DNA of 61,091 nt from an uncultured Pelagibacteraceae bacterium (GTDB lineage: Bacteria; Pseudomonadota; Alphaproteobacteria; Pelagibacterales; Pelagibacteraceae). The translations under genes and the position numbers were made by a program. This document shows, piece by piece, positions 1-61,091 of the stretch. Position 1 is the first letter of the stretch; each line of letters opens with the position of its first letter. The stretch lies in contig CACBHY010000003.1 of NCBI GenBank assembly GCA_902539165.1, forward strand, positions 134,657 to 195,747, given 5' to 3'. Under the pieces are notes generated by a model. That model did not search any database. It was not told the DNA's origin and was given only the letters and a program-made list of their open reading frames with translations.

Positions 1-155
1 TAAATTATTGGCCATTATTTGTAGCAGTTTTAGTTGGGGGTCAAATAGGAAGTATTTTAAATATTAAGTTTTTATCCAATAGAACCCTTGCTGTGACAAC
101 ATCGTTATTGGTCATATTTGTTGCAGTTAGAATGGGTTTTAGAATCTTATCATAA
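1..155 (+). CDS. TauE/SafE-family permease, C-terminal end (partial)
   Basis: Reading from base 3 gives about 50 residues to a TAA at 153-155. The fragment has two hydrophobic stretches separated by a GGQIGS turn and the short segment NIKFLSNRTL, as in the last two membrane helices of TauE/SafE (sulfite exporter-like) permeases. The start lies upstream of the window. The family moves small sulfur-containing or organic anions across the inner membrane; the substrate cannot be told from this end. The call rests on one short C-terminal pattern, so another small multi-pass permease is possible. Confidence 0.6.
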   Translation, partial: NYWPLFVAVLVGGQIGSILNIKFLSNRTLAVTTSLLVIFVAVRMGFRILS

Positions 156-172
156 TCTTGATTTAATAATCA

Positions 173-178
173 TATAAT
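173..178 (+). promoter_or_regulatory. possible -10 box (TATAAT) for the 194 gene
   Basis: A perfect TATAAT lies 15 bases before the ATG at 194, in the 38-bp gap after the TauE-like gene. No good -35 is seen at 16-18 bp spacing. In DNA this AT-rich the hexamer could occur by chance. Confidence 0.3.
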
Positions 179-193
179 ATATTTACTAAAATT

Positions 194-784
194 ATGAAAA
201 ATTTAAAACCATTTGGTCCATCAATTGGAAAAACAAAAATTTCACAAAATTTTTTAAATAAACTCAATAAAGAGTTTGACGATAAGTCCACGACTAAAAA
301 AATTGATTATAGTTCAAAACTATCTAGTCAGATTAAGAATGAGATAAAAATTTCTAATAATTTCATTCAAAAAAATTTAAAAAAGGAGATAACAAACAAT
401 ATAAAGATTTTCTTATCAAATGAAAAAATTAAAAATATTAAAAAAATTAATATCTTAAATCTTTGGGTTGTGCGACAATTTAAGGGTGAGTACAACCCTA
501 TCCATTATCATGAGGGTGACTTATCTGGAGTTGGTTATCTAAAATTACCAAAAAATATGACAAAAAATAAATTAGTAACTAATAAAAAAATAAAAACTAA
601 TGGTACAATTGACTTTATAAATGGACAAAAAGGTTTCCTTAGTAAAAGTATTTATAATGTTGAGCCAAAAGTTAGAGACTTGCTAATTTTTCCCAATTAT
701 TTAATGCACACAGCTTATCCATTTAATATAAATGGAGAAAGAAGATCTTTTTCTTTTAATGCTAAAATTATCTACAATAAATAG
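194..784 (+). CDS. 2OG-Fe(II) oxygenase-like protein
   Basis: 196 residues. The C-terminal half has the layout of the small putative 2-oxoglutarate/Fe(II) oxygenases: an iron-ligand cluster HYHEGD (H104, H106, D109) followed by SGVGYLKLP, then FPNYLMHTAYPF (H172) and a GERRSFSFN end (R183/R184 as the candidate 2OG-binding arginine, FN motif). The N-terminal 90 residues are lysine- and asparagine-rich and not recognisable. It sits 5 bp before a methyltransferase gene and may be co-transcribed with it. Members of this group are common in marine bacteria and their phages. The substrate is unknown, and the exact choice of ligand histidine is inferred from the family pattern. Confidence 0.7.
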   Translation: MKNLKPFGPSIGKTKISQNFLNKLNKEFDDKSTTKKIDYSSKLSSQIKNEIKISNNFIQKNLKKEITNNIKIFLSNEKIKNIKKINILNLWVVRQFKGEYNPIHYHEGDLSGVGYLKLPKNMTKNKLVTNKKIKTNGTIDFINGQKGFLSKSIYNVEPKVRDLLIFPNYLMHTAYPFNINGERRSFSFNAKIIYNK

Positions 785-789
785 TTAAA

Positions 790-1707
790 ATGAATTTAGA
801 ATTTTTTAAGAAAACAAGGATTTTAGATGGTGGTATGGGTCAAGAATTACTTGCTAGAGGATTAGTTTCAAAAGGTACCCTGTGGTCAGCAAGTGCAATT
901 CTTGAAAAAAAATTTCATAATTTAGTTACTGATGTTCATTTGTCATTTATAAATGCAGGAGCAGAAGTAATTGTTACAAATACTTTTGTTGGAAGAAAAA
1001 TAAGACTTATTGAGAATAAAGTAGAGGAACATTTTAATTATATAAATGAGCAAGCTTGTATTTTAGCAATAAAAGCTAAAGAAATTTCTAAAAAAAATAT
1101 TCTTATTGCTGGAAGTTTACCTTCCCAAACCGACACCTATGTTGAAGATAAAAGAGACTCTACATCTATAGAAAAAGATTTTTATGAACAGGCAAAAATA
1201 ATAGGCCCGCATGTAGATTTTTTTTATTTAGATGTTGTATCGAGTGGAAGAGAAGTAGATATCGCTTCAAATATAGCTTTGAAATTAAATAAACCAATAC
1301 TATTGGGAATTCATATTAAAAAAAATAATTTATTGCCTTCTAACGAAACAATTAGTGAAGTTTTTCGAAAGTATAAAAATAGTAATTGGATAGGTTTAGT
1401 TACTGCTTGTGTATCTCCTGAGATAGCTGAAAATTGTTCATCTGAGATTAAAGAATTAAAAATTCCATTTGGATTTAAAGCAAATCTCTGGAAAGTTGAT
1501 GAGCCAACACCTGTACAAACATTTAATACGGCAAAATATGACGAAGTAGGTACAAATCCAAATGTTGCTTTAGGTAAAAGAGCTTATGTATCAGGTAAAC
1601 TTTTTTATGATTTTTCAAAAAAACTAGTAGAAAAAGGTGCAACTATTTTAGGAGGATGTTGTGAAACAACCCCTGAACACATCAAAGCAATATCACAACT
1701 TAAGTGA
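790..1707 (+). CDS. homocysteine S-methyltransferase family protein
   Basis: 305 residues, the normal size of a single-domain homocysteine S-methyltransferase (MmuM/BHMT-like TIM barrel). The N-terminus ILDGGMGQEL and the zinc cysteines C207 (TACVSP) and GGCCETTPEHI (C290, C291) are all present, so the Zn-thiolate centre that activates homocysteine is intact. The methyl donor (S-methylmethionine, betaine or another compound) cannot be decided from the sequence. The 3' end overlaps the convergent permease gene by 15 bp. Confidence 0.85.
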   Translation: MNLEFFKKTRILDGGMGQELLARGLVSKGTLWSASAILEKKFHNLVTDVHLSFINAGAEVIVTNTFVGRKIRLIENKVEEHFNYINEQACILAIKAKEISKKNILIAGSLPSQTDTYVEDKRDSTSIEKDFYEQAKIIGPHVDFFYLDVVSSGREVDIASNIALKLNKPILLGIHIKKNNLLPSNETISEVFRKYKNSNWIGLVTACVSPEIAENCSSEIKELKIPFGFKANLWKVDEPTPVQTFNTAKYDEVGTNPNVALGKRAYVSGKLFYDFSKKLVEKGATILGGCCETTPEHIKAISQLK

Positions 1708-2583
1708 CCAGTTATCACCTTTCCTTACAAAATAAATACCAATGCAGACTGCTAATAAAGATATTAGAACTTTAATTGTAATTAATTCCTCTAAAAATAT
1801 ATAACCTAAGATAACTCCAAATAAAGGTATTAAGTAAGATACTTGAGATTGAAATATCAAACCATTTTGAGTTAAAATTCTAAATCGTAATAACCAAGCT
1901 ATCCCAGTTGGAACAATGCCTAAATAGATAACTGATATTAATGAGTCAGTTCTCGGAATTGATTGCCAAGGTTGTTCTGTTAAAGCGACTAGTGGAAATA
2001 AAATTATTATTGCCCAAATTAAAATCGATCCAGTAACGTTTTCATTTTTTTTCTTGCTAATTTTTAAAGTTAACACTCCCCCTATTACATAACATGTAGA
2101 ACCAAGTAAAATTAATAAAGCTGATATAAAATTATTCTGATCAATTAAAATATTATCTGAAAACAAAAATATTATTCCTGAAAAACCTATTAGAATTCCT
2201 ATTGTTTTAATAATATTAAATTTTTCGTTTTTTGTATAAAAATGTGCTAGTACTGTAGAGCTTAAAGGTGTAGTTGACATTAAAATTGCAGCTAAATTAC
2301 TTTGTACTGATTTTACACCATAAGCTATTAAAAAAAATGGTACAACTAAGTTAATAAAACCAATCATTGCAAACCAGTACCAATCTTTTGAGAAAGCTTC
2401 TATTTTAATATTTTTGTAGTAACATAAAAGTAAAACAGGTATTGAACCAAAAAATACTCTTAGAAATGCAATTGTTACTGGTCCAAAAGAGTATGTTGCT
2501 ATCTTAATGTTAAAAAATGCAGAAGCCCAAATTAATGAAAGAGCTGTTAATAATATATAGTCAATAAACTTTGGTTGTCTCAT
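1693..2583 (-). CDS. EamA/DMT-superfamily permease
   Basis: 296 residues with about ten hydrophobic helices in two EamA repeats, opening with LSLIWASAFFNIKIA and holding the repeat-boundary pattern AILMSTTPLSS. This is the drug/metabolite transporter architecture of an inner-membrane exporter or permease; no substrate can be assigned. Its ATG overlaps the stop of the YbaK-like gene in an ATGA arrangement (2580-2583), so the two are probably translated from one message. Confidence 0.85.
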   Translation of the reverse strand: MRQPKFIDYILLTALSLIWASAFFNIKIATYSFGPVTIAFLRVFFGSIPVLLLCYYKNIKIEAFSKDWYWFAMIGFINLVVPFFLIAYGVKSVQSNLAAILMSTTPLSSTVLAHFYTKNEKFNIIKTIGILIGFSGIIFLFSDNILIDQNNFISALLILLGSTCYVIGGVLTLKISKKKNENVTGSILIWAIIILFPLVALTEQPWQSIPRTDSLISVIYLGIVPTGIAWLLRFRILTQNGLIFQSQVSYLIPLFGVILGYIFLEELITIKVLISLLAVCIGIYFVRKGDNWSLKL

Positions 2584-3062
2584 TCTGTTATCTCTTTAAC
2601 TTCACCATTTGTTAATCTGGATAGTTGATTGTATTTTATTTCGAATACTGCATTTGGATGACCTGCTGCTGCATAAACAGCTGTAAATCTCTCTAAATTA
2701 TTATCAATAAATATTTTTAATTTAACCAAATGAGCAACTGGTGAAACTCCTCCTATAGTAAAACCAGTTATTTTTTTTACATCTTCTGGATTGGCCATTG
2801 AGACATCTTTTTCATTCAATATTTTCTTTAATTTGTTTAGGGATCCTCTTTTGTCTCCTGACACTAAACATAAAATATAAGATGGTCCTGCTTTAAAAAG
2901 TAAACTTTTTACAATTGCACCGACATTACAACCTAAAGCTGTAGCGGCATCATTTGCTGTTCTCGCAGTTTGGTCTAAAGTTACAATTTTTAAATTACGA
3001 TCAAATTCAGTAAGAAACTTTTCTACTCTTTTAACAGGTTCTTTATCTAATAATGAGCTCAC
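2580..3062 (-). CDS. YbaK/EbsC-type aminoacyl-tRNA deacylase
   Basis: 160 residues with the YbaK/aaRS-associated fold pattern: the conserved lysine motif IVKSLLFK, the GDKRGS loop, TGFTIGGVSPV and the late AGHPNAVF. Relatives hydrolyse mischarged aminoacyl-tRNAs (for example Cys-tRNAPro or Ala-tRNAPro) in the cytoplasm. The start is GTG at 3060-3062. It lies divergent to glnA, with 132 bp between the start codons, and overlaps the DMT permease gene downstream by 4 bp. Confidence 0.82.
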   Translation of the reverse strand: MSSLLDKEPVKRVEKFLTEFDRNLKIVTLDQTARTANDAATALGCNVGAIVKSLLFKAGPSYILCLVSGDKRGSLNKLKKILNEKDVSMANPEDVKKITGFTIGGVSPVAHLVKLKIFIDNNLERFTAVYAAAGHPNAVFEIKYNQLSRLTNGEVKEITE

Positions 3063-3094
3063 TTTTTTTTTAAAATAGTATTGATTAAATACAC

Positions 3095-3119
3095 CACTTA
3101 TGTGAAAATTGCATAGGTG
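3095..3119. promoter_or_regulatory. 25-bp dyad upstream of glnA, candidate operator
   Basis: Arms CACTTATG (3095-3102) and CATAGGTG (3112-3119) are inverted repeats matching at 7 of 8 positions, separated by 9 bp. The dyad lies in the intergenic region between the divergent YbaK-type gene and glnA, about 30 bp upstream of a TATAAT at 3149-3154. Arm size and spacing suit a dimeric regulator, perhaps a nitrogen-status one, but no regulator can be named. Confidence 0.4.
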
Positions 3120-3148
3120 TTATTAGTTAAATAAGCAATATTTTACAA

Positions 3149-3154
3149 TATAAT
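3149..3154 (+). promoter_or_regulatory. possible -10 box of glnA
   Basis: TATAAT lies 40 bp before the glnA ATG, with only a weak TTAAAT-like -35 16 bp upstream. A weak -35 together with the dyad further upstream would suit an activated promoter. Confidence 0.35.
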
Positions 3155-3183
3155 TTTGCTATCTAATATTGAGAAAATTACAT

Positions 3184-3188
3184 AGGAG
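3184..3188 (+). promoter_or_regulatory. glnA ribosome binding site
   Basis: AGGAG ends 6 bases before the ATG at 3195 and fixes the glnA start. Confidence 0.7.
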
Positions 3189-3194
3189 ACATAA

Positions 3195-4601
3195 ATGAGT
3201 GCAGCAAACGTTTTAAAATTTATCAAAGAAAAAGAAGCCGAGTTCGTAGATCTAAGATTTACAGATCCAAGAGGTAAGCTTCAACATTTAACAATGGATG
3301 TAACTGTTGTTGATGAAGATATGTTAAATGATGGAGTATTTTTTGACGGATCTTCAATTGCTGGATGGAAGGCAATAAATGAGTCTGATATGATTTTAAA
3401 ACCAGACACTGCAAGAATGTTTATGGATCCATTTACTTCTCATAATACAGTTGTTCTGTTTTGTGACATTTTAGATGCAATTAAAAAAGACCCTTATGAA
3501 AGAGATCCAAGAGGTGTTGCAAAAAAAGCAGAAGAATATTTAAAAGCATCAGGTGTTGGTGATAAAGCATTTTTTGGTCCCGAGCCTGAATTTTTTGTTT
3601 TTGATGATGTGAGAATTAAAAATGATATGAATGAATGTGGATTTAAAATTGATAATAAAGAAGGCCCTTATAACTCTGGAAAAGAATATGAAAATGGTAA
3701 CATGGGACATAGACCCCCGATTAAAGGTGGATATTTTCCTGTCCCACCTGTTGACAGTGAGCAGGACATGCGGGGTGAATACCTGAAAAACTTAAAAGAG
3801 GTTGGAATTAAAGTTGAAAAACATCACCATGAAGTTGCACCAAGTCAACATGAACTTGGAATGTATTTTGGAACTTTAGTTAATCAAGCTGACAACGTTC
3901 AACTATATAAGTATGTTGTGCAGATGGTTACACATTCTTTTGGAAAAACTGCTACGTTTATGCCAAAACCAGTTGCTGGAGATAATGGTTCTGGAATGCA
4001 TATTCATCAGTCTATTTGGAAAGGTGATACACCAGTATTTTCTGGTGATGCATACGCGGGTTTATCTGAAACAGCTCTACATTATATTGGAGGAATATTA
4101 AAACATGCTAAAGCCATTAATGCATTTGCAAACTCTACTACTAATAGTTACAAAAGATTAATTCCTGGTTTTGAAGCACCGGTTCTTCTTGCATATTCTG
4201 CAAGAAATAGATCTGCATCTTGCAGAATTCCAATTACTCTAAGTAAAAAAGGTGCTAGATGTGAAATAAGATTTCCTGATGCTTCTGGAAATCCTTACTT
4301 GACTTTTGCAGCTATGCTTATGGCAGGACTTGATGGAATCAAAAATAAAATACATCCAGGTGAATCTTTCGATAAAGATTTATATGAATTACCCCCAGAG
4401 GAAGTTAAAGCTATTCCAACAGTTTGCGGTTCTTTAAGAGAAGCAATGGAAAATTTGGATAAAGATCGAGAGTTTTTAACTCAGGGTGGAGTATTTACAG
4501 ATGATCAAATAGATGCTTACATTGCTCTAAAGTTTGAGGAAATTCATAAATTTGAACATGCTCCTCATCCTGTTGAGTTTGAAATGTATTACAGTAGTTA
4601 G
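3195..4601 (+). CDS. glnA: type I glutamine synthetase
   Basis: 468 residues, the standard length of bacterial GSI, colinear throughout. It condenses ammonium and glutamate with ATP and is the main ammonium-assimilating enzyme. Visible signatures are DGSSIAGW, the metal-site region [20 protein letters not shown] (ATP/metal site) and [13 protein letters not shown]. The adenylylation loop DLYELPPEE places a tyrosine at residue 397, the site modified by GlnE in GSI-beta enzymes, so control by adenylylation is possible. No PII or GlnE gene is in the window. The start is supported by AGGAG at 3184. Confidence 0.97.
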
Positions 4602-4615
4602 TAATTAATTACTGT
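4591..4615. terminator. inverted repeat at the glnA 3' end (weak terminator candidate)
   Basis: ACAGTA (4591-4596) pairs with TACTGT (4610-4615), and the loop region holds a 14-bp palindrome from 4600 to 4613. It covers the glnA stop and the stop of the small convergent gene. The stem is AT-rich and has no clear U-tract, so terminator function is uncertain. Confidence 0.25.
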
Positions 4616-4779
4616 CTAGTTGTAGCTATTGTATCTTTGTTAATACCTTTTTTAACAACGTAGTCTTGCGTACCGTTAGCACCAGTTTCTACTTCTTTTC
4701 TAAGGTTCTTAAAAAATGATTTTTGTTTCAAATTATCTTTAAGATTTTTAACAAGATTTTTAAACTCAAATGTATTCAT
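4609..4779 (-). CDS. small unrecognised protein (56 aa) at the end of the suf operon
   Basis: An ATG at 4779 opens a 56-residue frame ending in TAA at 4609. The protein starts MNTFEFKNLVKNLK and is lysine-rich, with an amphipathic N-terminal half and a NGTQDYVVKKG segment. It lies 65 bp downstream of sufA on the same strand and convergent to glnA, so it could ride on the suf message. No strong Shine-Dalgarno is seen. The residue mix looks protein-like rather than random, but I recognise no family. It could be a small conserved SAR11 gene or a chance frame. Confidence 0.5.
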   Translation of the reverse strand: MNTFEFKNLVKNLKDNLKQKSFFKNLRKEVETGANGTQDYVVKKGINKDTIATTRQ

Positions 4780-4844
4780 AACTACTATTTATCTGAGATA
4801 TGCAAAACATGCAAATCTGATATGCTCAAAATGGGATTATACTA

Positions 4845-5180
4845 TTATGATGTTTTGAATGACTCTCCGCAACCACAACGCTCAGTTTCATTCGGGTTAT
4901 TAAAGACGAAAGAGGAGGATAATTCATCTTTTTTATAGTCCATTTCAGTTCCTAAAAGGTACATTATGGCAGCTGAATCTACAAATACCTTTACACCCTT
5001 ATCCTCTATTATTTCGTCATTGGGATTAATCTCTTTTGTGTATTCCATTACGTAAGACATTCCTGCACAACCTCCAGATTTAACTGAGACTCTTACACCA
5101 AGAGAATCTTTTTTAGCGTTGGCCATAATCTCTTTTATTCTTGATGCTGCATTATCACTTAATTTAATTATATTACTCAT
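4845..5180 (-). CDS. sufA: A-type Fe-S carrier (HesB/IscA family), SUF operon
   Basis: 111 residues with the three conserved cysteines of A-type carriers: C38 in SGGCAGMSY and the C-terminal pair C102, C104 in RCGCGES. The protein binds Fe or an Fe-S cluster handed on from the SufBCD scaffold and delivers it to apo-proteins. Its ATG shares one base with the stop of the upstream sufT gene (TAATG), which suggests translational coupling. It could equally be named erpA or iscA; the sufA symbol rests on operon context. Confidence 0.88.
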   Translation of the reverse strand: MSNIIKLSDNAASRIKEIMANAKKDSLGVRVSVKSGGCAGMSYVMEYTKEINPNDEIIEDKGVKVFVDSAAIMYLLGTEMDYKKDELSSSFVFNNPNETERCGCGESFKTS

Positions 5181-5479
5181 TATAAATTTAGTTCCAATTT
5201 TGCTGACTCAGACATCATATCTTTTGTCCATGGTGGGTCCCAAACTAACTCTAAATCAACTTCCTCAATACCTTCCACTTGCATTGCTCCCTCTTTAACT
5301 TCTTTTGGTAAGCTCTCGGCTACTGGACAATTTGGAGTTGTCAAAGTCATTTTTATTTTAGCAGATTTTTCATTTTCAACCTGTATATCATAAATTAATC
5401 CTAATTCATAAATATTCACTGGTAGCTCAGGATCATAAATTTTTCTTATTTCTTTAATAATTTGTTCTTTCTTTGACAT
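5180..5479 (-). CDS. sufT: MIP18/DUF59-family Fe-S maturation protein (SufT)
   Basis: 99 residues from the ATG at 5479 (MSKKEQIIKE), chosen because it falls just after the sufU stop; an upstream in-frame ATG at 5518 would add 13 residues inside sufU. The DUF59 pattern is clear: IYDPELPVNIYELGLIY, TLTTPNCPVA (conserved Cys) and WDPPWTKDMMS. In SUF operons this protein assists assembly or delivery of clusters. It overlaps sufA by one base. Confidence 0.88.
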   Translation of the reverse strand: MSKKEQIIKEIRKIYDPELPVNIYELGLIYDIQVENEKSAKIKMTLTTPNCPVAESLPKEVKEGAMQVEGIEEVDLELVWDPPWTKDMMSESAKLELNL

Positions 5480-5480
5480 A

Positions 5481-5945
5481 TTAATTTTCTGTTTTAACCT
5501 CTTCTTGTTTATCATCAAAAGCTGAGACTAATGTATGCCAAGATAAAGTAGCACACTTAACTCTCATAGGATATTGTTTAACACCCGATAAACACATTAA
5601 CTTGGTTTTTTCATCTTCGTGTAGATATTCAGATTTTAATTCTGGGTTTTCTTTTATCATTCCTAAAAAATCTTCAACAATTTCCCTTGCTTCATTTTCA
5701 TTTTTGCCTTTTATTAAATCTGTCATAATCGAAGCAGATGCCATGGAAATAGCACAACCACTTCCTTCGAAAGAAATATCTTCGACTATTTTTTGACCAT
5801 TTAATTTGAGATAAATATGTACGTTATCTCCACATAAAGGATTGTTACCTTTTGCATCTTTATTAAAATCATCTGTCTTACCAAGGTTCCTTGGATTTTT
5901 ACCGTGTTCTAGAATAATTTCTTGATATAATTCTTTTAAATTCAT
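5481..5945 (-). CDS. sufU: SufU/IscU-like Fe-S scaffold or sulfur-transfer protein
   Basis: 154 residues of the NifU N-terminal/IscU family. The three ligand cysteines are visible: C38 with D40 in NPLCGDN, C64 in GSGCAISMAS and C131 in VKCATLSW. The insert between the second and third cysteines (about residues 80-125) is longer than in IscU, as in the SufU type that accepts sulfur from SufS. Its 5' end overlaps sufS by 4 bp (ATGA). Confidence 0.9.
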   Translation of the reverse strand: MNLKELYQEIILEHGKNPRNLGKTDDFNKDAKGNNPLCGDNVHIYLKLNGQKIVEDISFEGSGCAISMASASIMTDLIKGKNENEAREIVEDFLGMIKENPELKSEYLHEDEKTKLMCLSGVKQYPMRVKCATLSWHTLVSAFDDKQEEVKTEN

Positions 5946-7162
5946 TTTAAATTAAATATTTTTTTACAGTTGTTGATTGAGTCATTTAATTTATCTAAAT
6001 CATCCTTCGTATTATAAATCCCAACAGAAGCTCTAGCACTCGCTGGTATATTTAATTTATCATGTAAAATTTGACAACAATGATGACCAGCTCTTATGGC
6101 AACTCCATCTTCATCGAGTATAGTTGCTATATCATGTGGATGGACCCCCTCTAAAGTAAATGATAAAACTCCACCTCTATTATTTGGACTTCCAATTAGT
6201 TTAACTGAGTTATTTTTTTGTAATAGTTCCTGACCATATTCAACTAAATCGGCTTCATGTTGCATAATATTTTCTATTCCTATGCTTTCCATGAACTTGA
6301 TTGATTGATCAAAAGCAATTACTTGGGCAGTAGCCATGGTTCCTGCCTCATATTTATTTGGTAAATCACCATAGGAAATGCTATCCTTTTTAACTTCTTT
6401 AATCATTCCTCCTCCGCCTTGGTATGGAGGCAACTCCTCTAACCATTTTTTTTTACCATACAACACACCAAGTCCAGTTGGTCCATACATTTTATGGCAG
6501 GATATTGCATAAAAATCACAATCTAAATCTTGCATATCAAGTTTAAGATGGGGAGCACCTTGACAACCATCTATTACAACAATTATTCCTTTTGAGTGTG
6601 CCAGATCAGTTATTTCTTTTACTGGTAATATGGCTCCTGTAACATTAGATAAATGGGTAACTGCAATCACTTTAGTTTTAGAAGTTATTTTCTTTTCAAT
6701 TTCCTCTAAAGTAACTTCAACATTCTCATTTACTTCTGCAAAATTAATTTTAATATTTTTTGATTTTCTCAAAAAGTGCCATGGAACATAATTAGAATGG
6801 TGTTCAAGTTCTGTAATTAAAATTTCATCTCCCTCTTTTAAATAGTTTTGCCCTAAAGTATTGGCAACTAAATTTAATGCTTCGGTCGCACCTTTAGTAA
6901 AAACAATTTCATTTTTATCATTGGCATTAATATATTTTTGTACAGAAGATCTGGTATTTTCGTATAAATTGGTAGCTGCAACTGCAAGATAATGAACACT
7001 TCTTCCTACATTTGAGAACTGTTTGGTATAAAATTCATTAATTTTATCTGCTACAACTTTTGGTTTTTGTGATGAGTTGGCACTATCAAGATAAACTAGA
7101 TCATTATTTTGAATCTTTTCATCAAAAATAGGAAATTCGTTTTTTACATTTTCTATTTTCAT
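5942..7162 (-). CDS. sufS: SufS-type cysteine desulfurase
   Basis: 406 residues, class V PLP aminotransferase fold, group II cysteine desulfurase. The PLP lysine is K224 in SCHKMYGPTG, the aspartate region is VIDGCQG, and the persulfide cysteine lies in RAGHHCCQ (C362). It removes sulfur from cysteine for the SUF machinery. It sits between sufD and sufU with 4-bp overlaps at both ends, which fits a single coupled message. Confidence 0.94.
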   Translation of the reverse strand: MKIENVKNEFPIFDEKIQNNDLVYLDSANSSQKPKVVADKINEFYTKQFSNVGRSVHYLAVAATNLYENTRSSVQKYINANDKNEIVFTKGATEALNLVANTLGQNYLKEGDEILITELEHHSNYVPWHFLRKSKNIKINFAEVNENVEVTLEEIEKKITSKTKVIAVTHLSNVTGAILPVKEITDLAHSKGIIVVIDGCQGAPHLKLDMQDLDCDFYAISCHKMYGPTGLGVLYGKKKWLEELPPYQGGGGMIKEVKKDSISYGDLPNKYEAGTMATAQVIAFDQSIKFMESIGIENIMQHEADLVEYGQELLQKNNSVKLIGSPNNRGGVLSFTLEGVHPHDIATILDEDGVAIRAGHHCCQILHDKLNIPASARASVGIYNTKDDLDKLNDSINNCKKIFNLK

Positions 7163-8406
7163 TCTTTAATTCCAATCATATTTTTAATTAAGTTTTTAAT
7201 TTCTGAGTCCGTAATTTTTTCTACTACATCAAGTAAAAAACCATTTATTAAAAGTTCTCTGGCTTGATTGTAATTTAAACCTCTAGACATTAAATAAAAT
7301 ATAGAATCTTCATTAAGACTTCCTGAGGCTGAACCGTGTGAACATTTAACATCATCTGCGTAAATTTCTAATTCGGGTTTAGCATTAAATTCAGATTCTT
7401 TATTTAGCAATATTGCTTTACTAAGCTGGTATCCATCAGTTTTTTGTGCTTCAGAATTCACAAATATTTTTCCTTGATACACAGCTTTAGAACTATCTTC
7501 TAAAACACTTTTAATTAACTGATAGCTTTTCGTATTCTCTGTAAGATGATTTATTATTGTTCTTATTTCATGATGTTTATTTTTATCAAGCGAGAAAATA
7601 CCATTCACAAAGGCTGAAGAATGTTCTCCATTTAAATCACAATTAATTTCACTTTTTAAAAAATTTGATCCTGAGGATAGAATAAATGTTTCTGAAATAC
7701 TATTTTTGTTTTGATCAATATTATTAAACAAGTATTTTATATTTTTGTTTTCAAACTTATCTACTTTATAATTTTTTAATATTGAATTTTCTTTTAAATC
7801 AAAATTATAAAAAATATTTAGAAAATTTTTTTCAGATTTATCATTAAATAAATCAATTAATCTTAAACAACTGTTCTCATGCAACTCAAAATCCAGTCTT
7901 AAATTAATATTGCAAGAGTTAATTTTAGTGTTTGTTGTGTGGTATATTATGAGTGGTTTTGATAACTGATAGCCTTCTTTAACAGCTATTTTAAAAGATT
8001 TATTGGTAAAAGCATTATTTAAATCAGATAAAGAATTATTGTTATAAAATTTATTAACAGTTTCTGAATGTTCAATTATTTCTATTTGACCTTTTTTTTC
8101 ATAGTCAAAATCAATTTTTTCAATTCTACCATTTATCAAGACTATTTTATTGTGCTCTAAACCATCTAAGAACACACTGGTATCAACTTTGTTGGTTGGT
8201 TTGTCCTCACAATAAAAACTTAATTCCCCAATATTTTTATTAATTATCTTGTTAAGATCAGAGAATTTCCAATCTTCTTCTTTTCTATTTGGAAAACCTT
8301 TGTTTATAAAATTATCTAAAGAAAATTTTTTTATTTCAATATCTTTTTGAGATAAACTTAAATTTTTAATAGTATTTTCAAAATCTTTTTGTAATTGTTC
8401 TTTCAT
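7159..8406 (-). CDS. sufD: SufD, Fe-S assembly scaffold subunit
   Basis: 415 residues. The N-terminal half is poorly conserved and lysine/asparagine-rich. The C-terminal half has the SufB/SufD beta-helix signatures: YQGKIFVNSEAQKTDGYQ, SEFNAKPELEIYADDVKCSHGSA and FYLMSRGLNYNQAR. The conserved histidine follows DVKC. SufD pairs with SufB and the SufC ATPase to form the SufBCD scaffold complex. It directly follows sufC. Confidence 0.92.
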   Translation of the reverse strand: MKEQLQKDFENTIKNLSLSQKDIEIKKFSLDNFINKGFPNRKEEDWKFSDLNKIINKNIGELSFYCEDKPTNKVDTSVFLDGLEHNKIVLINGRIEKIDFDYEKKGQIEIIEHSETVNKFYNNNSLSDLNNAFTNKSFKIAVKEGYQLSKPLIIYHTTNTKINSCNINLRLDFELHENSCLRLIDLFNDKSEKNFLNIFYNFDLKENSILKNYKVDKFENKNIKYLFNNIDQNKNSISETFILSSGSNFLKSEINCDLNGEHSSAFVNGIFSLDKNKHHEIRTIINHLTENTKSYQLIKSVLEDSSKAVYQGKIFVNSEAQKTDGYQLSKAILLNKESEFNAKPELEIYADDVKCSHGSASGSLNEDSIFYLMSRGLNYNQARELLINGFLLDVVEKITDSEIKNLIKNMIGIKE

Positions 8407-9141
8407 CTAATTAAAATTTTCGTAACCTTTTTTCTCAAGTTCTATAGCTAAATCAGGACCACCAGATTTAACGATCTTTCCATTGATTAAAACATGGACA
8501 AAGTCAGGCTTAATATAATCAAGCAACCTTTGATAATGTGTAATTATTAAAAATGAGTTTTCTTCGTTTCTTAAAGTATTTACTCCATCTGCAACAATTC
8601 TTAATGCGTCTATGTCTAGTCCTGAGTCTGTTTCATCAAGAATAGATAATTTTGGAGATAACATTGACATTTGTAAAATTTCATTTTTTTTTTTTTCTCC
8701 TCCAGAAAAACCAACATTTAATTGTCTATTTAATTTTTCCTCATCAAATTTAAGTTCTTTTGATTTTTCTTTTACAAGTTTTAAAAACTCTATCGCATCA
8801 AGCTCTTTTTCACCTCTTGCTTTTCTAACCGCATTTAATGAAGTTTTTAGGAATATATTTGTGTTTACTCCAGGAATTTCCAATGGATATTGGAAAGCTA
8901 AAAAAATACCTTTGTGAGCTCTTTCCTCTGTTTCAAGTTCAAATAAATCTTTTTCCTCAAAAAGAATTTCCCCAGAAACCTCATATCCTTTCTTTCCTGA
9001 TAAGATATTTGATAAAGTACTTTTACCTGATCCGTTTGGACCCATTATGGCATGAACTTCACCAGGATTAACATTTAGCGAAAATCCTTTTAAAATTTCC
9101 TTGTTATCTATTTTTGCATTTAATTTATTTATTTTTAACAT
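8407..9141 (-). CDS. sufC: SufC, Fe-S assembly ABC ATPase
   Basis: 244 residues, a cytosolic ABC-type ATPase. Walker A is GPNGSGKST (34-42), the Q-loop is FQYPLEIPG, the signature is NVGFSGGEKKKNEI and Walker B is LSILDETDSGLD. It drives conformational change in the SufB-SufD dimer. Its ATG overlaps the sufB stop by one base (TAATG). Confidence 0.95.
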   Translation of the reverse strand: MLKINKLNAKIDNKEILKGFSLNVNPGEVHAIMGPNGSGKSTLSNILSGKKGYEVSGEILFEEKDLFELETEERAHKGIFLAFQYPLEIPGVNTNIFLKTSLNAVRKARGEKELDAIEFLKLVKEKSKELKFDEEKLNRQLNVGFSGGEKKKNEILQMSMLSPKLSILDETDSGLDIDALRIVADGVNTLRNEENSFLIITHYQRLLDYIKPDFVHVLINGKIVKSGGPDLAIELEKKGYENFN

Positions 9142-10583
9142 TATCCAACACTTCCCTCTAAACTGATCCCTACTAACTTTTGTGCTTCAACAGCAAATTC
9201 CATCGGTAGTTGCTGTAATACTTCCTTACAAAATCCATTAACAATTAATCCGACCGCCTCTTCGGCACTAAGCCCTCTTTGTTGGCAATAATGTAATTGT
9301 TCCTCACTTATTTTAGAGGTAGTGGCTTCATGGGCTATATTTGATTCTGAATTTTTATTTTTGATATAAGGAACTGTATGAGCACCACATTTGTTACCCA
9401 TCAGTAAAGAGTCGCACTGAGTATAATTATTTGAATTCGATGCTTTTGAAGAAATATCAACCAATCCTCTATAAGTCATATCTGAAAAGCCAGCACTTAT
9501 TCCTTTGGATATAATTTTACTTTTTGTGTTTTTTCCTAAATGGATCATTTTAGTTCCAGTATCAGCTTTTTGGTGATTATTTGTAATGGCGATTGAATAA
9601 AATTCTCCAACAGAATTATCGCCTTTTAAAATGCAACTAGGATACTTCCAAGTGATTGCAGATCCAGTTTCGACTTGTGTCCAAGAAATTTTTGAATTCT
9701 TACCTTTGCACAATCCTCTTTTAGTAACAAAGTTATATATTCCACCTTTACCATCTTTATCACCTGGATACCAATTTTGAACTGTTGAATATTTTATTTC
9801 AGCATCATCAAGAGCAACTAATTCAACATTAGCAGCATGTAATTGATTTTCATCTCTCATAGGAGCTGTGCAACCTTCTAAGTAGCTAACATAACTTCCT
9901 TTGTCAGCAATAATTAAAGTTCTTTCAAATTGACCTGTATTGGATGCATTTATTCTAAAATAAGTTGAAAGTTCCATTGGGCATCTAACACCCTCTGGAA
10001 TGTATACAAATGAACCGTCAGTAAAAACTGCTGAGTTTAAAGTTGCAAAAAAATGATCGGTTAACGGAATCACTGAACCTAAATATTTTTTAACTAATTC
10101 TGGATGTTTTTGAATTGCTTCTGAAATTGGACAAAAAATAATTCCTTGTTTTATTAATTCTTCTCTAAAAGTTGTTGCAACTGAAACTGAGTCAAAAACT
10201 GCATCAACTGCGATACCATTTAATCTTGCTTGTTCTTGAAGAGGGATACCTAACTTTTTGTAAGTTTCTAAAAGTTTAGGATCTAATTCATCTAAACTTT
10301 TTGGTTTATCATCCATGCTTTTAGGTGCAGAATAATAATATAAATCTTGATAATCTATATTTGGATATTTTGGTTTTTGCCAATTTGGTTCTTTTAATTG
10401 CTTAAATCTCTCATAAGCTTTCAATCTAAATTCAAGCATCCATTGTGGTTCTTTTTTAATGTTAGAAATAAATTTAATTACGTCTTCATTTAAACCCTTA
10501 GGTGCTCTCGTATTTTCTATATCAGTCGAGAAACCATATTTATAATCTTTTAATTTGTCTATTTCCTTTTGTCTATTTTCCAT
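9141..10583 (-). CDS. sufB: SufB, Fe-S cluster scaffold subunit
   Basis: 480 residues, the usual SufB length. It contains the conserved core [48 protein letters not shown] and the C-terminal [18 protein letters not shown], all typical of SufB. Fe-S clusters are built on the SufBC2D complex. It is the first structural gene after iscR, with one base between them, and is co-transcribed with sufCDSU, sufT and sufA. Confidence 0.96.
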
Positions 10584-10584
10584 C

Positions 10585-11010
10585 TTAATTAATCCGTTCT
10601 GAATTATTTTTTAATAAGTCCTCTAAACTTTTTTTTTCAAAAAAACTATTAATATGAGTTTCTAGTTCATCCCAAAGGTTATGAGTTACGCATTTTGTTG
10701 CTTTTCCATTACAGCCTTTTTTTGATTCTTTTTTGCACTGGACAGTTTTAACTTTTTCGTCAACAGCATTAAAAATATTAGTAAGTTTTATTTCATTTGG
10801 CTTTTTTGATAAAACATATCCACCTTGGGTACCTCTGGTACTTTTTACAATTTGATTTTTTTTAAGCTTTGAAAAAATTTGTTCTAAATAATCTAAGGAA
10901 ATTCCTTGTCGTAATGAAATATCACGCAAAGACACTGGATTAATAGTGTCAAACCTTGCAAGATCTACAAGTGCCATAACAGCGTATCTTCCTTTTGATG
11001 TCAGTTTCAT
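10585..11010 (-). CDS. iscR: IscR-type Rrf2 transcriptional regulator
   Basis: 141 residues: an N-terminal winged helix ([18 protein letters not shown]) with a [14 protein letters not shown] wing, then cysteines C92, C100 and C107 followed by H110, the [2Fe-2S] ligand set of IscR with slightly wider spacing. Cluster occupancy would report Fe-S supply. It heads the suf operon, and an IscR-like dyad overlaps its own promoter, so autoregulation of iscR-suf is likely. AAAGGG precedes the ATG by 4 bases. SufR-type regulation is less likely, because this is an Rrf2-family protein. Confidence 0.92.
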
Positions 11011-11033
11011 TTTACCCTTTAAATAATAGCCTT

Positions 11034-11061
11034 TTTATACATACCTGACTAAAATGGTCAA
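11034..11061 (-). promoter_or_regulatory. promoter of the iscR-suf operon
   Basis: On the minus strand, TTGACC (11056-11061) and TATAAA (11034-11039) are separated by 16 bp, a good sigma70-type pair. The expected start site near 11027 gives a 5' leader of about 17 bases with AAAGGG before the iscR ATG at 11010. Confidence 0.6.
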
Positions 11062-11063
11062 GT
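11043..11063. promoter_or_regulatory. IscR-like operator overlapping the suf promoter
   Basis: ACCTGACT (11043-11050) and GGTCAAGT (11056-11063) form a dyad of the type ACYTGACY-N5-RGTCARGT. It closely resembles the type 1 IscR sites of proteobacteria and lies across the -35 element. The position implies repression by cluster-loaded IscR. Confidence 0.6.
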
Positions 11064-11147
11064 TTACACTACAAAAAAAAACTAACATATTGTCGCTCAG
11101 TTATGATAAACGTAACTTTTTTTTGAGAATAATAATCAATAGCGCTT

Positions 11148-11804
11148 ATGGATAACAAAATTTTAGAAATATTTATTCCAGGTCCTGCTGGACGGCTTGA
11201 AGCTAAATATTTTAAAAGTAAAAAAAATACATCACCTGTTGCACTAGTATTGCAGCCTCATCCTCAATACGGGGGAACCATGAATAATAAGGTTGTGGTA
11301 GATACATTCCATGCATTTATGGAAAATGATTTTTCTGTTTGTAGAGTTAACTTTAGAGGTGTTGGAAAAAGTGATGGAGAATTTGATAATGGCCAAGGAG
11401 AACTAGCTGATGCAGCAGCTGCGTTGGACTGGTTAGAAAGGGAAAATTTTGATAATTCTCAATGTTGGGTATCTGGTTTTTCTTTTGGATCATTGATAGC
11501 TATGCAGCTACTAATGAGAAGACCTGAAATAAATAGATTTATAGCTATTTCACCTCAACCTAATGTTTATGATTTTTCTTTTTTATCACCATGTCCTACA
11601 TCTGGAATGGTAATTTATGGAAAAAAGGATGAATTAGTTCCAGAAGAGTATATTAAAGAACTAGATAAAAAACTAAGTGCACAAAAAGGAATTAAAGTTG
11701 AATTTCACGCTATTACAGATGCCAATCATTTTTTTTCTAAAACAGATGGTGTGTTAATTAAAAGTCTTGATAAATATATTAAAAAAGAGAGGGCTCTTTA
11801 TTAA
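11148..11804 (+). CDS. alpha/beta-hydrolase fold protein
   Basis: 218 residues with a complete alpha/beta-hydrolase triad pattern: nucleophile elbow GFSFGS (S113), acid KKDELVP (D161) and DANHFF (H194). An HPQYGGTMNNK oxyanion region and FRGVGKSDGEF are also present. This is the small cytosolic type often found as a conserved hypothetical in alphaproteobacteria; the substrate is unknown. It is divergent from iscR and overlaps the 3' end of anmK by 4 bp. Confidence 0.85.
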   Translation: MDNKILEIFIPGPAGRLEAKYFKSKKNTSPVALVLQPHPQYGGTMNNKVVVDTFHAFMENDFSVCRVNFRGVGKSDGEFDNGQGELADAAAALDWLERENFDNSQCWVSGFSFGSLIAMQLLMRRPEINRFIAISPQPNVYDFSFLSPCPTSGMVIYGKKDELVPEEYIKELDKKLSAQKGIKVEFHAITDANHFFSKTDGVLIKSLDKYIKKERALY

Positions 11805-12943
11805 GAATTTTTTACTAGTTTACCACCAACTGTAGGCTTTGTACATCCTGTTGTATTTGGAAATGAAATAGGTAAATCTAAAAAAGATCTAATAGCTAAA
11901 TATCCAAATGCCTGAGATTCAATATAATCACCATTGAAACCATAGTTATCTATATCATCTAAAATAAAATTGTTTTTGTCATTAAGATTTTCTTTAATAC
12001 AATCTAATAAAGTAATATTTTTTCTTCCTCCCCCTGAAATTAAGTATTTAATTTTACTATCAGTGCCTATATTTTCTATTCCTTTAGCTATTAGATAGCC
12101 TGTAAAGTTAGTTATTGTTGCGCAGCCATTTTCAAATGTGAGACCTCTAGCAAAAGAGTTGTCAAAATTTTTAATATCTAAAGATTTTGAATATGTATCT
12201 ATGTTAAAATTTTCAATGATTTGATTAGTAATTAATTGATCAATTTTTCCTGTTTTTGATATATTTCCATTTTCATCAAATTTTTTATTAGAATTTTTTC
12301 TAACCCAGTCATCTATCAAACAATTTCCAGGCCCAATATCATAAGCAATAATATTATCCTCAAAATTACCGGAAATACTTATAATCTTAGTAAGGTTTGT
12401 TATTCCTCCAATATTTATAAATCCTATGGGAAATCCTGTTTTGAATTTTTCATTAACAATATTGGATATGAGATAGTGAAATATTGGAGTTAAAGGGGCT
12501 CCTTGTCCTTCATTTTCAATATCTTTTTGTCTAAAGTCATAAACAACTTTTTTTTTTAATAGCTGAGATAGCAGCTTTCCGTCTCCAAGTTGTTTTGTGA
12601 TTTTTTTTTGTGGCTCGTGATATATTGTTTGGCCGTGAAAACCTATTAGATCAATTTCATTGTTATATTTTAATAATATTTGGTTTATTTTTTCTGCATG
12701 AAAAATTGTAATTTTTCTATCTAAATTTCCCAATTCTTTGGAATATTTAAATAAATCATTCTCTACTAAAACTAAGTTTCTTAATCTAATTAACTCTGCT
12801 TGTAGTTCAACATCATACTCAAAATACTTATCTAAAATGTTGTAAAATTGATATTGCCCATCAGATTGGATTATTGATATATCCACTCCATCCATTGAGG
12901 TTCCACTCATTAATCCTATAGATGTATATAATTTTTTTTTCAT
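11801..12943 (-). CDS. anmK: anhydro-N-acetylmuramic acid kinase
   Basis: 380 residues, with the ATP-binding start LMSGTSMDGVD (12-22), FHGQTIYHEP, the GDG...VVYDFRQKDIENEGQGAPL loop, NIGGITNLT and SGGGRKN. AnmK opens and phosphorylates 1,6-anhydro-MurNAc during peptidoglycan recycling. It lies divergent to tyrS with 45 bp between starts, a neighbourhood seen in many proteobacteria. Confidence 0.93.
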   Translation of the reverse strand: MKKKLYTSIGLMSGTSMDGVDISIIQSDGQYQFYNILDKYFEYDVELQAELIRLRNLVLVENDLFKYSKELGNLDRKITIFHAEKINQILLKYNNEIDLIGFHGQTIYHEPQKKITKQLGDGKLLSQLLKKKVVYDFRQKDIENEGQGAPLTPIFHYLISNIVNEKFKTGFPIGFINIGGITNLTKIISISGNFEDNIIAYDIGPGNCLIDDWVRKNSNKKFDENGNISKTGKIDQLITNQIIENFNIDTYSKSLDIKNFDNSFARGLTFENGCATITNFTGYLIAKGIENIGTDSKIKYLISGGGRKNITLLDCIKENLNDKNNFILDDIDNYGFNGDYIESQAFGYLAIRSFLDLPISFPNTTGCTKPTVGGKLVKNS

Positions 12944-12988
12944 TGATATTCTTTTTATTAAAAATTTGTATATTGTAACTATAGACTT

Positions 12989-14218
12989 ATGAATAAATTT
13001 TTAAAAGATTTTAAAGATCGAGGATATTTCTACCAATGTACTAGTGAGGATGAATTATCAAATTTACTAGATAAAGAAAAAATCAAAGCTTATATTGGTT
13101 TTGACTGTACCGCAGAGAGTTTACATGTTGGTAGCTTACTACAAATAATGTGTTTGAGATTACTTCAAAAAAATGGACATCGTCCTATAGTTTTACTTGG
13201 TGGTGGAACTACAAGAATTGGTGACCCATCTGGAAAAGATAAAACTAGAAAAATTTTAAGTGAAGAAGAAATTGAAAAAAATATTCTAAATATTAAAAAT
13301 ATTCTTAAAAAATTTTTAGACAATGATGACCCAAGCACAAAACCAATATTTGTAAATAATTATTCTTGGTTAAAAAATTTGAATTATATATCTTTCTTAA
13401 GAGATATTGGAAAACACTTTACTATCAATAGGATGTTGACATTTGATAGTGTCAAATTGAGACTGGATAGAGAACAATCACTTAGTTATATGGAATTTAA
13501 TTATATGATTTTGCAAGCATATGATTTTTTAGAATTAAATAAAACAGAAAATTGTGTTTTACAAATTGGTGGTTCTGATCAATGGGGGAATATTGTAAAC
13601 GGAGTTGAGCTTATTAAAAGATACTCTAATAATCAAACTTTTGGTTTAACTACTCCACTAATTACTTTAGCTACAGGTGCAAAAATGGGTAAGACAGAAA
13701 ACGGTGCAGTTTGGTTAGATGAAAAATTTTTATCAGCTTATGATTACTGGCAATTTTGGAGAAATATTGATGACAGGGATGTGATTAAATTTATAAAAAT
13801 GTTTACTGATCTTGATATTGTCGAGATAGAAAAATTAAAAAAAAATAACATAAATGAATTAAAAATTTTGCTTGCAAATAAAACTACCTCTTTGCTTCAT
13901 GGCGAAAAGGCAGCGAAGAACTCAGAACAAGCAGCTAAAGAGGCATTTTCTGGAAATTCACTTGGTTCAAATTTACCTTCTGTAAATATATCATTAGAAA
14001 ATTTTGACAAAAAAATTAACGTTTTAGATCTTATTTTACTGTCTAAATTAGAAAATTCTAAAAGTGAGATTAGAAGACTTATAAAAGGAAATGCGATAAA
14101 AATTAATGATAATACTATATCTGACGAAAAATTTATTATTGATCACAATCTTTTTAAAGAAAATTACCTCAAGTTATCTATAGGAAAAAAAAGACACATT
14201 AAAGTTGAGCTAAATTAA
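12989..14218 (+). CDS. tyrS: tyrosyl-tRNA synthetase
   Basis: 409 residues, class I aaRS. The HIGH-like motif is HVGS (46-49), the tyrosine/ATP site is GGSDQWGNI and the KMSKS-like loop is KMGKT (232-236). A C-terminal S4-type RNA-binding segment (ISKLENSKSEIRRLIKGNAIKIN-like, about 340-400) follows. It charges tRNA-Tyr. The 3' end overlaps the convergent AsmA-like gene by 4 bp. Confidence 0.96.
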   Translation: MNKFLKDFKDRGYFYQCTSEDELSNLLDKEKIKAYIGFDCTAESLHVGSLLQIMCLRLLQKNGHRPIVLLGGGTTRIGDPSGKDKTRKILSEEEIEKNILNIKNILKKFLDNDDPSTKPIFVNNYSWLKNLNYISFLRDIGKHFTINRMLTFDSVKLRLDREQSLSYMEFNYMILQAYDFLELNKTENCVLQIGGSDQWGNIVNGVELIKRYSNNQTFGLTTPLITLATGAKMGKTENGAVWLDEKFLSAYDYWQFWRNIDDRDVIKFIKMFTDLDIVEIEKLKKNNINELKILLANKTTSLLHGEKAAKNSEQAAKEAFSGNSLGSNLPSVNISLENFDKKINVLDLILLSKLENSKSEIRRLIKGNAIKINDNTISDEKFIIDHNLFKENYLKLSIGKKRHIKVELN

Positions 14219-16632
14219 TTTTTTTTAATTTTTTCTAAAGTACGAGTTATAAATCTTGGGGTTAATGTCTTAATTGGATTTACAGTAGTTTCTAGCTTCT
14301 TAGGTGGCCCTTTAATCTTAAAACTTACTCCAAAAACCCCTTCTCCTGTTTTATCTCCAACCAAAATTTTCCCAAGAACTGGTATTGAACTAATTGTTTT
14401 ATTAATAGTGGTTGCTGGCACAAGTGTCCCTCTTAGGCTTATTAGTTTATCATCCTCTACATATCCACTCATTAGTATTGAAATTGCAGGACCAATTGCA
14501 TAAATCTCATCAATTGTCATTAGATCTCCCTGATTTTTAAAATTCATTTCAAATTCATCAAATCTAATTCCTTCTCCTGATAAAATATCTGCAATTCCCT
14601 GTAGAGAAGCAAGAGTAAGAATTTTTGTTAAAACTGGTAATTCTTTCAATTTAAAATCATAAATATTAAGTTTAGATATAGAAATATTACCTTTTTTAGA
14701 TGAATAGAAATCTAGATATCCTTCATCAAATCCTTTAATAAATTTATATCGTTCAACTAATGGTTTTGCTTTTGAGGAGTATAGTGTAGTTATCTTGTTA
14801 TTTTCAGCATCACTATTGATTGAAAATGAAATATTTTTTTTATCACCAAAAAGTGCAGATAAATTGGCATCTACAACACTATTATCTTTAATAAATAAAT
14901 TTCCTTTTAAATCTGAAACATAATTAATTTCATCTAAAGAAACTTCGTCTAACTTTATATTTAGAGCAATATTATTTTGAAAAATATTATTTCTTTTTTT
15001 ATCATTACCTTTTAAAAGATTTGTAATTAAGGTATTTGCATTTAAACTAAATCCAATTATATCAAAATCGTCTTTTTTTATTTTTTTTATCGAATATTTG
15101 TTTAACTTATTCTCAGTGTCTAAATAATCAAACTCAACATAATCAACATTAATAATTGAATTATTCTCATTTAAGGTAAGATTACTTACTTCAATTTTAT
15201 TTTTGTCTTCTAAAATAATTAGATTGTTTAAAGAAAGATTTTTATCTTGCTCATAATAACCATCAATTTTCAATTGGGTGTCTATTTTATTATTTTTTTT
15301 ATAATTAAAAAAATTTACTTCAAAATCAGTTTTGTCTAAATTCATATCTAAATCAAAATTGATTTTTTTATCTTTTGTTGATATTAAATATTTTATACTT
15401 TCAAATTCATCATCAACTTTTATTTTACCTTCGCCTGCTAAAGATAATTTTTTGTTATTATATTTAATATTTAATTTTTGGTTTTTTAAATTAATATTCT
15501 CATTAGCAGATGGGAAAAAAACACTAATAAAATCTTGTTTTTTTAAACTAATAGCATCTAAAGTTAAATTCGATTGAATATTATAACTTTGATCATTATT
15601 TTTGAAGATATAGTTAATTTTATTAAAATTTTCTTCTAATTTTATTTCTCCTTCCCCAATAATTGATAATAGATTATTACTATACTGTAATTTTAATTTA
15701 TGGTTTTTTAAAACGATTTCCTCATTTATGTTTGAGAAAAAGTCTGAGATATAACTTTCTCTATTATATTTGAGGTGATCTAAATCAATATTAGATTTAA
15801 GAAACATATTTTTTAATTTAAAATTTTTATTAACCTCGAAACTAAAACTATTATCTGAACTGAAAGTCGTGTTATCTAAATTTAAATTTTTTAAATTTAA
15901 TTTAATTATTTTTAAGAAATTTTTCGATAAAGCAGCATCTTTACTTTTGACATTTCCATCAATGATAAAAATATCTTCTTTTTGCTTAACGTTTACCTTG
16001 TTGGAAAAAAAATCGATTTTACTTGTCGCAAATTTTATTTCTTGAAGTTTAAATTCTTGTTTCTTTAAGTTAAATAAAAAATTAATTTTTTCGTAACTAT
16101 AATTATTTAATAGTTGAATTTTTCCATCCTTTATTATGCCATTTATTTCATAGTCATCTCTAATTTTCCCCTTTTCGTCGTAATTAATTTTTAAATCAAA
16201 TATTACATGACCTTTTTTTATAATTTTATCTAAAATAAATAATTCTGGACCTTTGTAAGCTGTCTTAGCAAATTTAATTAAATCACCTAGTGGTAATGAT
16301 TTTGATCCTATTTCAAGATTTGATGAAACAAATTTATTTTTAATTATTGACGCAAGAGATACCTCTGTTCCTATATATTCTAATTCAAGTGGTTTATTAT
16401 AATAATAAACAGTAGCACCAACAGTTTTGGCATTAAATTTTAATCTAACTGGATCTAATTTAATTTTAATTTTTTTTAGATTTAGTTTTAAATTTCTATT
16501 ACTCTCATTAACTTTATTTTTTATCTGTTCATTAAAACTTTCTGTTTCAATTCCAATAGTACTTAAATAAATTATTGGTAAAAAAATTAAAACTGTTATT
16601 GCTATAAAAAACTTTACTAAAAATTTTCTCAT
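14215..16632 (-). CDS. AsmA-like / DUF3971 envelope protein with internal repeats
   Basis: 805 residues. One N-terminal membrane segment (about 4-26) is followed by a long beta-rich, lysine/asparagine-rich region and a conserved C-terminal block: SLQGIADILSGEGIRFDEFE, AIGPAISILMSG and GVSFKIKGPPKK. That C-terminal block is typical of the AsmA-like/YhdP (DUF3971) group, which spans the periplasm and is implicated in lipid transport to the outer membrane. Residues 295-368 and 369-442 are two diverged copies of a 74-residue unit (ISDFFSNINEEI against ISVFFPSANENI, then GEGEIKL against GEGKIKV). Its start overlaps the prfB stop by 4 bp. Confidence 0.8.
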   Translation of the reverse strand: MRKFLVKFFIAITVLIFLPIIYLSTIGIETESFNEQIKNKVNESNRNLKLNLKKIKIKLDPVRLKFNAKTVGATVYYYNKPLELEYIGTEVSLASIIKNKFVSSNLEIGSKSLPLGDLIKFAKTAYKGPELFILDKIIKKGHVIFDLKINYDEKGKIRDDYEINGIIKDGKIQLLNNYSYEKINFLFNLKKQEFKLQEIKFATSKIDFFSNKVNVKQKEDIFIIDGNVKSKDAALSKNFLKIIKLNLKNLNLDNTTFSSDNSFSFEVNKNFKLKNMFLKSNIDLDHLKYNRESYISDFFSNINEEIVLKNHKLKLQYSNNLLSIIGEGEIKLEENFNKINYIFKNNDQSYNIQSNLTLDAISLKKQDFISVFFPSANENINLKNQKLNIKYNNKKLSLAGEGKIKVDDEFESIKYLISTKDKKINFDLDMNLDKTDFEVNFFNYKKNNKIDTQLKIDGYYEQDKNLSLNNLIILEDKNKIEVSNLTLNENNSIINVDYVEFDYLDTENKLNKYSIKKIKKDDFDIIGFSLNANTLITNLLKGNDKKRNNIFQNNIALNIKLDEVSLDEINYVSDLKGNLFIKDNSVVDANLSALFGDKKNISFSINSDAENNKITTLYSSKAKPLVERYKFIKGFDEGYLDFYSSKKGNISISKLNIYDFKLKELPVLTKILTLASLQGIADILSGEGIRFDEFEMNFKNQGDLMTIDEIYAIGPAISILMSGYVEDDKLISLRGTLVPATTINKTISSIPVLGKILVGDKTGEGVFGVSFKIKGPPKKLETTVNPIKTLTPRFITRTLEKIKKN

Positions 16633-17724
16633 TTTATTTTATAGAGTGATTGTTCTAAAAATTCATCCAGATCACCATCTAGAATTTTATCCGGACTAGT
16701 ACTTTCAAAATTTGTTCGATTATCTTTAACTAATCTATAAGGTTGTAATACATAGGATCTTATTTGGTGGCCCCAACCAATTTCAGATTTTGAGTTTTCT
16801 GTATTTTGATTTTGTTCTTCTCTTTTCTTAATTTCATGGTCGTACAATCTGGCTTTTAACATATTCATACATGTCTCTTTATTTTTATGTTGAGACCTCT
16901 CATTTTGACACTGTACAACAATTTTGGAAGGTAGATGGGTAATTCTTACAGCGCTATCGGTAGTGTTTACATGTTGGCCACCTGCTCCACTAGATCGATA
17001 AGTATCTATTCTCAAATCTTTTTCAGAAATTTCTATATTTATATTTTCGTCAACAACTGGATATATCCAGATACTTGCAAAACTTGTATGTCTTCTTGCA
17101 CCTGAGTCGAATGGAGATATTCTAACCAAACGATGAATACCAGACTCTTTTTTAAGCCAACCAAAAACATAATCCCCCTCTATCTTTATTGTTGCTGACT
17201 TAATTCCAGCCTCATCTCCTCTATGTTCGCTTATTAAGTTTGATTTAAAATTCTTTTTATCAGACCATTTTAAATACATTCGTCTTAACATATCAGCCCA
17301 ATCTTGACTCTCTGTACCTCCAGCACCTGCATGAATCTCAATATAGCAGTCTAATGGATCTGCTTCGCTTGATAAAAAACATTTAATTTCACTTTTTTTT
17401 ATTTCCGATCTTAATTGTTTAATATTTTGTATAATTTCACCTTGAACGTCCAAGTTATTTTCCTCCAAAGCTAATTCATTTAAATCTTTAAAATCATTTA
17501 ATTTTTCAACAGATGAATTTAAAGAATTTATTAAATCCTCAAAAAATTTCTTTTCTTTAACTACTTTTTGAGAATTACTTTTATCTTGCCAGAAATTGGC
17601 TTCTAGCATTTTTGTATTCAGAGACTGAAGTTTTGAATAAATATTATTATTTTCAAAGATACTCCTTAATTCTTTGATTTATCTTATCTATTTCTTCTTT
17701 ATAATTTTGAAAATTATCACTCAT
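16629..17724 (-). CDS. prfB: peptide chain release factor 2, with programmed +1 frameshift
   Basis: An ATG at 17724 encodes 23 codons (MSDNFQNYKEE...) ending at an in-frame TGA (17653-17655). A +1 shift at CTT-T continues into a 341-codon frame, giving about 364 residues, the same size as E. coli RF2. The stop-recognition tripeptide SPF (203-205) and the catalytic GGQ (248-250) are present at the expected places. RF2 reads UGA and UAA, so low RF2 promotes its own frameshift. The ATG shares a base with the mrcA stop (TAATG). Confidence 0.95.
17653..17667 (-). promoter_or_regulatory. prfB programmed +1 frameshift site
   Basis: On the minus strand, an internal Shine-Dalgarno AAGGAG (17662-17667) is followed by TAT CTT TGA. 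The SD sits 3 bases before the CTT slip codon, the same arrangement as the classical prfB autoregulatory site. Skipping one T gives GAA AAT and joins the two frames. Confidence 0.92.
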
Positions 17725-20060
17725 TAATAAAACTTTAGTATATTATTGCTATCTAATCTATCAGTATTTGAGTAAAGAACTTTTCCATTAACCACATTTT
17801 CTTTTTTAAAAACTTCTATGATTGTATTTTTTGTAGAAAATTTAGCCTTTTGCCCTGTTTTAGGATCTACTACCATCATAATTGTATCTTCGGCTGCTTT
17901 AAATGGTCTGGCATCTGATTTTTTTACAACTTGCTTAATAAAATCTTTAAAAATCGGAAGTGCAGTTTTTGAGCCAGTTTCATATTTTCCAAGAGGTGAA
18001 GGGTCATCTGAACCTACATAAACTCCCACTAATAAGTTTGAGGTAAAGCCAATAAACCAAGTATCTGTGTTTTTGTTTGTTGTTCCAGTTTTGCCAGCAA
18101 TATTTAAGTTCAAGTCTCTTAGTTTTTTGCCAGTACCTCTTTGAACTGCACCTTCAAGTATTGAGGTCATTTGATATGCAGTTTCGGGTGAAAAAATTTG
18201 CTTATAGTTATTTTGAATTTTTGGATAATCGTTACTCAGGTAAGAAATTTGATCACAATCTATGCACTGTCTCAAGTTATTATTGTATATAGTGTTTCCT
18301 TCACTATCTTGAATTCTATCAATTAATATTGGCTCAACAAGTTTTCCACCATTAACAAAAGCTGAATAAGCTGAGGTTAAATTTATAAGAGTAGTCTCAG
18401 CAGAACCCAACGATATAGACAATAATTCCTCTGGATTTTCATAAATTTTGAGATCTTTTGAGAAATTTACAATTCTTTCAACACCAAGATTCTGAGCAAT
18501 TCGTACAGTCATTAAATTTCTAGATTTTTCCAATCCAGTTCGAAGTGTAGATGGGCCATAAAATTTTTTCCCATAATTTTCAGGTTTCCACATCTTTAGA
18601 TCGTCACCTTGATCTAAAACTATAGGTGCGTCTAATACTAAAGATGTTGGAGTATAATTATTTTCTAATGCTAATGCATAAACAAACGGTTTAAAAGCAG
18701 AACCTGGCTGTCTATTTGCCTGAGTCGCTCTATTAAATTCACTTTTTTTAAAACTAAATCCACCACTTAGTGCTAAAATTCTTCCAGTATAAGGATCCAT
18801 AACAACAATTCCTCCGTTGATTTTAGGTAATTGTTGTAAACTAAATTTGTTATCACTTATTTTTTTTACATATATTATGTCACCTAGTTGAAATAAGTTT
18901 TTAAATTCTTTTTTGGTCCAAGAAATATCTTTGTATTCAATAACACCTTGAATTTTATCTTCAGTCTCAATTTCTGCTGAGAATTTATTTATTTTTTTTA
19001 CTATTGCCAATGACCAATCAATTGACTTTTCTAAATTATACTTTTTTAAATCTTTATTCCAATTACTTTTATAAATCTTGCTAGTTAATGGTCCCCTCCA
19101 ACCTTTTCTTTGATCGTATGAAATTAATCCGTTTCTCAAGGAGTTTGTAGCAATTTTTTGAAACTCTAAATTGATAGGTGTATTTATATTGAACCCTTGT
19201 TTATATACTTTGTCATAGGTAAAATTTTTGATTACATTTTTTCTTACATCCTCAATAAAATATTGTGCATCTTCAAGATAAATTTTCTTATTTTTACTTA
19301 ATATAATTTCTTTATTTTTTAATTTCTCATACCACTCAGAGGTTATATAATTATTATCTAATAAGTTTTTTAAAACTAGATTTCTTCTAAATTTTGCAAC
19401 TTCAATATCTCTATATGGATTGTACCTACTTGGAGCCTTAGGTAATGCGGCTAACAATGCAGCCTCTGAATAATTTATGTCTCTAATTGATTTATCAAAA
19501 TATTCCAAGCTAGCAGCTGCTATTCCATAAGCTCCACTTCCTAAATATATTTGATTTAAGTATAATTCCAAAATTCTTTCTTTGGAAAGTGCTCTTTCGA
19601 TCCTAAAAGCTAAAATTGCTTCTTTAATTTTTCTATTAATACTCACTTCATTTGTTAATAAAAAATTTTTTGCAACTTGTTGCGTTATTGTTGAAGCACC
19701 CTCTAATCGCTCAGATGAAATAATGTTAGATATATTATTAACTACTGCTCTCAACACTCCTTTGGCATCTACACCTGGATGTGAAAAAAAATTTTTATCT
19801 TCTGCAGATAAAAATGCATTTATTACATTTTTAGGGATTGAGCTGTAAGGCACAAATACCCTTTTTTCCTTAGAAAAGTCTGCAACAAGCTCTCCTTCTC
19901 CTGAGTAAACCTTGCTTGAAACAGGTGGTTTATAATTTTTTAAAAATTTATAATCAGGAATATCATTTGAATAACTCCACAACACACCAACTATCAAAAC
20001 ACCTGTTAAAAGAACTATAGCTATAGAAATAAGAAGAATATTCTTTAAAAACTTATGCAT
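17724..20060 (-). CDS. mrcA: penicillin-binding protein 1A (bifunctional transglycosylase/transpeptidase)
   Basis: 778 residues. An N-terminal membrane anchor (about 7-30) is followed by a GT51 glycosyltransferase domain with the catalytic EDKNFFSHPG (E87) and GASTITQQ. An OB-like middle region precedes the transpeptidase domain with SAFK (S454-K457) and KTGTTNKNTDTWF. It polymerises and crosslinks peptidoglycan in the periplasm. It heads a minus-strand cluster with prfB and the AsmA-like gene and is divergent from rne. Confidence 0.95.
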   Translation of the reverse strand: MHKFLKNILLISIAIVLLTGVLIVGVLWSYSNDIPDYKFLKNYKPPVSSKVYSGEGELVADFSKEKRVFVPYSSIPKNVINAFLSAEDKNFFSHPGVDAKGVLRAVVNNISNIISSERLEGASTITQQVAKNFLLTNEVSINRKIKEAILAFRIERALSKERILELYLNQIYLGSGAYGIAAASLEYFDKSIRDINYSEAALLAALPKAPSRYNPYRDIEVAKFRRNLVLKNLLDNNYITSEWYEKLKNKEIILSKNKKIYLEDAQYFIEDVRKNVIKNFTYDKVYKQGFNINTPINLEFQKIATNSLRNGLISYDQRKGWRGPLTSKIYKSNWNKDLKKYNLEKSIDWSLAIVKKINKFSAEIETEDKIQGVIEYKDISWTKKEFKNLFQLGDIIYVKKISDNKFSLQQLPKINGGIVVMDPYTGRILALSGGFSFKKSEFNRATQANRQPGSAFKPFVYALALENNYTPTSLVLDAPIVLDQGDDLKMWKPENYGKKFYGPSTLRTGLEKSRNLMTVRIAQNLGVERIVNFSKDLKIYENPEELLSISLGSAETTLINLTSAYSAFVNGGKLVEPILIDRIQDSEGNTIYNNNLRQCIDCDQISYLSNDYPKIQNNYKQIFSPETAYQMTSILEGAVQRGTGKKLRDLNLNIAGKTGTTNKNTDTWFIGFTSNLLVGVYVGSDDPSPLGKYETGSKTALPIFKDFIKQVVKKSDARPFKAAEDTIMMVVDPKTGQKAKFSTKNTIIEVFKKENVVNGKVLYSNTDRLDSNNILKFY

Positions 20061-20163
20061 TTTAATTCCATTATATCTTGGAATTTGTTAAAGATAAGGC
20101 AAAGGAATTAAACAAAATTTATTTAAACCAAGAAAATTTAATGAAATCAACAATAACAATATT

Positions 20164-21966
20164 ATGGAAAAAAATTTATACATTGATGCTTCGCATCCAA
20201 ATGAAACTAGAGTTGTTCTTAAATCTGACGAAAACATTGAAGATTACGAATACGAAGGTTTAAAAAATAACCTAATAAAAAATAATATTTATTTAGGTAA
20301 AGTAAGTAGAATTGAACCATCTCTTCAGGCTGCTTTTGTTGACTTTGGAAGAGATAGACATGGCTTTCTGTCTTTTAATGACATCCAATCGGATTATTAT
20401 CAAATACCAAAGGCTGATTTAGATAAAATTAAAGAAGAAGAAGAGAAAGCTAGAGAAGAACTTTCAAAACAAGTCGAGGCTAAAGAGGAAGAAATTATCG
20501 CTGAAGGTAAATTAGAGATAGATGATCCTATTGAAAAAGAAATAGAAAATCAGACAGAAAATAAAGAAATTATAGACGAGAAGAATAATACTGAAGAGGA
20601 AAAAGAAAAAAAGAAAGAAAATAAGTTTAGGTTTAAAAGATATAAAATTCAGGAAGTTATAAAACCAAATCAGGTTATACTTGTTCAAGTTATTAAAGAT
20701 GAAAGAGGTCAAAAAGGGGCTGCTCTTAGTACTTTTATTTCTATCGCTGGAAAATATATAGTTTTAATGCCGAATACACCAAAGGGTGGGGGTATTTCGA
20801 GAAAAATTTTTAATCCTACTGATAGAAAAAAAATAAGAACAATTTTAAATGAAATCGAAATTCCAAAAGAAATGGGATTAATTGTTAGAACAGCAGGTAG
20901 TAATAAAACTAAAAATGAAATCAATAATGATTTAACAACTCTTATTAAAACTTGGAGTCAAATTAAAGATAATGCAATAAATTCTATTGCTCCATCACTT
21001 ATTCATCAAGAAAGTGAAATTATTAAAAGAACTTTAAGAGACATGTTTGATGATAATACCCAAAATATAATTGTAGAGGGCACAGATGGTTATAAAAAGG
21101 CACAGTCTTTTATGAAAACAATGATGCCATCTAGTGTTAAAAAAGTAAAAAAATATAGAGGCAAAGTACCTTTGTTCATTGAGGAAAATATTGAGCAAAA
21201 ATTAAATCAAATCTTTGACTCTGAAATTAAACTTAAATCAGGAGGTTATTTAGTTATTAACCCTACTGAAGCATTAGTATCCATAGATATAAACTCAGGA
21301 AGCTCCATAAAAGGTAAAAATGTTGAAAGCACTGCGTTAGATACAAACATCGAAGCAGCAGAGGAAATTGCAAGACAAATTAAAATAAGAGATTTATCTG
21401 GTTTAATTATAATAGATTTTATTGACATGTTAAGTTATGGAAACAGACGATTGGTTGAGAGAAAACTAAAAGATAAATGCAGGTCAGATAGAGCTAGAAT
21501 ACAGATAGGTAGAATAAGTAACTTCGGTCTTTTAGAAATGTCTAGGCAAAGATTAAGGGAAAGTGCCATTAAGTGGAAAGTTACTTTAACAGATGAGTCG
21601 TTTGCACAGAAACTGCTTAAAATTGTTGAATTAAAAGCGGTTTTAAACAAAGCAAAATTTGTAGAGTTAAAAGTTTGTAAAAAAATTTCTGATTTTTTAA
21701 AAGAAAACTTTGTTAATGATTTAACTTATTTTGAAAAAAAAAATAAAATGACATTAGATATAATTAGCGATAATTCTTTAATAATTCCTGAATATATAAT
21801 AAATATTCAAAACAAGTCTAAAAAAACTATAGAATTAGTAGAGTATTATGAAAAACTTAAAAATTTAGAACTACAAAATAAAGAAGATAAAATAATCAAA
21901 AATAAAGAAAAAAAAACTTATAAAAAAACTTATAAAAAAAAAAGATTTTATAAAAAACCTAAATAA
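20164..21966 (+). CDS. rne: ribonuclease E/G family endoribonuclease, Zn-link missing
   Basis: 600 residues. The N-terminal S1 domain is split by a highly charged Glu/Lys insertion (about 85-160). The 5' sensor and RNase H-like core follow, then the DNase I-like catalytic part with SIDINSGSS (D375) and DFIDM (D418/D421). The region after MSRQRL (from 459), where RNase E normally carries the zinc-binding CPxCxGTG, reads RESAIKWKVTLT with no cysteine pair. The C-terminus is a short lysine-rich tail with no long degradosome scaffold. It processes rRNA/tRNA and starts mRNA decay. It could also be called RNase G (rng). Confidence 0.9.
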   Translation: MEKNLYIDASHPNETRVVLKSDENIEDYEYEGLKNNLIKNNIYLGKVSRIEPSLQAAFVDFGRDRHGFLSFNDIQSDYYQIPKADLDKIKEEEEKAREELSKQVEAKEEEIIAEGKLEIDDPIEKEIENQTENKEIIDEKNNTEEEKEKKKENKFRFKRYKIQEVIKPNQVILVQVIKDERGQKGAALSTFISIAGKYIVLMPNTPKGGGISRKIFNPTDRKKIRTILNEIEIPKEMGLIVRTAGSNKTKNEINNDLTTLIKTWSQIKDNAINSIAPSLIHQESEIIKRTLRDMFDDNTQNIIVEGTDGYKKAQSFMKTMMPSSVKKVKKYRGKVPLFIEENIEQKLNQIFDSEIKLKSGGYLVINPTEALVSIDINSGSSIKGKNVESTALDTNIEAAEEIARQIKIRDLSGLIIIDFIDMLSYGNRRLVERKLKDKCRSDRARIQIGRISNFGLLEMSRQRLRESAIKWKVTLTDESFAQKLLKIVELKAVLNKAKFVELKVCKKISDFLKENFVNDLTYFEKKNKMTLDIISDNSLIIPEYIINIQNKSKKTIELVEYYEKLKNLELQNKEDKIIKNKEKKTYKKTYKKKRFYKKPK

Positions 21967-22732
21967 TTCCTTCGTTTGGAGACGAAGGGTTTCCCATTAA
22001 TGTTTTGGCTATTCTGCCTGAATTGTAAGACTGTCTTCCAGCTACAACTGCATTTTTAAAAGCTAATGCCATCTCAAATGGTTTTTTTGCTTTTGCTATT
22101 GCTGTATTTACTAAGACACCATCACAACCAAGCTCCATTGCAATCGTAGCATCTGATGCTTGACCTAAACCTGCATCGATAATAACAGGAAGTTTAGTTT
22201 GCTTTCTAATAATTTGAATATTAATTTTATTTAATATTCCTAATCCAGAACCAATCGGTGCCGCCAAAGGCATAATTGCATCTGCTCCTGAATTCTCTAA
22301 ACGTTTTGACATTAAGGGATCATCATTACAATAAACCATAACCCTAAACCCTTCCTTAGCAAGGATCTCTGTTGTTTTTAAGGTTTCAATCATGTCTGGA
22401 AATAAATTCGTTTTATCGCCTAAAACTTCAAGCTTAACTAGCTTCCAACCTCCAATTTCTCTTGCTAATCTTAGTGTTCTTAAAGCATCTTTTGAGTTGA
22501 AACAGCCTGCTGTGTTTGGAAGATATGTAATTTTTTTTGGATCAATGTAGTCCATTAAAAGTGGTTTGTTTTTATTTGAAATATTCACGCGTCTTACAGC
22601 AACTGTAACAATTTCCGCACCAGAAAATTTTATTGCTTTTGCACATTCTGCCATGCTTTTGTATTTCCCAGTTCCAACTATTAATCTTGAATCAAATTTT
22701 TTTTTTGCAATTATAAATTTATCTTCTTTCAA
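21959..22732 (-). CDS. thiG: thiazole synthase
   Basis: 257 residues from a TTG at 22732, chosen over a TTG at 22747 because GGAGGAGG lies 5 bases before it and the shorter form does not overlap thiS. It is a TIM-barrel protein with SRLIVGTGKY, GGWKLVKLEVLGD (Schiff-base lysine), VIIDAGLGQASDA and GCDGVLVNTAIAKA. ThiG forms the thiazole phosphate of thiamine from deoxyxylulose-5-phosphate, dehydroglycine and ThiS thiocarboxylate. The 3' end overlaps rne by 8 bp. Confidence 0.94.
   Translation of the reverse strand: MKEDKFIIAKKKFDSRLIVGTGKYKSMAECAKAIKFSGAEIVTVAVRRVNISNKNKPLLMDYIDPKKITYLPNTAGCFNSKDALRTLRLAREIGGWKLVKLEVLGDKTNLFPDMIETLKTTEILAKEGFRVMVYCNDDPLMSKRLENSGADAIMPLAAPIGSGLGILNKINIQIIRKQTKLPVIIDAGLGQASDATIAMELGCDGVLVNTAIAKAKKPFEMALAFKNAVVAGRQSYNSGRIAKTLMGNPSSPNEGII
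21969..21988. terminator. hairpin at the rne/thiG convergent ends
   Basis: CCTTCGT (21969-21975) and ACGAAGG (21982-21988) form a 7-bp GC-containing stem with a 6-base loop, just past the rne stop and inside the last codons of thiG. It is one of the few GC-rich stems in the region. There is no strong T-run on either side, so it may instead act as a 3' stabilising or bidirectional pause element. Confidence 0.4.
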
Positions 22733-22733
22733 A

Positions 22734-22943
22734 CTATCCTCCTCCAATAAAATGAACTATTTCAATTTTATCATTTTTTTTTAATTTTATATTGTTAGAT
22801 CTTTTTTTATCAATAATTTCTTGATTTAATTCAATTGCCACTTTTTTTATTGGAATTTTAAGATTTTTCAAAAGATCAGACAATTTAGAGTTATTCAAAA
22901 CTGTTTTAAATTTACCATTTACTTTAATTTTTATTTTTTTCAT
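22734..22943 (-). CDS. thiS: ThiS, sulfur carrier for thiamine synthesis
   Basis: 69 residues from the ATG at 22943; longer in-frame extensions run into aroQ and are not credible. It is a beta-grasp ubiquitin-like protein with a MKKIKIKVNGK start, VAIELNQEII, and the C-terminal VHFIGGG whose last glycine becomes the thiocarboxylate. It is placed directly before thiG. Divergent aroQ begins only 16 bp away. Confidence 0.92.
   Translation of the reverse strand: MKKIKIKVNGKFKTVLNNSKLSDLLKNLKIPIKKVAIELNQEIIDKKRSNNIKLKKNDKIEIVHFIGGG
22738..22745 (-). promoter_or_regulatory. thiG ribosome binding site made by the ThiS Gly-Gly-Gly codons
   Basis: GGAGGAGG on the minus strand lies 5 bases before the TTG start of thiG and is also the GGA GGA GGA encoding the functional glycine tail of ThiS. 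Confidence 0.7.
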
Positions 22944-22959
22944 CGTATATAAGTGCTGA

Positions 22960-23409
22960 ATGACTAATAAAATAATTATTATTAATGGTCCAAATCTTAA
23001 TCTATTAGGTGAAAGAGAACAATCACAATATGGATCAGATACATTTGAGCAATTAAAAGAAAAATGCTTAAAAAAATCAAAAGAAATTGGTTTAGAGGTA
23101 AACTTTACACAATCAAATTTAGAAGGTGAAATAGTAAATATCATTCAAGAAGCTAGAAAAGAATACACAGGAATGATAATTAATGCAGCGGGGTTTACGC
23201 ATACATCAGTAGCAATTAGAGATGCTCTTAGTCTATTCAAAAAACCAATAATCGAATTACATATATCTAATATTTATAAAAGAGAGGAGTTTAGACACAA
23301 ATCTTTAATAAGTGATATAGCAACTGGTGGTATTTTTGGTTTAGGTACTGAAGGTTATATTTTAGCCATAATTTCTATACAAAAGATCATAGAGAATGAA
23401 AATCGATAA
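22960..23409 (+). CDS. aroQ: type II 3-dehydroquinate dehydratase
   Basis: 149 residues, dodecameric type II dehydroquinase. Motifs are GPNLNLLGEREQSQYG (catalytic Tyr region), NAAGFTHTSVAIRDAL (catalytic His) and ELHISNIYKREEFRHKS. It catalyses the third step of the shikimate pathway. It overlaps accB by 14 bp; the order aroQ-accB-accC is a common alphaproteobacterial operon. Confidence 0.95.
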   Translation: MTNKIIIINGPNLNLLGEREQSQYGSDTFEQLKEKCLKKSKEIGLEVNFTQSNLEGEIVNIIQEARKEYTGMIINAAGFTHTSVAIRDALSLFKKPIIELHISNIYKREEFRHKSLISDIATGGIFGLGTEGYILAIISIQKIIENENR

Positions 23410-23830
23410 AAAAATTATTAAAGAATTAAATGATTATCTAAAAGAGTTTAATCTTACTGAAATAGAAATCACTGAGAAAGACACTAAAATTAAAGTCTCA
23501 AAAAATTTAAGTTCTAACATTAATCAGCCTTCAATGGTTACTTATAATTCCCCAACTGAAAAAAGTATGTCAGAAAATAATCAAAGTATTAAAAATGGTA
23601 TTGAGGTTACATCTCCAATAATCGGTACTGCTTACCATGCGCCTGAACCAGGTGCAAAAAAATTTATTGAAGTAGGTAAAAAAATTAAAAAAGGTGACAC
23701 AATAATGATTGTTGAAGCAATGAAGACAATGAATCATGTGCCCTCCTCATCTGACGGGGTTGTAAAAGAAATATGTATCGATGATGGCCAACCAGTTGAA
23801 TTTGGTCAAACTCTTATCGTTTTAGAATAA
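23396..23830 (+). CDS. accB: biotin carboxyl carrier protein of acetyl-CoA carboxylase
   Basis: 144 residues. An N-terminal helical part and a polar linker (about 38-68) lead to a C-terminal biotinyl domain with EAMKTMNHV, where K110 is the biotin site. It shuttles carboxybiotin between AccC and the carboxyltransferase for fatty-acid synthesis. It overlaps aroQ by 14 bp, and accC follows 3 bp later. Confidence 0.95.
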   Translation: MKIDKKIIKELNDYLKEFNLTEIEITEKDTKIKVSKNLSSNINQPSMVTYNSPTEKSMSENNQSIKNGIEVTSPIIGTAYHAPEPGAKKFIEVGKKIKKGDTIMIVEAMKTMNHVPSSSDGVVKEICIDDGQPVEFGQTLIVLE

Positions 23831-23833
23831 ATA

Positions 23834-25171
23834 ATGTTTAAAAAAATTTTAATTGCTAACCGTGGGGAAATTGCGGTTAGAATTATTAGAGCATGTAAAG
23901 AATGGGGAATATCAACTGTTGCTGTCCATTCTGATGTTGATCGAGACAGTATGCACGTTAGACTTGCTGATGAGAGTGTCTGTATAGGCTCCCACCAACC
24001 ACAAAATAGTTACCTGAATATACCTGCATTGATGTCTGCTATAGAGCTAACTAATGCTGAAGCTGTTCATCCTGGTTATGGTTTTCTATCAGAGAATGCA
24101 AATTTTGCAAAAATATTAGAGGAAAATAAAATTAAATTTATTGGGGCTTCTTCAGAATTAATCGCGATGATGGGTGATAAAATTCAAGCAAAAAAAATTG
24201 CAAAAGAAAATGGATTACCAGTTATTGAAGGTTCTGAGGGTGGTGTGAAAGATATCGCTCAAGCTAAGGAACTTTGTAAAAAAATTGGTTTTCCTGTTTT
24301 AATTAAAGCCTCAGGTGGAGGCGGTGGAAAAGGTATGAAAATCGTTTACAAAGAAGAGGAATTTGAAACATTATTTTCTACTGCTAAATCAGAGGCACAA
24401 AAATATTTTGGAAATGATGAGGTTTATATTGAAAAATTTTTTCAAAATCCTAGGCATATCGAAGTACAGATTTTAGCTGGTAAGAACCGAGTTGTGCATC
24501 TTCATGAAAGAGATTGTTCAGTCCAAAGAAGACATCAAAAACTTATTGAGGAGACACCTAGTCCAGTTTTAAATAATGAAGTTAGAAAAGATCTTTTTGA
24601 AAAAACAGTGAATATGGTTGAAAAAATTGGTTATATGGGTGCTGGGACAGTCGAATTTATATATGAAGGTGGTAAATTCTATTTTCTTGAGATGAATACT
24701 AGGGTTCAAGTAGAACATCCAGTAACAGAGATGGTCACAGGAATTGATATTATCAAAGAACAAATTTGGATTGCATTTTCAGGTGAGACAGCATTAAAGC
24801 AAAGTGACATTAATCCAAGAGGCCATGCAATTGAGTGTAGAATTAACGCTGAAGATGCAAGTAAAAACTTCCAACCTTCTCCAGGGACTATCGGGATGTG
24901 TCATCAACCATCCGGTTTTAGAACAAGAGTAGATGGAGCTATATACCAAGGCTATAAAGTAACTCCTTATTACGACAGCATGATTTGTAAGTTAATTTGT
25001 CATGGTCGAAATAGGTCAGAAGCAATTCAAAGAATGAATAGATCTTTAGATGAATTTGTAATTGAAGGAATTACAACAACTATTCCTTTACATAAAAAAC
25101 TATTAAATCATAAAAAATTTATTGAATCTGACTTCAATGTAGGATGGATAGATAAAGAAAAAATTATTTAA
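23834..25171 (+). CDS. accC: biotin carboxylase subunit of acetyl-CoA carboxylase
   Basis: 445 residues, close to the usual ~449. It has the ATP-grasp glycine loop KASGGGGGKGMK, HERDCSVQRRHQK, the active-site EMNTRVQVEHPVTE and GHAIECRINAED. It carboxylates biotin on AccB using bicarbonate and ATP. The accA and accD genes are not in the window. The 3' end overlaps the convergent DUF2155 gene by 4 bp. Confidence 0.97.
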   Translation: MFKKILIANRGEIAVRIIRACKEWGISTVAVHSDVDRDSMHVRLADESVCIGSHQPQNSYLNIPALMSAIELTNAEAVHPGYGFLSENANFAKILEENKIKFIGASSELIAMMGDKIQAKKIAKENGLPVIEGSEGGVKDIAQAKELCKKIGFPVLIKASGGGGGKGMKIVYKEEEFETLFSTAKSEAQKYFGNDEVYIEKFFQNPRHIEVQILAGKNRVVHLHERDCSVQRRHQKLIEETPSPVLNNEVRKDLFEKTVNMVEKIGYMGAGTVEFIYEGGKFYFLEMNTRVQVEHPVTEMVTGIDIIKEQIWIAFSGETALKQSDINPRGHAIECRINAEDASKNFQPSPGTIGMCHQPSGFRTRVDGAIYQGYKVTPYYDSMICKLICHGRNRSEAIQRMNRSLDEFVIEGITTTIPLHKKLLNHKKFIESDFNVGWIDKEKII

Positions 25172-25572
25172 TAACAGTTTACAAGCCAAATATCATAAAC
25201 TGGATGGTCAAATGGAGTTATTGATGGGCTTGAGGAAAACATCCATCCATTAAAAACAAAAACTTCATCATTATTTGAATTATTAAGGTCTATAACTTGT
25301 ATGTAAGCAGTAATTTCAGGGTTGTCGTCAAATTCTGAATTTTTACATTTTAAACTTTTTATTGATAAGTCTTTAAATGTCACTAGATCTCCATTTTTTA
25401 ATTTCAAAAGAGTATTTTTAGAGCTTATTTTATCTAAAATTTTAATATCTGTGTAAGTACCCTCTAAGTTACTTTGTGAAAGTGCAAATGAAAATAAAGA
25501 AAAATAAACAAAAATTATTAAGTTTAATTTAAGACTATTCTTTCCAGCTTTTATATTTTTTTTTAGCTCCAT
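25168..25572 (-). CDS. DUF2155-family secreted protein
   Basis: 134 residues. A hydrophobic N-terminal segment (about 17-32, ending SFALSQ) looks like a signal peptide. The body has the DUF2155 features: ILDKISSKNTLLKLKNGD, a CK segment, the core FNGWMFSSSPSITPFDHPVYDIWLVN and a C-terminal Cys. The function of the family is unknown. It is regularly found beside the NDUFA12-like gene in alphaproteobacteria, as here, where the two overlap by 38 bp. That is a long overlap, but no better start codon is seen. Confidence 0.82.
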   Translation of the reverse strand: MELKKNIKAGKNSLKLNLIIFVYFSLFSFALSQSNLEGTYTDIKILDKISSKNTLLKLKNGDLVTFKDLSIKSLKCKNSEFDDNPEITAYIQVIDLNNSNNDEVFVFNGWMFSSSPSITPFDHPVYDIWLVNCY

Positions 25573-25894
25573 CTTTATTTTTATTGGGATAGTATGCTTG
25601 ATCAGTACCTGTCAAATTAGATTGATGAGGTTTTTGCCATTCATATTTTTCAAGAATATGTTTTTTTTCTATTTTATTAGGAGTAAAATGCATCCACGAA
25701 TACCACTCAACTGGAATTTTTGATGCATCAATTGTATCAGTATATACAACCCATCTCTTCCCTTTTTTACTTTGATAGTATTTGTTGCCTAGCTCATCTG
25801 TTCCAACAAGTTTTCCAAAAAAAATAGTTTTTAATCTAGTTCCAAATGTATCTTGATTCCACCAAATGAAAATTTTTTTTAAAAGTGTCAACAT
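25535..25894 (-). CDS. NDUFA12-like complex I accessory protein
   Basis: 119 residues with the NDUFA12/B17.2 signature: WWNQDTFGTRLKT, KLVGTDELGNKYYQ, KRWVVYT and the PVEWYSWMHF core. The protein is an accessory or assembly factor of respiratory complex I shared by mitochondria and alphaproteobacteria, and supports the taxonomic call. The gene is upstream of DUF2155 on the same strand and divergent from the 26008 gene across a 113-bp AT-rich gap in which I see no clear motif. Confidence 0.92.
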   Translation of the reverse strand: MLTLLKKIFIWWNQDTFGTRLKTIFFGKLVGTDELGNKYYQSKKGKRWVVYTDTIDASKIPVEWYSWMHFTPNKIEKKHILEKYEWQKPHQSNLTGTDQAYYPNKNKDGAKKKYKSWKE

Positions 25895-26007
25895 TTTTAT
25901 TTTTTATTTTTTCAATTAAAAATTGTAAAATTTAAATTAGACTAAAATTTGAATAAGTATATAAATTAAATGATTCATTATTCAAATTAATTTTAAATTG
26001 AGGTCAA

Positions 26008-26832
26008 ATGGCAAAATATCTGGTCGAAACATATTATACGTGCACATTCAAAGTCAATCATTACTTAGATGATATAAATGAAACAGAATTAAAAAATTTA
26101 GAAAAAAGAGATGATGGGAAATTCGAAGTTTTAGATGTTAAATTGGATAATAGAAAAACTAAAAGTCTTGACCCTAAAAATAATAAAATTGTAGATAATA
26201 AAAATGTTGAAATATTAAACAATTCAGAAAACCTTAATCCAATTAGTAAAGAAAACGTAGTAACAAATCTTAATAAAGCTTCAGAAAGAGGTGGGAAAAG
26301 ATTTGGTATGCCAGATCGAAGAAAAGGATATATTCAGAAGGCGACAATCGGAGATCATAAAGTATATCTACATACTGGTGAATATGAGGATGGAAAAATT
26401 GGAGAAATATTTATAGATACAAGTAAAGAAGGTGAGCTAGTAAAAGCATTAATGAATAATTTTGCAATTGCAGTCTCTCTTGGTCTTCAATATGGGGTGC
26501 CTTTAGATGAATTTATTAGTGCATTTGTTGGAACAAAATTTGAGCCATCTGGTAAAGTTTTTGGAAATGATAGAATTCTGAGTGCTACTTCAATATTGGA
26601 TTATATTTTTAGGGAACTAGCAATTTCTTATCAAAATAGAGAGGATCTAGCTCATACACCCTCTATAGGTGGAAACGACACAAATGGTTCAGATGATCAA
26701 AACTCAGAAGATCAAAATCAACTACTAAAAATTGTCAAAGATATTACAAGCAAAGGATTTGTAAGAAACAATTATAAAAAAAACCTAGTAGATCTCTCTG
26801 ATATTAAAATTAGCTTAAAGGGAAAAAAATAA
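26008..26832 (+). CDS. stand-alone NrdJ (B12-dependent RNR) C-terminal-like protein
   Basis: 274 residues. Residues about 98-210 closely follow the C-terminal region of alphaproteobacterial adenosylcobalamin-dependent ribonucleotide reductase: [57 protein letters not shown] and a [15 protein letters not shown] helix. There is no catalytic barrel, and about 95 lysine/asparagine-rich residues precede the domain. The expected C-terminal cysteine motif of a full RNR is not seen. GAGG lies 5 bases before the ATG. It may be a NrdJb-like remnant given a new role, or a regulatory or substrate-binding module; enzyme activity on its own is unlikely. Confidence 0.65.
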
Positions 26833-26835
26833 TTT

Positions 26836-28620
26836 TTAATTCTTAGTTTTTATTGAGAGATTTAATTCTTTCAATTGGTCTTGATTAATCTCTGATGGTG
26901 CGTTCATCATTAAATCTTGAGCGTTTTGGTTCATTGGAAACATAGTGACTTCTCTTATATTTTTTTCATTTGCTAAAAGCATGACAATTCTATCTATTCC
27001 AGGTGCAATTCCGCCATGTGGTGGTGCACCATAACTTAATGCGTTAATCATTCCACTAAATTTTTCATCTACTTCTGCTTTATTATAACCTGCAATTGAA
27101 AAGAGTTTATACATAAGATCAGGTTTGTGATTTCTTATTGCACCAGAAGATAACTCTATTCCATTACAAACTATATCATATTGGTAAGCAAGAATATTAA
27201 GAGGATTTTCAAAATCTTTATCCTTTAATTCGCCTTGTGGCATTGAAAATGGATTATGACTAAATTTAATATTATTTGTTAATTCATCTTTTTCAAACAT
27301 TGGATAGTCAACTATCCAACAGAAAGCAAAAGTATCATGATCAATCAGATCTAAATCTTTAGCAATTTTATCTCTTGCTAGGGCCGTTATTTTTTCTAAT
27401 TCATTTTGTTTTCCACATGCTAAAAAAATACTATCACCTACCTCGGATTTAGTGACTTTCATTATTTCTAAAAGTGCCTCTTCGGAAAAAAATTTTCCCA
27501 CTGGTCCTTTAGCTGAAATTTTATCATCTTTTTCAAATGTAAAGTATGCTAATCCAGAAGCACCTTGTTCTTTAGCCCATTTATCAATATTATCAAAAAA
27601 ACTTCTAGGTTTATCTTTTGTATTTTTGGTAGTAATAGATCTAACTTTAGATCCAGATCGTACTAATTTTTTAAAAATATCAAATGAAACATCCTCTCTA
27701 CTAAATATTTCTGTAATATCATTTATAAGAAGAGGGTTTCTTAAATCGGGTTTGTCACTACCATATTTAATCATTGCTTCAGAATATGGAATCTTTGGAA
27801 AAATATCATACATCAGTCTTTTATCAGAAAAATTTTTAAAAGTATTAACCATTAGTTTTTCTACAATATTGAATACATCTTCTTGTTCAACAAAAGACAT
27901 TTCTAAGTCGAGTTGATAAAATTCACCTGGGCTTCTATCGGCTCTAGCATCCTCATCTCTAAAGCAAGGGGCTATTTGAAAATATTTATCAAAACCCGAA
28001 ACCATTATTAATTGCTTAAATTGTTGAGGAGCTTGTGGCAAAGCATAAAATTTTCCTGGGTTTAAACGACTGGGTACGAGAAAATCTCTTGCTCCTTCAG
28101 GGCTAGAAGAGGTCAAAATTGGAGTTTGAAATTCTAAAAAGCCTAATTTTGTCATTTCATTTCTTATGTAAGAAATAACTTTTGATCTTAAAATGATATT
28201 TTCATGAATTTTTTTTCTTCTTAAATCTAAAAATCTATATTTAAGTCTTATTTCTTCTGCATATTCTTGATCACTAAAAACAGGCAATGGTAATTCTTTA
28301 CAAGTCCCTAATGTCTCATATTCAGATATAACCACCTCAATTTCTCCAGTCTGAATATCTTTATTTTTAGTTTCATCTGAACGATTTACTACCTTACCAT
28401 TAACCTTAATAACGGTCTCTAGCTGTGTTTTTTCTAATTCAGAAAAATTTTTATTTTCTTTATCAATTATGCACTGAGTAATTCCGTAATTATCTCTAAG
28501 ATCAATAAATAATAAATTTCCATGATCTCTTTTTTTGTTTATCCATCCAGAAAGAGAGACACTTTTGTCAACATCACTTTTTCTTAACTCGTTACATTTA
28601 TGTGTTCTGTACTTATTCAA
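26836..28620 (-). CDS. aspS: aspartyl-tRNA synthetase
   Basis: 594 residues, bacterial-type class IIb synthetase. An N-terminal OB fold (GWINKKRDHGNLLFIDLRD) binds the anticodon. Motif 2 is FRDEDARADRSPGEFYQLD, a bacterial GAD insertion follows, and motif 3 lies in GAPPHGGIAPGIDRIVML. The start is TTG at 28620, supported by AGGAG in the end of hda. Whether it is discriminating or also charges tRNA-Asn cannot be told here. Confidence 0.96.
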   Translation of the reverse strand: MNKYRTHKCNELRKSDVDKSVSLSGWINKKRDHGNLLFIDLRDNYGITQCIIDKENKNFSELEKTQLETVIKVNGKVVNRSDETKNKDIQTGEIEVVISEYETLGTCKELPLPVFSDQEYAEEIRLKYRFLDLRRKKIHENIILRSKVISYIRNEMTKLGFLEFQTPILTSSSPEGARDFLVPSRLNPGKFYALPQAPQQFKQLIMVSGFDKYFQIAPCFRDEDARADRSPGEFYQLDLEMSFVEQEDVFNIVEKLMVNTFKNFSDKRLMYDIFPKIPYSEAMIKYGSDKPDLRNPLLINDITEIFSREDVSFDIFKKLVRSGSKVRSITTKNTKDKPRSFFDNIDKWAKEQGASGLAYFTFEKDDKISAKGPVGKFFSEEALLEIMKVTKSEVGDSIFLACGKQNELEKITALARDKIAKDLDLIDHDTFAFCWIVDYPMFEKDELTNNIKFSHNPFSMPQGELKDKDFENPLNILAYQYDIVCNGIELSSGAIRNHKPDLMYKLFSIAGYNKAEVDEKFSGMINALSYGAPPHGGIAPGIDRIVMLLANEKNIREVTMFPMNQNAQDLMMNAPSEINQDQLKELNLSIKTKN

Positions 28621-29283
28621 TTATTCTCCTAAAGCCTCTTTTATTATTTTAAAGTCGATTGGTTTTTTTCTTTTTAAACTAATTTCGTCGATTTTATATA
28701 TGAAATCAGATATTTTACCATATGATCTACTAATCCTTTTAATAATAAAATCTATTAATTTTTTATCAATTGAAATTTGACGATCAGATAGATTTTTTAA
28801 TATCAATGCATACATTAAATCATCTTCTGGTTTTTCTATCGCTGATAAAAGAAAATTCTTAGATCTTGAATTTAAATCTTGAAGTTCAAATTTAAAATCA
28901 ACAATAGGTTTTATAGAAGTAATTATAAGATATTTGTTATCCTGCTCTATGGTGTTAATTAAAGTAAATAATAAATTTTCATCAATATTTTCCACCAGAT
29001 CTTCAATAATAATATTCTGATAAATTTTAATTTCTTTTAAAAAATCGTTGGTAATTTCGGAAGCGGGTATTTTAATACCTTTAAAGTTTTGCAAAAAAAT
29101 ATTTATCAAGTGAGATTTTCCAGAGAAATTTTCACCAATTAAATTGATAAATTTTTTTTCCCATTTGGGCCAGCTATTTAAAAGTTTAAATGAATATACA
29201 TTACTTTTAGACACATAAAAATCCTGGTTTTTAAAATTCTGCTCATAATCAAAACTAAGAATTTGTTGGTTTAGATTTTTCAT
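28621..29283 (-). CDS. hda: DnaA-related regulatory inactivator Hda-like ATPase
   Basis: 220 residues from the ATG at 29283, chosen because it gives an ATGA overlap with the upstream gene and a typical short lead (MKNLNQQILSFDY). Walker A is GENFSGKSHL (50-59) and the Walker B-like element is IIIEDLVENID. The rest follows the DnaA AAA+ domain without a DNA-binding domain IV. Hda with the beta clamp promotes ATP hydrolysis by DnaA after initiation. In alphaproteobacteria the equivalent is also called HdaA. It lies in the DUF2066-hda-aspS cluster. Confidence 0.8.
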   Translation of the reverse strand: MKNLNQQILSFDYEQNFKNQDFYVSKSNVYSFKLLNSWPKWEKKFINLIGENFSGKSHLINIFLQNFKGIKIPASEITNDFLKEIKIYQNIIIEDLVENIDENLLFTLINTIEQDNKYLIITSIKPIVDFKFELQDLNSRSKNFLLSAIEKPEDDLMYALILKNLSDRQISIDKKLIDFIIKRISRSYGKISDFIYKIDEISLKRKKPIDFKIIKEALGE

Positions 29284-30359
29284 TTCATCACCCATATTTT
29301 TTTACTTATTTCAAATTCATAATTATTATTTTTCATCACTTCAATAAATTTATCAGGTGTTCCATTAAAAATTATTTTATAAATATTATTTTTGTTATTA
29401 AATTTATAAATATAAAAATTATAAATTAGTTCTATGCTAGAAAGTTTTTGTTCTAATTTATAGATTTTTATATTATTACTGTTTTCAACCGAGACTGTTA
29501 AAGGTAATTTGACAGATGTATTTATTTCATTTTTCGATTTCCAATAATCTTCAAAATTAATTTTTAATTTTTCTATGAATTTATTAATTTCATAATTGTT
29601 ATTAAAATCAATATTTTTTACTAGGATATTTTTTACGATTTTTTTGTTATCAAAACTTATTTTATTTAAAATTCTGGTTTGGTCAGAATTTATAAAAAAA
29701 ATGGACACTATATAATTTTCAAGGTTATACTTTTTAGCTATTTCATTAAATTCAAAATCTTCCAAATTTTGTTTATTTATTTTAATTAAATTTAAATCTT
29801 CAAGATCCTCCGTTGGTAAAATATAATTTAAAAGATCAAATTGTTTGGTGTTAGAATTCCAAATATTATATATAATATTATCTGAAAACATTTTTATTTG
29901 ATTTTGGTTTTGATCAAAAATTATTGGCAAAAACATAATATCTTTTTTTTCTGGTAATGATGGAAAAATGTTTTTCTTTTCTAACAAATCAAAGATAATT
30001 TTTTTATTAAAGGATACGTTAAGTTTTATATAATAAATATCATTAACAAATTTTTCCTCTTTAATTGAAAATGTATCAATCATACTTTTGATTTGATTTA
30101 ATGGTATTTTTTTGAGCTTCTGATGATCCTTAGATTGAACTATAGATAACATTAACTGGTTAAAAGCTTGAACAAATCCTTTATCTATTATTTTGTTTTT
30201 ATTAAAATTGATCTCGAAAGGTGTGGATAGTTCAATATCATTTATAGAGAAAGACTTGGCGTGACTAATTCCTGTGGAAAAAAAAAAATTTAATACAGCA
30301 AGAAATAAAAAAAATATATATAACTTCTTTAATTTAAAAATTTGAAAAATATATTTCAT
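29280..30359 (-). CDS. DUF2066-family exported protein
   Basis: 359 residues with a basic, hydrophobic N-terminus (about 1-34, ending GISHA-K) that reads as a signal peptide or anchor. The body has the DUF2066 opening pattern, with AFNQLMLSIV and a repeated FN-KI beta-rich region. The function is unknown. It precedes hda with a 4-bp overlap, a pairing I recall from other alphaproteobacteria. AAAGG sits 4 bases before its ATG, and divergent purM starts only 11 bp away. Confidence 0.7.
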   Translation of the reverse strand: MKYIFQIFKLKKLYIFFLFLAVLNFFFSTGISHAKSFSINDIELSTPFEINFNKNKIIDKGFVQAFNQLMLSIVQSKDHQKLKKIPLNQIKSMIDTFSIKEEKFVNDIYYIKLNVSFNKKIIFDLLEKKNIFPSLPEKKDIMFLPIIFDQNQNQIKMFSDNIIYNIWNSNTKQFDLLNYILPTEDLEDLNLIKINKQNLEDFEFNEIAKKYNLENYIVSIFFINSDQTRILNKISFDNKKIVKNILVKNIDFNNNYEINKFIEKLKINFEDYWKSKNEINTSVKLPLTVSVENSNNIKIYKLEQKLSSIELIYNFYIYKFNNKNNIYKIIFNGTPDKFIEVMKNNNYEFEISKKIWVMK

Positions 30360-30370
30360 AAACCTTTTTA

Positions 30371-31399
30371 ATGAATAAAAAAAAATTTACCTATAAAAAA
30401 AGTGGTGTTAATATCAATGCTGCAGATAATTTCGTTAACTTCATTTCTAATGTTTCATCAAAGAAAAAAGGCAAAAAAAAGTTTTCAAATATTGGTGGAT
30501 TTGGGTCTATAACTAGTATTCCTCATGGAATAAATCAGCCCAAAATAGTAGCATGCACAGATGGTGTTGGTACAAAAGTTGAAATAGCAAATACACTAAA
30601 TAAGTATGATACAATTGGTATAGACCTAGTTGCAATGAGTGTAAACGATTTAATCGTTCAAGGTGCCAAACCTCTTTTGTTTTTAGATTATATCTCAATT
30701 AATAAAATTGACTTGAAAAAACTTAAATCAATAATCAAAGGAATTCTAAATGGATGTAGAATATCTGGTTGTGAATTGGCTGGTGGTGAAACAGCTGAAA
30801 TGCCTGGTACATATGAAAAAGGTAAATTTGATATTGCAGGTTTTGCTGTAGGTGTAGTGGGTAAAAATAAAATTTTGAATAAAAACAAAATAAAAAAAGA
30901 CAATCTTATCTTAGCTGTACCATCAAGTGGTTTACATTCTAATGGCTTTTCATTAGTAAGGTATATTTTAAATCAAAAAAAAATTGATATAAGAAAAAAT
31001 AAATTTTTAAAATCTGAACTTTTAAAACCAACAAAAATATATGTAAATGAAATATTAAAATTAATTAATAAAAATTTAATTAATGGTTGTGCAAATATTA
31101 CTGGTGGAGGTTTAGCAGATAATATCAAAAGAGTTATTCCTGATAGAATGGTTGCGAATATTTATTTAAATCAAATAAAAACTTTGGAAATTTTCAAATG
31201 GTTAAAAAAAAATGGAATATCAGAAAAAGAGATGTTGAAAACATTTAATTGTGGTGTTGGATTTTGCTTAATAATAAATCCTAAAGATTTAAAAAAAGTT
31301 ACAAAACATTTTTCTAGGGACTATAAACCCTATGTAATTGGTAAAATTTCTAAAGATGGAAATAAGGTTAAATTCAATGGTTCAATCGACTGGTCTTAA
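30371..31399 (+). CDS. purM: phosphoribosylformylglycinamidine cyclo-ligase (AIR synthetase)
   Basis: 342 residues. Motifs are KIVACTDGVGTKVEIA, IGIDLVAMSVNDLIVQGAKPL, GCELAGGETAEMPGTY, the late SSGLHSNGFSLVR and TGGGLADNIKRVIP. It makes AIR in the fifth step of purine synthesis. It is followed by purN with a 23-bp overlap. There is no purine-rich Shine-Dalgarno before the ATG, so translation may be leaderless. Confidence 0.96.
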   Translation: MNKKKFTYKKSGVNINAADNFVNFISNVSSKKKGKKKFSNIGGFGSITSIPHGINQPKIVACTDGVGTKVEIANTLNKYDTIGIDLVAMSVNDLIVQGAKPLLFLDYISINKIDLKKLKSIIKGILNGCRISGCELAGGETAEMPGTYEKGKFDIAGFAVGVVGKNKILNKNKIKKDNLILAVPSSGLHSNGFSLVRYILNQKKIDIRKNKFLKSELLKPTKIYVNEILKLINKNLINGCANITGGGLADNIKRVIPDRMVANIYLNQIKTLEIFKWLKKNGISEKEMLKTFNCGVGFCLIINPKDLKKVTKHFSRDYKPYVIGKISKDGNKVKFNGSIDWS

Positions 31400-31958
31400 A
31401 AAAGTAAAGTGCTCGGTATTCATTTCTGGAACCGGTAGTAATCTAAAATCATTAATTCATTTTTCTAAAAAAAAAAATTCACCTATATCGATAGAATTAA
31501 TTATTTCTGATAATGCAAATGCTAAAGGTTTAAAATTTGGAAAAATTTTTAAAATTTCAAATAAAGTTTTTAATTTTAAAAATAGGTTGATTGCTGAAAA
31601 AAAAATAATTTCTGAAATTAAAAAAAAAAAAATTAAATTAATATGTCTTGCAGGATTTATGAAAATTCTTTCCAAAAGTTTTATAAAAAATTTTAAAGGT
31701 AAAATATTAAATATTCATCCCTCTCTACTTCCAAAATATAAAGGTTTGTACACTCATAAACGAGCTATATTAAATAGAGAAAAATACTCCGGTTGTACTG
31801 TGCATTTTGTTAGTTCACGGTTAGACTCTGGAAAAATTATTCTTCAAAAAAAGATTAGAATTAGTAAATTTGATACAACTAAATCTTTAGCAAGAAAAAT
31901 TTTAATTCAAGAACATAAGCTGTATCCAGAAGCAATAAGGAAAGTAATTAGTCTTTAA
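31377..31958 (+). CDS. purN: phosphoribosylglycinamide formyltransferase
   Basis: 193 residues from the ATG at 31377 (MVQSTGLKKVKCS); an ATG at 31338 is in frame but would overlap purM by 62 bp. It has the 10-formyl-THF/GAR site pattern: SGTGSNLKSL, CLAGFMKIL, NIHPSLLPKYKGLYTHKRAI and GCTVHFVSSRLDSG. It performs the third step of purine synthesis, and its tandem with purM is classical. The 3' end overlaps ndk by 11 bp (convergent). Confidence 0.94.
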   Translation: MVQSTGLKKVKCSVFISGTGSNLKSLIHFSKKKNSPISIELIISDNANAKGLKFGKIFKISNKVFNFKNRLIAEKKIISEIKKKKIKLICLAGFMKILSKSFIKNFKGKILNIHPSLLPKYKGLYTHKRAILNREKYSGCTVHFVSSRLDSGKIILQKKIRISKFDTTKSLARKILIQEHKLYPEAIRKVISL

Positions 31959-32358
31959 AAAAGAAATCTATTTCAATTTTTGCGTTCTCAACACTGTCAG
32001 AACCATGTACTGAATTTTTATCTATTGAAATTCCATATTTTTTTCTAATAGTACCCTCATCAGCGTCATTAGGATTAGTAGCTCCCATGAGTTCTCTATT
32101 TGCGATCACTGCATTATCTTTTTCAAGAACCATAACAATAATAGGTCCTGAAGAGAGATATGTACACAAATCATTGTAAAATGGCTTAGTTGCGTGCACT
32201 TTATAAAATTTTTCAGCTTCTGATTTTTCGATTTGGATCTTTTTTTCCCTCAAGATTGAAAAACTCTTATTTTTAAAAATCTCTTTAATTTCATTTTCTA
32301 GATTTCTTTCGACTGCATCTGGTTTTATAATTGATAAAGTCTGTTCTAAATTACTCAT
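31948..32358 (-). CDS. ndk: nucleoside diphosphate kinase
   Basis: 136 residues, full NDK length. It has the IIKPDAVERNL start, GATNPNDADEGTIRKKYG and the active-site histidine H118 in NSVHGSDS. It transfers phosphate between NTPs and NDPs. It overlaps the upstream pepA stop by 8 bp, so the pair is probably one transcript. Confidence 0.96.
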   Translation of the reverse strand: MSNLEQTLSIIKPDAVERNLENEIKEIFKNKSFSILREKKIQIEKSEAEKFYKVHATKPFYNDLCTYLSSGPIIVMVLEKDNAVIANRELMGATNPNDADEGTIRKKYGISIDKNSVHGSDSVENAKIEIDFFFKD

Positions 32359-33805
32359 AATAGTCCTCTACTAGTTTGTTCAATAATCTAACTCCATAAC
32401 CTGTTGCACCACCCGAATTAAGAGCTCCACCGTATTTTGAAAAAGCCATTCCAGCTATATCTAAATGAGCCCAGGGTGTTTTATTTAAAATAAATCTTTG
32501 TAAAAATTGCGCCGCTGTAGTTGAACCAGCTCCACCAACGTAATTAATATTTTGCATATCAGCGTTTTTAGAGTCTATCAATTTGTCAAAATTTTTATTT
32601 AAAGGCATTCTCCAAACTTTTTCTTTAGTCTTTTCACCTGCATCAATTAATTGATTGGATAATTTATCATCATTAGAAAATAAACCAGCGTACTCGCTGC
32701 CTAATGAAACAATTATAGCTCCTGTCAAAGTCGCAAGATCAACGATAAATTTTGGTTTATATTTTTTCTCTGTATATGTCAAAGCGTCAGCTAATACTAA
32801 TCTTCCTTCAGCATCTGTATTTAAAACTTCGACTGTTTTTCCACTGTATGACTTTACTATATCTCCTGGTCTTTGTGCGTTTCCACCTGGCATATTTTCA
32901 ACAAGTCCAACTACACCCACCGCATTTACTTTTGCTTTTCTTAGAGCTAAACTTTTCATTAATCCAACCACTACTGCAGAACCTGCCATATCGTATGTCA
33001 TGTCCTCCATGAATTTAGCTGGTTTTAGAGAAATACCTCCTGTATCAAAACAAACTCCTTTTCCTACAAATGCTATTGGTTTCGATTTATCTTTTAATCC
33101 ATTCCACTCCATTGTAACTAAATAAGAGCCTCTTATGCTACCTTGACCAACTCCAAGCAAGGTATTCATTCCTAATTTTTTTAATTTGTTTTCATTATAA
33201 ATATTTACTTTTAATCCGTTCTTTTTTAATAAATTTATTCTTTTTGCATACTCATCAGGATGCAAAACATTACCAGGCTCTGACACTAAATCTCTTGCAA
33301 AAAATGTTCCTTCTTCAAGCGATCTAAATTTAATTTGAGAATTTTTATTCGGTAAATTTTTACCAATTGGGTACAAAGTAATATTTTTATTAGTTTTCTT
33401 TGTTTTGTATTTTTCAAATTGATAGGATTTTAATTTAACCCCGTGTAAAAAATAGCCAATTAAATTTTTAAACTCATTAAGCAAAGTGTCAGTATTTAAA
33501 ACATAAATAGTTTGTTTATGATTTTTAATATTCTCATAAAATGTTGCTCCTAAGTTTTCAGCTTCAAAATGTTTAATATTTTTTTTAATTGATACTAATA
33601 TTATTGTTTTTTTTGAATTAAATTTAAAAGAAAGGATTTTCTTTTGTTTATCACTAATTTTTAATAAGTCAGATATATAAGAATATTCAGCACTCGAAAA
33701 ATTTTTTTTTAATGAGGAAATATTATATTTTTCGTCAACAAAAAACACTATGTCTGCTGTTTTAGATTTTGCGTTATTGTTTTTATAAATGATATTTACT
33801 AACAT
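32351..33805 (-). CDS. pepA: leucyl aminopeptidase (M17 family)
   Basis: 484 residues. The N-terminal M17 accessory domain is diverged (lysine-rich). The C-terminal domain is well conserved: GKGVCFDTGGISLKPA, DMAGSAVV, VLNTDAEGRLVLADALTY (metal ligands and catalytic Arg) and LDIAGMAF. It cleaves N-terminal residues with two metal ions. It is divergent from lptF with 58 bp between starts, a neighbourhood shared with other proteobacteria. Confidence 0.95.
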   Translation of the reverse strand: MLVNIIYKNNNAKSKTADIVFFVDEKYNISSLKKNFSSAEYSYISDLLKISDKQKKILSFKFNSKKTIILVSIKKNIKHFEAENLGATFYENIKNHKQTIYVLNTDTLLNEFKNLIGYFLHGVKLKSYQFEKYKTKKTNKNITLYPIGKNLPNKNSQIKFRSLEEGTFFARDLVSEPGNVLHPDEYAKRINLLKKNGLKVNIYNENKLKKLGMNTLLGVGQGSIRGSYLVTMEWNGLKDKSKPIAFVGKGVCFDTGGISLKPAKFMEDMTYDMAGSAVVVGLMKSLALRKAKVNAVGVVGLVENMPGGNAQRPGDIVKSYSGKTVEVLNTDAEGRLVLADALTYTEKKYKPKFIVDLATLTGAIIVSLGSEYAGLFSNDDKLSNQLIDAGEKTKEKVWRMPLNKNFDKLIDSKNADMQNINYVGGAGSTTAAQFLQRFILNKTPWAHLDIAGMAFSKYGGALNSGGATGYGVRLLNKLVEDYYE

Positions 33806-33863
33806 AATTTTTAAATATTTAATTGAGATTCAGTGTTATATATTTAGATATAGACAATTATCA

Positions 33864-34973
33864 ATGAAAAAATTAATATTTAAAAAAATAAACTCTGATA
33901 CTTTATTTTTATTTATACTGCTTAGTTTTTCACTTGGTTTAATTGTTTGGACAATTCAGGCAGTAAATTATCTTGATTTTGTTACTCAAGATGGACATGG
34001 TTTTAAAACCTACTTTTTATATTCTGCGTATAATTTTCCAAAAATAATTAATAGGTTAATTCCATTTGTTTTTTTTGTGTCAATTTTTCTAATTTTAATA
34101 AACTATGAAAAAAAAAACGAGTTATTAATATTTTGGACACAAGGAATAACAAAAATTAATTTTGCCAATAGAATTATATATTTATCTATAATTTTGATGG
34201 TAATCCAAATTTTTATTGGTGCTTATATCTCGCCAATGTTTCAATTTAAGTCAAGAATGGTTCTGAAAGCTTCGGATATTAATTTTTTTTCATCCTTAAT
34301 TAAAGAAGGAAAATTTATAAATGCAGTAAGCGGATTAACTATCTTTATTGATAATAAAAAGAGAGATGGATCTTTTAAAAATATTTTTATTGATGACTCA
34401 TCCAAAGGTATAAATAAAATTACTTATGCAAAAAATGGTAAAATAGTTGATATTGATAACAAAAAAGTATTTAGGTTGTATGATGGGAAAGTTATAAACA
34501 ATAAAGATAATAAAATTAATGTTTTTGAATTTAAGCAAATTGATATTAACTTATCAGAATATTCAACAAACACAATCTTGACACCAAAAGTACAAGAAAC
34601 ATCATCATTATATTTATTAGAATGTTCATTTAGAAATATTTTAAAAAAAGAAATTGTAAATATCAGAAATTGTGAATCAAAATTGATGAATGAAATTAAT
34701 CAAGAATTATTTAAACGTTTCTACAAACCAATTTATATTCCTGTGATTGCAATAATATGTTGCTTTTTAATTATTTTACCAAAGAGCAGTATAAAATATG
34801 GTTTGCAAATTAAGCTGACATTTTTAAGTGGATTTGTTTTATTAATTCTTTCAGAAACAACTTTAAGATATTCAACAACATCTTTTATTTCAACATCTAT
34901 TTACTTAATTGTGCCATTAATTTGTTTTTTGGTTGCCTATTCAGTATTTATTAAAAAATCGCAAAATGTTTAA
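33864..34973 (+). CDS. lptF: LPS transport permease LptF
   Basis: 369 residues from the ATG at 33864 (MKKLIFKKIN); the in-frame ATG at 33789 would run back into pepA and adds no recognisable sequence. It has the YjgP/YjgQ layout: about three N-terminal membrane helices, a periplasmic beta-jellyroll-like middle and three C-terminal helices. LptF with LptG and LptB forms the inner-membrane ABC extractor of lipopolysaccharide. The lptG start overlaps by 8 bp. Confidence 0.88.
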   Translation: MKKLIFKKINSDTLFLFILLSFSLGLIVWTIQAVNYLDFVTQDGHGFKTYFLYSAYNFPKIINRLIPFVFFVSIFLILINYEKKNELLIFWTQGITKINFANRIIYLSIILMVIQIFIGAYISPMFQFKSRMVLKASDINFFSSLIKEGKFINAVSGLTIFIDNKKRDGSFKNIFIDDSSKGINKITYAKNGKIVDIDNKKVFRLYDGKVINNKDNKINVFEFKQIDINLSEYSTNTILTPKVQETSSLYLLECSFRNILKKEIVNIRNCESKLMNEINQELFKRFYKPIYIPVIAIICCFLIILPKSSIKYGLQIKLTFLSGFVLLILSETTLRYSTTSFISTSIYLIVPLICFLVAYSVFIKKSQNV

Positions 34974-36045
34974 AATTTACGAACGTTATATAATAAAAAA
35001 ATATTTTAAATTATTTTTTATAATTAGTTTAGTTTTTTTATCATTAGCAATAATTTTAAACATATTTGAGGAAATATCTTTCTTTAAAGATATAGATGTA
35101 AATCCTTTAATGCCATATTTTTTGACTTTTTTAAATGCACCTATAACTTTATTTGAAATATTTCCTTTTATATTTTTAATTTCAGCACAATTTTTTTTTT
35201 ATGAAATATTTAAAAATGATGAAATAGTTCTTCTTAAAAGTAATGGTTTAAGTAACTTTAAAATTATAAAAATACTATTTTTTTCAAGTTTAGTTTCTGG
35301 TATTATTATTATAGCTTTATTTTATAATTTGTCCTCAAAACTAAAGTTTCTTTACACTGATATTAAAAATAATTACACTAATGATAACAAATTTTTAGCG
35401 GTTGTGAATGACACTGGTTTATGGTTAAAAGATGAAACCTCTCAATCAATTTTAATTATTAAATCAAATAATATTAATGATAATTTATTAATTAATGTTC
35501 TTATCAACGAATTTGATTTAAATTTTAATTTAAAAAGAACCCTACAATCAAAAAAAGTTGATATAAGTAACAAAGAGTGGAAACTTTATAATCCAATTAT
35601 AACTTATAAAAATATTTCAACAAAAGAAAATCAAGAAATCAAATTTAAAACAAATTTTGACAATGAAAAAATTAAAAACCTTTTTTCAAATTTTTCTACT
35701 CTTGATCTATTTGAGCTTTTTACTTTAAAAAAAGATTATGAAAATTTAGGTTATTCTTCAGATGAAATTAAAATTCATATATTTAAGATTTTTCTATCAC
35801 CTTATTTTTTTGCGTTAATGACTATACTGTCATCTATTTTAATGATTAATATAAGAAAAAATAAATCAATTTATTTTAATGTAATTTTAGGAATCTTTAC
35901 TTCTGTAATGATATATTATTTAAATTTTGTTTTTATATCCTTGGGTAATACTGGGAGAATACCTCCTTCTATTGCTGTATTTTTACCAATGGTATTTATT
36001 ACAATTTTTTCGGCAATAGGTTTGGTAAGAATAAATGAAAAGTAA
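34966..36045 (+). CDS. lptG: LPS transport permease LptG
   Basis: 359 residues from the ATG at 34966 (MFKIYERYIIKKYF), the typical LptG opening; the in-frame ATG at 34933 lies further inside lptF. It has six membrane helices split 3+3 around a periplasmic domain, with a conserved NGLSNFKI coupling helix region and NTGRIPPSIAVFLP near the end. It is the partner of LptF. It overlaps lptD by 11 bp. Confidence 0.88.
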   Translation: MFKIYERYIIKKYFKLFFIISLVFLSLAIILNIFEEISFFKDIDVNPLMPYFLTFLNAPITLFEIFPFIFLISAQFFFYEIFKNDEIVLLKSNGLSNFKIIKILFFSSLVSGIIIIALFYNLSSKLKFLYTDIKNNYTNDNKFLAVVNDTGLWLKDETSQSILIIKSNNINDNLLINVLINEFDLNFNLKRTLQSKKVDISNKEWKLYNPIITYKNISTKENQEIKFKTNFDNEKIKNLFSNFSTLDLFELFTLKKDYENLGYSSDEIKIHIFKIFLSPYFFALMTILSSILMINIRKNKSIYFNVILGIFTSVMIYYLNFVFISLGNTGRIPPSIAVFLPMVFITIFSAIGLVRINEK

Positions 36046-38683
36046 TTTTATCATATTCTTTTTATTATTTTTTTTTAATTTTGGAATTTTAAATGCAGAT
36101 AAATATTCTTTTGAAGTTTCGAGTATTGAGGTTAATGAAAAAGGAAATCTAATAAATGCATATAATGGAAAAATTTTTTCTAAGGAGAGTAACTTAGAAA
36201 TTAGTGCAGAAAAATATAAATATAATAAAGATTTAGATTTTTTAGAAGCTACAAATGGTAAAGTAATATTAATAAAAGAAAATATAGAAATTACATTTAA
36301 TAGGTTAACAATTAACAAACGAAATATATTAACATTAAGCGATAAAATTTTTATAAAAGATCTTCAAAATTCACTTGAAATAGAAAGCGAAAAAATTGTT
36401 TTAGACAGAAACAAAAATATACTAACCGCAAGCGATAAAATTTTTATAAAAGATCTTCAAAATTCACTTGAAATAGAAAGCGAAAAAATTGTTTTAGACA
36501 GAAACAAAAATATACTAACCGCAAGCGATAAAATTTTTATAAAAGATCTTCAAAATTCACTTGAAATAGAAAGCGAAAAAATTGTTTTAGACAGAAACAA
36601 AAATATACTAACCGCAAGCGATAAAATTTTTATAAAAGATCTTCAAAATTCACTTGAAATAGAAAGCGAAAAAATTGTTTTAGATGGAGATAAAAAATTA
36701 ATATCTTCAAATACGAAATCTATAATAAATGATATAAACAAAAATTCTATAATGACAGATATTTTTCGTTACAGTCTTAATGATGAGGTAATAAAAATTA
36801 TTAACGCACAAATAAAAGACTCTGAGAATAATAATATAAAAATTAAGTCAGCATTTATAAACTTAAAAACAAATTCATTAGAAGGATACGAAATAAATAT
36901 AAATCTGAATAATAGTATTCTTGATCCAGAAAATGAGCCGAGATTGGCTGGAAAGTCAGTAAATTATAAAGGAGAAGTTACTGAGATTTCTGATGGTTTA
37001 TTCACTACATGTAAAAAAAGGGACAATTGTCCTCCTTGGGAACTTTCCGCTGACAAAATTGTTCATGATAAAAAGAAAAAAAGTATAAGTTATAAAAATG
37101 TTTGGCTAAAAGTATATGATGTGCCAGTAGCATATTTTCCAAAATTTTTTCATCCAGATCCATCTGTAAAAAGACAATCTGGGTTTTTAATGCCGACATT
37201 TAAAACATCTTCAAATAACAGCACATATTTTAGCGTTCCATATTTTAAAGCAATAAGTCAAAACAAAGATTTAACTTTTACGCCACGTTTTTTTGCAAAA
37301 GATAAATTGTTAATACAAAATGAATATAGAAAAGTTGAAAAAAATAGTAAAACTAAAACAGATATAAGTATTTATACTAATAAAGGTGAAGATTTTGAGG
37401 GACATTTTTTTTATAATTTCAATAAAGATTTAATTTTAAATAATTTCATTAATAGTAAATTAGATTTAAAAATTGAGACTGCTTCTAATGACACTTATTT
37501 AAAATCTAATAATATTACATCTCCAATTATTATGACTACTGACTTACTAGAAAAGTCAATAAAATTAAATGTTGATAACGAAAATACTAATATTGAAGCG
37601 AACCTTATTGTTTTTAAAAATTTAAATAAGAAAGATAATGACAAATATGAATATATTTTACCAAAAATTAATCTTTCAAGAAAGATCAATAGTTTTGCAA
37701 AATTGGATGGAGATTTAAATTTTAAAACAGAAAATTTTATACATAATCGTGATACAAATATTTTTGAAAGAGTAAATAACAATAGTCTTATATTTAATTC
37801 TTCACCAGAGGTCTCTAAAAATGGTTTTTATAATAATTATGAATTCATATTAAAAAATTCAAATACTAACTCTCAAAAATCGCCTTCTCATAAAGACGGT
37901 GAAGATTTATATGTCTCTGGATTATTTCAATTTAATTCGTCATTTCCACTTATCAAAAAGAGAGAAGATAAGACAAATTTGTTTAGACCAAAAATATCTT
38001 TAAAATTAAGCCCTGGGCACACAAAAGATTTAAGTAAAAATGAATATAAGCTTGATGTAAATAATATTTTTAACTTAGATAGACTTTCATCAAATGAAAC
38101 CTTGGAGGGTGGTATGTCACTTGCGTATGGCAGTGATTATATTCTAACAAATAATAATAATAATGAAATTTTAAGTTTAAAATTTGCTAATAATTTAAGA
38201 CTAAAAAAAAATAGCGATTTAGAAAGGAATAATCAAATTGGTTCTAAAACATCTAATTTTTTTGGGGAAATAAAATATAGCCAATTAAGTTTCATTAATG
38301 CTAAATATAATTTGTCTATATCAAATAATTTGACGGATATAAACTATCAAAACTTATTAACAGAAATTAAATTCAATAATTTTTCAACAACTTTAGATTA
38401 TCTTAGACAAGATGGAGAAAAAAACTCATATCTTTTAAATAAGACAAGTTATAACTTTAATGAATCTAATAATTTAACTTTTTCGACCAGAGAAAACTTA
38501 AAAACTAATTTAACTGAGTTTTATAATTTAATATATCAATATAAAAACGACTGTTTAGCAGCAAGTGTCGAGTATCAGAAAGATTACTACAAAGATCGCG
38601 AAATTAAACCAAAAGAAAGTGTATTTTTTAAACTTTCGATTATACCGTTTGGAACAACATCTACACCAAATTTAAAAAATTAA
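36035..38683 (+). CDS. lptD: LptD (OstA), outer-membrane LPS translocon, with expanded repeats
   Basis: 882 residues. A signal peptide (1-21, ending GILNA) is followed by a periplasmic OstA/beta-jellyroll domain. The LptD barrel part contains GLFTTCKKRDNCPPWEL, VPVAYFPKFFHPDPSVKRQSGFL and a C-terminal beta-rich region. A 31-residue unit (SDKIFIKDLQNSL...LTA) is present almost four times in tandem at residues 102-225, identical at the DNA level. Cysteines near residues 325-332 and one near the C-terminus could form the structural disulfide. LptD with LptE inserts LPS into the outer leaflet; no lptE is seen here. Confidence 0.9.
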   Translation: MKSNFIIFFLLFFFNFGILNADKYSFEVSSIEVNEKGNLINAYNGKIFSKESNLEISAEKYKYNKDLDFLEATNGKVILIKENIEITFNRLTINKRNILTLSDKIFIKDLQNSLEIESEKIVLDRNKNILTASDKIFIKDLQNSLEIESEKIVLDRNKNILTASDKIFIKDLQNSLEIESEKIVLDRNKNILTASDKIFIKDLQNSLEIESEKIVLDGDKKLISSNTKSIINDINKNSIMTDIFRYSLNDEVIKIINAQIKDSENNNIKIKSAFINLKTNSLEGYEININLNNSILDPENEPRLAGKSVNYKGEVTEISDGLFTTCKKRDNCPPWELSADKIVHDKKKKSISYKNVWLKVYDVPVAYFPKFFHPDPSVKRQSGFLMPTFKTSSNNSTYFSVPYFKAISQNKDLTFTPRFFAKDKLLIQNEYRKVEKNSKTKTDISIYTNKGEDFEGHFFYNFNKDLILNNFINSKLDLKIETASNDTYLKSNNITSPIIMTTDLLEKSIKLNVDNENTNIEANLIVFKNLNKKDNDKYEYILPKINLSRKINSFAKLDGDLNFKTENFIHNRDTNIFERVNNNSLIFNSSPEVSKNGFYNNYEFILKNSNTNSQKSPSHKDGEDLYVSGLFQFNSSFPLIKKREDKTNLFRPKISLKLSPGHTKDLSKNEYKLDVNNIFNLDRLSSNETLEGGMSLAYGSDYILTNNNNNEILSLKFANNLRLKKNSDLERNNQIGSKTSNFFGEIKYSQLSFINAKYNLSISNNLTDINYQNLLTEIKFNNFSTTLDYLRQDGEKNSYLLNKTSYNFNESNNLTFSTRENLKTNLTEFYNLIYQYKNDCLAASVEYQKDYYKDREIKPKESVFFKLSIIPFGTTSTPNLKN
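36338..36684 (+). repeat. 93-bp tandem repeat (3.7 copies) inside lptD
   Basis: Units start at 36338, 36431, 36524 and 36617. The DNA is identical from unit to unit until 36684, where the fourth copy diverges (TGGAGA in place of CAGAAA). The first copy is preceded by a diverged relative of the unit end (AACATTA against AACCGCA). The unit length of 93 is a multiple of 3, so copy-number change keeps the frame. Confidence 0.95.
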
Positions 38684-39609
38684 TGATAAAAAAAAACTAT
38701 TTGTTTATTTTTCTAGTAATGATCTTATGTACTCATGTAACAGCAAAAAATTCAATTTTTATAGTCACTACCATTAATGGTAATATCATTACTAATTTTG
38801 ATATAGAGAAAGAAGTTTCTTACTTAAAAATATTAAATCCTCAACTAGAAAAATTAGATGAAAAAAAAATTTTTAATGTTGCAAAAAATTCAATATTAAA
38901 CGAAGTAATTAAAAAAAATGAAGTTAAAAAATTTTTTAAGTTAGATAAAGATATTGAAATGATTAATAAGATGTATTCAGACTTATACATTAGTCTGGGA
39001 TTTTCAAACAATTTAGAATTTGAAAATATATTAATTAAAAACAACTCATATACAACTTCAGAAATTATCGAAAAAATTAAAGTAGAATTTTTTTGGAGTA
39101 GAATAATTTTTGAAAAATTTAACAATCAAGTAAGAATAAACGAAAAAGAATTGACTCAAAAAGTCGAAAATATAGATAATTATAAAGATGAATATTTGTT
39201 ATCAGAAATTTTTTTTAATAAAGATGTAAGTTTAAGTTTAGAAGACCAAATCAACAAAATAACAAATAGTATTGATCAGGTAGGATTTAATAACACTGCA
39301 AGTATATTTAGTAAAAGTGAAAGTGCAAATTTTGGGGGTAAAATCGGATGGGTAGAGGAAAATAGTCTTTCTAAAAAAATTATAGATGAGATAAAAAAAA
39401 TTAAAATTGGTGAATATACTAGTGTTATTCAATTTGGGAATAATTTTTTAATTTTGAAAGTCGAAGATAAAAAAACAAAAAAAATTAATATAAATAATAA
39501 TCAATTACTTACTAAAATGATTGAATTCGAAAAAAATAAACAATTAAATCAATTTTCAAATATTTATTTTAATAAAATAAAAATCAACTATGAGATAAAT
39601 GAAAAATAA
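38683..39609 (+). CDS. surA: SurA-like periplasmic peptidyl-prolyl isomerase/chaperone
   Basis: 308 residues. A signal peptide (1-21, ending THVTA) is followed by a SurA N-terminal chaperone segment (INGNIITNFDIEKEVSYLKI) and a single parvulin-like domain (about 165-265), with ANFGGKIGWVEEN and KIGEYTSVIQFGNNFLILKV. It helps fold outer-membrane proteins such as LptD, whose stop overlaps its ATG (TAATG). It is shorter than E. coli SurA, with one parvulin domain instead of two. Confidence 0.85.
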   Translation: MIKKNYLFIFLVMILCTHVTAKNSIFIVTTINGNIITNFDIEKEVSYLKILNPQLEKLDEKKIFNVAKNSILNEVIKKNEVKKFFKLDKDIEMINKMYSDLYISLGFSNNLEFENILIKNNSYTTSEIIEKIKVEFFWSRIIFEKFNNQVRINEKELTQKVENIDNYKDEYLLSEIFFNKDVSLSLEDQINKITNSIDQVGFNNTASIFSKSESANFGGKIGWVEENSLSKKIIDEIKKIKIGEYTSVIQFGNNFLILKVEDKKTKKININNNQLLTKMIEFEKNKQLNQFSNIYFNKIKINYEINEK

Positions 39610-40561
39610 ACCTATCATAGTTGTTGCTGGTGAACCAAATAGTGTTTTTTTAGAAATTTTTTTTAAAACAATGAAAAAAAAAATTAAACATCCAATAGTT
39701 CTAATTTGTTCAATTAAATTACTTAAGATGCAAATGAACTATTTAAAATACAAAGAAAAAATTAGAATAATAAAGTATACCGATTTAAAAATTTTAAATT
39801 TAAATAATAAATCAATAAACATTATAGATATAAAATATAGTCAAAAATATGCATTTCAAAAAGTATCAAAAAAATCAAAAAACTATATAAAAAAATCTTT
39901 CGATATCGCTTTTAAAATAATTAAATTGGGTTTAGCAAACAAACTTATTAATGGACCAGTATCTAAGAAAAGTTTTCTTGATAAAAAATTTTTAGGTATG
40001 ACTGAATATATTTCGCATAATTTTTCTTCTACAAACAATGCTATGCTAATTTTCAATAAAGACCTATCTGTTTGCCCTTTAACTACTCATATGCCAATAA
40101 AATTGGTCTCTAAAAGTATTAATCAAAATCTAATTAAAAAAAAAGTTAAGCTGATAGACAATTTTTATAAAAAATATTTGGGTTATGGACCTCAAATAGC
40201 TGTTACAGGTTTAAATCCTCATTGTGAAAGTAATGAAAATAATAATGAGGACTTAACTATAATAAAACCTGCTATATCTTATTTAAAAAATAAAGGTTAT
40301 AACATTTCTGGTCCATATTCTGCAGATACAATCTTCTTAAAAAAAAATCGAAAAATTTATGATGTAATAATTGGTATGTATCACGATCAAGTACTTGGAC
40401 CGTTAAAAACTTTATATGAATATAACGCAATTAATATAACTCTTGGACTACCTTTTATTAGAATTTCACCAGATCATGGACCGAACGAAGAGATGCTGGG
40501 TAAAAATTTATCTAGTCCATTGAGTTTGATAAATTCAATTTTGTTTCTGGATAAAAATTGA
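39599..40561 (+). CDS. pdxA: 4-hydroxythreonine-4-phosphate dehydrogenase
   Basis: 320 residues. Motifs are GPVSKKSF, the metal histidine region LTTHMPIKLV, TGLNPHCESN, GPYSADTIFL, GMYHDQVLGPLK and ISPDHGPNEEM. It is an NAD-dependent enzyme of pyridoxal-5'-phosphate synthesis. The order surA-pdxA-ksgA after lptD is the same as in many proteobacteria. It overlaps surA by 11 bp and ksgA by 4 bp. Confidence 0.94.
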   Translation: MKNKPIIVVAGEPNSVFLEIFFKTMKKKIKHPIVLICSIKLLKMQMNYLKYKEKIRIIKYTDLKILNLNNKSINIIDIKYSQKYAFQKVSKKSKNYIKKSFDIAFKIIKLGLANKLINGPVSKKSFLDKKFLGMTEYISHNFSSTNNAMLIFNKDLSVCPLTTHMPIKLVSKSINQNLIKKKVKLIDNFYKKYLGYGPQIAVTGLNPHCESNENNNEDLTIIKPAISYLKNKGYNISGPYSADTIFLKKNRKIYDVIIGMYHDQVLGPLKTLYEYNAINITLGLPFIRISPDHGPNEEMLGKNLSSPLSLINSILFLDKN

Positions 40562-41343
40562 TTAAAGCAAAAAAAAGCTTAGGACAAAATTTTCTTACAG
40601 ACAAATTAGTACTAGATCAAATAGTTAATAGTGCAAAAATTAAAGGGAAAACTATACTTGAAGTTGGACCAGGAACTGGGAATTTAACAACTTATATTTT
40701 AGAAAATAAACCCAAAAAAATGATTGTTGTTGAAAAAGATATTAAATTAACAAAAAAAATTAATGATAATTTTAAAGATAAATTAACCGTAATTAATGAA
40801 GACATATTAAAAATTAATGAAAATTTATTATCTGATGAAAAGGTTACTGTATTTGGAAACTTGCCTTATAATATTTCAACTGAGATACTGAGTAAATGGA
40901 TAATAAATTTAGAGGACAATGTATGGTTTGATTGTCTTATTTTAATGTTTCAAAAGGAAGTAGCAGATAGAATAATTGCAAAATTTAATACATCTAATTA
41001 TGGAAGATTATCAATATTAAGTAATTGGAGATTAAATATAAAAAAAATTTGTGATGTTAAACCTGCATCTTTTTCACCAAGACCAAAAATTGATAGTTCT
41101 TTATTATTTTTTTCTCCTAAAAAAAATTTTTATAAAATAAAAAATCCCCAAAATTTAGAAAAAATCACCAGAATTTTTTTTAACCATAGGAGAAAAATGT
41201 TAAAAAAACCATTTAATCAAATATTTAATGGTGATCAAAGAATCTTAACAAAATTAAACATAAATTTAAATTTAAGACCACAAAATCTAGATTTTAATAC
41301 ATATTATCAATTGACTGATGAATATGAAAATTTAGGAGATTAG
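40558..41343 (+). CDS. ksgA: 16S rRNA dimethyladenosine transferase KsgA/RsmA
   Basis: 261 residues. The start is TTG, overlapping the pdxA stop. Motifs are [11 protein letters not shown], the SAM site [10 protein letters not shown], the catalytic [10 protein letters not shown] (NLPY) and [13 protein letters not shown]. It dimethylates two adenines near the 3' end of 16S rRNA during 30S maturation. The 3' end overlaps gmk by 12 bp (convergent). Confidence 0.95.
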
Positions 41344-41964
41344 TCTGTCAACATGACTTCTTATATATTCCCTATCATAATCTTTTGAGTCGCTATTAAT
41401 TTCAGCATAAATTAAATTCTTTATTTTGGAAAAACATTTGTCTAGATTGTCATTAATGACCACATAATCATAATTGATCCAATGCAATAAGTCTCTTTCG
41501 AACTGTTTCATTCTTTCATCAGCAATTAGTTTATCTTTCATATCTCTATTTGAAAGTCTTACAAATAACTCTTCTTTGCTAGGTGGTAATATAAAAAAGG
41601 TAACTAACTTATAATCAAGTTTTTTATTTTTAATTTGATCTGCTCCTTGCCAATCAATATCAAATAAAACATTTTCTCCCCTATCTAATTTTTCAATTAC
41701 TGGAGTTCTGGTTGTACCATAAAAATTATTGAATACTTTTGCATACTCAAGAAACTCTTCATTTTTTATTAATCTCTTGAAATTTTCTTGATTCACAAAG
41801 ATATAATCTCTACCTGAAATTTCATTAGGTCTTGGTTGTCTGGTTGTATGAGAAATCGATATTTCAAAGTTATTAATCTCTGACAACATCTTAACTAATG
41901 TTGTTTTACCAGCTCCTGATGGAGATGATAGAACTATCATCACCCCGTCTTTTTCTGAGGGCAT
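41332..41964 (-). CDS. gmk: guanylate kinase
   Basis: 210 residues. P-loop [14 protein letters not shown]-binding [19 protein letters not shown] and [11 protein letters not shown] are all present. It phosphorylates GMP to GDP. It follows acpP by 7 bp on the same strand. In many proteobacteria fabF lies between acpP and gmk; here it is absent. Confidence 0.95.
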
Positions 41965-41971
41965 TTACGAG

Positions 41972-42211
41972 TTAGTTTGCTTTTCCTTCAATAAATTTAA
42001 TAGCATCACCTACTGTTAAAATTTTTTCAGCTTCACTATCAGATATCTCAGAACCAAATTCTTCTTCAAAGGCCATAACTAATTCTACTGTATCTAAACT
42101 ATCTGCACCCAAATCATCTGTAAAACTTGATTCTTCATTTACTTTTGCTTCATCAATTCCTAAATGATCAGCTACAATTTTTTTAACTTTGCTTGAAACG
42201 TCTTCTGACAT
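41972..42211 (-). CDS. acpP: acyl carrier protein
   Basis: 79 residues, acidic, with the phosphopantetheine motif [20 protein letters not shown] (S38). It carries acyl chains in fatty-acid synthesis. It lies 48 bp downstream of fabG on the same strand. Confidence 0.96.
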
Positions 42212-42259
42212 ATTGATCCTTTTCGTTATAAATTCTTAATAGTTTAAAAACATGTTTTG

Positions 42260-42997
42260 TCAAGCCATATACATGCCTCCATTAACATGTAAAGTTTCAC
42301 CATTTATATAATTCGAATGATTTGAACACAAAAATACTACTGCATTAGCAATATCTTCAGGCTCGCCTAATCGAGCAGATGGTATTTTGGAGATTATTGC
42401 TTCTTTAAATTTATCTTCAAGCTTGTCTGTCATTGCAGTTTTAATGAAACCTGGAGAAATACAATTAATATTTATATTTTTTTTCGCATATTCTATTGCT
42501 AAACTTTTTGACATTGCTATTATACCTGCCTTCGATGCTGTATAATTAGTCTGTCCTATATTTCCCGTATGGCCAACGATAGATGTAATATTAACAATCC
42601 TGCCTGATTTATTCTTAAGCATTTTTTTAATTGCAGATTTACTCATTAAAAAAGTTGATGTTAAATTGATATCAATTACTTTTTTCCATTCTTCTAAACT
42701 CATTCTTATTGCAAGGTTATCTTGAGTAACTCCTGCATTATTAATAATACAATCTAAGTTTCCACCAAGTTTTTTTGTTGCGTTTTCTATAAATTCTTCA
42801 ATTTTATCACTTTGAGAAATATCAAATTTTAATATTTTGATATTTTCAAATTTACTTTTTAGTACATCTAGTTTTTCAATTTTAGTACCTGAAGCTAAAA
42901 TATTTGCTCCAGCTTGGTTTAATTTTTCAATAATCGAATTTCCAATACCACCAGAAGCACCTGTAACAATAATATTTTTACCTTTTAAATCGCTCAT
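42260..42997 (-). CDS. fabG: 3-oxoacyl-ACP reductase
   Basis: 245 residues, short-chain dehydrogenase. The NADP loop is TGASGGIGN (12-20), followed by NNAG and the catalytic S139, Y152 and K156 (TNYTASKAG). The position between fabD and acpP supports FabG among the many SDR enzymes. Its ATG overlaps the fabD stop (ATGA). Confidence 0.94.
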   Translation of the reverse strand: MSDLKGKNIIVTGASGGIGNSIIEKLNQAGANILASGTKIEKLDVLKSKFENIKILKFDISQSDKIEEFIENATKKLGGNLDCIINNAGVTQDNLAIRMSLEEWKKVIDINLTSTFLMSKSAIKKMLKNKSGRIVNITSIVGHTGNIGQTNYTASKAGIIAMSKSLAIEYAKKNININCISPGFIKTAMTDKLEDKFKEAIISKIPSARLGEPEDIANAVVFLCSNHSNYINGETLHVNGGMYMA

Positions 42998-43920
42998 ACT
43001 TTTATACTCTCAATATCACTTAGACTATTTATAGTATCAATTTTAACATCTCTATTAATTCTTTTTACTAAACCTGACAACACTTTCCCAGGTCCAATTT
43101 CTATAAAATGATTTACATAATTTTCTATCATATAATTAACAGTTTCTCTCCATCTTACTCTATTCTCTATTTGTTTAATTAAGAGGGTTTTAAGCTCATC
43201 TAGGTCTTTAATTTCATGAGCTGTCACATTTGAAATTAATTTATTTTGTCCTTTTTTAAAGTTAAGCTTATTTAGCTCATCTTTCATAATTTTGGTTGCA
43301 TTATTCATCATATCACAATGAAAAGGAGCACTTACAGGAAGTTTAATGTTTTTAATTGAATTTTCTTTTAAAATTTTAATTAAATGTTCAAGGTCTTCTG
43401 TTTTTCCACTCAACACCATTTGACCTTCAGAATTATCGTTTGCAATTTGAGCATTAAATATTTTTTTATAATCATCTAGAATCTTTTCAATTACATTGAT
43501 TTTTGAACCCAATACTGCAACCATTCCTCCTTGCCCTTTAGGAACTGAGTTTTGCATAGCTTCTCCTCTAATTCTTAAAATTTTTAAAGTCTCTGAAAAA
43601 TCTAAATATCCAGCACATGATAAGGCTGAGTATTCACCTAAAGAATGTCCAGCGAAATATTTAGCTTTATTTAAATCTAAGTTAAATTCTTTTTTAATTA
43701 TATTGAATATTGAATAACTAATTAAAAATATTGCTGGTTGAGTATTGATTGTTAAATCTAATTCCTCTTTTGGACCTTCTAAAATTAACTTAGAAATAGA
43801 AAAATTTAATGTTTCATCTGCCTGGTTAAACAAGTTTTTAACCATATCAAATTTGTCATATAGCTCCTTTCCCATCCCCACCATTTGTGAACCTTGACCA
43901 GGGAAAATTACTGAAAACAT
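42994..43920 (-). CDS. fabD: malonyl-CoA-ACP transacylase
   Basis: 308 residues. FPGQGSQMVGMGKELYD opens the protein, the nucleophile is S93 in AGHSLGEYSAL, and the histidine lies in PVSAPFHCDMM. It loads malonyl groups onto ACP. It is the first gene of fabD-fabG-acpP-gmk, divergent from rpsF over an 86-bp gap. Confidence 0.95.
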   Translation of the reverse strand: MFSVIFPGQGSQMVGMGKELYDKFDMVKNLFNQADETLNFSISKLILEGPKEELDLTINTQPAIFLISYSIFNIIKKEFNLDLNKAKYFAGHSLGEYSALSCAGYLDFSETLKILRIRGEAMQNSVPKGQGGMVAVLGSKINVIEKILDDYKKIFNAQIANDNSEGQMVLSGKTEDLEHLIKILKENSIKNIKLPVSAPFHCDMMNNATKIMKDELNKLNFKKGQNKLISNVTAHEIKDLDELKTLLIKQIENRVRWRETVNYMIENYVNHFIEIGPGKVLSGLVKRINRDVKIDTINSLSDIESIKV

Positions 43921-43945
43921 ATAAAAAAACTAATTAATTTGCCTA

Positions 43946-43974
43946 TTTAACTATTGTAATTGAACTTTTATAAT
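43946..43974 (+). promoter_or_regulatory. possible promoter of the rpsF-rpsR-rplI operon
   Basis: TATAAT at 43969-43974 with a weak TTTAAC (43946-43951) 17 bp upstream, and 32 bp to the rpsF ATG. The -10 is good and the -35 poor. Confidence 0.4.
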
Positions 43975-44006
43975 AGTATATCCTCATTTTTTATTAAAGA
44001 GTTTAA

Positions 44007-44360
44007 ATGAATTTATACGAACATACTATTATTGCTAGACAAGATACTTCACCAAGTGAATTAAAGCAATTATCTGAAAAATATTCAAAAATTATTGAAA
44101 AAAATTATGGTGAAGTAGTAAAGACTGAAAACTGGGGTTTGTTAAACCTGTCATATTTGATAAAAAAAAATAGAAAAGGGAGTTATATTCATTTTAAAAT
44201 AAAAGGTGATGGAAAAGTTATTGATGAATTAGAAAAAAATGAATCAATAGATAAAAAATTATTAAGATGTTTAACAATTAGAGTAAAAAAGTTTGATTTA
44301 GATACAGTTTACTTTGGCAAAAAAGAAGATAGCGAAAAAAAAGAGAATGTTAAAAACTAA
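44007..44360 (+). CDS. rpsF: 30S ribosomal protein bS6
   Basis: 117 residues. The [19 protein letters not shown] start, the [24 protein letters not shown] core and RCLTIRVKK match bS6. It binds bS18 on the 30S platform. Its stop overlaps the rpsR ATG (TAATG). It is the first gene of the conserved rpsF-rpsR-rplI-dnaB order. Confidence 0.95.
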
Positions 44361-44632
44361 TGCCTAAAAGACAAAGTGGAAATAAAAAAGGAAAACAAAG
44401 TAACTTTGCAAAATTAAGTATTTTCCAACCTAATAAATATAAGTTTAAAAAAAGTTGCCCACTTTCAGCAAAAGGTGCCCCACAAGTTGATTATAAAAAT
44501 ATTAAATTATTAAGAAAATATATGTCTGAAAATGGAAAAATTTTACCATCAAGAATAACTAACGTTTCTCAGAAAAAACAAAGAGAACTATCCTTGTCAA
44601 TTAAACGAGCTAGAAATTTAGCATTAATATAA
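44360..44632 (+). CDS. rpsR: 30S ribosomal protein bS18
   Basis: 90 residues. The basic N-terminus is followed by [25 protein letters not shown] and [27 protein letters not shown], the standard bS18 core. The partner gene rpsF is directly upstream, and rplI begins with no gap. Confidence 0.96.
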
Positions 44633-45091
44633 ATGAAAGTAATTTTATTAGAAAACGTTAAAAGAATTGGATCTATTGGAGAAGTAATAGACGTAAAGAG
44701 AGGTTTTGCAAGAAACTATCTTATTGCCAATAAAAAAGCACTTTACGCCTCAAAAGAAAATATTAAAGAAGTTGAAAAAATAAAAACTGATTTATCCAAA
44801 AAGGATAATGAAAAGAAAAAAGAAGCTTCTTTAATAGCTGAGGAAATTAATGGAAAAGTATATTCTGTTAAAAAATTAAGTACGGAAAATAAAGAATTAT
44901 ATGGTTCGGTTAAACCAACTGAAATTGCTAAAATTATCCAGGACGAAAATAAGATAGAAATTAAGCCTTCTATGATACAACCTGTCGAAGAGATTAAAGC
45001 ACTAGGAAAGTTTAAAGTTAAAATTTTTCTACACTCAGAAGTTGACGCAGAAATTTCTGTAGATGTTTCTTCTGCAGAAACAATTCAATAA
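44633..45091 (+). CDS. rplI: 50S ribosomal protein bL9
   Basis: 152 residues. The N-terminal domain MKVILLENVKRIGSIGEVIDVKRGFARNYLI is nearly consensus. A charged connecting helix and the C-terminal domain follow. It lies last in the ribosomal trio; a 67-bp AT-rich gap separates it from dnaB. Confidence 0.96.
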   Translation: MKVILLENVKRIGSIGEVIDVKRGFARNYLIANKKALYASKENIKEVEKIKTDLSKKDNEKKKEASLIAEEINGKVYSVKKLSTENKELYGSVKPTEIAKIIQDENKIEIKPSMIQPVEEIKALGKFKVKIFLHSEVDAEISVDVSSAETIQ

Positions 45092-45158
45092 TTATACAAT
45101 TTTTTCCCCAGCAGTAATTTAGAATTTTATGAATAATTTTTTCGTGTAAATTATAATT

Positions 45159-46577
45159 ATGGAAAATAATTTAAGCCTAGTTAAAAACCAATTCAAAGAA
45201 CTACCAAACAATATTGAATCTGAGCAAGCTGTTATAGGATCTATTCTTGTAAGCAATGATATATTTGATGAGATAAGTATAATTATTTCTAGTGTTAATT
45301 TTTATGATCCTATGCACCAAAAGATTTTCGAAGCAATTGAAAATCTAATTTACAAAGGAATGTTAGCAAATCCAATTACTTTAAAGAATTATTTTGAAGA
45401 TGAAAAGGATGATTTAAATGTTCCCGAGTACTTAGTTAAGATTACTAAATTTTCAACATCTGTTAGACAGGCTGTAGAGTATTCTAAAATTATTTACGAT
45501 ATGTTTGTTCGAAGAGAATTAATAAAAATCTCTGAGCAAACTATTGATAGTGCAAAATTAAATGACCTTGAAACCAATGGACAAACAATTATAGAAAATT
45601 CAGAAAGATTATTATTTGATTTAGCAGAAAAAGGTTCTTTTAACTCCTCTTTAGTAAAGTTTGATGAGGCAATGAAACAAACCATTGAAATGGCATCTGC
45701 TGCTTATAAAAATGAAGAAGGAATTGTTGGTGTCCCAACCGGACTTAGAGATTTAGATGATAAACTAGGGGGATTACATCAATCTGATTTAATCATTATA
45801 GCTGGACGACCTTCGATGGGTAAAACCTCACTTGCAACCAATATTGCATTTAATGCTGCACAAAAATTGCAAGATAGTGGAAAAAAATCCTCAATTGCAT
45901 TTTTTTCACTAGAGATGTCGTCAGAGCAACTTTCAACCAGAATAATTTCAGAACAAGCAAGAATTAGTTCGAATGATATTAGAAGAGGAAGAATTTCTGA
46001 CGATCAATTTGATAAATTTTTAGAAACTTCAAAAAATATTTCTGAACTTCCATTATATATTGATGAGACCCCAGCAATAAGTATTGCTGCTTTAAGTAAT
46101 AGAGCTAGACGTATTAAGAGATTGTTTGGTCTTGATATGATTGTAGTTGATTATATCCAACTAATGAGAGGCACTACATTTAACAAAGATGGTAGAGTTC
46201 AAGAAATATCTCAAATTACACAAGGTTTAAAAGCAATTGCTAAAGAACTTGCTCTTCCAGTTGTAGCTCTTTCTCAGTTGTCAAGACAAGTTGAGCAAAG
46301 AGATGATCACAAACCTCAACTTGCAGATTTGAGAGAATCAGGTTCAATTGAGCAGGATGCTGATGTTGTTATGTTTGTTTATAGAGAAGGATATTATTTG
46401 CAAAGAAAAGAGCCAAGAGAAGCCACAGTTGAGCATGCTGAATGGCAAGCAAAAATGAATGAAGTCGCACATCTTGCACAAATTATCATTGGGAAACAAA
46501 GACACGGTCCAATAGGTAACGTAACTCTTGAATTTGAAGAAAGATTTACAAAATTTAAAGATACTCAAACTAATTAA
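45159..46577 (+). CDS. dnaB: replicative DNA helicase DnaB
   Basis: 472 residues. The N-terminal helical domain starts at LPNNIESEQAVIGSIL. The RecA-like domain has Walker A AGRPSMGKTS (215-224), Walker B MIVVDYIQLM and LSQLSRQVEQRDDHKPQLADLRESGSIEQDAD. It is a hexameric 5'-3' helicase at the fork. No intein or insertion is seen. Confidence 0.97.
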   Translation: MENNLSLVKNQFKELPNNIESEQAVIGSILVSNDIFDEISIIISSVNFYDPMHQKIFEAIENLIYKGMLANPITLKNYFEDEKDDLNVPEYLVKITKFSTSVRQAVEYSKIIYDMFVRRELIKISEQTIDSAKLNDLETNGQTIIENSERLLFDLAEKGSFNSSLVKFDEAMKQTIEMASAAYKNEEGIVGVPTGLRDLDDKLGGLHQSDLIIIAGRPSMGKTSLATNIAFNAAQKLQDSGKKSSIAFFSLEMSSEQLSTRIISEQARISSNDIRRGRISDDQFDKFLETSKNISELPLYIDETPAISIAALSNRARRIKRLFGLDMIVVDYIQLMRGTTFNKDGRVQEISQITQGLKAIAKELALPVVALSQLSRQVEQRDDHKPQLADLRESGSIEQDADVVMFVYREGYYLQRKEPREATVEHAEWQAKMNEVAHLAQIIIGKQRHGPIGNVTLEFEERFTKFKDTQTN

Positions 46578-46597
46578 TTTCCAATATAAAAGAGCTA

Positions 46598-48994
46598 ATG
46601 TTGGCTCATATGTATCAAAACATAGTCCTAAAAAACCCAAAGGCAATACTTGTATTTCTAATAATCACTATCTTAAGTTTTGGTTATTATACAAAAGACT
46701 TTAGACTTGATGCATCTTCAGAAACATTATTGATCGATGGTGATCCAGATTTAGCTTATCTAAAAGCAGTTTCTGAAAGATACGGATCTAGAGAGTTTTT
46801 AATTCTTACCTATACTCCTAATGAAGGGATGATCTCTGATACATCAATTAATAATTTACTAAGTTTAAAATATAAAATTCAAAGTTTAAATTGGGTTCAT
46901 AGCGTTGTAACACTTCTAGATATACCATTGTTAAGTAATTCAGACACCCCACTTCAAGAAAGATTAGAAAGTTTTAAAACCTTAAAAGACGAAGATATTG
47001 ACAAAGATAGAGGATTTAAGGAAATTCTTAATAGTCCTGTATTTAGAAACTTTGTCATTAGTGAAGATGGTAAAACAAGTGGCATAATTGTTTATATTAA
47101 ACAATCACAGAAACTTGAAAATATTGAAAGTAAATCAAATGAGGAAATAGAAAATTACAAAAATCAAATCAAAAAACAAAATCATCAAAATATTCTAGAG
47201 ATCAGACAAGTCATCCAAAGCTATGGTGATGTGGGTAAGATTTATTTAGGTGGTATCCCAATGATTGCTGATGACATGATGACTTTCATTAAAAGTGACA
47301 TTGTAGTTTTTGGTATAGGCGTTTTATTATTTATTGTTGCAACTCTATGGTTTGTCTTTAGAAAACTTATCTGGATTATAGTTCCAATAAGCAGTTGCAT
47401 AGTTTCAGTCGTGATAATGACTGGGTTACTAGGACTACTCGGATGGAAAGTCACTGTTATTTCATCAAACTTTATTGCTTTAATGTTGATTTTAACAATG
47501 GCAATGAATATTCATATGAGTACAAGATTTTTACAGCTTAAAAAAAATTCACCTTCTAAAAATACTTTAGAAATTATTTCTTTAACGACCAAAAAAATGT
47601 TTTGGCCAATTCTTTACACTGCATTAACTACTATTTTAGCATTTTTGTCTTTAATTTTTAGTGAAATCAAACCTATTATTGACTTTGGGTGGATGATGAC
47701 TTTTGGTCTAATTACATCATTTATAATTACCTTCACTTTACTTCCGACTTTTTTAAATTTCGCTCCTTCTGATAATATTTCATTAAAAAAAGAACAAAAC
47801 TCTAAATTCACCTCGTTTCTAGGAACACTTTCTATAAGTAAAAAAAATTTAATTTTTTCAATAACAGGAATTATAATTATTTTAAGTATTATTGGTATTA
47901 GCAAACTAGAGGTTGAAAACAGCTTTATTAATTATTTTAACAAAAATACTGAAATTTATAAAGGCATGAAACTTATAGATGAGGAGCTCGGAGGTACAAC
48001 ACCATTGGAAGTTATTCTGAAGTTTCCTAAGAAAGAAAAAGAAAAAGAATCAGCTGAAGATGATGAGTTTGAGGATTGGGGAGATGAAAATGATAAGAAT
48101 GATGATAAATATTGGTTTACTAAAGATAAAATTGATAAAATTGCATCTGTTCATAATTACTTAGATAGTCTTCCAGAAATTGGAAAAGTTCTATCTTTTT
48201 CATCAATTATTGATGTAGCAACGCAATTAAATAACAATAAACCATTAGGTACTTTAGAAATGGGTGTTCTTTATTCTAAAATACCTGAAAGTATCAAAAC
48301 AGAAATTATTGATCCATATCTCTCAATAGAAAATGATGAAGCAAGGATTAGCTTAAGAATAATAGACTCTCAAGAAAATTTAAGAAGGAACGATTTAATT
48401 AATAAAATAAATTTAGATCTTAAAGATAAGATTGGTCTAGAAGAAAGTGAATACCAACTTGCTGGTGTATTAATTTTATTTAATAATTTATTACAGAGTT
48501 TATTTAAATCACAAATACTTACTTTAGGGTTAGTAATGATTGGAATTTTTATAATGTTTATAATTCTATTTAGAAATATTAAATTATCCTTAATAGGAGT
48601 GGTGCCAAATTTCATTGCTGCATTTTTCATACTTGGAATTATAGGTCTACTTAAAATTCCTTTAGATATGATGACTATTACTATTGCTGCAATTACAATC
48701 GGGATAGCAGTAGATAATAGTATTCATTATATTTACCGTTTCAAAGAGGAGTTCAGTAAAATTAAAGACTATAAAAAAACATTACAATTATGCCATTCAA
48801 CAGTAGGAGTTGCAATTTTAAACACTTCAATCACAATTGTTTTTGGATTTTCAATTTTAGTTTTGTCTAAGTTTATACCTACAATTTATTTTGGTATGTT
48901 TACTGGTTTAGCAATGTTGTTAGCTATGATCTCAGTGTTAACTTTGCTACCTGCATTAATCTTGATTATCAAACCCTTCGGTAAATCAGCTTAA
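46598..48994 (+). CDS. RND/MMPL-superfamily transporter-like protein
   Basis: 798 residues with RND symmetry: an N-terminal helix, a periplasmic domain (about 35-210), five helices (about 215-380), a second anchor helix and periplasmic domain, then five helices (about 630-795). GIAVDNSIHYIYRFKEE and the paired block ALMLILTMAMNIHMSTR match the intramembrane region of MMPL/HpnN-type exporters. A highly acidic stretch (about 476-505, rich in Asp/Glu) lies in the second periplasmic domain. The cargo is unknown; lipids are usual for the group. It couples to cvpA by a TAATG overlap. Confidence 0.82.
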   Translation: MLAHMYQNIVLKNPKAILVFLIITILSFGYYTKDFRLDASSETLLIDGDPDLAYLKAVSERYGSREFLILTYTPNEGMISDTSINNLLSLKYKIQSLNWVHSVVTLLDIPLLSNSDTPLQERLESFKTLKDEDIDKDRGFKEILNSPVFRNFVISEDGKTSGIIVYIKQSQKLENIESKSNEEIENYKNQIKKQNHQNILEIRQVIQSYGDVGKIYLGGIPMIADDMMTFIKSDIVVFGIGVLLFIVATLWFVFRKLIWIIVPISSCIVSVVIMTGLLGLLGWKVTVISSNFIALMLILTMAMNIHMSTRFLQLKKNSPSKNTLEIISLTTKKMFWPILYTALTTILAFLSLIFSEIKPIIDFGWMMTFGLITSFIITFTLLPTFLNFAPSDNISLKKEQNSKFTSFLGTLSISKKNLIFSITGIIIILSIIGISKLEVENSFINYFNKNTEIYKGMKLIDEELGGTTPLEVILKFPKKEKEKESAEDDEFEDWGDENDKNDDKYWFTKDKIDKIASVHNYLDSLPEIGKVLSFSSIIDVATQLNNNKPLGTLEMGVLYSKIPESIKTEIIDPYLSIENDEARISLRIIDSQENLRRNDLINKINLDLKDKIGLEESEYQLAGVLILFNNLLQSLFKSQILTLGLVMIGIFIMFIILFRNIKLSLIGVVPNFIAAFFILGIIGLLKIPLDMMTITIAAITIGIAVDNSIHYIYRFKEEFSKIKDYKKTLQLCHSTVGVAILNTSITIVFGFSILVLSKFIPTIYFGMFTGLAMLLAMISVLTLLPALILIIKPFGKSA

Positions 48995-49539
48995 TGTTAG
49001 AAACTTTGGTAGATTTTTATAAAACAACTTCTGTTTTAGATTTAATTTATTTGGTTATTACTATTTGGTCTTTGATCAGCTGTTATAAAAAAGGTTTTAT
49101 ATTGAGTATCCTGTCTATGGCTAAATGGCTTTTAGCTTATGTGATAACTTTAATTTTATTTCCTAGGGTTAAACCGTATGTAAAAGATATCATTGATAAT
49201 GAATATGTACTAGATATTACTCTTGGTATTGCAATTTTTATTGTAATTATCTTTTTAGTGTTACTGATTAATAAAGGAATTAGTAAGGCCGTTAGATACA
49301 CTGGTATAGGCGGGTTAGATACAACGTTTGGATTCTTTTTTGGCTTTATAAAAGCTTATATAATTTCTGTTTGCATATTTTCAGGAGTTCATATCGTATA
49401 TAATTACGATAAATGGCCAATAAACACAGACAAATCATACACCTTTTCATATTTAGAAAAAGGTAGTAATTATCTGATTAAAGAATTTCCTAATGAAAAA
49501 ACATACCAAGAATCTAAAGAAAAAATTGAAGAACTTTGA
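48994..49539 (+). CDS. cvpA: CvpA-family membrane protein
   Basis: 181 residues with four hydrophobic segments and the CvpA pattern: DLIYLVITIWSLISCYKKGFI, then GGLDTTFGFFFGFIKAYIIS. The biochemical role is unsettled (envelope homeostasis). It is directly followed by purF, as in E. coli, which supports the assignment. Confidence 0.85.
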   Translation: MLETLVDFYKTTSVLDLIYLVITIWSLISCYKKGFILSILSMAKWLLAYVITLILFPRVKPYVKDIIDNEYVLDITLGIAIFIVIIFLVLLINKGISKAVRYTGIGGLDTTFGFFFGFIKAYIISVCIFSGVHIVYNYDKWPINTDKSYTFSYLEKGSNYLIKEFPNEKTYQESKEKIEEL

Positions 49540-50974
49540 TCCTAAATTGAAAGAGGAGTGTGGGGTTTTTGGTATAAGCAATGCAAAAGATGCGTCAGCA
49601 TTAACTGCTCTTGGTTTGCATGCCCTACAACATAGAGGTCAAGAAGGTTGTGGAATTGTTTCATTTGATGGTGAAAAATATTACTCAGAAAAAAGATTTG
49701 GATTAGTTGGGGACAATTTTAATAAAGAAAAAGTTTTAAATAATCTCAAGGGAAATTATGCAATTGGTCATAATCGCTATAGCACTACTGGGCATAATAC
49801 TCTTAGAAATATTCAGCCTTTTTTTGCTGATACTAACGCAGGAGGAATTGGTGTTTCACATAACGGTAACTTAACAAATTCTATTTACTTAAGAAAAAAA
49901 CTAGTTGAAGAGGGAGCTATTTTTTATACTACATCTGATACTGAAACAATTGTACAATTAATTGCAAAATCTAAAAGATCTAAAACAATCGATAAGGTGA
50001 TTGATGCAATATTTCAAATTCAGGGTGGTTATGCTTTAGTAATGCTAACTCAAAACTCACTAATTGGAGTTAGAGATCCTTACGGAATTAGACCATTAAT
50101 GATTGGAAAACTTGGTAGTAGTTATGTCTTGGCTTCTGAAACTTGTGCGTTAGATATTATCGGAGCAAAATTTTTACGAGAAGTTGAAAATGGAGAAATT
50201 GTTTTAATTGAAAATAATGAATTAAAAAGTATTAAGCCCTTCCCTCCTAAAAAAGTTAGACCATGTGTGTTTGAGTATATTTATTTCTCGAGACCTGATA
50301 GTCTTTTGGATAACAAAACAGCATACGAGCATCGTAAGAATTTAGGAAAAGAACTTGCAAAAGAAAATGATATTGATGCAGATATTGTAGTTCCTGTTCC
50401 AGACTCTGGTAATGCAGCAGCACTTGGGTTTGCCCAGCATCTAAATGTTAATTATGAGCATGGATTAATTAGAAACCATTATGTGGGGCGAACATTTATT
50501 GAGCCTAGTCAAAAAATTCGAAGTTTGGGAGTTAAATTAAAGCTAAATGCAAATCAAACAACTATTAAAAATAAAAAAATTATTTTAATAGATGACTCTC
50601 TTGTTAGAGGTACAACATCTCATAAGATTGTTAAAATGTTGTATGATGCCGGTGCTAAGGAAGTACATGTTAGAATTGCCTGTCCAGAGATAAAATATCC
50701 AGATTTTTATGGAGTAGACACTCCTACTAAGAAGGAGTTATTAGCAGCAAACAAAAATAATGATGAGATTTGTAAATATATTGGAGCTAAGTCTTTAAAA
50801 TTTTTATCAATAGATGGTATGTATAAAGCAATTGGTTTTGATAAAAGAAACGATACTTATCCTCAATTAACTGATCACTATTTTACTGGAGATTATCCTG
50901 TAAAACCTGTTGATGAACTAGGAGATAGTAAGATAACTCAATTATCACTATTATCCACTGCTTCTAACAATTAA
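49493..50974 (+). CDS. purF: amidophosphoribosyltransferase
   Basis: 493 residues from the ATG at 49493; a TTG at 49526 would also serve and reduces the overlap with cvpA from 47 to 14 bp. The glutaminase nucleophile is C23 in EECGVFGI, which implies a cleaved pro-sequence or a later start. HRGQEGCGIV, GHNRYSTTG and the PRPP loop IILIDDSLVRGTTS follow. It catalyses the first committed step of purine synthesis. Confidence 0.95.
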   Translation: MKKHTKNLKKKLKNFDPKLKEECGVFGISNAKDASALTALGLHALQHRGQEGCGIVSFDGEKYYSEKRFGLVGDNFNKEKVLNNLKGNYAIGHNRYSTTGHNTLRNIQPFFADTNAGGIGVSHNGNLTNSIYLRKKLVEEGAIFYTTSDTETIVQLIAKSKRSKTIDKVIDAIFQIQGGYALVMLTQNSLIGVRDPYGIRPLMIGKLGSSYVLASETCALDIIGAKFLREVENGEIVLIENNELKSIKPFPPKKVRPCVFEYIYFSRPDSLLDNKTAYEHRKNLGKELAKENDIDADIVVPVPDSGNAAALGFAQHLNVNYEHGLIRNHYVGRTFIEPSQKIRSLGVKLKLNANQTTIKNKKIILIDDSLVRGTTSHKIVKMLYDAGAKEVHVRIACPEIKYPDFYGVDTPTKKELLAANKNNDEICKYIGAKSLKFLSIDGMYKAIGFDKRNDTYPQLTDHYFTGDYPVKPVDELGDSKITQLSLLSTASNN

Positions 50975-50978
50975 TTTT

Positions 50979-51536
50979 ATGAAAACTGTAAATTTCACAG
51001 AAATGAAAAACGGAAACAAAGATGATTATCAACTTTTAGAAAAATATGAAAAGAATTTTGAAAGACAAACAGCTGATAGAATACTAAGATATTTGTCTAA
51101 GCAAACCTCAACGTTGGAGGGTTACAAAATAAGTAGACTTGAACATGCTCTACAAGCAGCAACAAGGGCTTATAAAAATAAAGAAAGTGAAGAGATGGTT
51201 GTTGCAACTTTATTACATGACATAGGTGATGATCTGGCCCCAATGAATCACTCTCAATATGCAGCTTCAATATTAAGACCTTATGTTTCTGAAAAAACTT
51301 ACTGGATAATACTTCATCATGGACTTTTTCAAACTTATTACAGTGCTCATCATTTGGATCGTGATAGAAATGCTAGAGACAAATTTAAAGATCATAAACA
51401 TTATAAAGCAACAATAGATTTCTGCGAAAACTATGATCAGTGCTCATTTGATCCAAATTTCAAAAGTATGTCATTAAAGGACTTCAAACCATTGGTTAAA
51501 AAGATATTTTCTAGAGATCCTTATTATTATCTTTAA
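50979..51536 (+). CDS. HD-domain metal-dependent protein, PhnZ-like
   Basis: 185 residues. HD-superfamily ligands are visible: H56 in RLEHALQAA, H80-D81 in LLHDIGDD, H91, H113/H114 in ILHHG and a late D153. Length and the EHALQ...HDIG spacing resemble PhnZ/TmpB-type mixed-valent di-iron oxygenases of phosphonate breakdown as well as plain HD phosphohydrolases. It lies 4 bp after purF and 30 bp before gshA. There is no phosphonate gene nearby, so the reaction is open. Confidence 0.7.
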   Translation: MKTVNFTEMKNGNKDDYQLLEKYEKNFERQTADRILRYLSKQTSTLEGYKISRLEHALQAATRAYKNKESEEMVVATLLHDIGDDLAPMNHSQYAASILRPYVSEKTYWIILHHGLFQTYYSAHHLDRDRNARDKFKDHKHYKATIDFCENYDQCSFDPNFKSMSLKDFKPLVKKIFSRDPYYYL

Positions 51537-51566
51537 ATCTGTAAATAAATCACTACTTAATTAATT

Positions 51567-52862
51567 ATGATTAATACAAAAAACCAAATTATTAAATACT
51601 TTGAGTCTGGCATAAAAGATCCAAGAGATTTTAAAATTGGAATTGAACATGAAAAATTTTTGTTCGATAATAAAAATAATAGAAGAGTAGATTATCCTAA
51701 AATAAAAGAAATGTTTGAAGCTTTAATAGAATTTGGCTGGAACCCAATATTTGAAAAAGGAAATATTATTGCCCTTAATAAAGGTGGAAAAAATATTACA
51801 CTTGAGCCTGGAAACCAAATAGAATTATCAGGTGATAAACTAAATCATATGCATGAGGCATGTTCAGAGTCTCAAGATTATTTGTTTGAGCTGAAACAGG
51901 TAACAAAAAAATTGGGTATAAAGATTGTGAGTGCTGGCTTTGATCCTATTTCCAAATTAAATGAAATACCAAATAATCCAAAGCAAAGATACGAAGTGAT
52001 GACCAAAGATATGCCACTGGGCGGAGAGCTAAGTTTAGACATGATGTACAGAACATGTGGTACACAGCTTAATGTTGATTACGAATCTGAAGAGGACTTT
52101 ATTAAAAAGTTTAAGGTTTCAAACGCAATTGTTCCAATTTCGATAGCATTATTCGCAAACTCATCAATTGTTGAAAAAAAAAATAGCAGTTACCTATCCT
52201 ATCGCTCAAAAGTTTGGCAAAATACTTCGAGAGGTGGACTACCAAGGTTATTTTTAGAAAACTTAAATTTTGAAAGATATGCAGATTTTGTTATTAATTT
52301 TCCTATATTATTTATCCAAGACAAAGATCAGTATATTTCTGGAAGAAACTATATATTTAAGGATTTTATGGAAGGTAAAATTGAAGAAATTAATAATCGT
52401 TTGCCTGAAGAAGCTGAACTAACAACTCATTTAAGTACAATTTTTACAGAAAACAGACTTAAAAAATACATTGAACTTAGATCAATGGACACATGTGGAT
52501 GGGATTGTTTATGTGCTGGACCTGCTTTTAATATGGGTATGCTATACGGAAATTTAGATGAAGTTCACGATTTAGTATCAAAATGGGAAGTAGATAAAAT
52601 TATTAATGCATATTTAGAAGCTCCTCAAAAAGGTTTTAATACTCAACTAATGGGTAAAGATCTTTTATATTGGTCTTCTATGTTGCTTGATTTATCTAGA
52701 AAAGGTTTGGAGACAAGAGATGTTATGAGTAAAAAAGGTAAAAATGAGACAATATTTTTAAATCACCTTCAAAATGTGATTGATAATAAGACAACAAATG
52801 CAGATCATATGATTAATAAATTTTCTAAAAATGAAGATTTAAATGAATTGTATGATAAATAA
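51567..52862 (+). CDS. gshA: glutamate-cysteine ligase
   Basis: 431 residues of the alphaproteobacterial/plant-type GCL. FKIGIEHEKFLFD carries the metal-binding glutamates, then ITLEPGNQIELSG, MMYRTCGTQLNVDY, and SRGGLPRLF with a late RSMDTCGWDCLCAGPAF. It makes gamma-glutamylcysteine from glutamate and cysteine with ATP. gshB follows with an 11-bp overlap, so both steps of glutathione synthesis are encoded together. Confidence 0.92.
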   Translation: MINTKNQIIKYFESGIKDPRDFKIGIEHEKFLFDNKNNRRVDYPKIKEMFEALIEFGWNPIFEKGNIIALNKGGKNITLEPGNQIELSGDKLNHMHEACSESQDYLFELKQVTKKLGIKIVSAGFDPISKLNEIPNNPKQRYEVMTKDMPLGGELSLDMMYRTCGTQLNVDYESEEDFIKKFKVSNAIVPISIALFANSSIVEKKNSSYLSYRSKVWQNTSRGGLPRLFLENLNFERYADFVINFPILFIQDKDQYISGRNYIFKDFMEGKIEEINNRLPEEAELTTHLSTIFTENRLKKYIELRSMDTCGWDCLCAGPAFNMGMLYGNLDEVHDLVSKWEVDKIINAYLEAPQKGFNTQLMGKDLLYWSSMLLDLSRKGLETRDVMSKKGKNETIFLNHLQNVIDNKTTNADHMINKFSKNEDLNELYDK

Positions 52863-53778
52863 AATTGTTGCTATTCAAGGAAACCACCCTTCTACTTTAA
52901 ATCCTGTAACTGACACAAGTGTTTTTTTAGCAAACGAAATTCAAAATAAAAAATATAATGTATTTTATTATGACCCTAAACATATTTCGATTGTAAATTC
53001 TAAGGTTATTGCAGACGGTTTTTTTATAAAATTTGATTATACTAAAAAAAAGTTTTTTAAAATATTAAAAAAACAAAGGTTAGATCTTACAATATGTAAA
53101 TTTATTCTAATACGTCAAGACCCCCCTTTTAATTTAGAATATATATCAACCACATATATCTTAGACAGTATCAAAAATAAGGTAAAAATTATAAATAACC
53201 CAACTTCAATTAGAAATATTTCAGAAAAATTATACTCAGCAAAATATCAAAAATATATGCCAAGTACAATTTTTACCCAAAATATTAATGAAATTAAAAA
53301 ATTTATTAAAAAAAATAAAAAAGTTATTTTAAAACCTATTCATAGTTACAGTGGAAATGACATTCATCTCTTAAAAAATTTTAATGTAAAACTAATTAAT
53401 AAATTTATTAAAAAACATGATCACGTTATGTGTCAAAAATTTTTGCCGAAAATCAGCAAAGGGGACAAGCGAGTTTTTATAATTAATGGAAAAGTTTGTG
53501 GGGCAATATCAAGAGTTCCAAAGGTAGGGTCATTTTTAAGTAATATGAGCAAAGGAGCAAAACCTATCAATATAAAATTATCTAAAATTGAAAATAATAT
53601 ATCCAGATTAATTGCAAAAGATTTGAAGAAAGAAAATATTTTTTTTGCAGGAATAGATTTTATAGACCAAAAACTTAATGGTGATATCAATGTAACATCA
53701 CCCACAGGATTAAAAACCCTTTACGATTTGTCAGGAAAAAATCTTGCTAAAGTTTTTTGGAATGAATTAAAAGCGTGA
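52852..53778 (+). CDS. gshB: glutathione synthetase
   Basis: 308 residues from the ATG at 52852 (MINKIVAIQGNH); an ATG at 52843 is also in frame. It is an ATP-grasp enzyme: RQDPPFNLEYISTTYILD, NNPTSIRNISEKLY, the KPIHSYSGNDIH glycine-lysine loop, GDKRVFIINGKVCGA and a final NVTSPTGLKTLYDLSG. It adds glycine to gamma-glutamylcysteine. The C-terminus overlaps the next gene by 4 bp (GTGA). Confidence 0.93.
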   Translation: MINKIVAIQGNHPSTLNPVTDTSVFLANEIQNKKYNVFYYDPKHISIVNSKVIADGFFIKFDYTKKKFFKILKKQRLDLTICKFILIRQDPPFNLEYISTTYILDSIKNKVKIINNPTSIRNISEKLYSAKYQKYMPSTIFTQNINEIKKFIKKNKKVILKPIHSYSGNDIHLLKNFNVKLINKFIKKHDHVMCQKFLPKISKGDKRVFIINGKVCGAISRVPKVGSFLSNMSKGAKPINIKLSKIENNISRLIAKDLKKENIFFAGIDFIDQKLNGDINVTSPTGLKTLYDLSGKNLAKVFWNELKA

Positions 53779-54635
53779 ACCAATTATCTTCACAAAAAAA
53801 AGGGTCTCTTCTAGCATTTATTGCAGTAATGTTAATTACCCCTGACTCAATTTTAATTAGACTTTCTAATATTGAAACTTGGGGAATGCTTTTTTATAGA
53901 GGTGCAATTCCTTTTGTAGTTGTGCTTGTTGGACTTATATTTTTCTATAAAAATAATCTTTTAAAAGCATTAATAAACATTGGTTATCCTGGTATTTTTT
54001 ATGTTATTAGTTTTTCTATTTGCAATATTACTTTTATAATTTCTATTCAAAATACAAATGTTGCTAATACGTTAGTAATGATTGCAATGGCGCCTATGCT
54101 ATCAGCTATATTAGGGAGTATATTTTTAAAAGAAGTTCCAGACCGTAAAACTTGGGTTGCTATTTTTATTACTCTAATTGCGGTTACCTATATTTTTCAC
54201 GACTCAATTGAAATGGGCAATTTTTATGGTGATTTATTTGGTATAATTACTGCTTTTGGTCTTGCTTGTAACGCTGTCATTGCTAGATATGCCAAAAATA
54301 GAGATCTTGTTCCATCTGCTGTAATTGGAAAACTTTGTGTAGCAGTTTTTGCTTTCTTTTTCGTAGATACTTTTGCTCTTGTTGATACAGACTTAATATT
54401 TGTTCCTTTAATGTGTGTGATGTGTGTAGCTATCCCATTTGTTTTGGTTACCATTGCTCCAAGATTTATACCCGCTGAGGAGGTTAATTTATTCTTTCTT
54501 TTAGAGACTATCATTGGACCTTTTTGGGTGTGGATGGTCATAAAAGAACAGCCAAGTGTAGAAACTATTCAGGGTGGGGTAATAATCATTTTAACGATAG
54601 CGACCCACTCATTTCTTAAACTAAAAAAATCTTAA
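53775..54635 (+). CDS. EamA/DMT-superfamily permease
   Basis: 286 residues with ten predicted helices in two EamA halves (SILIRLSNIETWGMLFYRG near the start; MIAMAPMLSAILGSIFLKEVP as the first repeat end; FFLLETIIGPFWVW in the second). The start is GTG, coupled to gshB. The operon position suggests, but does not show, export of a thiol or amino-acid derivative. It is unrelated in detail to the DMT permease at 1693-2583. Confidence 0.85.
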   Translation: MNQLSSQKKGSLLAFIAVMLITPDSILIRLSNIETWGMLFYRGAIPFVVVLVGLIFFYKNNLLKALINIGYPGIFYVISFSICNITFIISIQNTNVANTLVMIAMAPMLSAILGSIFLKEVPDRKTWVAIFITLIAVTYIFHDSIEMGNFYGDLFGIITAFGLACNAVIARYAKNRDLVPSAVIGKLCVAVFAFFFVDTFALVDTDLIFVPLMCVMCVAIPFVLVTIAPRFIPAEEVNLFFLLETIIGPFWVWMVIKEQPSVETIQGGVIIILTIATHSFLKLKKS

Positions 54636-54691
54636 AGCCCGTTTACTATTAACTTGATTTGGCCACAAATCAGAAATAGATAGCGATTCAT

Positions 54692-56008
54692 ATGAATAAA
54701 GTATTAAAAAACTCCTGGGCGTTATTTTTAGGTATGGGAGCAATCATGCTTGCCTACGGTTTTCAAGGATCTTTGCTTGGTGTAAGAGCTGTCAAAGAGG
54801 AGTTTAGCATAACTGCAACTGGATTTATGATGTCTGGTTATTTTGTAGGATATTTTTTAGGAGCAATTTCTATTCCAAGATTAATTTCTCATGTAGGACA
54901 TATAAGAATTTACGCCGCTTTTGCATCGATTGCATCTTTAGTAATTCTTTTGCACGCTGTTTTTGTGAACCCATTTATATGGTTTTTGCTACGGGTACTT
55001 ACTGGAATAAGTATGGTTTCCATTTATACAGTTGCTGAAAGCTGGTTAAACGATAGAGCTAGCAATAAAAATAGAGGAAGTGTTTTATCCATTTATATGG
55101 TGATTTTATATGGAGCCATGGGATGTGGTATGCTTCTGCTAAACTTTAGTGATCCAAGTAATTTCGAACCTTTTATATTAATTTCTATTATCACTTCAGG
55201 TGCACTTGTTCCAATTTTGCTCACTAAAAGAAAACCACCAACTTTTAAAAAAATTGAGAAGATGTCAATTCAAGAAGTTTATATTTCATCTCCTTTCGGA
55301 ATGGTAAGTTCTTTATTTTATGGAGCTGCACAATCTGCCTTATTTACATTATTGGCAGTTTATGCTGCTGGTATGAATTTTACTATTTTTCAAATTTCAT
55401 TAGTTACATTTATGCTTGCTACATCAGGTGCAATCTCACAGTGGCCAATTGGAAAATTATCTGACATGTATGATCGTAGAAAAGTGATAATAATTGTAAG
55501 TTTTGCGGCAGCATTTTTTGCTTTATGTGCGATTTTTGCCTCTGGTCAAATGTATTTACCTGATGGTCTCGCTACAAGTAAATTTTGGTTTTATATTTTT
55601 TTAATTTTATTTTCTTTTTGTAGTTTGCCAATGTTTTCACTAATTTTAGCACACACTAACGATTTTATACCAAAAGAAAAATTTGTTGCTGCAGGTGCTA
55701 GTTTACAATTTATTTTTGGACTAGGGGCAATGAGTGGACCCTTTTTATGTTCAATATTTATGGAAATAACTGGGCTTAATGGTTATTTTATTTTTTTAAT
55801 GTTCTTTCACTTGTTAATTGGAATTTATGGAATTTATAGATCTAGAATTAGACCAGCTGTTGAAAATCCAGATTCACAATTTATCGCAATGCCTCAGTCT
55901 ATTACTCCTGCAGGTATAGAGTTAAACCCAACTACTGAACCTATAGAAGAGCCAAGCAAAACAGTTACGGAAACGACAAAAGAGGAAAATAATGAAAATA
56001 ATTATTGA
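54692..56008 (+). CDS. MFS transporter
   Basis: 438 residues, twelve predicted helices with a cytoplasmic loop after helix 6 (LLTKRKPPTFKKIEKM). MFS motifs include GYFLGAISIPRLISHVGHIR between helices 2 and 3, and GKLSDMYDRRKVII in the second half (motif A). The hydrophilic tail (about 400-438) is rich in Pro, Thr and Glu. It resembles the YcaD/UMF2-type group; the substrate is unknown. A 56-bp gap separates it from the DMT gene. Confidence 0.85.
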   Translation: MNKVLKNSWALFLGMGAIMLAYGFQGSLLGVRAVKEEFSITATGFMMSGYFVGYFLGAISIPRLISHVGHIRIYAAFASIASLVILLHAVFVNPFIWFLLRVLTGISMVSIYTVAESWLNDRASNKNRGSVLSIYMVILYGAMGCGMLLLNFSDPSNFEPFILISIITSGALVPILLTKRKPPTFKKIEKMSIQEVYISSPFGMVSSLFYGAAQSALFTLLAVYAAGMNFTIFQISLVTFMLATSGAISQWPIGKLSDMYDRRKVIIIVSFAAAFFALCAIFASGQMYLPDGLATSKFWFYIFLILFSFCSLPMFSLILAHTNDFIPKEKFVAAGASLQFIFGLGAMSGPFLCSIFMEITGLNGYFIFLMFFHLLIGIYGIYRSRIRPAVENPDSQFIAMPQSITPAGIELNPTTEPIEEPSKTVTETTKEENNENNY

Positions 56009-56013
56009 TTGTC

Positions 56014-56649
56014 TTAATTCAAGTTATCTATGTAAAAAGACATCTTTTTTAAGACTTGATTTTTATTTAATTTGTCTGTTTGAATTAAGATAGAGTCTTT
56101 TACTCTTATTAAAGGGCTATGTTTTCTATTTTTGTCTGTTTTTGTTCTTTTCCTTAACGAATTCTTTACTTGTTTTAAAGAAACTGTTTTTTTTATATCA
56201 AGCCATCTCCTATGGCTGGCAACATCAAGCTTGCACTTAAAATAAAACGCTAAATCATACTTTGGTTTTTTAGATAATATCTTGCTGGCTATATCCCTAC
56301 CTTCAACACATATTCTATTGTTACTCTTAATTATTGAAATTTGTAGCTTATTTACAATTTCTCTAACTTTTTTATTTTTTGCCAGTCCAGCTACGTGATC
56401 GCTGATTTTTTCTGAATGCAAATTTTGTTTTGAAATATTTTTATATGATAGTTTGCTAAATTTTTTTTTTATGAAAGATATTTCATTTTTTGGTTTGTGA
56501 TTAATTATTAGTTTACTCGCATATCTATATAGTAGCCCTGAATTAATAAGTAATAATCTGTACTTTTTTGAAATTAATTTAGCAGCAGTACTTTTCCCAC
56601 TAGCAGACTCACCATCACATGCTATTATCAATTTTTTTAATTTTTTCAT
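56014..56649 (-). CDS. cmk: cytidylate kinase
   Basis: 211 residues. P-loop DGESASGKST (12-21), the NMP-binding INSGLLYRYASKL, ICVEGRDIASKIL and RRWLDIKK...RKRTKTDKNRKHSPL match CMP kinase. It is lysine-rich and more diverged than most genes here. It is usually found next to aroA or rpsA, but here lies alone at the edge of the accessory segment, convergent to the MFS gene with 5 bp between stops. Confidence 0.88.
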   Translation of the reverse strand: MKKLKKLIIACDGESASGKSTAAKLISKKYRLLLINSGLLYRYASKLIINHKPKNEISFIKKKFSKLSYKNISKQNLHSEKISDHVAGLAKNKKVREIVNKLQISIIKSNNRICVEGRDIASKILSKKPKYDLAFYFKCKLDVASHRRWLDIKKTVSLKQVKNSLRKRTKTDKNRKHSPLIRVKDSILIQTDKLNKNQVLKKMSFYIDNLN

Positions 56650-56690
56650 TAAAGATTTACATAGCCTATATAAGTTTATTTTAGAATTGT

Positions 56691-57137
56691 CTAATCAATC
56701 AATTGAATTTGGTCTCCAATATTTATTTTCGCTGAGGATAATATTTGACATCTTAACCCTCCTTTTCTCAAAAACTCTTTAATAATATTATTTTGATTTA
56801 AGTTTTCAGATAAATGCTTGCACGGTCTACACAAATCTATTCCCTCAAGCTCTACAGTACCTACCTTAAATTTCTTACCAACTAGATCATTTAATCTAAC
56901 TCCTTTGGTAATAATGTTTCTTCTAAAATCTATATATGAAATATTTAATCCAAATTTAATATTATAATTATCAATACTTTCAGACTCTATTAATGATATC
57001 TGATTGTAAGGATCATTATAATTATGAAAATGCCTATCCCCTATTATTCCTTTGTTTGCTAGCACATCAATAGTTTTCACTTCTTTTATTTTTTGATTAC
57101 TATTCTCAGTAATTCCTAATTTTAAAACTTTAGACAT
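56691..57137 (-). CDS. MOSC-domain protein
   Basis: 148 residues with the MOSC core: KGIIGDRHFHNYNDPYNQISLI, FRRNIITKGVRLNDLVGKKFKVG and the DLCRPCKHL cysteines (C103, C106), then GGLRCQIL. MOSC proteins bind sulfur-carrying or molybdenum-cofactor ligands and are often sulfur-transfer or reductive enzymes. No molybdenum-cofactor genes are nearby. It is upstream of cmk by 41 bp on the same strand. Confidence 0.85.
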   Translation of the reverse strand: MSKVLKLGITENSNQKIKEVKTIDVLANKGIIGDRHFHNYNDPYNQISLIESESIDNYNIKFGLNISYIDFRRNIITKGVRLNDLVGKKFKVGTVELEGIDLCRPCKHLSENLNQNNIIKEFLRKGGLRCQILSSAKINIGDQIQLID

Positions 57138-57184
57138 AAATTATTGAAAAAAAAGTTGTGCTTACATAGTCTTTTAAAAATAAT

Positions 57185-57316
57185 ATGACTTATCTAAATT
57201 CAAATCAACTTAAACAATATAATGATGAGGTTTATATAGCTCAAATAAATATTTTGTCCGAGTAAGGAACTATTGACGTAAGAAAAGAGATAGAATTAAT
57301 TGAAAAAAAATCCTAA
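57185..57316 (+). pseudogene. short interrupted reading frame, possible gene remnant
   Basis: An ATG at 57185 gives 26 residues (MTYLNSNQLKQYNDEVYIAQ...) to a TAA at 57263-57265; the same frame continues 16 plausible codons (GTIDVRKEIELIEKK) to a second TAA at 57316. The composition looks coding. It may be a decayed gene whose internal stop is a mutation, or a very short real gene. No family is recognised. It lies between the MOSC gene and the decayed copy at 57326. Confidence 0.35.
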
Positions 57317-57325
57317 TGAAATAAA

Positions 57326-57466
57326 GTGAATAAAGAAAACGCAAGTAAACTGTGGAAAATGATTCAGGAAGCCGGCGATTATTTGGGGGATTAGAGGGAC
57401 AATCTATTCTGCATTAAGCTGCATTATTCTACAGTACTTATGCGGATAGTAAAAAGTTAGTTTGAA
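57326..57466 (+). pseudogene. decayed copy of the small gene at 60035
   Basis: From the GTG at 57326, 20 codons are nearly identical in protein to the start of the intact gene (VNKENASKLWKMIQEAGDYL), then a frameshift and a TAG at 57392-57394 break it. After the break GAGGGACAA (57394 on) resumes the EGQ codons of the intact copy, and a vague likeness continues through TTATGCGG near 57440. The rest, to about 57466, is degraded. It is a duplicated remnant on the far side of the Z1 pair. Confidence 0.7.
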
Positions 57467-57501
57467 ATAAATCTCTTAAAGACTAATCAATTTAATCAAA
57501 A

Positions 57502-57545
57502 AACTCGATCACACACTCGACACAAAAGAGATAAATCAAAATAAG
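57502..57545. repeat. left copy of the direct repeat flanking the Z1 pair
   Basis: AACTCGATCACACACTCGAC followed by ACAAAAGAGATAAATCAAAA, 10 bp before the Z1 stop codon. It aligns with 59985-60030 over about 44 bases in the same orientation, sharing ACTCGACACA and AGAGATAAA. The whole stretch 57138-57554 holds only this repeat, the two remnants above and the MOSC 5' flank. Confidence 0.65.
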
Positions 57546-57554
57546 AAAAATTAA

Positions 57555-59471
57555 TTAGACATTTTCTTCTGTGGTAATAAAACTAATTTTTCCATGACGA
57601 CAATTATAGAATAGCCTACAGGAACCTTTTTTATTTTTAACTAAAACAAAATGATGTCTTGCATAAGGAAATTTATCATAATCTCGTGCACCAAATATAC
57701 CTCTTGATCTAGAGATAGATTCCCAATTAGCATATTTTTGATCATAATTTTCAATATTTTGAGATTGATGTATTGCAATATCCTTGCTGGGAACACCAGA
57801 AATTTCTTTTATGAAAGCCATTATATGTGCTGGTAAAAATTCATTACCAAATTTCTTAATCAAAAAATCTAAAGCTTCATGTGAGTCGTTAGAACCAGAA
57901 TATTTTTCAACTATTTCATCCATTTCAGGTTCATATTTAATTCTATTGAAACTCATTTCTCCTTTTTCAATATGCACTTGAGATTTGTCAATACTTGATG
58001 GTGATACTGCCTTTGTTCCCATTCCAGTAGCCCAACTAGGATGCATATTAGATCTTGCTGATAAATATGAAATTCTATGTAATAAAAAACATGTGTGCCA
58101 ACTATCCCAAAGATCACCCGGTATTGTTAACTCGAAGTGTTTCATATCCTCGTCATTTCTATTCCCAAACATTCTTGCTCTTTGAATATATGTGTCTTGC
58201 TGCATAAGACCTTTTACATTTCTGGTAAAAAACATTGATAACAAATTATTAAAGGTGATACCTCTAGAAATAATGTTTCCACCAATCGCAAAAGTAAATG
58301 GGTTAGTTGGTTCCTCTGTTAATAAAGGAAGTAAAACATCTTTGTTGGATGGCTCACTATTAAGAACTCCTATCAAATATTGACTCGAGTAATCAGCAAC
58401 ATATTCTGTAATTTCATCAGCAACATTTTCATTTTTAGATTTTTTTAATGCTTGAGTGTAAATAAGCTCCAAAACTTTATCATATCTTGGATTTTCAATC
58501 TTTTTTCCATTTTCATCATCGATTTCAGGTGTGGTTAAATCAGTCATTACTTCATCAACAACTTCTCTATCTTCATTATGCATCAACTTTCTTACATCTG
58601 TATGAACCAGCATAATATAATTTTTTTGTTTTTGTGTATTCACAAATAGATTTAGATAAGCAACGTTAACCATGAATCTAATTACGGCATCTCTTAATTC
58701 CTTTTTTGTGTTGCTACTTTCAGGTTCTAATTTTTTAAGATTGTAAATAATTTTATTTCCAGATTTTGGAGGAAAGAAAAAATCTTGGCCTCTATATCCT
58801 TTGTGAGGTTCAAAATAAACCCAGTGGTGATTTTCATTATTGAAAGTTCTATTGACATCAATTCTAATTGGTGTTGCAGTAACTCCTAAGTAAATTCCAT
58901 CATCTCCAATTAAATCATAAACTCTTTTATTGATCATTGTTCTTTCTTGATCACCTTTTTCATCTTTTTTATTTACTTTTGAATTTGGACTTGCAAAATC
59001 AGCCTCATCATCAATGATTACTTTATTTTTGATGTTTTCTACTTTATCGATTAGTCGTTTTAAATTACTTGAGTTTTTTTTACATATGACCACGAATTCT
59101 CTTCCCTCCAGCTTTACATCAGGTGGTATTACTTCTTGGTACATTTTTGGTGATGGTTTTAATGTTGATCTTTGAAATCTTAGAGAGTTTTGTTCTAATA
59201 AATTAAGATTATCTTGGATTAGTAAAATAACTAGTTTGTACCCTTCGTCTAGCATTTTTGCAGTTAACCCTATCATCATTGATGTTTTGCCACTTTGTGG
59301 CTCACCATAAATAACAAAAGACTTAGCTTTTTTATTTTTAATATTGGTTACTGCCTCTGAAATTGTATTTTCTATACTTTTGGTATCTATTTTATTCTCT
59401 TTTAAACTTTCTATATAGGTTTCGTACCTTTTTAAATTTTTTTTCTTATATTTGCTTGGATCAAAAACCAT
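57555..59471 (-). CDS. Z1-domain superfamily II ATPase/helicase-like protein
   Basis: 638 residues. Walker A is GEPQSGKTS (56-64), the DEAD-like motif II is IDDEADFA (153-160), motif III-like is GVTATP (196-201), GGNIISRGITF (397-407) and the arginine-finger motif QRARMFGNR (430-438) close the second RecA lobe. The C-terminal ~200 residues are the Z1-type extension (a WATGMGTKAVSPS segment). Known Z1 proteins sit in restriction-like operons with a MORC/HATPase, a PD-(D/E)XK protein, AIPR and a Dcm methylase; none of these is here. It is divergent from the 59491 gene by 19 bp. It probably translocates or remodels nucleic acid; a defence role is inferred. Confidence 0.8.
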   Translation of the reverse strand: MVFDPSKYKKKNLKRYETYIESLKENKIDTKSIENTISEAVTNIKNKKAKSFVIYGEPQSGKTSMMIGLTAKMLDEGYKLVILLIQDNLNLLEQNSLRFQRSTLKPSPKMYQEVIPPDVKLEGREFVVICKKNSSNLKRLIDKVENIKNKVIIDDEADFASPNSKVNKKDEKGDQERTMINKRVYDLIGDDGIYLGVTATPIRIDVNRTFNNENHHWVYFEPHKGYRGQDFFFPPKSGNKIIYNLKKLEPESSNTKKELRDAVIRFMVNVAYLNLFVNTQKQKNYIMLVHTDVRKLMHNEDREVVDEVMTDLTTPEIDDENGKKIENPRYDKVLELIYTQALKKSKNENVADEITEYVADYSSQYLIGVLNSEPSNKDVLLPLLTEEPTNPFTFAIGGNIISRGITFNNLLSMFFTRNVKGLMQQDTYIQRARMFGNRNDEDMKHFELTIPGDLWDSWHTCFLLHRISYLSARSNMHPSWATGMGTKAVSPSSIDKSQVHIEKGEMSFNRIKYEPEMDEIVEKYSGSNDSHEALDFLIKKFGNEFLPAHIMAFIKEISGVPSKDIAIHQSQNIENYDQKYANWESISRSRGIFGARDYDKFPYARHHFVLVKNKKGSCRLFYNCRHGKISFITTEENV

Positions 59472-59490
59472 AATTAATTATAATAACTTT

Positions 59491-59955
59491 ATGCCAATAA
59501 ATGAATACCAATTTTTTAATGGTGTTGTTTTAAATAATTTAGTTAGGAATGAACTAAATAAATTAAATAAGCCAATTAAATTGGATGTTTTTCCGTCTTC
59601 TGGAAATAATGCTTTCACAATAAATGATAAAAAAGTTGGTATTTATATAAAATACTCAAAAAAAATCATAAGCCCATGGAGATTTACATTTTTAAAAGAA
59701 CACCAGGATGAATTTAAAATAATGAATGAATTATGTGAAAATGCCTTTTTAATATTAGTTTGTAATAAGGATGGAATTGCCTCTATAAAATATAAGGATA
59801 TTAAAAAAGTTTTAGATGAACATCATGAAGAAGCTGAATGGATATCAGCATCTAGATTAAAAAGGCAAAGCTATGCTATAAAAGGATCTGATGGAAAATT
59901 GAAATTTAAAATCAATTTAAGAGATTTCCCAAGAGATATTGTTAAATGTTTGTAG
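59491..59955 (+). CDS. unknown conserved-looking partner of the Z1 protein
   Basis: 154 residues from the ATG at 59491; a TTG at 59452 is in frame but would overlap the Z1 start. I recognise no named family. Features are FFNGVVLNNLVR near the start, a DVFPSSGNNAFTINDKKVGI strand pair, IYIKYSKKIISPWRFTF, KEHQDEFKIM, FLILVCNKDGI, EWISASR and SYAIKGSDGKLKFKI. Alternating strands with a lysine in an IxIKY position faintly recall PD-(D/E)XK nucleases, but the acidic residue before the lysine is Tyr, so catalysis is doubtful. A substrate-recognition or sensor role for the Z1 ATPase is an alternative. Confidence 0.65.
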   Translation: MPINEYQFFNGVVLNNLVRNELNKLNKPIKLDVFPSSGNNAFTINDKKVGIYIKYSKKIISPWRFTFLKEHQDEFKIMNELCENAFLILVCNKDGIASIKYKDIKKVLDEHHEEAEWISASRLKRQSYAIKGSDGKLKFKINLRDFPRDIVKCL

Positions 59956-59984
59956 ATAATTTTATAAATAGGATTTTATAGGAT

Positions 59985-60030
59985 AACTCGACACTAACTC
60001 GACACAGAAGAGATAAAACAAGGATTTAAG
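59985..60030. repeat. right copy of the direct repeat flanking the Z1 pair
   Basis: ACTCGACAC occurs twice here (59986-59994 and 59997-60005), followed by AGAAGAGATAAAACAAGG. It matches 57502-57545 in the same orientation with scattered mismatches. It lies just upstream of the intact small gene at 60035, 29 bp past the stop of the 59491 gene. Confidence 0.65.
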
Positions 60031-60034
60031 TAGT

Positions 60035-60262
60035 TTGAATAAAGAAAACGCAAGTAAACTCTGGAAAATCATACAGGAAGCTGGCGATTATTTGGAAGGA
60101 CAATTGCCTGAACATCCAAATCATCCAAAAAGACGAAATCCTTATGCACATGTAGCACTTGCTGTTAAAGATAAATTTAATAGTAGTTACAAAGATATTG
60201 AAGATAATAAATTTGATGAAGTGGTTAATTACATAAATTATTTAAAGCAAAATCCTAGTTAA
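60035..60262 (+). CDS. small unknown protein (75 aa), intact copy
   Basis: 75 residues from a TTG start (GTG in the decayed copy at 57326). The protein reads NKENASKLWKIIQEAGDYLEGQLPEH, then HPKRRNPYAHVALAV and an acidic helix NKFDEVVNYINYL. It is soluble, probably helical, with a Pro/His-rich turn at 24-32. No family is recognised. It is duplicated around the Z1 pair, with the left copy broken. It ends 1 bp from the convergent threonine aldolase-like gene. It could be a small regulatory protein or a phage-derived gene. Confidence 0.55.
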   Translation: MNKENASKLWKIIQEAGDYLEGQLPEHPNHPKRRNPYAHVALAVKDKFNSSYKDIEDNKFDEVVNYINYLKQNPS

Positions 60263-60263
60263 T

Positions 60264-61091
60264 CTAAGATTTAATTGTATCTAAAAATATATCAATATCT
60301 TTGGGATCAGTATTCCATGCGGTAACAAGTCTTACATTCTTTCCGTCCCATTCATCATCATTAATTGTATAACCTTCAGAGTTTAAATTACGAATAATAT
60401 TTTCTGGTATTTTTACGAATACTTCATTAGCTGATGTCGGATAAGCTAGTTTAATTTCTGGATGTTCATCCAGTCCTTCACTCAATTTTTTCCCCATAGC
60501 ATTGGCATGCTTTGCATTTTTTAACCATACATCATTTGAAATGTAGGCATCCAGTTGTGCAGAAACAAAACTCATTTTCGATAACAAATGTCCAGCCCTT
60601 TTCATTAAAAAAGGTAAATTCCCAACTAATTCAGGTTTAAAAAATATTATTGCCTCAGCAGCTAAACAGCCATTTTTTGTAGCACCGAATGAAAGTACAT
60701 CTATTCCTGATTTCCAAGTCATTTCTGCTGCTGTACAATTTAAAGATACTAAAGCATTTGCAAATCTCGCTCCATCCATGTGGATGTTTAGTTTATGATT
60801 ATGTGCAACATCTGAAATTTTTTTAATTTCATCTAATTGATATGCTTCACCAGTTTCAGTTAATTGTGTGATACTAACTGAAGAAGGTTGAGTGTGGTGA
60901 ACAATATCCTTTCCATTTATATTCTCATCTAGTTCTTTAGCTGTAATTTTTCCGTCTATACCATTAAGATTTACTAGTTTTGCTCCTCCAGTATAAAATT
61001 CAGGTGCTCCACATTCATCGGTATTTATGTGAGAATATTTATGACAATAAATGTTACCAAATGAAGGGGTCATAGTTGATAAAGCCAATGC
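60264..61091 (-). CDS. ltaE: low-specificity threonine aldolase (5' end missing)
   Basis: 275 codons are inside the window and the frame continues past base 61091. The first visible residues ALALSTMTPSFG are internal to the family, whose N-terminal ~70 residues are missing. PLP-fold features are HMDGARFANALV and the Schiff-base lysine in SFGATKNGCLAAE. The enzyme cleaves threonine or allo-threonine to glycine and acetaldehyde. Glycine supply matters for glycine-requiring SAR11 strains, which is context rather than proof. It marks the right edge of the accessory segment. Confidence 0.88.
   Translation of the reverse strand, partial: ALALSTMTPSFGNIYCHKYSHINTDECGAPEFYTGGAKLVNLNGIDGKITAKELDENINGKDIVHHTQPSSVSITQLTETGEAYQLDEIKKISDVAHNHKLNIHMDGARFANALVSLNCTAAEMTWKSGIDVLSFGATKNGCLAAEAIIFFKPELVGNLPFLMKRAGHLLSKMSFVSAQLDAYISNDVWLKNAKHANAMGKKLSEGLDEHPEIKLAYPTSANEVFVKIPENIIRNLNSEGYTINDDEWDGKNVRLVTAWNTDPKDIDIFLDTIKS

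What the first reader, a model, noticed from the sequence alone, without database searches (positions are those of the whole stretch)
57555..59955. Two-gene Z1 ATPase module without the usual restriction partners
A full-length Z1-domain superfamily II ATPase (Walker A, DEAD, GVTATP and QRARMFG all intact) stands divergent to one small unknown protein, with no DNA methylase, MORC/HATPase, DUF4420-type nuclease or AIPR gene in the window. In established systems (Iyer, Abhiman and Aravind described Z1 with MORC-like ATPases) Z1 is part of a larger operon. A stripped, intact pair in a streamlined genome, inside a segment with duplication scars, looks like a compact mobile defence or anti-mobile-element unit that has not been described. 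The defence role is inference.
Basis: partly seen in the sequence, partly recalled or inferred. Interest (0 to 1): 0.75.

Follow-up and report, generated by a model that had tools for sequence, protein, structure and literature searches.

The report

The parts
57326..57386 (+). truncated 5' copy of the 75-aa gene; left attachment-site core (attL-like)
   Evidence: 57327-57386 is 93% identical to 60036-60095; one of 10 truncated copies in 7 genomes that break at nt 59-66 of the gene
57387..57503 (+). spacer conserved among cassettes; its first part, and in other cassettes its repeated ~10-nt units, resemble the site on the satellite-like elements L092 and L130
   Evidence: alignments; BLAST of the window unit to L092 reaches about 15 nt past the core; the 224-nt unit occurs 9 times in 6 of 121 genomes
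57504..57539 (+). left tandem arm motif CTCGATCAC/CTCGACACA followed by GAGATAAATCAA
   Evidence: shares its 9-nt unit with the right arm
57555..59471 (-). [not shown]
59472..59490 (.). 19-bp gap between the two divergent start codons
   Evidence: 27 bp in G647; 28 bp in G010 (coordinates, sequence)
59491..59955 (+). 154-aa partner with predicted RecU/Hjc (PD-(D/E)XK-like) fold, usual catalytic acids absent
59988..60021 (+). right tandem arm motif CTCGACACT/CTCGACACA
60035..60262 (+). intact 75-aa gene (g75); its first ~60 nt are the right attachment-site core (attR-like)
   Evidence: found in 78 of 121 genomes, own included; no Pfam match

Best explanation
[not shown]
Against: No experiment. 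The small protein matches no PADLOC model, and another unrelated Pfam family, DapH_N, is hit by its members almost as often and as well as RecU (14 of 52, best E 0.0035); a profile search of PDB sequences found no nuclease. L092's integrase had only one weak hit in 130 genomes; the protein scan of viral contigs found only L092 itself, though it also missed L130, so it is insensitive. The helper rests on two contigs. The steep identity change between the window and AG-426-K09 lies near the tandem arms (about 57500 and 59950), not at the core near nt 60 of g75, so the last exchange may have been homologous recombination. G010 carries the pair away from its g75 and G647 carries it beside a recJ-like gene with no g75 seen nearby, so other routes exist. 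Of the 10 cassettes with truncated copies, those in G000, G1131, G1133 and one in G024 have recognisable DNA-targeting cargo; of the rest two proteins were scanned without a match and the others were not tested.
Confidence: 0.5

Rival explanations
1. [not shown]
Against: No C5 methylase in the window's assembly and none by a simple motif screen in 6 of 7 fetched loci; on the Calothrix plasmid five neighbours scanned gave only one weak methylase-like match (Eco57I E 0.072). No acid at the usual (D/E)xK place in 52 of 52 members, and residue 74 is no longer acidic in G1088, G1050 and Nostoc. An active restriction enzyme without its methylase would be expected to be toxic (general knowledge).
Confidence: 0.2
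2. [not shown]
Against: The ORFs of L092 and L130 include no such pair, and only 2 of 10 cassettes at the site carry it; other cargo there includes a predicted type IIG R-M protein; no relative of the 154-aa protein was found in the phage collection or viral contigs.
Confidence: 0.2
3. On mobility only, and compatible with any function: the cassette does not move by site-specific recombination; the flanking repeats are remnants of an old satellite integration, and cargo is swapped by homologous recombination across repeated leaders.
For: Identity breaks near the arms rather than the core; no integrase gene lies between the repeats in the window or AG-426-K09; repeats around g75 would serve homologous exchange.
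Against: Ten copies break at nearly the same place, nt 59-66; the site resembles an integrase-adjacent site in two circular-looking contigs; arms match within elements; tandem arrays of 2 and 3 cassettes in G044 and G024.
Confidence: 0.25

Closest known systems
[not shown]
   Same: Same SF2 helicase type: the paper's DThhQXuRhFG motif is DTYIQRARMFG here; there too the helicase has an RE-fold neighbour.
   Different: Those operons hold GHKL ATPases, frequently methylases, and an RE-fold protein with E-D-ExK motifs; here there are two genes, and the partner has no acid at the D and ExK places. NCBIfam MzaC 45 bits against a cut-off of 1500.
[not shown]
   Different: Two members tested score 670 and 722 bits; no methylase or PLD endonuclease beside the window's pair; the small partner matches no PADLOC model.
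RecU / Hjc Holliday-junction resolvases
   Same: Predicted fold; weak Pfam RecU matches.
   Different: Usual catalytic acids missing; the one RecU match printed with its cut-off is below it (14.1 against 25 bits).
PICI-like phage satellites and marine virion-encapsidated integrative elements (both recalled; the paper I looked up for the latter is not held)
   Same: Site-specific integration at one host gene; the ~9-kb elements have integrase and, in L130, a small-terminase-like protein.
Hachiman (HamA nuclease + HamB helicase; PMC12278908, seen in a search listing with the start of its abstract)
   Same: Two-gene helicase plus nuclease-like partner logic.
   Different: No HamA or HamB model among PADLOC matches; the partner here lacks the usual catalytic acids.
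Helicase + DUF2290 (PMC9122126, PMC10952713; passages read)
   Same: Two-gene helicase plus small protein in a phage-satellite hotspot.

Membership tests
[not shown]
   74.4 bits against 25; DTYIQRARMFG in the translation; motif definition from PMC2292703
[not shown]
   motifs intact and conserved in 53 aligned sequences
[not shown]
   no PF00145 match in G000
[not shown]
   no match in G000 but no control genome rang
[not shown]
   the neighbours are a 154-aa unknown, a 75-aa unknown, MOSC, cytidylate kinase and a lyase; not searched genome-wide
[not shown]
   45 bits against 1500
[not shown]
   154.8 bits over residues 17-444; two members score 670 and 722
[not shown]
   the G010 pair is an exception with an adjacent methylase
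RecU/Hjc (PD-(D/E)XK) nucleases | fold | tested here: met
   [not shown]
RecU/Hjc (PD-(D/E)XK) nucleases | catalytic D and (D/E)xK acids | tested here: not met
   residue 52 is Y or F in 52 of 52, residue 39 N in 48 of 52, K54 in 52 of 52; A or L at 52 in G1050 and Nostoc; mapping made by secondary structure and recalled motif, not by superposed coordinates
RecU/Hjc (PD-(D/E)XK) nucleases | sequence profile match above cut-off | tested here: not met
   18 of 52 members hit RecU, best E 0.002 (cut-offs not shown); P0116 14.1 bits against 25
Phage satellite / PICI-like element | attachment-like repeats flanking the element at a fixed host site | tested here: met
   by sequence only:
Phage satellite / PICI-like element | own integrase | tested here: not met
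   [not shown]
Hachiman | HamA and HamB profile matches | tested here: not met
   none listed for either protein at E up to 1 in PADLOC-DB; presence of Ham models in that library not checked

The most novel reading that the evidence does not exclude
Probability: 0.35. Interest if true: 0.85.

Novelty: new variant of a known kind. Interest (0 to 1): 0.63.

Full report

A similar site lies beside an integrase. Pattern scans of viral contigs returned L092 and L093, then L092 and L130. L092 (9070 bp, 29-nt exact terminal repeat) and L130 (8983 bp, 98-nt) look circular. Both carry a leader, a g75-like first ~60 nt, and a spacer directly before an integrase gene (phrog_1 at 1e-22 and 6e-26). BLAST of the window's unit to L092 covers unit positions 21-75 at 93%; the further spacer resembles those of G1133 and G024 more than the window's. 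L092 also has primase and RusA-like genes, with translated matches in L130; L130 has a small-terminase/MerR-like gene (phrog_57, 1.7e-5). No capsid, portal, tail or large-terminase family was hit, but only 9 of L130's 12 ORFs and 5 proteins of L092 were scanned. I read these as satellite-like elements and the sequence as attP. Integration of such a circle at g75 would give the layout seen: host 5' fragment plus spacer on the left, element leader plus a replacement 5' end on the right.

Arms match within an element. A script that picked the best tandem pair in each arm found the same 9-nt unit in both arms of 8 of 10 elements, against 1 of 90 cross pairs and 0 of 20000 permutations. Twelve elements were examined; G782 and L130 were dropped because one arm was not found by the script. 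The exceptions are G024 cassette 2 (6 of 9) and G031 (4 of 9). The window and AG-426-K09 share nearly identical cargo but have different arm units, changed at both ends together.

Cargo at the slot. G1133 carries a 1033-aa predicted type IIG R-M protein (PADLOC 2.5e-142); one G024 cassette carries two DUF4379 proteins with DUF559 matches just above cut-off; two other cargo proteins scanned had no match and the rest were not tested. So some cargo is defence-like, but enrichment was not measured.

Verdict. Pair and family: shown. Att-like cassette: shown by sequence. Transfer between lineages: well supported. Integrase route: inferred from the resembling sites. RecU/Hjc fold: predicted. Anti-phage function and the DNA-binding-partner-plus-motor mechanism: inferred, about even odds. 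Against it: one weak integrase hit in 130 genomes, two carrier contigs only, and two SAR11 pairs away from g75.

Noticed in passing
L072 (G1133) 5629-8730: A predicted type IIG restriction-modification protein of 1033 aa sits in a cassette at the same g75 slot.
   Followed up: partly
L073 (G024): Three truncated g75 copies in a row, as in an array of three cassettes; the last carries two DUF4379 treble-clef proteins with DUF559 matches just above cut-off.
   Followed up: partly
L092 and L130 (IMG/VR): Circular-looking ~9-kb satellite-like elements whose integrase gene begins right after a site containing a g75-like 5' end; arm repeats overlap the start of the integrase gene.
   Followed up: partly
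L093 13892-14119 (-): An IMG/VR contig carries an intact g75-like gene next to primase and RusA-like genes; a prophage junction or a captured gene.
   Followed up: no
window 57504-57539 and 59988-60021: Window and AG-426-K09 share nearly identical cargo but different arm motifs, and the two arms differ in the same way at both ends; I do not know what homogenises them.
   Followed up: partly
L079, L084, L075 upstream of g75: Different secreted-protein-like genes share nearly the same start (MKKLLGIVVLGLL), as if gene starts were reused there.
   Followed up: no
[not shown]
   Followed up: partly
[not shown]
   Followed up: partly
window 60035-60262: The 75-aa target gene was found in 78 of 121 genomes and has no Pfam match; its function is unknown, and insertion would give it a new leader and first 20 codons.
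   Followed up: partly
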